Shown here in pieces: positions 1 through 40,668 of a DNA stretch of 40,668 nucleotides. The position numbers were made by a program, and so were the translations under genes. The notes under the pieces were generated by a model, which was not told where the DNA came from, searched no databases, and saw only the letters and a program-made list of their open reading frames with translations. The DNA is from a virus. Positions within the stretch are counted from its first letter, which is position 1, and each line of letters opens with the position of its first letter. Location of the stretch: positions 1-40,668 of IMG/VR virus record IMGVR_UViG_3300044733_000924; one strand, written 5' to 3'.

Positions 1-2
1 AT

Positions 3-2666
3 ATGTCAACAGTAAGAATTCAAGTAAGACGAGGAACAGCATCAGAATGGACCTCAGCAAATCCTACATTAGCCGCAGGTGAAATGGGTGTTGAAACAGA
101 CACCAGAAAAATTAAAGTTGGAACTGGCAACACAGCATGGACTAGCCTTGCATACATTGCATCAGATGCACCAGGAATTACAGAAATTGCACAAGATGCA
201 ATCGACTCAGCACTTTCAATGGGAGCAGGTCTTACAAAATCTTACAATGATGGCACAAATACAATTTCTCTTAATATTGACTCATCAGTTGTTGCACTTA
301 AATCTTATGTCGATGATCAAATAACTGGATTAGACAACGCAGCAGCAGCAGATTATGTATTACTAGCAGATGTTGGTAACGCAGGCGGACCAGCAAAGTT
401 AGATGTCGATGGAAACTTATTGGTTCCAAAATCAAGCATTATTTTAGAGGGATCATCTGCAGACGCATATGAAACAACCCTTACAGTAACAAATCCTACA
501 GAAGATCAAACAATTACATTTCCAAATGCTACAGGAACAGTAGCAGTATTTACAAGTTCTGGAGATTTAGTAGTTCCTGGAAATTTGACAGTTTCTGGAG
601 ATACAACAACATTAAATACTGCAGAACTTCTTGTAGAAGATAATGAAATTATTTTAAATTCAAATGTATCTACTGGAGCTCCGACTCTTAGTGCTGCATT
701 CTCTGTAAGACGAGGATCTTCACTACCAGCATTTATTCAATGGGATGAAGTAAATGATAAATGGGTAGCTAATTATGGAGCAGCAAATTCAAAAGAATTA
801 GCAATTCTAGATAATTTAGATTCATTACAAAGTACGCTAGAAAGCTTTACTACTGGAGCTGTTCAAACCCACGAATCAGATACTACAAATATTCATGGTA
901 TTGCAGACACATCTAAGCTTCTTACAACAGATGGAACACAAACCGTTACAAACAAAACTTTAAATTCCCCTAAAATTAATGAGGATGTGCCTTTAACAGC
1001 AAGCGCTACAGAGTTAAATATACTTTACGGTGCAACATTATCTACAACAGAACTTAATTATGTAGACGGCGTTACATCTTCTATACAAACACAATTAAAT
1101 AGTAAGGCGTCATCAACTGACTTATCTACACACGAATCTGATACAACTAATATTCATGGTATTGCAGATACATCTTTATTGGCAACAAAAACATATGCAG
1201 ATAGCGCTGTTTCAACCCACGAATCAGATACTACAAATATTCACGGTATTGCAGACACATCTGCTCTTGCTACAAAAACATATGCAGATAGCGCTGTTTC
1301 AACCCACGAATCAGATACTACAAATATTCACGGTATTGCAGACACATCTGCTCTTGCTACAAAAACATATGCAGACAATGCTGTAACTCAAGAAGCAATC
1401 ACCACGGCATCAAATCTAGGAACAGCAGTTTCCAATCACAATTCTGCAACTACATCTGTACACGGTATTGCAGACACATCTGCTCTTGCTACAAAGACAT
1501 ATGTAGACGACGCAGACAATTTAAAGTCTAATATAGCAGGACCAACATTTACTGGTACCGTAACAATACCTACGCTTTCAGTAACAACAACAGCAACAGG
1601 AATTACAGCAACAATGGTTGGATTAGGAAATGTTGATAATACATCTGACGCCAACAAACCAGTATCAACTGCTACACAAACAGCTTTAGACGCTAAACTA
1701 GCACTTGCTGGTGGAACAATGACAGGAGCACTAACACTTTCAGGTGCACCTACGTCAGATCTCCACGCAGTAACTAAACAGTATGTTGATGGACTTGCAG
1801 CTGGAATTAACTTTCATCAACCAGTAATTGCAGCAACTGCAGGAAACCTTGCTGGAACATATAACAATGGTACTTCTGGAGTGGGAGCAACATTAACAAA
1901 AGCAACAAATGGATCTATAGGAACTATCGACGGAGCAGCAGTTGCTGTAGGAGATAGAATTCTTCTTCGTGCACAAACTGATGCTAAAGAAAATGGTATT
2001 TACACAATTACCGCTGTAGGAGATGGTTCAAATCCTTGGCAAATTACTCGTGCAGCAGACAGCGATAATAGTCCTGCGGGAGAAGTTTCAACTGGAGACT
2101 TCGTATTCGTAACATCTGGCTCATCAAATGGTTCTAAAGGCTTCCTTGTTAGTACAACAGGAACAATTACAATCGGAACTACAAATATTAGCTACGTACA
2201 GTTTAATGCTTCTGAGGCAGTAATTGCTGGCACAAACATTACAAAGGATGGTGCAACAATTGCAGTAGAAAATGCACCAACATTCTCAGGAGTAATAACA
2301 GCATCTTCTGGAGTAGCATTTTCAGATGGTACCCAAACAAAAGAAGGCGTTCCTTCAAGAACTCCAATTATTTCAAAAACTGCAAACTACACATTATCTG
2401 AACTATCTGAAAGAGACTCATTAATAGAGGTAGATTCTACAAGCCCAGTAACAATAACAATCCCAACTAACTCAGCAGTTGCTTATCCAATTGGAACAAC
2501 TCTAGATATACTTGGTACAAATACTGGCTTAATTACAATTGCAGGAGATACTGGGGTAACTGTAAATGCTACTCCTGGATTAAAATTACGTACTCAATGG
2601 TCATCATGTACATTATTCAAGAGAGCAACCAACTCTTGGGTAGTATACGGAGATCTTAAGGCATAA
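3..2666 (+). CDS. Tail fibre protein with Mtd-like N-terminus and tandem repeats
   Basis: An 887-residue virion fibre. The first 50 residues (MSTVRIQVRRGTASEW, then GEMGVETDTRKIKVG) match the N-terminal domain seen on many phage fibres and on the Bordetella phage major tropism determinant, which attaches the fibre to the tail. Residues about 195-260 (VSGDTTTLNTAELLVEDNEI) are a fibre domain common in aquatic phages. Residues 288-493 hold copies of an ESDTTNIHGIADTS motif, two of them exact 29-residue units. From about 580 (SDLHAVTKQYVDG) the chain resembles beta-structured fibre tips. Ser/Thr/Gly/Ala-rich, no membrane segment. The ATG begins two bases into the window, so the upstream ribosome site is cut off, but the domain starts exactly here. 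It is followed after 13 bases by the next fibre-like gene, so both are probably co-transcribed. Function as a host-contact fibre is inferred from domain type. Confidence 0.85.
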   Translation: MSTVRIQVRRGTASEWTSANPTLAAGEMGVETDTRKIKVGTGNTAWTSLAYIASDAPGITEIAQDAIDSALSMGAGLTKSYNDGTNTISLNIDSSVVALKSYVDDQITGLDNAAAADYVLLADVGNAGGPAKLDVDGNLLVPKSSIILEGSSADAYETTLTVTNPTEDQTITFPNATGTVAVFTSSGDLVVPGNLTVSGDTTTLNTAELLVEDNEIILNSNVSTGAPTLSAAFSVRRGSSLPAFIQWDEVNDKWVANYGAANSKELAILDNLDSLQSTLESFTTGAVQTHESDTTNIHGIADTSKLLTTDGTQTVTNKTLNSPKINEDVPLTASATELNILYGATLSTTELNYVDGVTSSIQTQLNSKASSTDLSTHESDTTNIHGIADTSLLATKTYADSAVSTHESDTTNIHGIADTSALATKTYADSAVSTHESDTTNIHGIADTSALATKTYADNAVTQEAITTASNLGTAVSNHNSATTSVHGIADTSALATKTYVDDADNLKSNIAGPTFTGTVTIPTLSVTTTATGITATMVGLGNVDNTSDANKPVSTATQTALDAKLALAGGTMTGALTLSGAPTSDLHAVTKQYVDGLAAGINFHQPVIAATAGNLAGTYNNGTSGVGATLTKATNGSIGTIDGAAVAVGDRILLRAQTDAKENGIYTITAVGDGSNPWQITRAADSDNSPAGEVSTGDFVFVTSGSSNGSKGFLVSTTGTITIGTTNISYVQFNASEAVIAGTNITKDGATIAVENAPTFSGVITASSGVAFSDGTQTKEGVPSRTPIISKTANYTLSELSERDSLIEVDSTSPVTITIPTNSAVAYPIGTTLDILGTNTGLITIAGDTGVTVNATPGLKLRTQWSSCTLFKRATNSWVVYGDLKA
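868..1481 (+). repeat. Coding tandem repeats in the tail fibre gene
   Basis: Five copies of a motif translating as ESDTTNIHGIADTS begin near 868, 1131, 1216, 1303 and 1433; the last is degenerate. Two consecutive 87-base units, 1191-1277 and 1278-1364, look identical, with a third partial copy from 1365. The near-perfect identity points to recent duplication or slippage, and copy number would set the length of the fibre shaft. Confidence 0.85.
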
Positions 2667-2679
2667 GGAGATATTATAA

Positions 2680-4041
2680 ATGAGCAAAAGATCTGGTAGA
2701 AAATCACAAGCGACAAACGATTTCTTAGAGCCGCAAAAACCAATAATTAATTCTGTTTCAGATGTAGGAACGGGAAGAGCATATAATAATGGATCCGCTA
2801 TTATTTCTTTTGAATTGCCAGCAGGATCACCAGAAGCATCTTCTTTTACAGTAACTTCAAGTCCTACAGGATTGACAGTTAGTGGGTCGTCTTCTCCATT
2901 AACAATGACTGGACTAGCATCAAATACAAGTTATACATTTACAGTTTATGGAACTAATTCATACGGAAACTCTGTATCTTCAGACCCATCTTCATCTATA
3001 TTGGTAACTACAGTACCGCAGGCACCAGTTTCTCCGTCAGTATCTTCTTCTGTAGCAAACAGAGATGATGTTACATGGACTGCCCCAGAAACTGGCGGTA
3101 AAGCAATTTCATCATATACCGTTGTATCAAGTGATGGGCCATCATATGAAAATATTACAGTCACATCACGTAATATTGACGAAACTGGTGGGCAGACACA
3201 AAGTTATACCGTTTATGCAATTAATGCTAATGGAACATCTACTGGTGCTTCCACGAACTCAGTAACTACTTTCTTTTCTCCACCGTCATTCTTTGCACCT
3301 CCAGGATTCTTTAGTCCTCCAGGATTCTTTAGTCCTCCAGGATTCTTTGCACCTCCAGGATTCTTTGCACCTCCAGGATTCTTTGCACCTCCAGGATTCT
3401 TTGCACCTCCAGGATTCTTTGCACCTCCAGGATTCTTTGCACCTCCAGGATTCTTTAGTCCTCCAGGATTCTTTAGTCCTCCAGGATTCTTTGCACCTCC
3501 AGGATTCTTTGCACCTCCAAGATTCTTTGGCCCACCATACTTTAGCAAATGCTTACATGATGACACGCCAGTAACAGTTGTTGGTGAAAATGATTCTATT
3601 GAGTATAAATCAGCAAAAGATGTTCAAGAAGGTGACTGGATATGGGCAGTAGATATTCAAGAACTGCCAGCAGATGAAGCTGCTTATTCATCATTATTTT
3701 GGTCAAGTCCAACAGCAACATTTGGAGAGCTGGTAAAAACAGAAGTTATTAATAAATATACTTCTCTAGCAGAAGAAACAATTATTATTAATAATGATCC
3801 TTCTTCTAGGTTTACAGCAGAGCATCCAATGTTTATTACTAGAAACGGACAAAATAGTTTTATTTTGGCTGGATCAATTCAGGTTGGAGACATATTATCT
3901 AAACATGATTCGAACGGTAATATTATTTCAGAAGAAATTATATCTTTAGAGGTAATTACCGAAGAATGTACTGTTCATACCTTCAACGCAGAACCATATG
4001 ATTTAATTTATGCCAATGGCATATTAACGCATAATAAATAA
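2680..4041 (+). CDS. Fibronectin-III / PPGFF-repeat protein with C-terminal Hint domain
   Basis: A 453-residue virion protein in three parts. Residues about 16-195 form two fibronectin type III-like domains (LTGLxxxTxYTFxVxxxNxxG pattern). Residues 200-289 are fifteen hexapeptides, mostly APPGFF or SPPGFF. Residues 291-452 are a Hint (intein-like) domain: Cys291 begins it, block B is TAEH (Thr379, His382), and it closes with ANGIL, Thr, His451-Asn452, followed by a single Lys453 and the stop. There is no homing endonuclease insert and no C-extein nucleophile, so normal splicing is not possible; N-terminal thioester cleavage or transfer of the upstream part to a nucleophile is what related bacterial intein-like domains do. 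A good ribosome site (AAGGAG, 2665-2670) precedes the ATG. It sits directly before six prolyl-hydroxylase-type genes. Structural role and processing are inferred; the domains are clear. Confidence 0.85.
   Translation: MSKRSGRKSQATNDFLEPQKPIINSVSDVGTGRAYNNGSAIISFELPAGSPEASSFTVTSSPTGLTVSGSSSPLTMTGLASNTSYTFTVYGTNSYGNSVSSDPSSSILVTTVPQAPVSPSVSSSVANRDDVTWTAPETGGKAISSYTVVSSDGPSYENITVTSRNIDETGGQTQSYTVYAINANGTSTGASTNSVTTFFSPPSFFAPPGFFSPPGFFSPPGFFAPPGFFAPPGFFAPPGFFAPPGFFAPPGFFAPPGFFSPPGFFSPPGFFAPPGFFAPPRFFGPPYFSKCLHDDTPVTVVGENDSIEYKSAKDVQEGDWIWAVDIQELPADEAAYSSLFWSSPTATFGELVKTEVINKYTSLAEETIIINNDPSSRFTAEHPMFITRNGQNSFILAGSIQVGDILSKHDSNGNIISEEIISLEVITEECTVHTFNAEPYDLIYANGILTHNK
3277..3546 (+). repeat. 18-base tandem repeat encoding PPGFF hexapeptides
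   Basis: Fifteen in-frame 18-base units without gaps. Units 2-13 read (A/S)PPGFF; units 1, 14 and 15 are degenerate (SPPSFF, APPRFF, GPPYFS). Two unit types alternate, one starting GCACCT (Ala) and one starting AGTCCT (Ser), in the order A S S A6 S S A, with the rest of the unit identical at base level. This pattern indicates expansion by unequal exchange or slippage. Confidence 0.95.
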
Positions 4042-4043
4042 CC

Positions 4044-4072
4044 TAGACATTTTTAGATTATTTTGCTATAAT
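4044..4072 (+). promoter_or_regulatory. Promoter of the oxygenase cluster
   Basis: TAGACA (4044-4049), a 17-base spacer and TATAAT (4067-4072) with an extended TG one base upstream. Expected transcription start is near 4079, about 20 bases before the TTG start of the first oxygenase. The same TAGACA/17/TATAAT arrangement recurs at 38575-38603. It makes the oxygenase block at least partly independent of the upstream fibre genes. Confidence 0.7.
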
Positions 4073-4098
4073 AAATAAACTAGTAGAAAGAATTTATT

Positions 4099-4716
4099 TT
4101 GCAAAAAATAGAAGTAGGATATGGTATTTGGCTGTATGAAAACGTATTTCCAGATTCTCTTAATTTAATTGAAAGAGTAGAGAGTACAATAAAACAAAGC
4201 AACGGAATATATTCCTGGAAAGAAGCAATGGTAGGATGGAAGAAAAAAATTCCAGAATATAGAAATTGTTTAGATTTTAAAATTGCAAAATCCAATAATT
4301 TTTCTATTATAAAAAATAAAAGTAGTCTAGAATTACAATCTATTTGGCAGGACTCTTATAATGCTCAAAAGGAATGTTTAGAAGACTATTCAAGTATGTA
4401 TAATATTAAATTAAATTATTGGGAATCATTTAATTTTGTTAAATATACAGAGGGTCATCATTTTGAAGAGCACTCAGATCACGGCGACGCATATGTTTGT
4501 ACAGTTTCTGGAGTAGGTTATTTAAATGATAATTATGATGGTGGCGAATTATATTTTCCAAAATTAAACATATACATTAAACCAAAAGCTGGGCAATTAT
4601 ACTTATTCCCATCTTCTTTTATATATTCTCATAAATCGCTACCAATAAAATCTGGTACAAAATATTCGATAGTAACAATGTTTGATTATAACGATAAGCA
4701 TCATAAAGGAGTATAA
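4099..4716 (+). CDS. 2OG-Fe(II) oxygenase, prolyl-4-hydroxylase type (copy 1)
   Basis: A 205-residue member of the 2-oxoglutarate and Fe(II)-dependent dioxygenases, which hydroxylate side chains (proline in the best-known members) while turning 2-oxoglutarate into succinate. The iron triad is His125-x-Asp127 (EEHSDHG) and His178; Lys188, ten residues on, is placed to bind 2-oxoglutarate. The family hallmark YLNDNYDGGELYFP, then KPKAG and LFPS, is intact. Start is TTG at 4099; no in-frame ATG lies before the conserved start (GYGIWLYENVFPDS), which lines up with copy 2. It is the closest relative of copy 2 in this cluster (shared DYS, LNYWESFNFVKY, HSDHG). The two genes abut at 4716/4717. Cytoplasmic, no signal peptide. 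Substrate unknown; the neighbouring Pro-Pro-Gly protein is a candidate by position only. Confidence 0.85.
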   Translation: MQKIEVGYGIWLYENVFPDSLNLIERVESTIKQSNGIYSWKEAMVGWKKKIPEYRNCLDFKIAKSNNFSIIKNKSSLELQSIWQDSYNAQKECLEDYSSMYNIKLNYWESFNFVKYTEGHHFEEHSDHGDAYVCTVSGVGYLNDNYDGGELYFPKLNIYIKPKAGQLYLFPSSFIYSHKSLPIKSGTKYSIVTMFDYNDKHHKGV

Positions 4717-5412
4717 ATGTTAGAAAATGCAGAATACTTAGCACCAGGAATTATGGTCTATAGAAATGTTTTTACAGAGTCAATGAATTTAGTTGCAAGA
4801 TTAGAAAATGAATTATCAAAAGAAAACAACCCATATAAATGGAAAACTGCAAAAACAGGATATAATCTAGAAGATAAAAGATATAGAGATTGTGCCGATT
4901 TTAAAATAAAAAGTAATCCTAATGGATATTTGATGCTAGGCGGAGAAAGCGTCCCCCCAGAAAATAAAAAAGAAACTGAATATGCTTTAGAAAAAATTTG
5001 GGAAGATTCATACGTAGCACAGATAGATCCAGTTAAAGACTATAGCAAAATGTTTGGGCTTGCTCCTTTAAATTATTGGGAATCCTTTAATTTTGTTAAA
5101 TACGGAGAAGATCAACATTTCCAAGTTCATTCTGATCACGGATATTCTTATATCTGTGTGCTCTCATCAGTCGGATATATAAATGACGATTATGAAGGCG
5201 GAGAGTTATTTTTTGATAAATTTAATTTAAAAATTAAACCAAAGGCTGGCGATCTATACCTATTTCCTTCATCTTATATATATTCTCACGCAGCTATGCC
5301 AGTCACAAAAGGTGTTAAGTATTCTATAGTAACTATGTTAGACTATCTAGAAGCACCACATACTCCAGAATATAGAGAAATAGAAAAAAAATATACAGAA
5401 AATTATGCATAG
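4717..5412 (+). CDS. 2OG-Fe(II) oxygenase, prolyl-4-hydroxylase type (copy 2)
   Basis: A 231-residue paralogue of the preceding gene. The iron ligands are His138-x-Asp140 and His191, with Lys201 at the usual +10 position for 2-oxoglutarate. YINDDYEGGELFF, KPKAGDLYLFPSS and KYSIVTM are conserved. Against copy 1 it carries an insertion around residues 66-90 and a C-terminal extension of about twenty residues that is rich in Glu, Tyr and Pro. Ribosome site AAAGGA (4705-4710) precedes the ATG. The stop codon TAG shares its last base with the GTG start of the next gene, so translation is likely coupled. Catalytic class is clear; substrate is not known. Confidence 0.85.
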   Translation: MLENAEYLAPGIMVYRNVFTESMNLVARLENELSKENNPYKWKTAKTGYNLEDKRYRDCADFKIKSNPNGYLMLGGESVPPENKKETEYALEKIWEDSYVAQIDPVKDYSKMFGLAPLNYWESFNFVKYGEDQHFQVHSDHGYSYICVLSSVGYINDDYEGGELFFDKFNLKIKPKAGDLYLFPSSYIYSHAAMPVTKGVKYSIVTMLDYLEAPHTPEYREIEKKYTENYA

Positions 5413-6116
5413 TGTATAAAGTTACAGCCTATAAAAATAATAACTCTGCAAATATTTCTCAAATAAATATTAAAAGAGACTGGATGGACAATACAGTAGA
5501 TGGTCATGCATATAAGTGTTTTCCAGTAACATTAGCAAATGGCTTAGGGTGGGGCCTTTCATTTCCAAAAGATATTTCTTTTGTATGGGACGGAATATCA
5601 GACACATCTGGAAATCATGTTAAAATATTAGAAGGCGAAGAATACTGCTATACAGAAAGAGCTAATGCAACAATAAGTTTTAAAACTGGAATAGTATTTG
5701 AAACAGATAAAGATGTTAGTTTGTTACAAATGCCAGTTCCAAATATGTTTATAGATGGGGCACAAGCATTTACTACAATTATAAGTACATCATTTTTTAA
5801 AGGAGAGTTTCCCTGTGCATTAAGAATTACTAAACCTTTTACAAAAATTACTATAAAAGCTAATCAACCATTTATATCAATTGTTCCAATATCTTTATCA
5901 TATTTACAAAACTCTATAATTGAAATTGACAATTATAAAAATATAAAAAATAATGTAGTTTTAAAAGAAGAAGAGCACGTTAAAATTGTTAAAGAAAAAA
6001 CAGATAGCGGTAAGTGGACTAATTTTTACAGAGATGCAGTAAACTATAAAGGTCAAAAAATAGGAGAGCATGAAGTAAAAGCAATAAGACTTTATGTTAA
6101 TAATAAAAATGAATAA
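5412..6116 (+). CDS. DUF6065-like protein
   Basis: A 234-residue protein that I recognise as DUF6065-like from the order RDWMDNT, HAYKCFPVTLANGLGWGLSFP, F.WDG, then a strand-rich second half ending in PFISIVPI. No HxD...H iron triad is present, so it is not itself a canonical 2OG oxygenase. DUF6065 proteins have no established activity that I know of. The GTG start overlaps the preceding stop codon by one base and has no clear ribosome site, which suggests coupled translation with oxygenase copy 2. The C-terminal 60 residues are Lys/Glu-rich. Its placement inside the oxygenase run suggests a partner function (adapter, substrate carrier or linked enzyme), but that is inference. Confidence 0.6.
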   Translation: MYKVTAYKNNNSANISQINIKRDWMDNTVDGHAYKCFPVTLANGLGWGLSFPKDISFVWDGISDTSGNHVKILEGEEYCYTERANATISFKTGIVFETDKDVSLLQMPVPNMFIDGAQAFTTIISTSFFKGEFPCALRITKPFTKITIKANQPFISIVPISLSYLQNSIIEIDNYKNIKNNVVLKEEEHVKIVKEKTDSGKWTNFYRDAVNYKGQKIGEHEVKAIRLYVNNKNE

Positions 6117-6828
6117 AATTATTTTTCATTCTTCAAGGCCATATAACAAAGACTCAAAAGACTTTTTGCCAGTACCAGCAAAATTAAGCATTCCCAATTG
6201 GTTTTCCCAAGCAAGTAAATATTGGAAAAACGATGATGGATCTTATGTAACTGATAATTTTGGAGAAAGAGGACTTGGATTTAAGTCTTGCCCAGCGTTA
6301 CTAGATTCATTTTCTTTAGGGTATCTTTTAAAAACTCCATGTGATTTAGCTTTTTACGAATATAAAGGTGAGATATACGTAGAAACGCCAAAAGGATATG
6401 AAGAGTTTTGTGCAAGAAGAGAAAAAATGCCAGAGTTTGTGGTACCAAGTGGATATAGAGAAACTCATTTTCATTGGTGGCCAAATTGGGCTATGGAGAC
6501 CCCCAAAGGATATAGCTTATTAGTTTTAAATCCCCTTAATAGATTTGATTTACCATTTTTAACAACTAATGGTATTATAGATAGTGATATGTATACTATA
6601 TCTGGCCTTATTCCATTTTTTTTAAAAAATGATTTTGTCGGGTTAATTCCAAAAGGAACTCCGTATGCACAAGTAATTCCATTTAAAAGAGAGGATTGGT
6701 CGATGGATCCAGTCCTTCATGAAAAAAAAGAAATGGTAAAAAAACACGTTAAGACTGCTAAAAATTTTAGAGTAAAAGGCGGAGGAATTTATAAAAAAAA
6801 TATTTGGGTACCAAAGGAATATAAATAG
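6109..6828 (+). CDS. Conserved phage protein, distant DUF6065-like relative
   Basis: A 239-residue protein of unknown function. I place the start at ATG 6109, within the last codons of the upstream gene (another in-frame ATG lies at 6094). Motifs along the chain: PVPAKLSIPNWF near the start, then SCPALLDSFSLGYLLKTPCD, HFHWWPNW, KGYSLLVLNPLNRFDLPF, NGIIDSD, and PKGTPYAQVIPFKREDW, closing with a basic tail. The order of these blocks parallels the preceding DUF6065-like protein (CFPVTLANGLGWGLSFPKD; SLLQMPVPNMF; PFISIVPI), so both probably share a fold. No iron triad is seen. It ends ten bases before a strong ribosome site for the next oxygenase. Function unknown; genes of this kind are, to my knowledge, seen in marine and freshwater phages. 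Confidence 0.6.
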   Translation: MNKIIFHSSRPYNKDSKDFLPVPAKLSIPNWFSQASKYWKNDDGSYVTDNFGERGLGFKSCPALLDSFSLGYLLKTPCDLAFYEYKGEIYVETPKGYEEFCARREKMPEFVVPSGYRETHFHWWPNWAMETPKGYSLLVLNPLNRFDLPFLTTNGIIDSDMYTISGLIPFFLKNDFVGLIPKGTPYAQVIPFKREDWSMDPVLHEKKEMVKKHVKTAKNFRVKGGGIYKKNIWVPKEYK

Positions 6829-6837
6829 GAGGCACAT

Positions 6838-7557
6838 ATGTTTGAAAACGCTAAAGGAAAAGACATAATTCAAAATGTTGATTCTATAAACGATAATAAG
6901 TATATTAGAACAGCAAGGCAATCAATAACACCTTCTGGCTATTTCGGATCATCTTCAGATATGATACAAGAAATAGAAAACTTTTTAACAAATGAAGAAC
7001 AAGAATTTTTATTAAATTTTGCTAAAAATAATAAAATTTGGGATGTTACAGAATCCCATTATAATGAAAATGGAACAATAATTTATGATCATAGGGTATG
7101 GGAAAATAGAGTAGCCACACTTAATACTTTAATGAAAGCAAATCAAGATGTTGTTCTAATGCTAAGAAATATTATAGATAGATTAAAACCTGTTATTGAA
7201 TCATTTTATAATGTAGAGGCCATGTCTACCCACCCAGCTATTGTACGTTGGCCAAAAGGAACATATCAATTCCCCCATGCAGATAAAGAGTTACACGAGG
7301 GCCCAGACGCAGGAAAAGAAAATGACTTCCCATGGTACGATTTAGGAACAATATTTTATTTAAATGATGACTATGAAGGCGGGGAGTTACATTTTCCAAA
7401 ACAAAATATATCATTTAAACCAAAAGCTAGAGCAGCATATTTTTTCCCTGGAGATATGAATTATATTCACGGGGTTAATGTTGTTAAAGAAGGATGTAGA
7501 TACACATCTCCTTGGTTTTGGACCATAACTAAATTAAAGGATGACAATAATGTATGA
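6838..7557 (+). CDS. 2OG-Fe(II) oxygenase, prolyl-4-hydroxylase type (copy 3)
   Basis: A 239-residue oxygenase. Iron ligands His147-x-Asp149 (QFPHADKEL) and His211, with Arg221 in place of Lys at the +10 position that binds 2-oxoglutarate; both residues occur in the family. YLNDDYEGGELHFP and FKPKARAAYFFPG are intact. The first 45 residues are an extra N-terminal segment, followed by IENFLTNEEQEFLL, the usual opening of prolyl-hydroxylase-type domains. A strong ribosome site (TAGGAGG, 6826-6832) overlaps the end of the upstream gene. It shares little with copies 1 and 2 outside the catalytic core, so the cluster was built from divergent lineages and not from one recent duplication. Substrate unknown. 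Confidence 0.85.
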   Translation: MFENAKGKDIIQNVDSINDNKYIRTARQSITPSGYFGSSSDMIQEIENFLTNEEQEFLLNFAKNNKIWDVTESHYNENGTIIYDHRVWENRVATLNTLMKANQDVVLMLRNIIDRLKPVIESFYNVEAMSTHPAIVRWPKGTYQFPHADKELHEGPDAGKENDFPWYDLGTIFYLNDDYEGGELHFPKQNISFKPKARAAYFFPGDMNYIHGVNVVKEGCRYTSPWFWTITKLKDDNNV

Positions 7558-8275
7558 TATAAAACAACATAAAGACGATGTTTTTACAATAGATAACTTT
7601 TTAAATGAAGACGAATGCAAAAGAATTATAGATTATTTAGAAATGTCTGTGCAGAATGATTACATAAAATGGAATCAAATTTCTTTTTATGAATCGTATG
7701 CTATGGGTTTTTGGGAATATGATAATAATTTAATTCCGTTTGGTTTTGACCCAAAATATTTTCACAGCCTTAAAGAAAAAATAAAAAATGCTGGAGAAAT
7801 TTGTTTTAACAATAAGCTGTCTGAAATTAGTTATCATGCACAAAAATGGACAGAAGGAGCATTTGCAGGATTTCATTCCGATAACTCTGATGAACACGGT
7901 AACCCTACAGCATTTCAAAGAAGTAAATATGCAATATTTTTATATTTAAATGATAATTTTGATGGTGGAAATTTAAATTTTGAACATTATCCAATTAATA
8001 TAAAACCAAAAACTGGAATGATTTCAATATTTAAAGGTGGATATAAGAATGAGCACGAAGTAACTACAGTTAAAAATGGAGAGAGATATACTATTGGATC
8101 ATTTTGGGACGATGCAGATGCAGTCTACACAGATGAAGAAAAAGCTAAATGGGAAGTGGAACTAAAGGGAATAAGATCAGAACAAGATTTAATGTATAAA
8201 AAATGGGAACAAGATAGACAAAATGGAATAATTCCAACATATAAGAGTAAATACGAAAAGGAGAAAAATGCATGA
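7550..8275 (+). CDS. 2OG-Fe(II) oxygenase, prolyl-4-hydroxylase type (copy 4)
   Basis: I choose the ATG at 7550, because AAAGGA (7536-7541) is then at normal ribosome-site spacing; the in-frame ATG at 7541 lies inside it. This gives 241 residues. It opens FTIDNFLNEDECKRII, typical of the family. Iron ligands are His109-x-Asp111 (AGFHSDNSDEHGN) and His169, with Arg179 for 2-oxoglutarate. The hallmark reads YLNDNFDGGNLNFEHYPINIKPKTG. Residues after 190 form a charged, probably helical extension of about fifty residues. The start overlaps the previous gene by eight bases and the stop overlaps the next start (ATGA), so the four genes of this half are co-translated. Substrate unknown. Confidence 0.85.
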   Translation: MYDIKQHKDDVFTIDNFLNEDECKRIIDYLEMSVQNDYIKWNQISFYESYAMGFWEYDNNLIPFGFDPKYFHSLKEKIKNAGEICFNNKLSEISYHAQKWTEGAFAGFHSDNSDEHGNPTAFQRSKYAIFLYLNDNFDGGNLNFEHYPINIKPKTGMISIFKGGYKNEHEVTTVKNGERYTIGSFWDDADAVYTDEEKAKWEVELKGIRSEQDLMYKKWEQDRQNGIIPTYKSKYEKEKNA

Positions 8276-9090
8276 GTAACCAGTATCAAAGAATAGTAAT
8301 TTATCCAAAAATAGAGGTATATAGAAATTTATTGCCAAATGTAGAAGATTTATATCAAACTATGAAAGAATCTGAAAAAACATCTGATGGCAAATACTAT
8401 TTAAGAAAATGGGATAAGTGGTCAGTTTTTGGAACCTATACTCAACAAAAACACGAAGATTCAGAAGCTAGAGAGTATGGCGAAATGTATGATAAAGAAA
8501 AACTTTTATCTGATAGTGTTTATGAAGCATATAACATTGCAATAAATGAATATATAAAAAACAATAATGTTGTTATGCCAGAGGGAGCGCAATTAATGTC
8601 TTCCTCATTTTCAAAATATAAAAAAGATTTAGATGTTTTAGAAAATAATCTAGCAATGCAGTATCACACAGATTTTAAAATATTTGAAGCTGAATGGCCA
8701 GGTTCAAAGTTTTTTTTAACATGCACAACATACATTAATGACGACTATGATGGTGGAGATATTGAATTTTTTATAGATGGACAATTTGTTTCACACAAGC
8801 CAAAAGCGGGAGACATTTTAGTCTTCCCTTCAGTGCCACCATATTTTCATGGAGTAAAAACAATTAAAAAAGGAGAAAAGTTTTTTGTAAGAAACTTTAT
8901 TACCTATATTTCAGACGGGTCACAATCTTGGTTAAATAGTCAAAAAATTTATGGACCTAGAGAATGGCTTAAAATAGAAGAAGAAAGAATTAAAAGAGAA
9001 ATGCCAGAAGCAATGCTTTATTTTGAAGATGGAAAACAAATAAAGTATTCAGAAAAAATGAAAAATAATGAAAACAACAATACTATGTGA
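8272..9090 (+). CDS. 2OG-Fe(II) oxygenase, prolyl-4-hydroxylase type (copy 5)
   Basis: At 272 residues this is the longest of the six. Iron ligands are His132-x-Asp134 (MQYHTDFKIF) and His193 (PPYFHGVKT); Lys203 is at the +10 position. YINDDYDGGDIEFFIDG, KPKAGDILVFPS are conserved. After the core there is a helical, charged extension from about 215 with GPREWLKIEEERIKREMPEA. It starts in an ATGA overlap with copy 4 and its last 23 bases overlap the next start. The N-terminal 60 residues (RIVIYPKIEVYRNLLPNVEDL) resemble the openings of copies 1 and 2. Catalytic class is clear, substrate unknown. Confidence 0.85.
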   Translation: MSNQYQRIVIYPKIEVYRNLLPNVEDLYQTMKESEKTSDGKYYLRKWDKWSVFGTYTQQKHEDSEAREYGEMYDKEKLLSDSVYEAYNIAINEYIKNNNVVMPEGAQLMSSSFSKYKKDLDVLENNLAMQYHTDFKIFEAEWPGSKFFLTCTTYINDDYDGGDIEFFIDGQFVSHKPKAGDILVFPSVPPYFHGVKTIKKGEKFFVRNFITYISDGSQSWLNSQKIYGPREWLKIEEERIKREMPEAMLYFEDGKQIKYSEKMKNNENNNTM

Positions 9091-9670
9091 TAATGTTGTA
9101 TATTATGAAAATTTAATTGATGATTTAAATCATTTTATTAATTTAATTAATGATGTAGAACAAGAAAATGCAAATATTTTTTCTAATTGGAAGCCATGGT
9201 ATGCTAGTAATGCAAATGTGCTATATGGAGAATTTAGAGAGGCTTCATTTACAAATATATTAAATAATTGTAATGAAGAATCAAGTTCTTTTATTATTGC
9301 AAAAACTCTTAAAAACTTAATAGATTTTTGTGTAGAGGATTATTGTAAAAAAACTAATCAAGATTCTGGGTACATGCCAGACCATTTTACAATAAGAAAA
9401 TATAATACAAGTGCATACATGGGTCCTCACGTAGATACGGAAGATATTTATAACATTAAGCAACCATCAATTTCAATGGTATTCTATTTAAACGATGATT
9501 ATGAGGGTGGAGAAATAGAGTTTCCAAATCAAGGAATTAAGATTAAGCCATCTGCTGGAAGCTTAGTAATTTTTCCATCTTATCAGCCATATATGCATGA
9601 TCCAAAACCAACAAAATCTGGTTTAAAATATATGATACCTCTTTTTTGGTTTAAAGAGAAATTTTGGTAA
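9068..9670 (+). CDS. 2OG-Fe(II) oxygenase, prolyl-4-hydroxylase type (copy 6)
   Basis: A 200-residue oxygenase that closes the cluster. Iron ligands are His121-x-Asp123 (GPHVDTED) and His177 (PYMHDPK), with Lys187 at +10 for 2-oxoglutarate. FYLNDDYEGGEIEFPNQGIKIKPSAG is the family hallmark, split here only by a Ser for Lys in the KPKAG block. The start ATG lies inside the end of copy 5 (23-base overlap, different frame) with only a weak purine-rich stretch upstream, so translation is probably coupled. A separate promoter follows immediately for the next gene. Substrate unknown. Confidence 0.85.
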   Translation: MKTTILCDNVVYYENLIDDLNHFINLINDVEQENANIFSNWKPWYASNANVLYGEFREASFTNILNNCNEESSSFIIAKTLKNLIDFCVEDYCKKTNQDSGYMPDHFTIRKYNTSAYMGPHVDTEDIYNIKQPSISMVFYLNDDYEGGEIEFPNQGIKIKPSAGSLVIFPSYQPYMHDPKPTKSGLKYMIPLFWFKEKFW

Positions 9671-9700
9671 TTTACAATTTTTTAAAATTTAGGGTATAAT
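9671..9700 (+). promoter_or_regulatory. Promoter giving a leaderless LamG-protein mRNA
   Basis: TTTACA (9671-9676), 18-base spacer, TATAAT (9695-9700). The ATG of the next gene starts at 9707, six bases past the -10 box, at the expected transcription start. No ribosome site precedes the ATG. This is a textbook layout for leaderless translation. Confidence 0.75.
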
Positions 9701-9706
9701 TAAAAG

Positions 9707-11581
9707 ATGTCTAATAAATTAATGGTTATGAAAGATAACCCAATAGGATTCTGGACACTTGATAGTGCTCAAAATGGCACGCTAAAAGATTTTTCTGGAT
9801 GCAATAATGATGCATCATATAGTGGAATTTTTGATACATCAACCAAAATGATACCATTATCATTAGGCGGACAAAACTGTTTAGAGGTTAATTCAGACAA
9901 TAATATAAATTTTCCAATAATAAACGGGTACTACCAGAATAATTTCCCAGGAGGATTCGGCACAGTTTATTACGGAGATAATGATTTTACATTAGAATGC
10001 TGGATATATCCTAAAATATATACGGATAAAATAACAAAAATACTTGGAGATGCTTCTAAAAATATTGGAATATTCTATAAAGATAAAAATATAATTTTTA
10101 AATTAGACCAAGAGTCTTTAGAGTATAATCTTCCATATGTAAATAAATCAATTCACATTGTATGTGTTTATTTAGTCAAAGAGGCTCATATCTATATAGA
10201 CGGCATATTATGTATTAGTAAAAATATAGAAGGCAATCCATTTACAAATACTCAAGTATTAATATCATCTGGCCCTACATCTGACACACAAGATACTTTT
10301 TTGATAGATGATGTAGCAATATATAGATATGGGCTACCAAGTACAAAAATTTTAGATCATTATTTAAATGATAGTTACACCAGTCCAGCACAAATATCAC
10401 AATCTGACAACGGAGAAATTTTTGAGTTCTATGATACAGACATTAGTAAAGTTTTTTCATATTCATATCCATTTAATAGATCATGGCAAGAATTAATAAC
10501 AGAAGATCTTTATTATGATCAAACAAATCAATATATACAAATAAAAAGTAGTGAAATCCCAGAAGAAAAAAGTATTGTTTTAGAAGACACTATATTTTTG
10601 CCAGCTGCAATAACAATGAATTCTTCAAAAATAGATTGGTTTGGAGACAGTGGAGTTACTGTAGAAACTAGCACAGACGGAATAAATTATTTTTTATGTT
10701 CAAATGGAGAATCTATACCACAATATAATTCTTTAGAATTTAATGATAGTAGACTTTTAAATATAAGAATAACAATCTCTTCTGAAGATATATCTAAATA
10801 TTTACCAAAATTATATAATTTAAATATTAGCTTTTATAATAATCAAATTATGTATTCAAAAAATGGATCAGGGTATTTATCCAAAATTGAAAATTTAGAA
10901 TACTATTTGGGATCAAAAAAATATTCAGTTGTATCTAGAGATTTAAGAAATGGGATATTATCGCCAAGCGAATCTGGATTTAAAATTAATTTAACTAATA
11001 AAATAAAAAGCATTGAGTTTTTTTATACCCCATTTTTCCTGCTTCCAGTAACCGATGCAGAAATTGTAAACATTCCTTTATCTCAAAACAATGTTATTAA
11101 TGCTGAAATTAATCCAAATACAGAAACTATAGACGTAAACCCAGCAGAAGTGGTAGACCTACTTCCTAAATTTAGCGGATTAATTTTACAAGATTCAACA
11201 GAAACTGGGTATTATTGGGATAGTCTAGGAAATGTCAATAAAGATAATATTGACTCTATATACGTAAATGGTGTGGATGCGACCCCAGAAACTAATATTT
11301 CTAATATATTTAAATATAATAATTTATATCATGTAGTCATTAACTTAACGGAGCCAGTAGAAGGGGAATTAACTATAAATCATAAATCTAATGGATCGGT
11401 AAAGGCTCTATATCAATATATGTCATTTTACCAAAATTCATTAGATTATAATAAGATTATTAATCATTATGATTTATATACCTCTAGGCAGTCCTATCAA
11501 ACCAGCGGATCTTCCATAACCTTGTCCGAAAATTCAGTAAACCTATATAATAATGACTGGCTTGTGATACAAAACTCATAA
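9707..11581 (+). CDS. LamG-like (concanavalin fold) structural protein
   Basis: A 624-residue protein. Residues about 10-225 form a LamG/pentraxin-type beta sandwich, shown by PIGFWTLD, LKDFSGCNNDASYSG, DNDFTLECWIYP, HIYIDGILC and FLIDDVAIYRYGL, the usual landmarks in order; such domains bind sugars or proteins. The remainder is rich in Asn, Ser, Ile and Tyr and strand-like, with no match I recognise; a possible second beta sandwich lies at about 260-370. No membrane segment. It has its own promoter and no ribosome site. By position, between fibre-modification genes and the portal, and by domain type, it is probably a virion tail or surface protein, but no terminal motif proves this. Confidence 0.7.
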   Translation: MSNKLMVMKDNPIGFWTLDSAQNGTLKDFSGCNNDASYSGIFDTSTKMIPLSLGGQNCLEVNSDNNINFPIINGYYQNNFPGGFGTVYYGDNDFTLECWIYPKIYTDKITKILGDASKNIGIFYKDKNIIFKLDQESLEYNLPYVNKSIHIVCVYLVKEAHIYIDGILCISKNIEGNPFTNTQVLISSGPTSDTQDTFLIDDVAIYRYGLPSTKILDHYLNDSYTSPAQISQSDNGEIFEFYDTDISKVFSYSYPFNRSWQELITEDLYYDQTNQYIQIKSSEIPEEKSIVLEDTIFLPAAITMNSSKIDWFGDSGVTVETSTDGINYFLCSNGESIPQYNSLEFNDSRLLNIRITISSEDISKYLPKLYNLNISFYNNQIMYSKNGSGYLSKIENLEYYLGSKKYSVVSRDLRNGILSPSESGFKINLTNKIKSIEFFYTPFFLLPVTDAEIVNIPLSQNNVINAEINPNTETIDVNPAEVVDLLPKFSGLILQDSTETGYYWDSLGNVNKDNIDSIYVNGVDATPETNISNIFKYNNLYHVVINLTEPVEGELTINHKSNGSVKALYQYMSFYQNSLDYNKIINHYDLYTSRQSYQTSGSSITLSENSVNLYNNDWLVIQNS

Positions 11582-11595
11582 TTCTGTCAATTGTC

Positions 11596-11635
11596 TTGAC
11601 AAAATATGGACTTTAACTACAAGTAATGGTAGAAT
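11596..11635 (+). promoter_or_regulatory. Promoter region for the head operon
   Basis: Two overlapping options. One is an extended -10, TG-G-TAGAAT (11627-11635), with TGGACT 17 bases upstream (11607-11612); it would put the start of transcription two or three bases before the ATG at 11645. The other is a perfect TTGACA (11596-11601) with a poor -10 (TACAAG, 11618-11623) at 16 bases. The first fits the other near-leaderless promoters of this phage. Confidence 0.55.
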
Positions 11636-11644
11636 TAATACCTA

Positions 11645-11980
11645 ATGGATATTAAAAATGTTAATCAAAAAGTAATAGAAGAAACAACTCTAGGAATATA
11701 CGTGTGGGAAATGCCAGACGGAAGATGGATTGGCGATGACGATGGAAATTTTTTATCAATAACATCTAAAAAAGGTAATCGGTCAAAGATAGACTTGCTA
11801 GCCAGAGAAGTAAGATCATTTGGAATATATGAAGGTCAGCCTAAATTTTTATCAGGTAGACGTAAAATTGATGATGAAGAATTTGAACACCAAAAACAAA
11901 GATTAGATTGGGGTCTAACACCAGATCCGCTAGATATCGGCGTATACAAAGATTCAATTAAAAATGGAGGAAAGCCTTAA
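11645..11980 (+). CDS. Conserved protein preceding the portal
   Basis: A 111-residue protein that I cannot assign. It reads GIYVWEMPDGRWIGDDDGNFLSI, then LLAREVRSFGI, GQPKFLSGRRKIDDEEFEHQ and LDWGLTPDPLD. The conserved-looking Trp and Asp/Gly clusters suggest a small globular domain. No signal peptide or membrane segment. Similar small genes occur directly upstream of portal genes in some actinophages, as I remember them, but no function is established to my knowledge. The start has no clear ribosome site and lies just after a -10 box. The stop overlaps the portal ATG by one base, so it probably belongs to head assembly. Confidence 0.65.
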   Translation: MDIKNVNQKVIEETTLGIYVWEMPDGRWIGDDDGNFLSITSKKGNRSKIDLLAREVRSFGIYEGQPKFLSGRRKIDDEEFEHQKQRLDWGLTPDPLDIGVYKDSIKNGGKP

Positions 11981-13566
11981 TGGAATTTATTAATGATGAT
12001 ACAGAGTTTGTTCAAAATATAGATATATCAAATTCTGCTGATTGGGTAAGATTTAATAGCAAAGAGGTTGTAGTAGATAATGACCCATTTAATATCGGAG
12101 AATCAGAATTAAAAAAAGTTAATGGCCTTAGCACTAATTTTAGACGAAAAATGTCTAGAGAGTTTTCAAAAAGATTTATTGGTCAAGACGGAACTGGAAC
12201 GCAACAAAATTTATTGCAACAGGCAGTTACTGGATATGCAATGTTCGATTTGGTTCAACCAGTCTATAACCTAGAATACCTTTCAAAAATTTATGAAATA
12301 TCACCGTACAACTACGCAGCAATTAATGCAAAGGTTGCAAATATTGTAGGACTTGGGTATACATTTATAGAAACAAAAAAAGCAAATGATGCTTTAGACA
12401 ATATTTCAGACGACAAACAATTAGATAGAGCACGTAGAAAATTAAACAAGCTTCGCCAAGATTTAGATAATTGGCTAGAAGAAACAAATGAAGAAGAAAC
12501 ATTTACAGAAACATTAATTAAAGCCTATACAGATTTAGAAGCTACGGGTAATGGATTTATTGAAATTGGTAGAACTACTTCAGGAAACATAGGATATGTC
12601 GGACATATCCCAGCTAAGACCATGCGTGTTCGTCGTTTGCGTGATGGATTTATTCAATTGTTATACGGAAAAGCCGTATACTTTAGAAATTTCGGTGATC
12701 AAGAAACTCCTAATCCAATAGCCGACGGAACAGATAGACCAAATGAAATTATTCATTTAAAGAAATATACACCAATGAACAATTACTATGGCCTTCCAGA
12801 TATAGTCGCAGCACAAACATCAATGGCTGGCAATGAGTTTGCTGGTAAATATAATTTAGATTATTTTGAAAATAAAGCAGTTCCAAGATATATAATTACT
12901 GTTAAGGGCGCAAAGCTCTCACCAGAATCTGAAAGAAAATTATTGGAGTTTTTTCAAGTAGGGCTAAAGGGTAAAAACCACAGATCATTATATGTACCAC
13001 TTCCACCAGACAGTCCAGACTCAAAGGTTGAATTTAAAATGGAGCCAATTGAGGCAAACTCTCAAGAGTCTTCATTTAATGTTTATAGAAAAGCAAATAG
13101 AGATGAAATACTATTAGCCCATAGAGTTCCTATAAATAAAATAGGAGTTCCAGAAGGAATTAGTTTAGCGTCTGCTCGTGATGCAGATAAAATGTTTAAA
13201 GAGCAAGTATGTAGACCAGCACAAGATATTTTAGAGAAAAAAATAAATAGAATTATTTCAGAAAAAACAGATGCATTAATGCTTAAATTTAATGAATTAA
13301 CTTTAACAGATGAGGACACTCAGTCTAAAATTGATGAGCGATATTTAAGAATGCAAGTAATTACCCCAAATGAAGTTAGAATTAGAAAGGGCATGGTTCC
13401 TAGAGATGGCGGAGATGATGTCGTTGATTTAAAAGCACAGGGAGCGGCAGAGCAAAGAGCCCAGGCTGGTAATTCAAGACAAAGAACTCAGGAGAGATCT
13501 GCAAATTCTCCCGATATTTCTGGGGAGGCCAGAAATCCAAAAGGTGAGGGTAGAACCACAGCTTAA
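11980..13566 (+). CDS. Portal protein
   Basis: A 528-residue portal, the dodecameric ring at one capsid vertex through which DNA is packaged and to which the tail is joined. It resembles the PBSX/HK97-related portal group: PVYNLEYLSKIYEISPYNYAAI near 90-110, LEATGNGFIEIGR, PNEIIHLKKYTPMNNYYGLPD, then the wing/clip region with KGKNHRSLYVPLPPDSPDS, and the C-terminal HRVPINKIG and NEVRIRKGMVPRDGGDDV. The last 50 residues are polar and Gln/Arg-rich, usual for portals. GGAGG ribosome site about ten bases before the ATG, which shares a base with the upstream stop. It is followed by a hairpin terminator. No terminase gene lies before it, which is unusual, since the large terminase normally precedes the portal. 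Confidence 0.9.
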   Translation: MEFINDDTEFVQNIDISNSADWVRFNSKEVVVDNDPFNIGESELKKVNGLSTNFRRKMSREFSKRFIGQDGTGTQQNLLQQAVTGYAMFDLVQPVYNLEYLSKIYEISPYNYAAINAKVANIVGLGYTFIETKKANDALDNISDDKQLDRARRKLNKLRQDLDNWLEETNEEETFTETLIKAYTDLEATGNGFIEIGRTTSGNIGYVGHIPAKTMRVRRLRDGFIQLLYGKAVYFRNFGDQETPNPIADGTDRPNEIIHLKKYTPMNNYYGLPDIVAAQTSMAGNEFAGKYNLDYFENKAVPRYIITVKGAKLSPESERKLLEFFQVGLKGKNHRSLYVPLPPDSPDSKVEFKMEPIEANSQESSFNVYRKANRDEILLAHRVPINKIGVPEGISLASARDADKMFKEQVCRPAQDILEKKINRIISEKTDALMLKFNELTLTDEDTQSKIDERYLRMQVITPNEVRIRKGMVPRDGGDDVVDLKAQGAAEQRAQAGNSRQRTQERSANSPDISGEARNPKGEGRTTA

Positions 13567-13571
13567 TTATT

Positions 13572-13595
13572 AGGCAACTAGTTATTTGCCTTTTT
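13572..13595 (+). terminator. Intrinsic terminator after the portal gene
   Basis: AGGCAA (13572-13577) pairs with TTGCCT (13586-13591) across an 8-base loop, followed by a T run. The stem is short, so read-through into the protease gene is likely. Confidence 0.6.
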
Positions 13596-13621
13596 ATGTA
13601 TACAAAGATAAAATTAAGCAT

Positions 13622-14926
13622 ATGAATATCGAAAAATCTTATTGGTCCAGTAATGGCGATGATATTAGTTTATCTATTCCTTTCACAAAAGTCAATCGTG
13701 AAAAGAGAACAGTTTCTGGTTTTGCAACACTAGACAACATTGATCAAACAGGAGATGTTGTAACCGCAGAAGCAAGCTTAAAAGCTTTTGAAGGTTTTAG
13801 AGGCAATATCAGAGAAATGCATTCATCCAATGCAGTTGGCAAAATGGTTTCATTTAGACCAGAAACTTATTATGATACAAAATCAGGTGAATTTTATAAT
13901 GGAGTATATGTAGATGCATACATATCAAAAGGCGCACAAGATACCTGGGAAAAAGTTTTAGACGGAACTCTTCAAGGATTTTCAATTGGCGGAAAGATTG
14001 TAGATTCAGAAAACGAAGTAAATAAGTCTACAGGAAATCCAGTAAGATTTATTAAAGAATACTCATTGATAGAACTATCAGTTGTAGATTCACCAGCAAA
14101 TGAATTATGTAATATTTTATCTATTCAAAAAATGAATGGACAATTAATTTTTAAAGGAATAGCAGCAGATACCATTACGGAAAATATTTTTTATTGTGAA
14201 GATAGTGATTCCGTATTTATGTCAACAGAAGCAACCTATACCTCACCAGTAACTGGCAAACTAGCAAGTTTAATTGGCTGGGTAGAAACTAACGATGTTA
14301 ACAAAGCAAAAGAAATAGATAAAATTCTTGCTTCATTTAAGAAGTCAAGATTTACGTTGCCTGAAACACAAATAGCAAAACAGGCAAACGCAAAAGGAGG
14401 TAATGAAGTGTCAGAAAACACAGAAACAGTAGCAGTTGAAGAAACTGCTCCAGTAGAAGTTTCAATCCCTGCAGAAGCAGTAATTGAAAAAGCTGTTACA
14501 GAAGATGTAGTAGCAGATGCTTCTGCCGAAATCGTTGAAAAAGCAGCAGACGTCTCAGAAGTCGTCGTTGATGAACCTGATTTTGCAAAAATGTTAGGTG
14601 ACCTAAAAGGCTTTTTCTCAGAAACTCTAAGCAAGGCTTCAGAAGCAAATGCAGCACAAGTTACAACTATTAAAGAAACAGTTGAATCTTTTAGCAAGAG
14701 CGTAGAAGCCAGAATATCAGAGTTGGCAGAACAACACTCAGAACTCAACAAAACTGTTGAGAACATCAAAAACACGATTGATGGTGTAGAAAAGCGTGTC
14801 GATGCAGTAGAATCAGAGACTGCAATTAAGAAGTCCTCAGACCTTGGCGGGTCTCAGGAAGTAAAAATCCAAAAATCAAAATGGAATGGTTCTTTCCTCG
14901 GTTCCGTAAACGAACTATTTAAATAA
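13622..14926 (+). CDS. Prohead protease fused to scaffold domain
   Basis: A 434-residue capsid-maturation protein. Residues about 15-170 form an HK97-type (S78-like) prohead serine protease: VSGFATLDNIDQTGDVV, His67 in IREMHSSNAVG, Ser121 in LQGFSIGGK, and EYSLIELSVVDSPAN. The rest is a scaffold: an acidic Ala/Val/Glu-rich linker (265-330), a coiled coil (about 335-410) and a basic end WNGSFLGSVNELFK, probably the capsid-binding segment. I start at ATG 13622, where the protease domain begins; an upstream in-frame TTG at 13586 lies in the terminator stem and is unlikely. The protease trims scaffold and capsid protein after assembly. A strong internal ribosome site suggests the scaffold is also made alone. 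The capsid gene follows after 18 bases. Confidence 0.88.
   Translation: MNIEKSYWSSNGDDISLSIPFTKVNREKRTVSGFATLDNIDQTGDVVTAEASLKAFEGFRGNIREMHSSNAVGKMVSFRPETYYDTKSGEFYNGVYVDAYISKGAQDTWEKVLDGTLQGFSIGGKIVDSENEVNKSTGNPVRFIKEYSLIELSVVDSPANELCNILSIQKMNGQLIFKGIAADTITENIFYCEDSDSVFMSTEATYTSPVTGKLASLIGWVETNDVNKAKEIDKILASFKKSRFTLPETQIAKQANAKGGNEVSENTETVAVEETAPVEVSIPAEAVIEKAVTEDVVADASAEIVEKAADVSEVVVDEPDFAKMLGDLKGFFSETLSKASEANAAQVTTIKETVESFSKSVEARISELAEQHSELNKTVENIKNTIDGVEKRVDAVESETAIKKSSDLGGSQEVKIQKSKWNGSFLGSVNELFK
14392..14400 (+). promoter_or_regulatory. Internal Shine-Dalgarno inside the protease gene
   Basis: AAAAGGAGG is the strongest ribosome-site match in this part of the window and lies in the middle of an open frame. 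Seven bases later is GTG 14408, in frame with the protease. Here it codes Lys-Gly-Gly in the linker between protease and scaffold. Confidence 0.65.
14408..14926 (+). CDS. Nested scaffold protein (internal in-frame start)
   Basis: Proposed 172-residue product that starts at GTG 14408, equal to Val263 of the protease/scaffold protein, and shares its C-terminus. It contains only the acidic linker, the coiled coil and the WNGSFLGSVNELFK end. This repeats the arrangement of lambda C/Nu3, where a free scaffold is made in larger amounts from within the protease gene. Support is the AAAAGGAGG ribosome site at ideal spacing and its position exactly between the two domains. No experimental proof can be seen in the sequence. 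Confidence 0.55.
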   Translation: MSENTETVAVEETAPVEVSIPAEAVIEKAVTEDVVADASAEIVEKAADVSEVVVDEPDFAKMLGDLKGFFSETLSKASEANAAQVTTIKETVESFSKSVEARISELAEQHSELNKTVENIKNTIDGVEKRVDAVESETAIKKSSDLGGSQEVKIQKSKWNGSFLGSVNELFK

Positions 14927-14944
14927 AGGGTAGGTAAATAAATT

Positions 14945-16003
14945 ATGAGCAATGAATTATTAGAAAAGGCAATTGCAACTGGCACAACAGCCACAGGCAC
15001 TTTCGCTTCAACAACTGGAGGAGAAGGAATTCACACAGGGTCAGAAAGTGGCAATGGTGGATTACTTAATCCAGAACAATCAGCTCGATTTCTAGACTAC
15101 ATGTTCGACGCAACCGTAATTGGTAAAGTCGCACGTACCGTTAGAATGAAATCTGATACAACTGAAATTGATCGCATGGGCGTAGGCGAAAAGCTTATGA
15201 AGCTTGCGACAGAAGGAGATGACGCAAACAGTGGCAACTCTGCTGTGACATTCTCAAAAATTTCTTTGACAACAAAGAAGTTACGTCTAGATTGGGAACT
15301 TTCAACTGAGTCTCTAGAAGACAACATTGAAGGTGCAGATCTAGAAGATCATATTGCACGTCTGATGGCAACACAGGCTGGTAATGATATTGAAGACTTG
15401 GTTCTTAACGGAAACACAGCTCTATCATCTGATCAACTTTACAAAGCATTTGACGGAACAGTTAAGCTTGCAAAAGCAAACGGTCACGTAGTAGATGCAG
15501 GTGGAGCCGCAATTAGTCGTGCTACATTTAATAGCGCATTAAAGGCACTTCCACGTAAGTACAAGCAACGTCGTACAGACCTTCGCTTCTTGTCAGGTTC
15601 AAACTTGATTCAAGATTATTTATACTCAGCATCATTACTTGGTGCAGATGGATCAGCTAACCCACAAGATATCGCTTCAAGCGTTATCCGTGGAGGCGTA
15701 CAGCCACTAGGCGGTCCAGCAGGATACGTAGCACCTTTCGCATTTGGTATTCCAATTGTTGAAGTTCCGCTATTAAGCGAGACACAAACTGGCTCATACT
15801 CAGGAGCAACAGGATCACACGGTGACGTCCACTTGACATTCCCAAATAACGTAGTTATTGGTATCAAGCGTGATGTAACTGTATACCGATTCTTCTGGCC
15901 AAAGAAGGACTCAATCGAGTACACAATGTATACTCGTGTTGGCGTTCAAATTGAGCAAGCAGACGCTTGGGTAGTAGTAAAGAACGTTAAGATTGCTTCC
16001 TAA
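14945..16003 (+). CDS. Major capsid protein, HK97 fold
   Basis: A 352-residue capsid subunit. GGLLNPEQSARFLDYMFDAT, then KLRLDWELSTESLEDNIEG (spine-helix region of HK97-type capsids), FGIPIVEVPLL and the end KRDVTVYRFFWPKKDSIEYT, typical of actinophage capsid proteins. The first forty residues are Gly/Thr-rich, and no long N-terminal delta domain is present, which fits a separate scaffold in the preceding gene. Codon use differs from its neighbours: arginine is mostly CGT/CGC where adjacent genes use AGA, as expected for a very highly expressed protein. Ribosome site AGGGTAGG lies a few bases upstream. A strong terminator follows 18 bases after the stop. Confidence 0.92.
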   Translation: MSNELLEKAIATGTTATGTFASTTGGEGIHTGSESGNGGLLNPEQSARFLDYMFDATVIGKVARTVRMKSDTTEIDRMGVGEKLMKLATEGDDANSGNSAVTFSKISLTTKKLRLDWELSTESLEDNIEGADLEDHIARLMATQAGNDIEDLVLNGNTALSSDQLYKAFDGTVKLAKANGHVVDAGGAAISRATFNSALKALPRKYKQRRTDLRFLSGSNLIQDYLYSASLLGADGSANPQDIASSVIRGGVQPLGGPAGYVAPFAFGIPIVEVPLLSETQTGSYSGATGSHGDVHLTFPNNVVIGIKRDVTVYRFFWPKKDSIEYTMYTRVGVQIEQADAWVVVKNVKIAS

Positions 16004-16021
16004 TTAGGAATTAGTCTAAAT

Positions 16022-16051
16022 AAAAGCCCCCAATTAATCTTGGGGGCTTTT
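16022..16051 (+). terminator. Strong terminator after the capsid gene
   Basis: A perfect 12-base-pair stem, AAAAGCCCCCAA (16022-16033) with TTGGGGGCTTTT (16040-16051), 6-base loop. It ends in T residues on both sides, so it could act in both directions. It resembles the terminator after the major tail gene at 20061-20088. Confidence 0.9.
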
Positions 16052-16076
16052 CATTTGAATTTAGTAATGATATAAT
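16048..16076 (+). promoter_or_regulatory. Promoter for the connector genes
   Basis: Extended -10 TGATATAAT (16068-16076), with TTTTCA 17 bases upstream (16048-16053) overlapping the terminator's T tract. Expected start near 16083, then AAGGAG (16091-16096) and ATG 16102. Confidence 0.6.
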
Positions 16077-16101
16077 TAAATAACTAGACTAAGGAGAATA
16101 T

Positions 16102-16497
16102 ATGTCATTTGAGACATTAAAACTATCTGAGATAAAAAAAATAGCCGAAGACTTTGGCGTAGATATACAAACACTAAAAAGCAAGAACGATATTATTGCA
16201 TCATTAGCTGAAGAGGGCGTGACATGGTCAATATATCAAAAGACTATTAAAGATATAGACGACAATAAAGAAGAGATTGAAGTTTTACCAAGATTTGATG
16301 CTAAAAAGAGTCAAGATAAAGATTCAGTTTTAGTTAGAATGGAAAGAGCAAATCATAGATACGATGCTATGGGATTTACATTTACAAGTACACACCCATT
16401 TGTAGCAATGTCTGAGGAACAAGCTCAAGAAATTTTTGATAGGGAGGAAGGTTTTAGATTAGCCACACCAAAGGAAGTTCAAGACTTCTATAACTAA
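16102..16497 (+). CDS. Head-module protein with SAP/Rho-N-like N-terminus
   Basis: A 131-residue protein. The first 45 residues (TLKLSEIKKIAEDFGVDI, then LKSKNDIIASLAEEG) look like the small helix-extended-helix fold shared by Rho N-terminal, SAP and LEM domains. The second half reads VLVRMERANHRYDAMGFTFTSTHPF, then AMSEEQAQEIFDREEGFRLATPKEVQDFY, a block I associate with conserved actinophage head genes just after the capsid gene. It may be a head-surface or connector accessory; no activity can be assigned. Good ribosome site AAGGAG six bases upstream of ATG. It begins the operon after the capsid terminator. Confidence 0.6.
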   Translation: MSFETLKLSEIKKIAEDFGVDIQTLKSKNDIIASLAEEGVTWSIYQKTIKDIDDNKEEIEVLPRFDAKKSQDKDSVLVRMERANHRYDAMGFTFTSTHPFVAMSEEQAQEIFDREEGFRLATPKEVQDFYN

Positions 16498-16511
16498 TCT
16501 AAGCCTTTAAT

Positions 16512-17507
16512 ATGGCAGAGATATACAAAGATACGGTAACACCAGTAAAAACTAAGATATTCTGGAATAATGAAATAGTTGATGCTGATGACGATTTAGT
16601 TACGGCTAGAATTTATGACATAACTAATGATATTACTATTAGTCCATCTATAAGCCCAACAACAGTAATTTCTACAAGCACTGCTGATAAAGTAGAATCT
16701 GATATTGGAACGTATCAAGTATCACTGTCTACATTTTATACATCTAGGAATAGAAAATTTAAAATTATATGGAGTTACAATATTGGCGGATTAAATGGAG
16801 AACATGCAACCTATTTAGATATTGTAACTCCATATTGTAGCTTTGCCGAAGCAATAGATGATTTAAAAATTGGAAGCGATCCATCCGATCCTAAGTATAA
16901 AAATTATCATGATCTGTCCATGGCAGAAAAATATGCTCGTAAAATAATAGAAGATTTTACTGGGCAGAATTTTTATTTATATCAAGAAGAAGAAGTAATA
17001 TACGGTAATGGATCAGACATTCTTCCTATGCCTCATAAAATAAATCAAATACACAAATTATATGCAGACGACTTTTTGTTAATTGATAACTTATCTAGCC
17101 CTCAAGTAAATAACTGGGGATACACACCAGTAATATCAGAAACTGGATTTGGTATTAGACTAGATAGAACTGAACTTATTGACAATACTGTATATGTAGC
17201 AAATGGAATGATACCGCCATCAATTAATGATTTGTACACAGGACAAGCTTTTAGAAAAAACGTTAGGTATAGAGTAGTTGGAACATTTGGTTGGGAATCT
17301 GTCCCAGATGAAGTTGAGCAAGCAGCAGTTCAATTAATTGGACAATATTTTGCAAAAGATAGAATGTGGACAGATAGATACTTAAAGAGCGTTTCAACAT
17401 TTGACTGGGACTTTGAATACTCAAGTAATGCATTTTCTGGAACTGGCTCTGCATATGTAGATAAATTACTTGCCCCGTATGTTATAACAAACATGGTGCT
17501 TATCTAA
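16512..17507 (+). CDS. Head-tail connector (gp6-like adaptor) with N-terminal beta domain
   Basis: A 331-residue protein. The N-terminal 110 residues (VTPVKTKIFWNNEIVDADD, GTYQVSLS, KFKIIWSYNI) form an Ig-like beta domain seen on some phage tail and connector proteins. From about 115 (SFAEAIDDLKIGSDP, MAEKYARKIIEDFTGQNF, FGWESVPDEVEQAAVQLIGQ, then TFDWDFEYSSNAFSGTGSAYVDKLLAPY) it matches the helical adaptor of HK97 gp6 type that binds below the portal. The stop overlaps the next start by one base. No good ribosome site precedes ATG 16512, so it may depend on the gene before it, 14 bases away. Role inferred from helix pattern and position. Confidence 0.75.
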   Translation: MAEIYKDTVTPVKTKIFWNNEIVDADDDLVTARIYDITNDITISPSISPTTVISTSTADKVESDIGTYQVSLSTFYTSRNRKFKIIWSYNIGGLNGEHATYLDIVTPYCSFAEAIDDLKIGSDPSDPKYKNYHDLSMAEKYARKIIEDFTGQNFYLYQEEEVIYGNGSDILPMPHKINQIHKLYADDFLLIDNLSSPQVNNWGYTPVISETGFGIRLDRTELIDNTVYVANGMIPPSINDLYTGQAFRKNVRYRVVGTFGWESVPDEVEQAAVQLIGQYFAKDRMWTDRYLKSVSTFDWDFEYSSNAFSGTGSAYVDKLLAPYVITNMVLI

Positions 17508-17935
17508 TGATCGATATCATGGAAGCAGTGCTATCCATGAAAATGGATATATATAAACAATTGGATGTACAAAACCCAGATACTGGGGCTATAATAAAAG
17601 AATGGAATTATTATAAAACATTAGATTGTCATGCAAAAGGAGTAATAACAAACTCTGCAACGACAAGATCTGGGGACAAACAGATATTTAGTAATAAATA
17701 TAACAACGAGCAGGTAATTCAAGTACGCACCTCAGAAAGACTTACGGCTAGAGAAAAAATTACTAATATTAGAGATAGCAATGAAGAAGCAATTTGGACA
17801 GAATTAAACTATCCATCTGATACCCCAACTGTTTTTGAAATAATTGGAACGACCCCTATAACAGATCCATTTGGACAAGTTTTAGCATACAACTCAACAT
17901 TAAAGAGATCGGAGAACCAGCAAATTGGAATCTAA
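17507..17935 (+). CDS. Head closure / head-tail joining protein
   Basis: A 142-residue protein with KMDIYKQLDVQNPDTGAIIKEW, EQVIQVRTSERLTAREKITNI and FEIIGTTPITDPFGQVLAYN, the layout of small beta-barrel head-closure proteins that stop the connector. Position directly after the adaptor supports this. Its first ATG overlaps the preceding stop; another in-frame ATG four codons later could be used. It overlaps the next gene by eleven bases. Confidence 0.65.
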   Translation: MIDIMEAVLSMKMDIYKQLDVQNPDTGAIIKEWNYYKTLDCHAKGVITNSATTRSGDKQIFSNKYNNEQVIQVRTSERLTAREKITNIRDSNEEAIWTELNYPSDTPTVFEIIGTTPITDPFGQVLAYNSTLKRSENQQIGI

Positions 17936-18713
17936 CGCAATGCTTCTCCAGGCTGCTTCTGGTCTTGAAAGATTAATGTATAATAAAAATCCAAAGGGGG
18001 CTATTAATGATAGTAATGTGGCGCAAATATCAGCAGCCTTATATTACCAAGCTAATGTAATTGCCAAACTAAGCAATAGCAAAAAGTTTAAAAATTCTTT
18101 TAAAAAAATAGTATTTACTCAAATAGAAAAAGATTTTGGAAATTATATAGATGCTCAGGCAAGAACAAAGCCTAAATCATTTCACCATGTATATGAATGG
18201 AAAAAGTCTGGAAATAAGAATGCTAGATTATTTAAGTTAACATCTATAGATTCTGAAGGAATATCGTTTAAAATTGATTTTGAATTCCTTATGTCTAAGT
18301 CATTAGTCCCAGCATCAAATAGTAAACGTAGACATGTATTTGCAGCAAAAGCTTCTATCATGGAAGCTGGCATGCCCCTTAAAATTGCTCCACGCCATTC
18401 TGAGAGGTTAGTATTTGAAGTTGATGGTAATACAGTGTTTATGCCTAAAGGTGCCTCAGTGACCGTTAAAAGGCCAGGAGGAACTAGTGTAATGAATCAA
18501 TTTAAATTACAATATTCAAGATTCTTTAGTGGGGAATTGGTAAATAGTTCTATTAAAAAATCTGGATTTAAAGAACTATTTAATTCAGAGTCACTAAGGG
18601 CTCTAAGAATTCCAGCCACAATCAGAACAGTTAAGTACTCATTTTCTCCAAATTTAATTAGATCAATGGCGGACGCAGCATCAGAAAAAGCATTTGGAGC
18701 GTCAATGATATGA
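17925..18713 (+). CDS. Putative neck / tail-completion protein
   Basis: A 262-residue protein whose order in the cluster (after head closure, before tail terminator) is that of HK97 gp10-like neck proteins. Seen in it: HHVYEWKKSG in the middle, which is like the H-x-x-Y-E-W segment of the gp10 group, a basic C-terminal half, and PATIRTVKYSFSPNLIRSMADAASEKAF at the end. I take TTG 17925 as start because GGAG (17911-17914) lies ten bases before it; ATG 17940 has no ribosome site. It is longer than usual for the group, and similarity is faint, so the name rests on context. Confidence 0.5.
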   Translation: MESNAMLLQAASGLERLMYNKNPKGAINDSNVAQISAALYYQANVIAKLSNSKKFKNSFKKIVFTQIEKDFGNYIDAQARTKPKSFHHVYEWKKSGNKNARLFKLTSIDSEGISFKIDFEFLMSKSLVPASNSKRRHVFAAKASIMEAGMPLKIAPRHSERLVFEVDGNTVFMPKGASVTVKRPGGTSVMNQFKLQYSRFFSGELVNSSIKKSGFKELFNSESLRALRIPATIRTVKYSFSPNLIRSMADAASEKAFGASMI

Positions 18714-19222
18714 CAGCCAATTTTAAATTAGACGCTATGCTAGAAATAAGAAAATTCTTATGGGCAGAACTATTAGAGGCAAAGATATTTGATGAGGATG
18801 ATTATTATAGCGATAACGTAGGAAGTGCAATAGTCCCTATTATTCCAGTCCAACAATCTCCAGAAATGAACCAATTCTTGAGTGGAAAAAAGCATATAAT
18901 TTATGACAAGATTGGTCTTTCATACGAGGACAACTGGCTAATATGCTGTGAGCAAATTCTCTTTACAGTTTACTCCACAGATGTCTCAGAAATTAATGAA
19001 ATAAGAAATTTTATGACCGACCTATTTAGGAGAATGGATGACTCTGCAAAAGATGTAAATAGGTTTGAGTCCCTAAATAACAAGTTTAAATTCCATAGTA
19101 TTTTTATAGCCGATATATCCCCTACCGAACCATCCGAAGAGCTAAAAGGCTTCCTGTCAACAGACATTATTTTAGAGGCTAAATATTCAAGAATAACAGA
19201 CCAAACTGGTCGATTTCTTTAA
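18710..19222 (+). CDS. Putative tail terminator protein
   Basis: A 170-residue protein immediately before the major tail gene, where the tail terminator (ring that caps the tail tube and joins it to the head) is usually encoded. It shows an N-terminal helix (LEIRKFLWAELLEA), beta strands with IVPIIPVQQSP and WLICCEQILFTVYSTD, a helix EINEIRNFMTDLFRRMD, and a final strand LSTDIILEAKYSR, the alpha/beta order of the family. ATGA overlap with the neck gene. Identity rests on order and predicted folds. Confidence 0.6.
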   Translation: MTANFKLDAMLEIRKFLWAELLEAKIFDEDDYYSDNVGSAIVPIIPVQQSPEMNQFLSGKKHIIYDKIGLSYEDNWLICCEQILFTVYSTDVSEINEIRNFMTDLFRRMDDSAKDVNRFESLNNKFKFHSIFIADISPTEPSEELKGFLSTDIILEAKYSRITDQTGRFL

Positions 19223-19223
19223 A

Positions 19224-19310
19224 TTGCTTTAGACCTCATTATGCCGTATTATAGGACATGAGGAAAGAAGCCTAGCCAGCTTGAACTTAAGATTTAAATA
19301 TATATATATT
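19224..19310 (+). promoter_or_regulatory. Two promoter candidates for the major tail gene
   Basis: First: TTGCTT (19224-19229), 17 bases, TATTAT (19247-19252). Second: TTGAAC (19281-19286), 18 bases, TATATT (19305-19310) within an alternating TA run. Both lie in the 111-base gap before the major tail gene and would feed a leader that ends in AGGAGG. The gap holds no gene that I can see. Confidence 0.5.
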
Positions 19311-19333
19311 GAAATATAGGAGGAAACAAAACT

Positions 19334-20041
19334 ATGGCACAATCCGTAGGTAATGCAAAAAATATTCTCGTTGGTGCGTCACCACTGTTTTTATCAACAG
19401 TTGACGTAAACGATGCAGATTATATTGCTAACGCAGAAGCAGGTGTAGCGGTAGCTTCAGGTGCAACAACAGTTGGTGTACCAGCTTTCGCATCAGGAGT
19501 TTCATACACAACTTCATTAAATGCAGTAGATCAAGAAGCAGGTAAGTTTGGATATCGTAACGTTGGTTTTACTAACAACGGTCTTCAAATTACTTACAAC
19601 CCAACATACGATTCAGTAACCGTTGACCAATTGCTAGATACAGCTAAGCTGTTTAAATCTGCAATGGAGGTTATGATTGCAACAGAAATGTCAGAAGGTA
19701 CTCTAGAAAACATTGTAGCGGTATTCGGACAGAATGCATCATCTTTATCAACATCAGGAACTGGACTAACTAAGAAAGACGTTTTAGGTCTTGAGGCAGG
19801 TTCCCTAGGAGCGGCTCCAACAGAGCGTCAATTAATTGCAGTAGGTCTAGCTCCAACAGCTAGCTCAACCGCATCAGAGCGTGTATATTATGCTCGTCGA
19901 GTATTGTCTGTACAACAGTCACAATTCTCACTTGCACGTACCACTCCAACCACATTCCCAGTAACATTCCGTCTTCTACCAGATGCTAACTACTCTGGCT
20001 CAGAATACGGTAAGATTATTGACCGTGTGTTAACAGTTTAA
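19334..20041 (+). CDS. Major tail protein
   Basis: A 235-residue protein between tail terminator and tail assembly chaperones, the standard place of the tail-tube subunit. AQSVGNAKNILVGASPLFL opens it; GNxKNIxVGAAxxF is a familiar opening of actinophage tail-tube proteins. It is rich in Ala, Thr, Val and Ser, with FRLLPDANYSGSEYGKIIDRVL at the end. Arginine is mainly CGT, as in the capsid gene and unlike neighbours, which indicates very high expression. It has its own promoters, the ribosome site TAGGAGG and its own terminator. Confidence 0.88.
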   Translation: MAQSVGNAKNILVGASPLFLSTVDVNDADYIANAEAGVAVASGATTVGVPAFASGVSYTTSLNAVDQEAGKFGYRNVGFTNNGLQITYNPTYDSVTVDQLLDTAKLFKSAMEVMIATEMSEGTLENIVAVFGQNASSLSTSGTGLTKKDVLGLEAGSLGAAPTERQLIAVGLAPTASSTASERVYYARRVLSVQQSQFSLARTTPTTFPVTFRLLPDANYSGSEYGKIIDRVLTV

Positions 20042-20060
20042 TTTAACTAATTTAAATTAT

Positions 20061-20088
20061 AGAGGCCCCCATTAATTTGGGGGCCTTT
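20061..20088 (+). terminator. Terminator after the major tail gene
   Basis: AGGCCCCCA (20063-20071) pairs with TGGGGGCCT (20078-20086) across a TTAATT loop, with two more weak pairs outside and a TTTCT tail. Its core CCCCCA-TTAAT-TTGGGGG is nearly that of the capsid terminator. Confidence 0.88.
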
Positions 20089-20092
20089 CTAT

Positions 20093-20121
20093 TTGTAGTG
20101 ATAATACCATTATGTTATAAT
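20093..20121 (+). promoter_or_regulatory. Promoter for chaperone and tail-tip genes
   Basis: Extended -10 TGTTATAAT (20113-20121) with a weak TTGTAG (20093-20098) 17 bases upstream. It is followed by TAGGAGG (20137-20143) and the TTG start at 20148. Confidence 0.6.
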
Positions 20122-20147
20122 AATTAAGACAATCCTAGGAGGATAAA

Positions 20148-20480
20148 TTGGCTACAACAGTATACGACATAGAAGAAATTGAACTTCAAAATGGCTCAAA
20201 GGTAAAACTAAAACCATTGACTATTAAAGCTTTAAGAAAGTTCATGGCAGAAATTAAAAAAACAGAAACTTCGTCAGGAGAAGACGAAACACTTACAATT
20301 CTAATTACAGCATGCGGAATTGCAATTGAATCTCAGGTACCAGAATTGGTAGCTGATAAAGATAAACTGGAAGATGCACTAGACATGCCTACCATTAATA
20401 GAATTCTAGAAGTATGTGGTGGAATTAAACTTGACGACCCAAACCTTCTAGCGGCAGCGGTTCTGGCTGGTCAGAACTAG
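20148..20480 (+). CDS. Tail assembly chaperone, short form (G-like)
   Basis: A 110-residue protein (YDIEEIELQNGSKVKLKPLTIKALRKFM) with the beta start and helical remainder of lambda gpG-like chaperones, which bind the tape measure during tail assembly. TTG start, ribosome site TAGGAGG five bases upstream; no better start in frame. A slippery heptamer near the 3' end allows the longer G-T form. Its normal stop TAG is at 20478-20480. Confidence 0.8.
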   Translation: MATTVYDIEEIELQNGSKVKLKPLTIKALRKFMAEIKKTETSSGEDETLTILITACGIAIESQVPELVADKDKLEDALDMPTINRILEVCGGIKLDDPNLLAAAVLAGQN

Positions 20481-20806
20481 ATTTAGCCGCTTTATTAGGA
20501 GAAGTTTTTCTTTTAGGTAATTGGAAAAATTACGAAGAATTAGAAGAAAGCCTCTCAATGCCAGAACTGATACAAACATTTAAGGCAATGCAAAAAACTG
20601 AAGATGAGAAAAGAAAATTCTTAGCATCTCTTCAGGGAGTAAACTTAAATGATGAACAAGAAAAAGAAGGTCCTACATTTGACGACATACGAAGAAGGGC
20701 TCTTGGAGTAAAAGCAAGCGGTAGTGATGTACTATCATTACAAGGAAGCTTTGCCTCAGAAGCAGGATTCGGAATAAACGCAGGTTTAGGATACTCTAAG
20801 GAGTAA
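20148..20806 (+). CDS. Tail assembly chaperone, -1 frameshifted long form (G-T-like)
   Basis: Ribosomes that slip back one base on CCCAAAC (20438-20444) read 99 codons of the short form and then continue from 20444 in the -1 frame to the stop at 20804-20806, giving about 219 residues. The T part begins PSSGSGSGWSELDLAALLG and includes LGNWKNYEELEESLSM, PELIQTFKAMQKTEDEKRKF. The -1 frame is open well before the internal ATG at 20558, and it has no ribosome site there, so the downstream part is not a separate gene. The ribosome site AAGGAG of the tape measure gene overlaps its end. G and G-T pairs with a conserved -1 slip are standard in long-tailed phages. Confidence 0.85.
20438..20444 (+). 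other. Programmed -1 frameshift site
   Basis: C-CCA-AAC in the zero frame fits X-XXY-YYZ exactly. Fourteen bases after it a hairpin, GGTTCTG (20459-20465) with CAGAACT (20472-20478), covers the start of the zero-frame stop; the spacing is longer than the usual 5-9 bases, so its role is uncertain. Confidence 0.8.
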
Positions 20807-20817
20807 AATTATAGTAA

Positions 20818-23800
20818 ATGGCTGAAGAACAGATAGTCACCCGAATAGTCGCCACGTCCGACTTTTCAAATCTTATCGCAGATCTCGGTAAGGTATCTTC
20901 AGCCTTAACTAATCTTCAAACAAAATTAAACGCAACAAATAAGAATTTAGCAGCACAAGTTGCTGTAATGAATCGTTCTTTTGCAGACACACTTAGAAGC
21001 ACTGGACAATTTTCCACACACTTTGTAAATTTAACATCTGATGTAGATAAATTTGGATCTCAATTAGACAAAGGCCAAATCAAATTAAAACAATTTTTTC
21101 AAGTATATCAAGGACATTTAAAAACTAATGGCGGATTAATTAGACAATTAGCTCAACAACAAGTTCAGCTACAAAATGCAATTCTTCAACCTCTTGGCAA
21201 AAATGCCGAAGGTTTGATGCAGTACAATGTTCACATTCCAACTGGCCTTGATAAGGTAAAAAGCAAAACAGCTTTAGCAAGACAAGAACTACAAATTATG
21301 AATCGTGTAGTTCAAGAAGGAGCAAACTCATTAATTAATTGGGGTAAGAATACCCAGTGGGCTGGTCGTCAATTAACCGTAGGATTAACTGTTCCATTAG
21401 CAGCATTTGGAGCTGCATCTGCAAAAGCATTTCGAGAAGCCGATCAAGAGTTAACTCGTTTAACAAAGGTTTATGGTGGTTTAGCTGCTACATCAGCAAG
21501 TGATTTAGGCAAAATAAGAAAACAAGTTACTGAAACCGCATCTGAATTATCTAAAGCATACGGTTCTTCATTTAAAGAAACAATTGCATTAGGTGCTGAC
21601 ATTGCTGCAACTGGAAAGCAAGGTAACGAATTATTAGGCTCAATTAAAGAAACAACTCGTCTAGCAGTTCTTGGTGAAGTAGATAGACAAGATGCAATGA
21701 AGGCAACATTAGCAATTCAATCTGCATTCAAACAAAATACTGATGAACTAGCAGAATCAATTAACTTTTTAAACGCAGTTGAAAACCAGACATCAACAAC
21801 TCTTAATGACTTAGTAGAAGCAATTCCTAAAGCTGGTCCAATTATTAAAGGTCTTGGAGGTAGCGTAGAAGATTTAGCATTGTATTTAACTGCAATGAGA
21901 GAAGGCGGAATCAATGCATCAGAAGGCGCTAACGCTTTAAAGTCAGGACTTGCATCTTTAATTAATCCAACTAAAGTAGCAAAAGAAATGTTTGCTGGAT
22001 TTGGAATATCATTAACTGACATTGTTCAAAAAAATGCTGGAAACACAACAAATACATTATTGGCATTACAATCAGCATTAGACAACTTAGATCCATTACA
22101 AAAACAACAGGCATTAGAACAATTATTTGGTAAATTCCAATTTGCTCGTATGAATGCTTTATTTGAAAACCTTGGAAAGCAAGGAAGCCAAACCTTACAA
22201 GTAATGGATTTAATGAAAGCAAGTTCTCAAGATTTAGCAAACATTGCTGGTCGAGAATTAAGTATGGTTACAGAATCCGCTTCTGGTAAGTACAGGAGAG
22301 CTCTTGAAGGATTAAAGGCAGATCTAGCTGTAGTTGGCGAACAGTTTTTAACAATAAATACACATCTAATAAATATTGTTAGTGGAATATTAAAATTTAT
22401 AGATAAATTACCTGGACCAATAAAAACAATTCTAGCTTTCTTTGGAGGACTTACTGCGGTAGCTGGACCACTTATTATGCTTACTGGTGTTCTTGCAAAC
22501 TTCTTTGGTTATGTAATTAAAGGTGCATCTCATTTTAGAGCTATGTTTAAAGGTGGAGAAGGCTGGAGACTCTTAACACCAGAAATACTTGCAGCAAATA
22601 AAGCAGGGTCACTTGCAGAACAAACATTTTATAGTGATGCTAAAGCAGCAGATATATTAAATCAAGCAATATCTAGACTGTCTGCTTCATATAATAAATT
22701 AGCAGCAGATGCATCAAATGCAATAATTCAAACAAACCCAGGAGTATCTACTATGGGTGGAACAAATATTATTGCTGGACAAAGAGTAGTAAATCCTAAT
22801 CACCCGCTTGTGGGAGAGGTAGGCACAAGAGCTGCTTCACACCATAATCCAAGAGCATTAATGAGTAAAGGACAAAGAGATGCTCAAACAATTCACTCTG
22901 TTACCCCAGGATCAATTGATGTAAATCAAAAAATAGGAACTGTTCCTCAAATATTTATGGCAGGGGATCTGCCAAAAATTGAAGGATTAACATCTTCAAG
23001 AGGGGCTTCTACGGGAATAGTTGCTGGAGAAGCAGCAAAGTGGCATTCTCTAATGGGTACATTGTCTATGATGACAAAAAGAGAAGTTGCAGATTTAAAG
23101 AAAGAAATTGCTAGAACAGGAACATTTAGCACAGAAATAAATACTACATTCGGACAGCTTCTTCCAGCAATGACAAAAATAACAACCAATGCAGCATCAC
23201 AATCTGCATTAATTGTTCAACAACTACAAGCAGGAAAAATTACGTTAGATACTGCTCGTGCAAAAATTATTGCAATAAATTCACAGCTAGAAGCAATGAT
23301 GGCGCAAACAACTGCTCAAGTTGCTGCAGATCTTGGAAGAACCGCTAATTTAACACAAGTTCCTTTAATTAATCAGCCAATAGTTGGACCTACAGGTAAA
23401 GCAAACATTAAAGAAATTTTTAGACCAAATAGGCCAGCATCAAAAATCATAGATAAAATTGCAAGATCTCTTGGGGTAAGGACATACGGGGCAGGATATT
23501 CAACAGAAACAACAATGCCAAAGAAATTTGCAACAGGCGGAATGGTTGTTCCTGGGCCAAGATCAGACACAACAGATACTCAATTTATGAATTTGGTAGA
23601 GGGAGATATTGTATTAAATAGAAAAGCATCAGATAATTTAATGGGTTACAATCAAGGTGGAAAAGTAGTACCAGCAATGGTAACTCCTGGAGAAATTATA
23701 ATTAATAATCCGACACCATCAGAATCTGAAATGCTATTAGCCTATAACAATCAATTTGCAGTTGGCGGCAGGGTTGTAGCTTCAAAAAATAATTATGGAA

Positions 23801-26800
23801 TTCCCTCTCTTGTTGCAAAATACGCAGCAGCCTCCAAAATTTTCTCAGGATTTAGATCTCCAGGTAAAGAGTACTATAGAGCAAGTAGAGGGGTTATGGA
23901 TAGAACTGGCTCTACTACTCAATCATTTTCAGAACCTGGATCTTTAATGAGATTTAATGATTACAGATTAACTAGAGGTAGTGTTTATAAAAATGAAAGT
24001 AATAAAAATTATGGAATAACCCCCACACTTCCTGGACAAACTTTAACTCACGCCTATAGTCCTTCTTTTATAAAAAGACTTAAAAAAATGGGCTACGGTC
24101 CAGACGATAATATTCCAGTAGATGTTTTAAAATCAATAGGCGTACCAGTACCATCTGGAGCAAAGTACGTAACTCTAAAAGCTTTATCTAGTACATGGGT
24201 TAAAACTTCAAAAAGATTTAATGAAGCTATAAAAAGTAATTTACCAGAAACAAATACAAATGGAACTGGCTGGAGAGACAACTGGGAACCTGTTGGCCCT
24301 GAAAGCATGCAAAGTTTACTTATAAAATTAAAATCAATGGGAGTAATGCCAATTGAAGCAAAAAGAATATCTGAATACGCAGGGACTAGACTAAACGGTT
24401 TTGTTTCAAAACATAAGGGCCCCATGACAGAATCTGATTGGGGAAGATACGTAAATGCTGCTGAAATTGGTGGCATAAATGATAGCAGTAAAAGAAGTCA
24501 TGGCGGTTCATTTATTAGAGGCATAAGATCAACACAACAAAATAGATATAACAAAGAAGACTCCGATCTATTATCAGCTATGAACATGGGCGGAAAAGTT
24601 AGAGGATATAATCGTGGTGGAGTTGTTGGTGGACGAGTAAAGCGTGGAAAAAATAATTATGGAATACCGTCTGTTATGGGGAATCTTGGAACAACAGCTG
24701 CTTATATAGGTGGCAGTACTGCTGGTGCAGCATTAGGTCAAAAAGCTGGCGGAAACTTAGGGTCTTTAGCTGGAATGATACTTGTCCCAACCATACTGCA
24801 ATCTATTATGCAAAAGCTTGGCCAGGTATCTGCACAAGGAACATCAACTGCTGGAATACTTGGAAGGCTTGGACCTTTATTAGCAAATCCATATGTAGCA
24901 GCTGGTGCCGCAATAGTAGGAGTAACAGCAGCTTTAATTAAATTTAAAAAGAATCAAGAAGAATCTGCTAAGTTAAATAGACTAGCATTTTCTGGTGGTG
25001 TAAAACCAATTAAAGATTTTGACTCACAATTAAAGCAAGTTACAAAAACAATAGAAGATACCAGAGCAACCGCAGCGTTATTGCATGCACAAATGAATAC
25101 TGCTGGACTATCTGGTTTAACATTAACTATAAAACAATTTGCTGACTTAAGAGAAAAAGTAAAGTCTACGTATCCAGAATTAGTTAAATTGTTTAAAGAG
25201 ACACCATCGGATAAATTAATCACAGTTGCACAAGGATTAAAAGCTCAATTTGTTGCTGCTGGAGAGTCAGCAGCACAAGCTAATGCAAAGATAGCTGCAT
25301 TACTTGCAGAATCTGGAAAGTCTGGTTTTATTCAAATAGTACTAGGAGATAAAGGGCTAGCTGGCATTACAAGTGCAAAAACTGCAATTGAATCTATGCT
25401 TGTTGCTATGTCTAAATTTACAGACAGCAAAGATAGGGCTGCTGGACTACTTCAAATATTTTCATCAATGGGAGACTACATAGAAAATGCCACAGATAAA
25501 TCTTTAGCGTTAAAAGAACAATATAATGCAATAGAAAAATCTGGACAAGGTAATGTAAAATTAACTCAAGATCTAATAGTTGAAATATCAAAAACTTCCC
25601 CAGGATTAGCTGAAATATTAAGCACATCAGATGATGTTGAAACGGCTTTGTCAAAATGGAGAATTGTTCTTGGCGGAGTTCAAAAAGATTTAAGCGGATT
25701 AGATAAAGGACAATTAAAAAAACTTGCTTTTGCAGTAGAAGAAGTAACCAATAACTACAATAAATTATTAGATGTTACAAGCAAAAAAGCTCAAGAAAAT
25801 TCCTTAACTGGAAAAATGGCCAAAGACATTGACGCCTTTAATAAAAAACAAGCAACTGCAAGCAAAACAGCAATTCAAAATCTTGAAACTCAAATTAGCT
25901 TAAAGAATAAACAAATTGAACAAATTAAAAAAGAAGGCGATGAAAGAAAGAAAGCTTTAAGAGATCAGCAACAGTCTGAAGATATTAAGCTTCAAATACA
26001 GCAAGAGCAATTAAATTATCAAACAGCTCTTGCTAAAGGTGATATGGTTGGTGCCGCACAAGCACAAATTAGTATTCAAAGACTTGTTGGAGCACAACAA
26101 TTAAAGGTAGCAGAAGATGCAATAGACAAGGCAGTACAATCTAAGATTGATGCTTTACAGGCACAAATAGATGTTTTAAATAAAAAATCTACAGCAGTAA
26201 GCAACGCAGCTTCAACAGCAAAGCCAAAAGAATCCCCACTTACAGGAATTTATCAACAAATTCAAGGTGTCTACAAAGACAGGGCTTTAGAAAACATAAC
26301 AGAAGAAGAAGCACTTACTCAATTAAATGATTTAATTAAAAAATTAGAAAGAACACCAGGAGGAAATAAATACTTAAAAGATTTAGGAGTAACAGAATCT
26401 GTTCAAAATATAACTCGTGACGACGGTCAAACTATTGTTGGAAAAATAAACACAGATTCTGTACAAGGAAATGCTTTATTAAATTCTTTAAAGAAAGGGT
26501 CAGATGTTATAGCTGGCAAACAGCTTGTGGTATTGCAACAAATACTTGCAGTATTAAAAAATGAACCAGGTAAAACTTATACACCAACACAAAATCAGAC
26601 TCAAAATGCTGGTGCAACAACTGCAGCTGGCGGAACCTACGCAGTAGGTACAATTAAAAATTATACAGATTCAGCTAGCAGTATTAAATCTGCAGCATTA
26701 AAAGCATTTTCTGATAGTAGCACTGGACGTGCAACAGTTGGAAATAGAACATATAGATTATTTAAATGGAATGATAGAGCTTATGGAATTGAAACATCAA

Positions 26801-27960
26801 GCAGAATGGTTTATGACTGGGATACCAATAGTAATACAATTGGAAAAACATTAATTTTAGATGCATCTAAAAAATCTAACTTTGCAATGGGCGGATACGT
26901 TAAAAATTACGAAAAAGGTTCACCTGGAGGAGTAAAAGGACCAGGAACCGCAACATCCGATTCTATCCCAGCCATGCTTTCAAATGGAGAGTACGTTGTA
27001 AAATCATCTTCTGTAAATAAATATGGAATCCCATTCTTTGATGCAGTAAATGCACAAAAGTTTGCAGAGGGAGGTTCGGCTAGCGCAGTATCCAAAACAG
27101 GATTTTCTGGAAAAGGCGGACAGTTAATGGATTGGAAAGCCGCATGGAAAGAAGCCAATAAAAAAGTTATTCAAATTAAAATTCCACCAATCACAGCTAA
27201 TTTTGATACAAACTCTTTTGAATTAAATAAAGAACAAAAATTAGAGCTTGAAGTAATTTCTAAAGATCTGATTAATAATCAATTAAAATCAATAATTATT
27301 CAAGGTCATACAGACTCAGTAGGAAAAGAAAAAGATAATGACATTCTTTCACAAAATAGAGCAAAGGCTATTGCAGAATATTTATCAAAACTAGTTCCTG
27401 GCACAAGCTTTGTTCCAGTTGGATATGGCGAATATAAGCCTATTGCTCCAAATACAAATTCTGAAAATATGGCTAAGAATAGAAGAGCAGAGCTATTCCT
27501 ACCAGATAAATATAAAACAATTTATCCAGAATATAATCCTAAAAAGCATACAGCAATGATAACTGGAACGGGTAAGTCTGATTTTTCAGGAGGATCTTTA
27601 TCTGGAGGCCAATTATCTTCAAGCATTGATTTTGGTAAACTCTTTAACAAAATTAAATTAGGACTTGGTTTTGCTAATGGCGGGGCTGTCCAGATACCTA
27701 AATTTGAACACGGCATAAATAGTGTACCAGCAAATATGCTTGCACTGCTTCATAAAAACGAGGCGGTTATTCCATCAAACATGAATCCATTTAATCCAAA
27801 CGCTAATAATGCTACAATGGGAACCGTATATAATGTTGGAGACATAACAATGAAGTTTGAAAATGTTCATGAGATGGATGGCAAAAAATTATTTAAAGAA
27901 TTTAAAACGCTACTTGCACTCGAAAATACAAAAACTGGACCAAGTAGGGTAATAGCATGA
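20818..27960 (+). CDS. Tape measure protein with C-terminal OmpA-like domain
   Basis: A 2380-residue tape measure, which sets tail length and is injected ahead of the DNA. Residues about 200-480 are the TP901-type core (FREADQELTRL, AMREGGINASEGANALKSGL, LEQLFGKFQFARMNALFENL). A hydrophobic stretch follows at about 532-567, and weaker ones near 1291-1330 and 1351-1380. Three Gly-rich linkers carry the GGxVxG...SDxIPAMLSxGExVxN type motif (about 905-965, 2022-2085, 2283-2320). Coiled coil at 1694-1790. Residues about 2122-2230 are OmpA-like: GHTDSVG, LSQNRAKAIAEYL, GYGEYKPIAPN, KNRRAELF, with Asp2166 and Arg2181 at the peptidoglycan-binding positions. No lysozyme or M23 domain seen. Residues about 1025-1255 match nothing I know. 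By the usual rule of 1.5 angstrom per residue, the tail would be about 350 nm long. Confidence 0.93.
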   Translation: MAEEQIVTRIVATSDFSNLIADLGKVSSALTNLQTKLNATNKNLAAQVAVMNRSFADTLRSTGQFSTHFVNLTSDVDKFGSQLDKGQIKLKQFFQVYQGHLKTNGGLIRQLAQQQVQLQNAILQPLGKNAEGLMQYNVHIPTGLDKVKSKTALARQELQIMNRVVQEGANSLINWGKNTQWAGRQLTVGLTVPLAAFGAASAKAFREADQELTRLTKVYGGLAATSASDLGKIRKQVTETASELSKAYGSSFKETIALGADIAATGKQGNELLGSIKETTRLAVLGEVDRQDAMKATLAIQSAFKQNTDELAESINFLNAVENQTSTTLNDLVEAIPKAGPIIKGLGGSVEDLALYLTAMREGGINASEGANALKSGLASLINPTKVAKEMFAGFGISLTDIVQKNAGNTTNTLLALQSALDNLDPLQKQQALEQLFGKFQFARMNALFENLGKQGSQTLQVMDLMKASSQDLANIAGRELSMVTESASGKYRRALEGLKADLAVVGEQFLTINTHLINIVSGILKFIDKLPGPIKTILAFFGGLTAVAGPLIMLTGVLANFFGYVIKGASHFRAMFKGGEGWRLLTPEILAANKAGSLAEQTFYSDAKAADILNQAISRLSASYNKLAADASNAIIQTNPGVSTMGGTNIIAGQRVVNPNHPLVGEVGTRAASHHNPRALMSKGQRDAQTIHSVTPGSIDVNQKIGTVPQIFMAGDLPKIEGLTSSRGASTGIVAGEAAKWHSLMGTLSMMTKREVADLKKEIARTGTFSTEINTTFGQLLPAMTKITTNAASQSALIVQQLQAGKITLDTARAKIIAINSQLEAMMAQTTAQVAADLGRTANLTQVPLINQPIVGPTGKANIKEIFRPNRPASKIIDKIARSLGVRTYGAGYSTETTMPKKFATGGMVVPGPRSDTTDTQFMNLVEGDIVLNRKASDNLMGYNQGGKVVPAMVTPGEIIINNPTPSESEMLLAYNNQFAVGGRVVASKNNYGIPSLVAKYAAASKIFSGFRSPGKEYYRASRGVMDRTGSTTQSFSEPGSLMRFNDYRLTRGSVYKNESNKNYGITPTLPGQTLTHAYSPSFIKRLKKMGYGPDDNIPVDVLKSIGVPVPSGAKYVTLKALSSTWVKTSKRFNEAIKSNLPETNTNGTGWRDNWEPVGPESMQSLLIKLKSMGVMPIEAKRISEYAGTRLNGFVSKHKGPMTESDWGRYVNAAEIGGINDSSKRSHGGSFIRGIRSTQQNRYNKEDSDLLSAMNMGGKVRGYNRGGVVGGRVKRGKNNYGIPSVMGNLGTTAAYIGGSTAGAALGQKAGGNLGSLAGMILVPTILQSIMQKLGQVSAQGTSTAGILGRLGPLLANPYVAAGAAIVGVTAALIKFKKNQEESAKLNRLAFSGGVKPIKDFDSQLKQVTKTIEDTRATAALLHAQMNTAGLSGLTLTIKQFADLREKVKSTYPELVKLFKETPSDKLITVAQGLKAQFVAAGESAAQANAKIAALLAESGKSGFIQIVLGDKGLAGITSAKTAIESMLVAMSKFTDSKDRAAGLLQIFSSMGDYIENATDKSLALKEQYNAIEKSGQGNVKLTQDLIVEISKTSPGLAEILSTSDDVETALSKWRIVLGGVQKDLSGLDKGQLKKLAFAVEEVTNNYNKLLDVTSKKAQENSLTGKMAKDIDAFNKKQATASKTAIQNLETQISLKNKQIEQIKKEGDERKKALRDQQQSEDIKLQIQQEQLNYQTALAKGDMVGAAQAQISIQRLVGAQQLKVAEDAIDKAVQSKIDALQAQIDVLNKKSTAVSNAASTAKPKESPLTGIYQQIQGVYKDRALENITEEEALTQLNDLIKKLERTPGGNKYLKDLGVTESVQNITRDDGQTIVGKINTDSVQGNALLNSLKKGSDVIAGKQLVVLQQILAVLKNEPGKTYTPTQNQTQNAGATTAAGGTYAVGTIKNYTDSASSIKSAALKAFSDSSTGRATVGNRTYRLFKWNDRAYGIETSSRMVYDWDTNSNTIGKTLILDASKKSNFAMGGYVKNYEKGSPGGVKGPGTATSDSIPAMLSNGEYVVKSSSVNKYGIPFFDAVNAQKFAEGGSASAVSKTGFSGKGGQLMDWKAAWKEANKKVIQIKIPPITANFDTNSFELNKEQKLELEVISKDLINNQLKSIIIQGHTDSVGKEKDNDILSQNRAKAIAEYLSKLVPGTSFVPVGYGEYKPIAPNTNSENMAKNRRAELFLPDKYKTIYPEYNPKKHTAMITGTGKSDFSGGSLSGGQLSSSIDFGKLFNKIKLGLGFANGGAVQIPKFEHGINSVPANMLALLHKNEAVIPSNMNPFNPNANNATMGTVYNVGDITMKFENVHEMDGKKLFKEFKTLLALENTKTGPSRVIA

Positions 27961-28430
27961 GTATAGTATCAATGCCAAGAGGATCCATACTACAGATACA
28001 GGCATATGACTTATCTTTAAATGGTGGAAGCGGAACCCTTAAATACAACAAGGTAACAGAGCATAATAGATCTGCATTTGATATTAGTACCGAAAGAATT
28101 GAAAAAAGTACAAGAATGGCCAATGGTCTATTAAGAAAATTCTTTATTGCAGATAAGAAAACATTTTCTTTATCATGGGATATGCTACCATCATATAGAA
28201 CTTTAACTGTAGATGGAGCTTGGGGAGCAGAAGATTTAAGATCATTTTATAATAGTGCAGAAGGACAATCTTCTTTTAATATAAGAGTTAATTTAGCAAA
28301 AAATGGTTCAAATCAAGAATCTTCTGGTTACGAAGAATATACAGTTGTATTTGGAGACTGTAATTTTTCTGTATTAAAAAGAGGACTTCAACCATTTTGG
28401 AGTGTGTCGTTAACCCTGGTAGAGGTTTAA
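27957..28430 (+). CDS. Distal tail (Dit-like) minor tail protein
   Basis: A 157-residue protein directly after the tape measure (ATGA overlap), where the distal tail protein is encoded. KKTFSLSWDMLPSYRTLTVDGAWGAEDLRSFY and EEYTVVFGDCNFSVLKRGL, FWSVSLTLVEV suggest a beta sandwich that ends in the strand common to tail-tube-like rings. It is short for a full Dit, so it may be only the ring domain. Naming rests on context and strand pattern. Confidence 0.55.
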   Translation: MSIVSMPRGSILQIQAYDLSLNGGSGTLKYNKVTEHNRSAFDISTERIEKSTRMANGLLRKFFIADKKTFSLSWDMLPSYRTLTVDGAWGAEDLRSFYNSAEGQSSFNIRVNLAKNGSNQESSGYEEYTVVFGDCNFSVLKRGLQPFWSVSLTLVEV

Positions 28431-30464
28431 ATGATAGCAGGATCAGCAAATTTAAAAACTTTATTATACAATAGCACAAATATTAAAATTGGTTCTGGAT
28501 GCTATATTGAATATAATATGAACACAATGTTAGATGGAGTTTCTGCCTCTAATAATATAGCAGACACATCTTATACTTCACAAATTGTAGATGCAATTGG
28601 TCAATCTGCTTGGCCAAGCAGTAGGCCAAATCCATATAAAAAATTATTTCCTGTAGACTCAATTATTAAACCGTTCAGACCAGTAGCATCTGGAATTAAA
28701 TATTTTATTTTAGAAAAACCAGTTGCAAACGGTGGACCAACAGAAATACAAAAAAATACTTTTTCAAACTATAGATCTGTATCGTATCCAGAAAATCAAC
28801 CTAGAATATATTATCCAGGGGAAAGCACATATTATAAATATTGGGTAACACCTAAAGATACTGGTGTAAATATTACTATTAATTATTTAACTAATCTTAC
28901 TCAATATGCACTAACAAATAAAATAGTTTTAAAATTTGAAAGCACGCACAGTCTTCCATCTACATACACAATTAAAATAGTTAAATCAAACAATACAGAA
29001 GAAACTATTGCCAATGCATTAACAACACCAACAAATGGATTAGTTGAGTTGTATTATAATGGAACATCATGGTCAACAGTGGAATCAAATTTATTTGCAA
29101 CACCAGTAACAATTAAATCAATAATAGTTACAACACCAAGTGCTGGGTCTAACAGAATAATTGGAGTAACTGAAGTGTCTGCTAGGTGGATAAAAGATAT
29201 TTCAACAGACGTGGTATCATTTGAAATAAGCAAAGAGTCATCTTCTAGCTCAGAAGACTTGTTGCCAGTAGGAAAGGTAACAGCAAATAGCATTAACTTA
29301 GAATTAAATAAATATAATCAAACCAGACTTGATTATGTTTCATACAATAGAGCATCTTCTTTAGACTCATCTTTAACCTATATGGTAAAAAATGCAAAAC
29401 TAATACCATTTTTTAAAATATATCATGAAAATGGATCAGTAACAGAAGGCTCAGAAAAGTATGATCAAATTAATCAAGGAGATTTTTATATAAATGAATT
29501 TAACATCTCTAGCCAAGGAGAAGTATCACTAACAGCCCTAGATTCAGCAAAATATTTAATGGAAGTTATATGCCCAGACATACTGTGTGAGTCTTATCCA
29601 GTTACTGCAATTATTAGAAGATTGTTAGATTCAGTTGGATATACTAATTATAAATTTAATTTGTCTACTGGAGCAGACTCTTCCGTACCATTAATTAATT
29701 ATTTTTGGACAGATGGTTCAAAAACAGTATGGGAATACATACAAGAACTATGTAGAGATATTCAAATGAATGCTATTGTAGATGAAAATGATGTGTTGCA
29801 ATTTTATAGTAGAAACTATATGTATTCACGAACAACAAAAGATTGGAATTTTTATCAAGAAAAAGAAGGAAGTGCTTTACCAAACATTATTGATTTTTAT
29901 AAAAAGGAAATGCCATCTGCTAATCAAGTTAAAATAAGATGGAGTACTCCAACAACTAGTGAGTATTTACAATCATCAGATCCTTTATGGCAATCCTCAG
30001 AGTCATTTATAATTGCTGGCGGACTTACAGAGTCACTAAATGCTTCTGGTAATAGCAATATTGCAATTGATTTATCTGGACCTAGTGTATATAATAAATT
30101 AATATCTGGATTTAATTTTGAAGGATATTTTTTAGTAGACTCAGAAATTATTGAATATGATGCAATGGGGTATCAGTACATACCATCAGAAACAACAAAC
30201 ACCACGGTTACAGATGCAATTAACGGCACTGTTTTAAATAATGGAACAAACCCTGTAAACATATGGGTAGAATCGGCATCTGATTTAAGTAAATATACTG
30301 CTTTATCAAAACCACCTACAGGCACAACTATTCAAATAAATATAAAACCAAATGGTAGATATAGAATTAAAACAAGAGGCGCTTTAGGAACTACTGCTGC
30401 TGCACATAATTATAGTGGCGCACCATCTTCAAGTTATTCATGGACAGGAGTTTTAGTAGGATGA
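28431..30464 (+). CDS. Baseplate hub / tail-associated protein, first part
   Basis: A 677-residue tip protein. N-terminal 250 residues are beta-rich, probably a carbohydrate-binding-like module (TYTIKIVKSN, IKSIIVTTPSAG, IIGVTEVSARWIKDI). From about 260 (DVVSFEISKESSSSSEDLLPVGKVTANSINLEL) through DSAKYLMEVICPDIL, IIRRLLDSVGYTNYKF, TVWEYIQELCRDIQMNAIVDENDVL it follows the order of gp27/Tal-type hub proteins, which form the trimer closing the tail tube. The usual closing hub domain is missing here and appears at the end of the next gene. ATG follows the preceding stop directly. Confidence 0.7.
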   Translation: MIAGSANLKTLLYNSTNIKIGSGCYIEYNMNTMLDGVSASNNIADTSYTSQIVDAIGQSAWPSSRPNPYKKLFPVDSIIKPFRPVASGIKYFILEKPVANGGPTEIQKNTFSNYRSVSYPENQPRIYYPGESTYYKYWVTPKDTGVNITINYLTNLTQYALTNKIVLKFESTHSLPSTYTIKIVKSNNTEETIANALTTPTNGLVELYYNGTSWSTVESNLFATPVTIKSIIVTTPSAGSNRIIGVTEVSARWIKDISTDVVSFEISKESSSSSEDLLPVGKVTANSINLELNKYNQTRLDYVSYNRASSLDSSLTYMVKNAKLIPFFKIYHENGSVTEGSEKYDQINQGDFYINEFNISSQGEVSLTALDSAKYLMEVICPDILCESYPVTAIIRRLLDSVGYTNYKFNLSTGADSSVPLINYFWTDGSKTVWEYIQELCRDIQMNAIVDENDVLQFYSRNYMYSRTTKDWNFYQEKEGSALPNIIDFYKKEMPSANQVKIRWSTPTTSEYLQSSDPLWQSSESFIIAGGLTESLNASGNSNIAIDLSGPSVYNKLISGFNFEGYFLVDSEIIEYDAMGYQYIPSETTNTTVTDAINGTVLNNGTNPVNIWVESASDLSKYTALSKPPTGTTIQINIKPNGRYRIKTRGALGTTAAAHNYSGAPSSSYSWTGVLVG

Positions 30465-32116
30465 GCACCTATACAGCAATTATTGATTTAGTTGTAGAGG
30501 CTTCTCAAACTGGAGCCACTATCAATGCAGCAACATACCCAGGATTATCTAATCCTACAAATTATAATGTTATTATAAATAAAATAACAGATCAAGGTCA
30601 AGAAGAGGTACAAAATTTTAATGTATCTTCACAACCAATTACTGTAAGCAATTTAATAGCTGGAACTTCATATGAGGCTGTTGTTATTCCATCCTTAAAC
30701 GGTGTATTTGATCCACGGGGTCGTTGGACAAAGAAATTTAGTACTACATCTAGTTATGGGGGACAAACAGTTTCTTCAACAAGGCAAGATTTTAAAGTTA
30801 GCAAATCTTATTTACAATTAGCAGTAACTGCAGCCCAATATAAAAATAAACAGTCTGCTGTTTTTTATAGAAATTTTGATTCATTAACAATTCCAACCAC
30901 GTCAGCAGTTTCAACAACTAACGGAAATTCATATAATGCTGGGTATTTTTCTTTTGGAACAAGTCTAATAATGAAAGATACTTTAGAAAATACATTACAT
31001 GCTGGAGGACTAGGATTCTTTTTAAATGAATCAGCAACAAGTGGCTATTATATAATTATGGAATCAACTTCCTCGTCTGCTGCAATTTTAGATAAAAAAT
31101 CTGTAAGAATTGAAAAGTGGATAGGAAGTAACAAAATACCATTAAAAGAAGTAGGAACAAGAACTGAATCTACCATAGAAGGAATATTTGGCGGAAGAAC
31201 ATATAATGTTGATATTAAGGTTAAAATACAAAATCAATCTGTTACTATTACAGCATTCATAAATGGATACGGCATTACAGTAACTGATACAACATATAAA
31301 ATAAATAATAAGGTAGAAGCAAAATCCACAATTTTACCTCCTACTAAAAAAATGTCATTAGTTTGCACTAGAGGTGAAGTTGCCTTTGACTATGCATATG
31401 CCAATACCCTAACGCCATTTCAGTATAACGACAGGCTTTCAGAATTAAATATATATCAAGGTCAATTCAATAACGATTTAATAAATGCATCATATGGCGA
31501 TTTAATTTATATGAGTAACTATCAAGCTGACGAGATAGCAGCAAATAACAAAAAGGCAGTAGCCGTAGACGAATTTGGAACAGTGGTAAGAGAAATTATT
31601 AAAAGAGACGTATCCTTTAATAAAAGGCCAGCTTATCCAACAATGTGGAGTACTGGAATAAATCCTTTTGCAAAAATACTTGGCAAAAAGATTTCTAATT
31701 TTGGGTCACAAATATTTGTTATGAATAATACTTCACAAACAATTCCGCTATCAAATGGAGCAGAAGCATCATTTCTTTTATTAGGAAACAGCTTAGGTAG
31801 TTCAGGAGATTTAGAGTATGTCACAGATGAGTTAAATGATTATGTAACAAAAGAACCAGCAGTATTTATTTCTAGTTGGTTGCAAAACGAATCAGATGTA
31901 AAATCTCTTGCTAATTGGATTAAATCAAATGTTATAAATAAAGGAAGAATTGTCAATATGACAATCTTTGGAAACCCTCTAGTTTCAGTCGGAGATATAG
32001 TCTCAATTAAAAATACATACCAAGGACTTGCTGGAACAGAGAATTTTATTGTTACAGAAGTAAAACATTCATTTTCTGAAGGATTGGAGACATCAATTAC
32101 CTGTAGAACTTTATAG
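30461..32116 (+). CDS. Baseplate hub, second part, with fibronectin-III and LamG-like insert
   Basis: I place the start at ATG 30461 (ATGA overlap with the upstream stop), not at the in-frame ATG 30440, giving 551 residues. Residues about 5-90 are fibronectin-like (TNYNVIINKITDQGQEEVQNFNV, LIAGTSYEAVVIP). About 110-310 is a beta domain with GGLGFFLNESATSGYYIIME, NVDIKVKIQNQSVTITAFING, typical of LamG-like folds. The end, NPLVSVGDIVSIKNTYQGL, FIVTEVKHSFSEGLETSITC, is how gp27/Tal-type hub proteins close. Together with the gene before it, this would make one hub cut in two and enlarged by the insert. Another promoter follows the stop. Confidence 0.65.
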   Translation: MSTYTAIIDLVVEASQTGATINAATYPGLSNPTNYNVIINKITDQGQEEVQNFNVSSQPITVSNLIAGTSYEAVVIPSLNGVFDPRGRWTKKFSTTSSYGGQTVSSTRQDFKVSKSYLQLAVTAAQYKNKQSAVFYRNFDSLTIPTTSAVSTTNGNSYNAGYFSFGTSLIMKDTLENTLHAGGLGFFLNESATSGYYIIMESTSSSAAILDKKSVRIEKWIGSNKIPLKEVGTRTESTIEGIFGGRTYNVDIKVKIQNQSVTITAFINGYGITVTDTTYKINNKVEAKSTILPPTKKMSLVCTRGEVAFDYAYANTLTPFQYNDRLSELNIYQGQFNNDLINASYGDLIYMSNYQADEIAANNKKAVAVDEFGTVVREIIKRDVSFNKRPAYPTMWSTGINPFAKILGKKISNFGSQIFVMNNTSQTIPLSNGAEASFLLLGNSLGSSGDLEYVTDELNDYVTKEPAVFISSWLQNESDVKSLANWIKSNVINKGRIVNMTIFGNPLVSVGDIVSIKNTYQGLAGTENFIVTEVKHSFSEGLETSITCRTL

Positions 32117-32133
32117 TTTTAAAATGGTATAAT
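32104..32133 (+). promoter_or_regulatory. Extended -10 promoter giving a near-leaderless mRNA
   Basis: TGGTATAAT (32125-32133) with a weak TAGAAC (32104-32109) 18 bases upstream. The ATG at 32142 is only eight bases past the -10 box, and no ribosome site precedes it. Confidence 0.7.
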
Positions 32134-32141
32134 AAAAAGAT

Positions 32142-32936
32142 ATGAATACTCCAAATAAAAGACTAAGTGTAAGTGACCTTAATAGAGGTCAAGTCTTTGT
32201 TCTTACCGATTCCAGCCCAGAAACAGTACTAGCATTTCCAGGCACATATTTAATATTAAAGGGAAGCGGAATAGATTACTCTAAATATTTAACCGCAAAC
32301 TTGTATTCATCTGGGGCATCAGGCTATGTAAACAAAGATGGTGACACATTAACGGACACTCCAACACTAGAAGATCTATTGGATATACCAGAGCTTTCAG
32401 ATATAGAAAGTATAACTTATGAACCATATTATGACATTGCAACAAAAGTTCAAAAGGTTAGAGCTATATTAAGAGTTAGAAATTCAAGCCAAAATAAAAC
32501 TAATGTAGATGGGGTAGATGTTAGAATATCAAATCCTACTACAATTGTTCAAGTTGCAAGCAAATCATCTTTATCTGTTCCATTTGTTACTCCAACCCCC
32601 AGTGTGCCTTCTGTATACTTTAAAAGAGATGGGACAAGAATTTCTTGGGGATGGGACAATGTTTCTGGACTTGGATCATATTCAAGTGTAAGATATGATT
32701 GGATAATAAGTTCATCAAGTGGATCATCCGCCACTGCTTTAAACAGTGGATCAAAAACTTACTCTACAACAAATTCAAATAATATTGGAAGTAGCAATGT
32801 TATAAAAACTTATAGAGTAGACTCACGAGACGGAGACACATTAGCAACATCTTCATCTAGATGGCTCAGAGTAAAAGCTGTAGTAACAGGAACAAACGGA
32901 ACGGAATATTCCTCTGCATATTCCACACCAATTTAG
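32142..32936 (+). CDS. Minor tail protein with fibronectin-like C-terminus
   Basis: A 264-residue protein. The first 60 residues (DLNRGQVFVLTDSSPETVLAFP) and the linker GYVNKDGDTLTDTPTLEDLLD look like a docking segment. From about 155 (PSVYFKRDGTRISWGWDNVSG, VRYDWIISSSSG, RWLRVKAVVTGTNGTEYSSAY) it is a fibronectin type III-like domain. Ser/Thr-rich, no signal or membrane segment. Followed after seven bases (AGGAG) by the next tail gene. A virion tail role follows from domain type and position only. Confidence 0.6.
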   Translation: MNTPNKRLSVSDLNRGQVFVLTDSSPETVLAFPGTYLILKGSGIDYSKYLTANLYSSGASGYVNKDGDTLTDTPTLEDLLDIPELSDIESITYEPYYDIATKVQKVRAILRVRNSSQNKTNVDGVDVRISNPTTIVQVASKSSLSVPFVTPTPSVPSVYFKRDGTRISWGWDNVSGLGSYSSVRYDWIISSSSGSSATALNSGSKTYSTTNSNNIGSSNVIKTYRVDSRDGDTLATSSSRWLRVKAVVTGTNGTEYSSAYSTPI

Positions 32937-32943
32937 GAGAAAA

Positions 32944-34071
32944 ATGATTAAAGGAACATATATATACTATCAAGACGGAAAAGAAATTGCCCGTTCTTCA
33001 AATGTTATTACAAAATTTGGTAAAAGATTTTTAACAAATACAATTGCTGGTAATGTATCTAATTTAAAAAAAGATATAGCGGTAGGAATTGATTACATAT
33101 CTGCCACAGAAAATGACACCAAACTTGGATTTGAATTCTACAGAGTACCAGTATTTTTTGGATCATCTGACATACAGACAGTAGAAGGAGCATCTACATA
33201 TTCTGCAATTTTTAAAACATCTATACCACAAGATGTAGAGGGACATATTAATGAAATAGGTTTATATCCATCAACTCGTTCTTCTATAAATAATTTTGAT
33301 AGTAAATTTTTAACAGATTTTTCTAGCTATTTAGATTGGACTGACGAGGATTTATTTAAAGCAGATTTTTCTACTGACAATCCAAGAATAGGAAATAACT
33401 TAGTAGTAATGCAGTCAGACGGATCAGCATCAAATGAATATTTTTATAACATTTCACCAATTGATTTATCTGGGTATAGTACAAATGATACTTTAAGATT
33501 AGCATACAACAAATTAGATGCGAATTTAAGTTCTATTAAGATTAGACTTTATAGTTCTCCTACTCAGTATTTTCAGTATCAAATAAGCGCACCATCTAGC
33601 TTAGGACATACTATTACAAGCGACATCCCAATGTCTTTAATTTTTTCTGGAGCAAGCGTGTCGGCACCAGACAAATCATCTATTAATAAAATTGGAATTA
33701 CAATAACCCCATCTGGAAGTTCTACTACATATGTTGGCTTTGATGGATTAAGAATTAACGATGAAGATACTTTTGATCCATTCTTTGGATTAATTAGTAG
33801 ATCTGTTGTTATTAATTCAACATCAATATCTGGAACATCTGGACAAAATACTATAACGGTTGGATCAATAAATAATTTATTTGTAGGACAACCAGTTTCT
33901 GGAACTGGAATAGCGTCTGGCGCATTAATTTCAAGTATATTAAATAACACGGTAACTCTTTCAAAAAATAATACTGCAACAGTATCTGGTAGTGGATCTT
34001 TTTATGGAATTAAAAAAATTGCTGGTAGATCCTTGGATATAGAATATAAACTAGACCTAGACTGGAACTAA
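32944..34071 (+). CDS. Minor tail / tip protein
   Basis: A 375-residue protein. Residues 1-110 (GTYIYYQDGKEIARSSNVITKFGKRFL, IAVGIDYISATENDTKLGFE, GHINEIGLYPS) are of the type found in tail-tip proteins, with the E-I-G-L closing motif. Residues 115-260 are beta-rich (FYNISPIDLSGYSTNDTLRLAYNK), perhaps a carbohydrate-binding-like sandwich. Residues about 275-350 (TISGTSGQNTITVGSINNLF, VGQPVSGTGIASGALISSI) are a small repeat-like beta domain often seen on fibres. Ribosome site AGGAG. Its stop is one base before the next ATG. Confidence 0.6.
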   Translation: MIKGTYIYYQDGKEIARSSNVITKFGKRFLTNTIAGNVSNLKKDIAVGIDYISATENDTKLGFEFYRVPVFFGSSDIQTVEGASTYSAIFKTSIPQDVEGHINEIGLYPSTRSSINNFDSKFLTDFSSYLDWTDEDLFKADFSTDNPRIGNNLVVMQSDGSASNEYFYNISPIDLSGYSTNDTLRLAYNKLDANLSSIKIRLYSSPTQYFQYQISAPSSLGHTITSDIPMSLIFSGASVSAPDKSSINKIGITITPSGSSTTYVGFDGLRINDEDTFDPFFGLISRSVVINSTSISGTSGQNTITVGSINNLFVGQPVSGTGIASGALISSILNNTVTLSKNNTATVSGSGSFYGIKKIAGRSLDIEYKLDLDWN

Positions 34072-34072
34072 A

Positions 34073-36034
34073 ATGGCAGCATATCAAGATTTATTAAAAG
34101 ACACCTCAGTTGCCGTAGAAAACGGTAATTATTTTGTCGTAACTATTACAGATCTTGAATTAAATACAAACTACCCAATTCAACTTAGATGGAAATATAA
34201 AGATGGAACATTTGGATTATGGTCTGCATCAAAAGTTTTAACTACTCCAGGAGAAACTCTTCCAGGAACTCCAGACCTACCAGTTGGCAGTGTAACTGCA
34301 GAGCCAGGTTTAATTAAAATAACTTGGAACGGAAATGATGCAGCTGGCAGAGCAATTACAAATATAGATAGAATTGATATATATATTGATGGTTCTCCAT
34401 TCGATGGAACAAAGCCAGCAGGAAGTTTTAAAGCTGCAGGCACACAAACAATTGCAGCACCAGCAGGAGAGTATGCAGTAGCATTATATGCTATATCAAA
34501 TTATGGAAGTAGATCTGCAGTAAGTTTACCAAGGTCAATATTGGTTCCAGCAGTTGGAGAAATTGTTTTATCTCCAGAAGATCCAGACACACCAATAGTA
34601 ACTGCAGGACTAGCTTCTGTTATTGTTGAATGGAGCGGTAAAAGTTTAGATACAAATGGCGACCCAGTAGACTTTACTAAAGGTAGTTTTGCTGGAGCAA
34701 AAGTATTTATAGGAACAGCATCTAACTTTACACCAAGTAACGATAACTGGGTTCACACATTAAATTTTGCAAATGGATCAAATAAAGTTTCAATAGGTGT
34801 TGGAACTATTATTGATAAAACACTAGGAACACTTCTTCAATATGGAGTTCCGTATTATATTAAAATAGATACAATAAATGCTAATGGGGTTGCAAATGGG
34901 CAACCAGTTTCTGCAGACGGTAACCCAATTACTGTATTAAAATTACCAGCTAGCGAAATAAGTACTGGTACATTAACTGCAGATAACTCAATTACAGCAG
35001 GAGTTAGCGGAGGTCAAAGAGTTGTTATATCTGGAAGCTCCTCTCCATTTATTATCTATGGAACAGACGGAACTACAAAATTATTAGAATATTTAACATC
35101 TGGAACTACTGGGACACTTGCAATAAAAGGATCTGGAACATTTACTGGAGATTTAGAAATAGGATCAGGCAACACAATATTTAAAGCTGTGCCAGCAACT
35201 GGAATCTGGTTAGGAAATGCTAACTATTTAAGCGCTCCATTCCGTGTATCTAATAGCGGATATATTACAGCAACATATGGAGATATTGGTGGATGGAATT
35301 TAGGAGAGTCTTACCTACAAAACTCTACAGGAACTTTAAAAATAAATAGCGGAACAGATCCAAATATATTTTTAGGAAGTAGTTCTGGGTATCATTTTAG
35401 ATTAACCCCATCTTCCATCTCTCATTATAATGGCGGATCTCCAACTGGTAAATTTACATTAACAGCATCTCCTGGAACTGGAGACTCACATTTATCTATG
35501 TCTGGAAATATAACTGGCTCAACAATTACAGGATCTTCTTTTACATTAGTAGAAGGAAGCACTGACAATGTATGGAATACTACAAGATTTAGAATTGGAG
35601 ATTCAAATACAAAAATTGAATCTATAAATGCTACTGGAGTAATAACATTATATTCAGGACAACTACCTGCTGATATTGAAGGCGGAGGCGCTGGTACTTA
35701 TCTTGATTCAAAAATAGAATTAAGTACATCTGGTTTAAAAATATATAATATTCCTACTCTTGGAAATAATGTAACTGCAATAGGTAGACTAACACTAAAT
35801 GCAGATGGAACTAGCGGAGCACCAAATACGGCAATCACTCAGTATGGGTCTGAGTATCCAGCAAGCACAGGGTACGGATCAGCTGCAAGACAAAGAATGA
35901 TTGTTTCTGATCCTTACAATAATAACATGTTAAAAAGAGGTTTTGGCGTGTACTACGGAACTAGAACTACTGCACAAGCAGAACCATCTCCTACCACAGG
36001 AGTTGTTGGAGATATCTGGATTAGCTGGGCCTAA
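34073..36034 (+). CDS. Fibronectin-III tail tip / central fibre-like protein
   Basis: A 653-residue protein. Three fibronectin type III-like units occupy residues 1-58 (partial, NTNYPIQLRWKYKDGTFGLWS), 65-160 (PVGSVTAEPGLIKITWNGND) and 165-290. After LPASEISTGTLTADNSITAG comes a beta-structured part with ATYGDIGGWNLGESYL, the segment found at the C-terminal region of central fibre (gpJ-like) and related tip proteins. The chain ends QAEPSPTTGVVGDIWISWA. ATG 34073 lies one base after the previous stop without a ribosome site, so translation is probably re-initiated. The stop shares a base with the next ATG. Confidence 0.7.
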   Translation: MAAYQDLLKDTSVAVENGNYFVVTITDLELNTNYPIQLRWKYKDGTFGLWSASKVLTTPGETLPGTPDLPVGSVTAEPGLIKITWNGNDAAGRAITNIDRIDIYIDGSPFDGTKPAGSFKAAGTQTIAAPAGEYAVALYAISNYGSRSAVSLPRSILVPAVGEIVLSPEDPDTPIVTAGLASVIVEWSGKSLDTNGDPVDFTKGSFAGAKVFIGTASNFTPSNDNWVHTLNFANGSNKVSIGVGTIIDKTLGTLLQYGVPYYIKIDTINANGVANGQPVSADGNPITVLKLPASEISTGTLTADNSITAGVSGGQRVVISGSSSPFIIYGTDGTTKLLEYLTSGTTGTLAIKGSGTFTGDLEIGSGNTIFKAVPATGIWLGNANYLSAPFRVSNSGYITATYGDIGGWNLGESYLQNSTGTLKINSGTDPNIFLGSSSGYHFRLTPSSISHYNGGSPTGKFTLTASPGTGDSHLSMSGNITGSTITGSSFTLVEGSTDNVWNTTRFRIGDSNTKIESINATGVITLYSGQLPADIEGGGAGTYLDSKIELSTSGLKIYNIPTLGNNVTAIGRLTLNADGTSGAPNTAITQYGSEYPASTGYGSAARQRMIVSDPYNNNMLKRGFGVYYGTRTTAQAEPSPTTGVVGDIWISWA

Positions 36035-38568
36035 TGTCAGCAAAAATTTATGTTAAAGTTACACAAGATTTGTGGAAGCCAGCAAATAGAATTTATGTTA
36101 AAGTTACACAAAATTTATGGAAACAAGTAAATAGAATTTATGTCAAAGTTACACAAAATTTATGGAAAGCTACATTTGGCGCCGATAACTCACCAGTACA
36201 AATAACTAGACCTAAATTAACTGGAACTGGTAGAGTTGGAACTACAGTAACTAGATCCTCTGGAACATATAGCAATTATAATTCATTAATTACTAGAATA
36301 TTTTATACAACTGAAGTTGCTGTTCAATCTTCTGGGTCTACCGATGATCCTAGTGGAGGAAATGTAACATCTACAAATCCATATACAATTACTGAATACG
36401 ATGCAAATCCACCGCCATATTATTTTTATGCAAGAGATGAAGTAGTTGGAGTAGATAATGTAACCTATTATTACTACAGCACACCTCCAATTGAAGCACA
36501 AGTTCCATCTTTGTCAGATGATTTTAATAGAACTGTATCGGTTGGATTAGGTACTGCAAGTGGTGGATTTACTTATGGCGGACCATCAAGAGGCAACAAT
36601 ACCTGGAGTGTAAATGGAAGCAGGGCAGTAAATTCTTCTGGCGATTTAGGCGACAACCCAATGAAAACTGTTGATGCAGGTAGTTTTAACCAATCGGTTT
36701 CTGTTGATACTTTTGGTGGTGGCCTTGGAGCAGCAGTATGGGTAGCATCAACATCTTCTTTTTGGTCAGTAGTACCAGATTATACATATATATTAAATCC
36801 AGGTGATGGCTTTGTTTATAGATGTTCAACTAATTTAACTACAATATACGATCCAAATGAAGATTGTCCACCTTTAGCAATATTAGGATCAAATCCACAA
36901 TCTGAAGGATATACATTTAGTGATGTTGGATTAAGATGTAGTGCATGTACTACATCAACAACAAATGTAACAACTTATCCATGCACACTTTCAGCAACAT
37001 CATACTCATGTCCAGACACTGGTCCATTAGGCGGAGATAGGTGTACTTCTTGTGCAACTTCTAGTAGCTATCCATGTACTGGAAGCATAGTTACAACTTC
37101 AACCTGTCCAGATTTTGGATCAATAGGTGGAGATAGATGCACTGCTTGTACAGAAAATGCAACTATAACAGAGCAGTTAACTTGTTCTGGATCAAATTCA
37201 GGAAGCACTTGTCCAGGAACTGGAAGCTTAGCAGGACAAAGATGCGGTGCTTGTAACTCTGTTGCAGCATGTACTGGATCACAAGTTTCTACAACCTGTC
37301 CAGATACTGGACCAAACGTAGGAGATAGATGTGGATCTTGTTCAGGAGAACCAGAAACAATTTCTGTATTAACCTGTTCTGGATCTGATAGTTCGACATC
37401 TTGCCCAGGTACTGGAAGTTCTGTAGGACAAAGATGTGGTGCTTGTAACTCTTTTGCATCATGTAGTGGTTCTACTACAACTAGTTCATGTCCAGATACT
37501 GGACCAAACGTAGGAGACAGATGTGGTGCTTGTTCAACAAATATAGATTCTTACATTACAATAACTTGTTCTGGTTCTAGCTCTGGAGGATCTTGCCCAG
37601 GTACTGGAAGTAGTGTTGGACAAAGATGTTCATCATGTAGTTCATCTACATCAACTTCAAATCTTTGTACTGGTTCTAGCAGCTCAGCATCTTGTCCAGG
37701 CACTGGGCCAAATGCTGGAGACCGATGCGGTGCATGTTCTTCTAGCACTTCAACATCTTATTCATGTACTGGATCAGGTACATTTGCATCACCACAATCA
37801 ACGGGAGGTTGTAACGCAAGTAGAGTAAACCTGGCATGTTCATTTACTGGAACATCTGGAACTGGAGATAGGTTAAGATATAACTATACATTATGTCGAG
37901 CAAATAGCACTACAACAAATACTTATGCTATAAGACAAAGTGTAACAACAACAACCTATAGCTGGTCAACAAATCAATCTCAAACCATAACAACAACAAG
38001 CTATAGCTATTCAGTTAGAGTACAAGCTTATACTTATTCAACTAATGCTTATCAAAATCAAACAATAATATATTATACTTATGCAATTAGACAACAAGGA
38101 TATACATGGTCAACAAATGCGCTTGAAAATGTTACAACATATACTTATACATATCAGGTAAGAGATACAGCACTTGGATACATATACACTAAGAGAGATA
38201 CTGTTACTGAAGAAGTTACTAGAAAAACATATTATGCAGTAGAAGAAGTTTCTGCAGATGTGTATACTTATTACTCAGAATTAAAACTTTATCAATTTGT
38301 CGGCGCTAGTCCAACCTTAATTGATTCAAAAATTATAGCTACTTTTGAAAATGAGCCTGGACTTGAATTTAATACAACTTATTATATTCCAATAAATAGC
38401 GTACAGGCAGAAACTTCAGGAAATACAATTACTGCAACTGGGCAAACAAGCAGCTCTTCGGGTAGCGTAAGCTATATTTATGGGGGATCTAAAGGATCAT
38501 ATGTGGGTGTAATTGCTATGGCAGCAGTAACAAATCAAGGAAGTACGTTAGACAATTTCTCAGCCTAA
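36034..38568 (+). CDS. Large tail protein with Cys-repeat and Tyr-rich repeat stalks
   Basis: An 844-residue protein of modular build. Residues 5-45: three copies of a 15-residue NRIYVKVTQNLWK-type unit. About 52-160: Ig-like domain (PKLTGTGRVGTTVTRSSGTY). About 163-270: LamG-like sandwich (LSDDFNRTVSVGLG, NTWSVNG). Residues 302-575: nine RCxxC units, eight of them as CP(D/G)xGxxxGxRCxxC, joined by short Ser/Thr stretches with further cysteines. Residues 630-735: Tyr-rich units YAIRQ...YxWSTN. The end is a Ser/Gly-rich beta domain. The cysteines could bind metal (knuckle-like CxxC) or form disulfides on the virion outside the cell. No signal peptide. I recognise the modules, not the whole protein; an adhesin or fibre role is inferred. 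Confidence 0.65.
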   Translation: MSAKIYVKVTQDLWKPANRIYVKVTQNLWKQVNRIYVKVTQNLWKATFGADNSPVQITRPKLTGTGRVGTTVTRSSGTYSNYNSLITRIFYTTEVAVQSSGSTDDPSGGNVTSTNPYTITEYDANPPPYYFYARDEVVGVDNVTYYYYSTPPIEAQVPSLSDDFNRTVSVGLGTASGGFTYGGPSRGNNTWSVNGSRAVNSSGDLGDNPMKTVDAGSFNQSVSVDTFGGGLGAAVWVASTSSFWSVVPDYTYILNPGDGFVYRCSTNLTTIYDPNEDCPPLAILGSNPQSEGYTFSDVGLRCSACTTSTTNVTTYPCTLSATSYSCPDTGPLGGDRCTSCATSSSYPCTGSIVTTSTCPDFGSIGGDRCTACTENATITEQLTCSGSNSGSTCPGTGSLAGQRCGACNSVAACTGSQVSTTCPDTGPNVGDRCGSCSGEPETISVLTCSGSDSSTSCPGTGSSVGQRCGACNSFASCSGSTTTSSCPDTGPNVGDRCGACSTNIDSYITITCSGSSSGGSCPGTGSSVGQRCSSCSSSTSTSNLCTGSSSSASCPGTGPNAGDRCGACSSSTSTSYSCTGSGTFASPQSTGGCNASRVNLACSFTGTSGTGDRLRYNYTLCRANSTTTNTYAIRQSVTTTTYSWSTNQSQTITTTSYSYSVRVQAYTYSTNAYQNQTIIYYTYAIRQQGYTWSTNALENVTTYTYTYQVRDTALGYIYTKRDTVTEEVTRKTYYAVEEVSADVYTYYSELKLYQFVGASPTLIDSKIIATFENEPGLEFNTTYYIPINSVQAETSGNTITATGQTSSSSGSVSYIYGGSKGSYVGVIAMAAVTNQGSTLDNFSA
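36046..36168 (+). repeat. 45-base coding repeat at the start of the Cys-repeat gene
   Basis: Units 36046-36090, 36091-36135 and 36136-36168 (partial) encode IYVKVTQ(D/N)LWK followed by a 4-residue joint. The second and third are almost identical in DNA. Confidence 0.9.
36932..37738 (+). repeat. Cysteine-rich protein repeat array
   Basis: Nine RCxxC motifs between residues 302 and 568. Units alternate between CPDTGPNVGDRCGAC-like and CPGTGSSVGQRCGAC-like forms in the middle of the array, so a double unit was probably duplicated. Confidence 0.9.
37924..38246 (+). repeat. Tyr/Thr-rich protein repeats
   Basis: About four units of 24-27 residues starting YAIRQ, YSVRV, YAIRQ and YQVRD, each with a Y-x-(W/Y)-S-T-N-like middle in the first three. 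The alternation of Tyr/Thr with hydrophobic residues suggests a beta-fibrous stalk. Confidence 0.7.
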
Positions 38569-38574
38569 TCGCTG

Positions 38575-38603
38575 TAGACAAATATACATAGATTATGTAT
38601 AAT
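38575..38603 (+). promoter_or_regulatory. Promoter of the small-gene block
   Basis: TAGACA (38575-38580), 17-base spacer, TATAAT (38598-38603). Same boxes and spacing as the oxygenase-cluster promoter at 4044. AAGGAGGA follows at 38613-38620, before ATG 38624. Confidence 0.75.
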
Positions 38604-38623
38604 ATAAGAAACAAGGAGGAACT

Positions 38624-38854
38624 ATGCCAGAATTACCACCAGTTAAAATAGCATTTATTATTGACGGAGAAGTAATAGATATTTTGCACACAGATGAAAG
38701 ATTAGGTGCAATATTTACAAGCAATCCAATTATTAAAAATGTTACTGGACAATTAATTACAGATGATGGAATTGTTCAGGTAGGATCTACTTATAATTCA
38801 GAAACAAATGAATTTGGTCCAAAGCCAGAAGAAATAACAGAGCCAACGGAATAG
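38624..38854 (+). CDS. Small conserved phage protein
   Basis: A 76-residue protein: PPVKIAFIIDGEVIDILHTDERLGAIFTSN followed by an acidic tail. The opening FIIDGEVIDILHTDERLGA is a pattern I have seen in short phage proteins from aquatic phages, with no known role. Strong ribosome site. Two bases before the next gene. Confidence 0.6.
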   Translation: MPELPPVKIAFIIDGEVIDILHTDERLGAIFTSNPIIKNVTGQLITDDGIVQVGSTYNSETNEFGPKPEEITEPTE

Positions 38855-38856
38855 CA

Positions 38857-39132
38857 ATGTCACAAAAAACACCTTTTCAAATATGGAAAGAAAAAAATGC
38901 TGGGGATAAAGTCAGACCCTGGGATTTATTAAATCCAAAAATTGGAAGAGTAGATGATGATACATTTAAATATAGATATGAAAATCATTGTTTAAATTGT
39001 CCGTCATTAATTAAAGCAACAAAAACTTGCAAAAAGTGTGGATGCTTTATGACAGAAAAAGCAAAGCTTCCTCATGCTGGATGCCCTCTCGGAAAATGGG
39101 GACCAGTAACAGAGACTAAGGATGTTATTTAA
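38857..39132 (+). CDS. Small Cys6 zinc-finger-like protein
   Basis: A 91-residue protein. Cysteines 45, 48, 58, 61, 63 and 76 fall in HCLNCPSL, TCKKCGCF and LPHAGCPLGKW, a pattern of a zinc-binding knuckle that I associate with DUF6171-like proteins of phages and bacteria. The 40 residues before are basic and polar (FQIWKEKNAGDKVRPWDLL). Role unknown; an assembly or regulatory factor is possible. The stop shares a base with the next ATG. Confidence 0.65.
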   Translation: MSQKTPFQIWKEKNAGDKVRPWDLLNPKIGRVDDDTFKYRYENHCLNCPSLIKATKTCKKCGCFMTEKAKLPHAGCPLGKWGPVTETKDVI

Positions 39133-39356
39133 TGGATTTAGAAAAACAAGAAAAAATTGATATTATTAATGTGCACTTAAAAAGCATTGTAAATAATATT
39201 TTTAATATAAATATGTTAATTATTCAAGAGTCTGCAGTGACTCCAATTAATCAAGACTCAGTAGATGCTTTAGAATTACAGCTAGAAAATGCATTTGCAA
39301 AAAAACAAGCATTACAAAGCGAATTAGAAAAGGTAACAAATGAACCAGGAGAATAA
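39132..39356 (+). CDS. Small coiled-coil protein
   Basis: A 74-residue helical protein with heptad-like leucine/isoleucine spacing (LEKQEKIDIINVHLKSIVNNI, then VDALELQLENAFAKKQALQSELEKV). No family recognised. It overlaps the next gene by 17 bases in a different frame. Confidence 0.6.
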   Translation: MDLEKQEKIDIINVHLKSIVNNIFNINMLIIQESAVTPINQDSVDALELQLENAFAKKQALQSELEKVTNEPGE

Positions 39357-39528
39357 AGCAAGTTTAGTCATTACAGCGTTGCAACAAAGAATAGGTGAAT
39401 TGGTATCAAATTATGAAACTCAAATTGCAATATTACGTGCAGAGATTACACAACTTGTGGAAAAGGAAAATGCTAAAGATCAAGCAAAAGAAGAATACTC
39501 AGAGCATCTTAATAACCTCTCCGACTGA
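39340..39528 (+). CDS. Small coiled-coil protein overlapping its neighbours
   Basis: A 62-residue acidic coiled coil (LQQRIGELVSNYETQIAILRAEI, LVEKENAKDQAKEEY). The sense of the frame (Glu/Gln/Ala heptads) shows that this is the real frame over 39395-39500. The start has a weak AAAAGG ten bases upstream; the stop TGA is at 39526-39528, inside the coding region of the next gene. Confidence 0.65.
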   Translation: MNQENKASLVITALQQRIGELVSNYETQIAILRAEITQLVEKENAKDQAKEEYSEHLNNLSD

Positions 39529-39874
39529 TTTCCCTTCAGGAATTGCTGTTAAGACAGACAAGGGTACTTACTGGATTAAAGACGGAAAAAGATACAAGTT
39601 GATATCTAAAAGAGCAGAGGAGTCTTGGTCTTTTACTACAGTAAATGCTACAGAGTCTGCCTTATCTTTAATTAAACAGTCTGGTAAATTAGGGTTTAGA
39701 GATGGCGCTTTGATCAAGAACATTGCAGATGGTAAAATGTATTTAATATCGCAAAATAAAAAGCGTCATATTGTGAACCCAGATTCATTTTCTAAATATG
39801 GACTTAATAGGTCTAATATTGTAGAAGTAAGCGAATCGGAAATAAATTCACATGAATTAGGAGAAAATTTATAA
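39470..39874 (+). CDS. Small tail-associated protein with FRDGxLIKNIADGK motif
   Basis: The conserved part begins at SPTDFPSGIAVKTDKGTYWI and includes KRYKLISKRAEESW, GFRDGALIKNIADGKMYLIS and KKRHIVNPDSFSKYGL. Repeated G-x-x-Y/R-x-I turns suggest a small beta repeat fold. The frame is open from GTG 39395, but 39395-39500 codes for the acidic coiled coil in another frame. I pick ATG 39470 with AAAAGGA just before it (134 residues); the spacing is short and the true start is uncertain. The stop shares a base with the next ATG. Role unknown; placed with small structural genes. Confidence 0.55.
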   Translation: MLKIKQKKNTQSILITSPTDFPSGIAVKTDKGTYWIKDGKRYKLISKRAEESWSFTTVNATESALSLIKQSGKLGFRDGALIKNIADGKMYLISQNKKRHIVNPDSFSKYGLNRSNIVEVSESEINSHELGENL

Positions 39875-40299
39875 TGGCAGCAAATTGGAAAGTTGTAACA
39901 TTTAATGAGGGTGCCCCATTTGACCCAAATGATTTAAATCAATTACAAGATAATTTAACAGATGTTTTTACAAAATCTACAAGCTTATTAAATGCTACAA
40001 AAGACTCTAGTGGTCAAAATAGAGTAGCAGTCACAGATCAAGGCACAGCATCAATAATATTAAAAGGTACAACCCCAGCATCCGTATCAGTAACATTTAC
40101 TCCGTCATTTACAGCAGGTACAGATACTGGATTTGTTGCTTCAATGGCACAAGCTTTAACTTCTACAACTGGAAATGTATCAGTATCAGCAGTTTTAAAT
40201 ACAGATAAAACAGGCGGAACAATATATGCAGTAAGCAATAAGGCAACTACCTCAACAATAAGTGTTAATTGGATAGCAACTCAACTTAAAACTATTTAA
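39874..40299 (+). CDS. Small putative structural protein
   Basis: A 141-residue protein. ANWKVVTFNEGAPFDPNDLNQLQDNL is an N-terminal segment I associate with small phage tail or fibre proteins (a helix that trimerises and docks), followed by a Thr/Ser/Val-rich beta domain (SVSVTFTPSFTAGTDTGFV, TISVNWIATQL). ATG overlaps the preceding stop. It ends the tail region before a new promoter. Role inferred. Confidence 0.6.
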   Translation: MAANWKVVTFNEGAPFDPNDLNQLQDNLTDVFTKSTSLLNATKDSSGQNRVAVTDQGTASIILKGTTPASVSVTFTPSFTAGTDTGFVASMAQALTSTTGNVSVSAVLNTDKTGGTIYAVSNKATTSTISVNWIATQLKTI

Positions 40300-40302
40300 T
40301 GC

Positions 40303-40330
40303 TTGACAGGTTATAAGAATATGTTAAAAT
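40303..40330 (+). promoter_or_regulatory. Promoter before the phosphoesterase gene
   Basis: Perfect TTGACA (40303-40308), 16-base spacer, extended -10 TGTTAAAAT (40322-40330). It is the best -35 box with a suitable -10 in the window. Start of transcription near 40337. Confidence 0.8.
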
Positions 40331-40344
40331 ATAGCATGTTCAAT

Positions 40345-40369
40345 AAAGTCACGAAACCGTGACTTTTTT
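40345..40369 (+). terminator. Hairpin terminator or attenuator in the leader
   Basis: AAAGTCACG (40345-40353) pairs perfectly with CGTGACTTT (40358-40366) across an AAAC loop, followed by more T. It lies about eight bases after the expected start of transcription from the promoter at 40303 and 17 bases before the next ATG, so it could end tail-operon transcripts or act as an attenuator in the new leader. Confidence 0.75.
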
Positions 40370-40385
40370 AATTTAAGGATATTAA

Positions 40386-40668
40386 ATGTCTAATGATTTA
40401 AAGTGGATGCTGTCATCGGATCAGCAATTTCCATATCAAGATGATAAAATGATTGAGCTTTGGTTTAAGGTTATGAAGTGGTTTAAGCCAGATGTTGTAG
40501 ACTATCTTGGCGACACAGATGATCAGGCTTGCTACAGTAGATTTACAGAAGGAAAGCCAACAGAGTTTTTAAAGGCATACAAGAATGACGACGTAACAAA
40601 TGATTTAGAGTTAATGCTAAAAGACATGAAGTTTGAGGCAAGTGGTGCCCGTGAATTTTATGAAAGAA
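40386..40668 (+). CDS. Metallophosphoesterase (cut by window end)
   Basis: The first 94 residues of a gene that runs off the window. MLSSDQQFPYQDDKMIELWF, then FKPDVVDYLGDTDDQACYSRF is the start of a calcineurin-like metallophosphoesterase: Asp12 is the first metal ligand, and Gly42-Asp43 the second motif. The usual DxH is DxQ here (Gln14), a variant also seen, as I recall, in phage members. Such enzymes cleave phosphodiesters or phosphomonoesters with two metal ions; in phages the substrate is generally unknown. AAGGAT lies seven bases before the ATG, preceded by the hairpin and promoter. Confidence 0.7.
   Translation, partial: MSNDLKWMLSSDQQFPYQDDKMIELWFKVMKWFKPDVVDYLGDTDDQACYSRFTEGKPTEFLKAYKNDDVTNDLELMLKDMKFEASGAREFYER

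Follow-up and report, generated by a model that had tools for sequence, protein, structure and literature searches.

In this virus, a protein with a long proline- and phenylalanine-rich repeat array is encoded directly ahead of an operon with six 2OG-Fe(II) oxygenases, and comparison with many other contigs shows that this neighbourhood is not due to chance, as the two elements keep company across them. We consider it probable, judging from the sequences, that the array protein is a fibre or adhesin whose prolines are hydroxylated by the first two enzymes, ox1 and ox2, that at least some of the core enzymes ox3–ox6 add further hydroxylations, and that all of them travel together as a swappable phage cassette. 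We also lean, if with less assurance, towards a more general statement: phages of freshwater bacteria would use non-collagen proline polymers (xPPxFF, PFF, PFGFT and VTPP) as fibres or adhesins, and the maturation of each would depend on between one and nine prolyl-hydroxylase-type oxygenases that are matched to it and carried in an exchanged cassette. The window, i.e. the whole stretch of DNA analysed, comprises 40,668 nucleotides (IMG/VR record IMGVR_UViG_3300044733_000924) and probably derives from a virus of freshwater bacteria.

The array protein (2680..4041, plus strand; 453 residues) consists of an fn3-type N-terminal part, the array (xPPxFF)14 and a C-terminal Hint/intein-like domain, as delineated from its open reading frame, profile matches, an alignment of 29 relatives, an AlphaFold2 model and Foldseek comparisons. 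Its fn3 match (PF00041) scores 34.3 bits against a curated Pfam cut-off of 25, and the top Foldseek rows for the model are tandem fn3 structures (E 1.6e-10), although the 50 rows shown appear to track the fn3 part and not the Hint fold. The array itself (3277..3528, plus strand; residues 200–283) is built of 14 contiguous hexads in a single register and is predicted to be disordered (AlphaFold2 pLDDT blocks of about 39–60). The twelve PPGFF units noted upstream of the oxygenases in the preliminary description are recovered in our count, as 12 of these 14 PPxFF units. The Hint/intein-like domain (3550..4038, plus strand; residues 291–453) starts with CLHDDTPV, contains a TAEHP motif and ends with HNK. 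Its first Cys and last Asn are invariant among the 29 aligned relatives, many of which are missing the block-B His. Besides this alignment and the AlphaFold2 model, the assignment draws on a match to PF14890 below the curated cut-off (E 0.0012; 19.1 versus 35.8 bits), a profile matched at E<=0.01 by 10 of the 29 relatives. The preliminary description mentioned neither the fn3 nor the Hint/intein-like domain. With its fn3 domains and its tail-type neighbours, the protein is probably a fibre or adhesin and may be located in the virion; in cultured phages, it has no match at E<=0.01.

All six oxygenases are encoded on the plus strand. Based on PF13640 matches, motifs and a tree, ox1 (group G1w; 4099..4716, with a TTG start) and ox2 (group G2; 4717..5412) belong to an array-adjacent class of 2OG-Fe(II) oxygenases, while ox3 (group C3; 6838..7557), ox4 (group C4; 7541..8275), ox5 (group C5; 8272..9090) and ox6 (group C6; 9068..9670) are assigned by PF13640 and motif as core oxygenases. 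Each of the six exceeds the curated cut-off of PF13640, the sole confident general domain in these proteins. In all of them, the HxD motif is followed by the distal His 53–64 residues on, and a basic residue is found exactly ten positions after this His (K in ox1, ox2, ox5 and ox6; R in ox3 and ox4). The iron triad and the basic residue are also kept in the alignments of the oxygenase groups. The preliminary description, which had reported the complete triad and the Lys/Arg for all six reading frames, thus holds in these respects, including the gene starts.

Among solved structures, the nearest sequence to ox2 is the Bacillus anthracis prolyl 4-hydroxylase 3itq, whose group is also nearest to the group profiles G1, G2, F1 and C3. 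The best PDB match of the ox4 profile (A1) is human prolyl 3-hydroxylase 1 (8k0e; E 4.9e-11, profile positions 118–185; the next match at 2.6e-4), and that of the ox6 group profile (C6) is the viral prolyl 4-hydroxylase 5c5t of PBCV-1 (E 3.9e-9). Overall, prolyl hydroxylases are the best PDB match at E<1e-6 for five of the six enzyme-group profiles and, weakly, for C5. An oxygenase chosen as a control also matches prolyl 3-hydroxylase 1 and prolyl 4-hydroxylases (E 3e-4 to 5e-4), and we therefore dropped the nearest PDB neighbour as proof of substrate; the phage encoding this control was later found to carry a PFGFT array. The cultured relatives of ox2 reach an identity of at most about 38% among the matches listed.

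Between ox2 and ox3, the operon encodes two further conserved members, a DUF6065 protein (5412..6116, plus strand; PF19541 over cut-off) and a phrog_7084/DUF6065-like protein (6094..6828, plus strand; profile match and AlphaFold2 model), which are present in 85 and 79, respectively, of 86 operons with space for them. The AlphaFold2 model of the latter resembles trimeric-dUTPase-type barrels (best Z 10.1 VIA; Foldseek best E 1.5e-3). Ahead of the oxygenase genes, a sigma-70-type promoter-like site (4044..4072, plus strand), assigned by consensus, reads TAGACA-17-TATAAT, with 11 of 12 consensus matches and a TG before the -10 element. A separate oxygenase promoter had been proposed at this position; the consensus match is indeed there, but the region holds 52 such matches, compared to 38.4 (s.d. 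5.9) in shuffled sequences. Other tail-type genes flank the block. The portal relatives, among the matches listed, are Streptomyces phages (55–58% identity), and an actinobacterial host may be guessed at.

The association of arrays and enzymes is seen from both sides. When only loci with at least 3 kb downstream of the array are counted, an oxygenase lies within these 3 kb in 67 of 71 xPPxFF and 77 of 81 PFF loci, compared to 4 of 39 collagen-like loci, a control that is imperfectly matched (GC median 0.53 versus 0.36; 4 of 14 in its low-GC part). After removal of similar array proteins, the counts are 40 of 42, 56 of 60 and 4 of 39. Conversely, a search with the ox4 alignment returned 80 loci, of which six were already in the set and left out. 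In the remaining 74, an array is present in all 46 clusters with at least 2.5 kb of upstream DNA, and the 18 loci without an array are all cut short upstream. Oxygenase clusters in relatives without an array had been named beforehand as evidence against the pairing, and there is no clear case among these 46. Likewise, in whole records of 50 portal relatives, a P/F array is found in 16 of 16 with at least four PF13640 matches and in none of the 34 others. For portal relatives with few oxygenases, we set down the question of an array before their sequences were read, and the answer was positive: six of the eight records were examined, and all six have a (PFGFT)n array in the orthologous fn3 protein. 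The linkage persists where the array lies downstream of the cluster (L193, L194 and L196) and in a short-array class where it is convergent to the oxygenases, and it is seen with all four array types. Among the readings considered, comparison now gives the strongest support to an enzyme–substrate pairing of the oxygenases with the adjoining repeat protein, which was initially proposed from position and motif only.

The association also has its exceptions and gradations. PFF arrays without any PF13640 match occur in two longer records, G087 (38 kb) and G088 (53 kb), and in ten more no longer than 14.5 kb; a VTPP array (L250/G039) likewise has no oxygenase. In a scan of VTPP arrays as a control, again counting only loci with at least 3 kb downstream, 12 of 48 non-redundant arrays have an oxygenase beside them and 36 have none; the 12 are all among the 19 arrays whose protein has a Cys-rich tail, compared to 0 of 29 without such a tail, a split chosen after the rows were seen. 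P/F arrays are accompanied by more enzymes than VTPP arrays. As the records share ancestry, these counts are not independent, and linked inheritance could be the source of part of the pattern. Members of this oxygenase superfamily are also frequent in viral loci that lack a PPGFF array: in 52 such loci (L136–L187), no open reading frame has two PPGFF units, the sole array type sought there. Bacterial genomes yielded five stretches with paired PPGFF codons. A base-rate control with random 15-mers gave 9 stretches only and was set aside.

Further comparison shows that the cassette has been exchanged between close relatives and that array type is coupled with enzyme type. In five loci with PFF arrays (L193, L194, L196, L201 and L266), whose portals are 78–96% identical, F1/F2 enzymes replace G1/G2. 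Across 87 operons remaining after removal of similar ones, all 54 PFF arrays are accompanied by F1/F2, and 27 of 31 xPPxFF arrays by G1/G2 only, the other four also having F1 or F2. The ox2 group, G2, is found with PPxFF arrays in the loci examined; G1 stands beside PFF arrays in seven loci of the ox4-fetched set, and the matching is not strict. The enzymes adjoining xPPxFF, PFF, PFGFT and VTPP arrays form one clade (62 tips, support 0.87), outside of which 12 sampled other viral oxygenases fall. The array type switches only about three times in the core-enzyme tree. In the portal tree (42 tips, after ten relatives with little DNA upstream had been left out), the none/G/F state switches nine times, with the label '0' taking in phages later found to have PFGFT or VTPP arrays.

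This mobility would also be expected of a host-range island, in which array and oxygenases are co-inherited while the enzymes act on other fibre proteins of the block, such as neighbours of the Mtd_N or Laminin_G type, on the DUF6065 proteins or on the host surface. The block moves as a unit in both trees, it is flanked by other tail-type genes, and DUF6065-like genes are found in nearly every operon. However, enzyme type goes with array type, the linkage survives different arrangements and four array types, and collagen-like fibres of the same clade do without oxygenases, so that we regard this explanation as unlikely.

The nature of the arrays bears on the residue that is modified. The preliminary description had emphasized Pro-Pro-Gly as the site of collagen-type prolyl 4-hydroxylases. 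Yet in 1230 hexad units from 102 arrays, where a unit was scored when three or all four of its P/F positions matched, Gly follows PP in 662 (54%), and the remaining units have S, L, A, R, N, V, T or others there; PPGFF is entirely absent from 4 of 105 hexad-array proteins. By contrast, the P and F positions are conserved in 1230, 1230, 1230 and 1228 of the 1230 units while their codons vary synonymously, and they are under purifying selection. Moreover, the period of the arrays is six instead of the collagen triplet, related oxygenases also accompany PFF, PFGFT and VTPP arrays, and the collagen-like GPx fibres of the same phage clade are found in records without PF13640. Because Gly is not conserved, the period is six and the collagen-like fibres are without oxygenases, we reject collagen-type hydroxylation of PPG sites as the defining feature, and Pro emerges as the shared residue, the only one common to all four array types.

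Hydroxylation of the array at residues other than proline, i.e. at Phe or at the Ser/Ala/Gly positions, as in ribosomal-peptide tailoring, would account for six to nine divergent enzymes by several residue types. Within the hexads, FF and PP are equally invariant, P/F arrays have the larger enzyme sets, and ox4 has a weak match to the NCBIfam model for YhhC, a peptide-maturation oxygenase (E 1.8e-5, far under the cut-off). Still, VTPP arrays contain no Phe and yet have an array-class oxygenase beside some of them, and the nearest solved relatives are prolyl hydroxylases, which makes this reading quite improbable. That the oxygenases serve auxiliary metabolism or nucleotide modification, and stand beside tail genes by accident, is hardly credible: viral 2OG oxygenases are customarily classed as auxiliary genes and matching PHROG families bear names such as 'DNA endonuclease V' and 'ferrochelatase', but the linkage is two-way and array-specific, and no general domain other than PF13640 is confidently matched.

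We thus favour proline hydroxylation of the array, and infer that the array protein is the substrate. The tandem fn3 part of the fibre or adhesin would carry the flexible Pro/Phe array, closed by the Hint-like domain, which may itself be processed. The array-adjacent enzymes ox1 and ox2 would hydroxylate the array prolines, in all likelihood by 4-hydroxylation, and further hydroxyl groups on the same protein would come from at least some of ox3–ox6, if not from all four; ox4, which resembles prolyl 3-hydroxylase 1, perhaps makes 3-hydroxyproline. The hydroxyl groups could lend solubility and stiffness to a very hydrophobic repeat, or alter the target of adhesion.

If this is true, phage fibres have an additional, post-translational layer, and the cassette would be a bacteriophage system dedicated to proline hydroxylation of virion proteins, in which enzyme and substrate co-evolve; it would also be a source of small soluble hydroxylases for non-collagen repeats. 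Aquatic phages widely encode 2OG oxygenases, whose substrates are unassigned. For this common enzyme class, the pairing proposes a testable substrate and a target residue, along with an enzyme clade that is diagnostic; knowing the enzymes of a phage, one should be able to guess its array, and vice versa. In a literature search whose scope excluded subscription papers and preprints, we found nothing on PPGFF or DUF6065, and no phage paper, by title, on prolyl hydroxylase or hydroxyproline in bacteriophages.

Several known systems share individual features with this cassette. With Hint/intein-like domains, the array protein has in common the first Cys, a TxEHP motif and a terminal HN; it differs from them in having only one residue after HN. 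Collagen-like phage tail fibres likewise have Pro-rich repeats in fibre genes, but these are Gly-X-Y repeats and, in this clade, oxygenase-less. The collagen hydroxylases, i.e. prolyl 4-hydroxylase, prolyl 3-hydroxylase 1 and lysyl hydroxylase, also provide several 2OG oxygenases per Pro-rich repeat protein, and the best PDB matches here are prolyl 4-hydroxylase-like for ox1, ox2 and ox3 and prolyl 3-hydroxylase 1-like for ox4; unlike this set, the phage system has a hexad period, no Gly requirement, no collagen triplets and single small enzymes. The Bacillus anthracis prolyl 4-hydroxylase (3itq/5hv0) is the nearest solved sequence of the ox1, ox2, ox3 and F1 group profiles, with low-level matches that span about 75–115 residues of the catalytic domain only. 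The phage 2OG-Fe(II) oxygenases of PHROG 61, from cyanophages and others, to which the passages on them in PMC12774648 assign no substrates, belong to the same superfamily as ox1–ox4 and ox6, all of which match phrog_61. Finally, the PBCV-1 prolyl 4-hydroxylase (5c5t) is, like the enzymes described here, a virus-encoded 2OG oxygenase, the closest in the PDB to the ox6 group, and is thought to form hydroxyproline in viral proteins (Eriksson et al., 1999, cited in PMC9301287). PBCV-1, which infects algae, has a single such enzyme, whereas the phage operon comprises several divergent paralogues that are physically linked to a repeat protein and change hands together with it.

The six 2OG-Fe(II) oxygenases of the window, ox1 to ox6, are encoded by open reading frames at 4099, 4717, 6838, 7541 (the 7550 region), 8272 and 9068. 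As the preliminary description had held, each retains the iron triad, with HxD and a distal histidine, and a lysine or arginine at +10; all score above the PF13640 cut-off. Upstream lies the gene for the array protein (2680-4041; 453 residues), which combines an fn3 part, 14 xPPxFF hexads and a Hint-like end, and in which the twelve PPGFF units reported earlier are found again among the 14 hexads. The fn3 part exceeds the PF00041 cut-off and is tandem fn3 by Foldseek; AlphaFold2 predicts it (about residues 20-200) with high confidence, the end domain mostly so and the array with low confidence. Two DUF6065-like genes (5412-6828) separate ox2 from ox3, and a DUF6065/phrog_7084-type pair is present in nearly all operons (85/86 and 79/86). 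The second of these proteins has a predicted dUTPase-type barrel (pLDDT 93.8, best VIA Z 10.1), a model that suggests a trimeric partner protein. Downstream of the oxygenases follow a Laminin_G_3 protein, a portal-like gene, recognized by its similarity to annotated portals, and a gene judged by eye to be protease-like. The record of 40,668 bases also encodes a tail protein of the Mtd_N type (3-2666), immediately 5' of the array gene, that has repeats around HESDTTNIHGIAD, and a fibre-like, Cys-rich protein with repeated SCPxTGxxxGxRCxxC units (36034-38568).

IMG/VR scans for two adjacent PPGFF units and for FFPFFPPFFP each returned at least 120 stretches. Across 102 distinct hexad arrays with 1230 in-register units, counted only where at least three of the four P/P/F/F positions matched, these positions are kept in 1230, 1230, 1230 and 1228 units, and their codons mix synonymous variants. 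Before PP, A, S and G predominate. The PPG emphasized earlier is not the conserved element, because glycine follows PP in only 662 of the 1230 units and 4/105 hexad-array proteins contain no PPGFF. Five bacterial contigs (L516-L520; two Gordonia, a Nitrosomonas MAG, Streptomyces and a Bacteroidota MAG) also match two adjacent PPGFF units at the DNA level in some frame.

The suggested pairing of oxygenases with the array protein is real and strong, by linkage in both directions. An HMM developed from the window's six enzymes, applied at a threshold of 25 bits, detects an oxygenase in the first 3 kb downstream of the array in 67/71 xPPxFF and 77/81 PFF loci that extend that far, versus 4/39 loci with collagen-like GPx arrays; after removal of similar array proteins, the figures are 40/42, 56/60 and 4/39. 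The GPx control is imperfect, as its contigs are GC-richer, and its low-GC subset gives 4/14. When oxygenase-less array loci were traced to whole records, PF13640 was present in 16/28; ten of the other 12 are at most 14.5 kb long, and the PFF-array records G087 (38 kb; L311) and G088 (53 kb; L371), without any PF13640 match, look like real exceptions. In the reverse direction, 74 newly fetched loci, retrieved by alignment to ox4 with arrays disregarded, hold an array in 56 cases, in a sample that is not independent, as it overlaps the array scans in several contigs. Where 2.5 kb or more of DNA precedes the cluster, an array is present in 46/46 of these loci; the 18 array-less loci are all shorter there.

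Among 50 records with a relative of the window's portal, 16 have at least four PF13640 matches, nine have one to three and 25 have none. A hexad or PFF array occurs in all 16 of the first (11 hexad, five PFF) and in 0/34 of the others; the nominal p of 2e-13 overstates the evidence, because some records are near duplicates. For the few-oxygenase relatives, the question of a proline array in the upstream Hint-like protein was set before the sequences were read: (PFGFT)n was found in the orthologous fn3 protein in 6/6 examined of eight such records, and the ninth, G030, has VTPP repeats. The 25 records without PF13640 yielded coding-strand collagen-like arrays in eight loci and one VTPP array (L250), with upstream DNA too short in ten to judge the usual array place. 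Collagen-like GPx fibre genes lie 5' of the portal, with no PF13640, in L224, L229, L231, L232, L234, L241, L242 and L243, all from relatives of the window's phage.

A tree was built of 365 enzymes, taken from the window and 60 non-redundant array loci. In it, core groups C3 to C6, represented by ox3 to ox6, are common to both array types, and the enzyme groups at operon positions 1 and 2 are tied to array type. Among 87 non-redundant operons, PFF arrays come with F1/F2 in 54/54; xPPxFF arrays have only G1/G2 in 27/31 and additionally F1 or F2 in the other four; G1 stands beside both mixed arrays. G1 also occurs in seven PFF-array loci of a later set, which makes the match looser. F1, F2, G1, G2, the short-array enzymes S1/S2, VTPP-adjacent enzymes and one PFGFT-phage enzyme (L202, L212) form one clade (62 tips, support 0.87); the core groups fall outside it, as do 12 other viral oxygenases taken as a sample.

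The cassette is exchanged between close relatives. Phages whose portals share 89-96% identity with the window's carry one type or the other: xPPxFF with G1/G2 in L195, L198 and L199, PFF with F1/F2 in L193, L194, L196 and L201 (in truncated loci, F2 only). An array gene lies 3' of the cluster in L193, L194 and L196; G007 and L730, the records that contain L196 and L194 respectively, have a further array upstream. Array and enzymes travel as a single block, because the none/G/F state changes nine times on the portal tree (42 tips) and array type only three times on the core-enzyme tree, versus at least 21 in 500 shuffles.

Arrays also occur in another lineage. Short array proteins (about 106-172 aa) are encoded in L025, L031, L033, L074 and L079, whose 70-162 kb records contain no match to the window's portal. 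Their N-terminal part is PASTA-like by eye; the L029 array protein matches no Pfam family, and that of L194 matches PASTA above cut-off. L029-type loci have a convergent oxygenase 9 bases past the array gene, with more oxygenases and a DUF6065-like gene beyond. In L017 (9634-10341, minus strand), a Peptidase_S74 (endosialidase chaperone) domain comes after the array and gives an array protein another tail-type C-terminal module. Twelve loci (L600, L616, L618, L621, L642, L647, L657, L658, L662, L683, L706, L707) encode (VTPP)n with a Cys-rich tail and an oxygenase at most 3 kb after it; 11 of them include an enzyme whose nearest group is the array-adjacent class. VTPP loci have one to three oxygenases, with C4 and C5 absent among the rows listed, a hint that P/F arrays have their additional enzymes for features particular to them.

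Proline is the only residue common to the xPPxFF, PFF, PFGFT and VTPP arrays. The collagen-specific reading is not supported; judged from sequence, the function is most likely prolyl hydroxylation of a fibre protein. The nearest PDB match proves little about substrate, because a further superfamily oxygenase likewise matches P3H1/P4H; within this limit, the best or joint best match of the G1, G2, F1 and C3 profiles is the Bacillus anthracis P4H, that of C6 the PBCV-1 enzyme and that of C4 human P3H1 (E 4.9e-11), which C5 matches weakly (0.0023).
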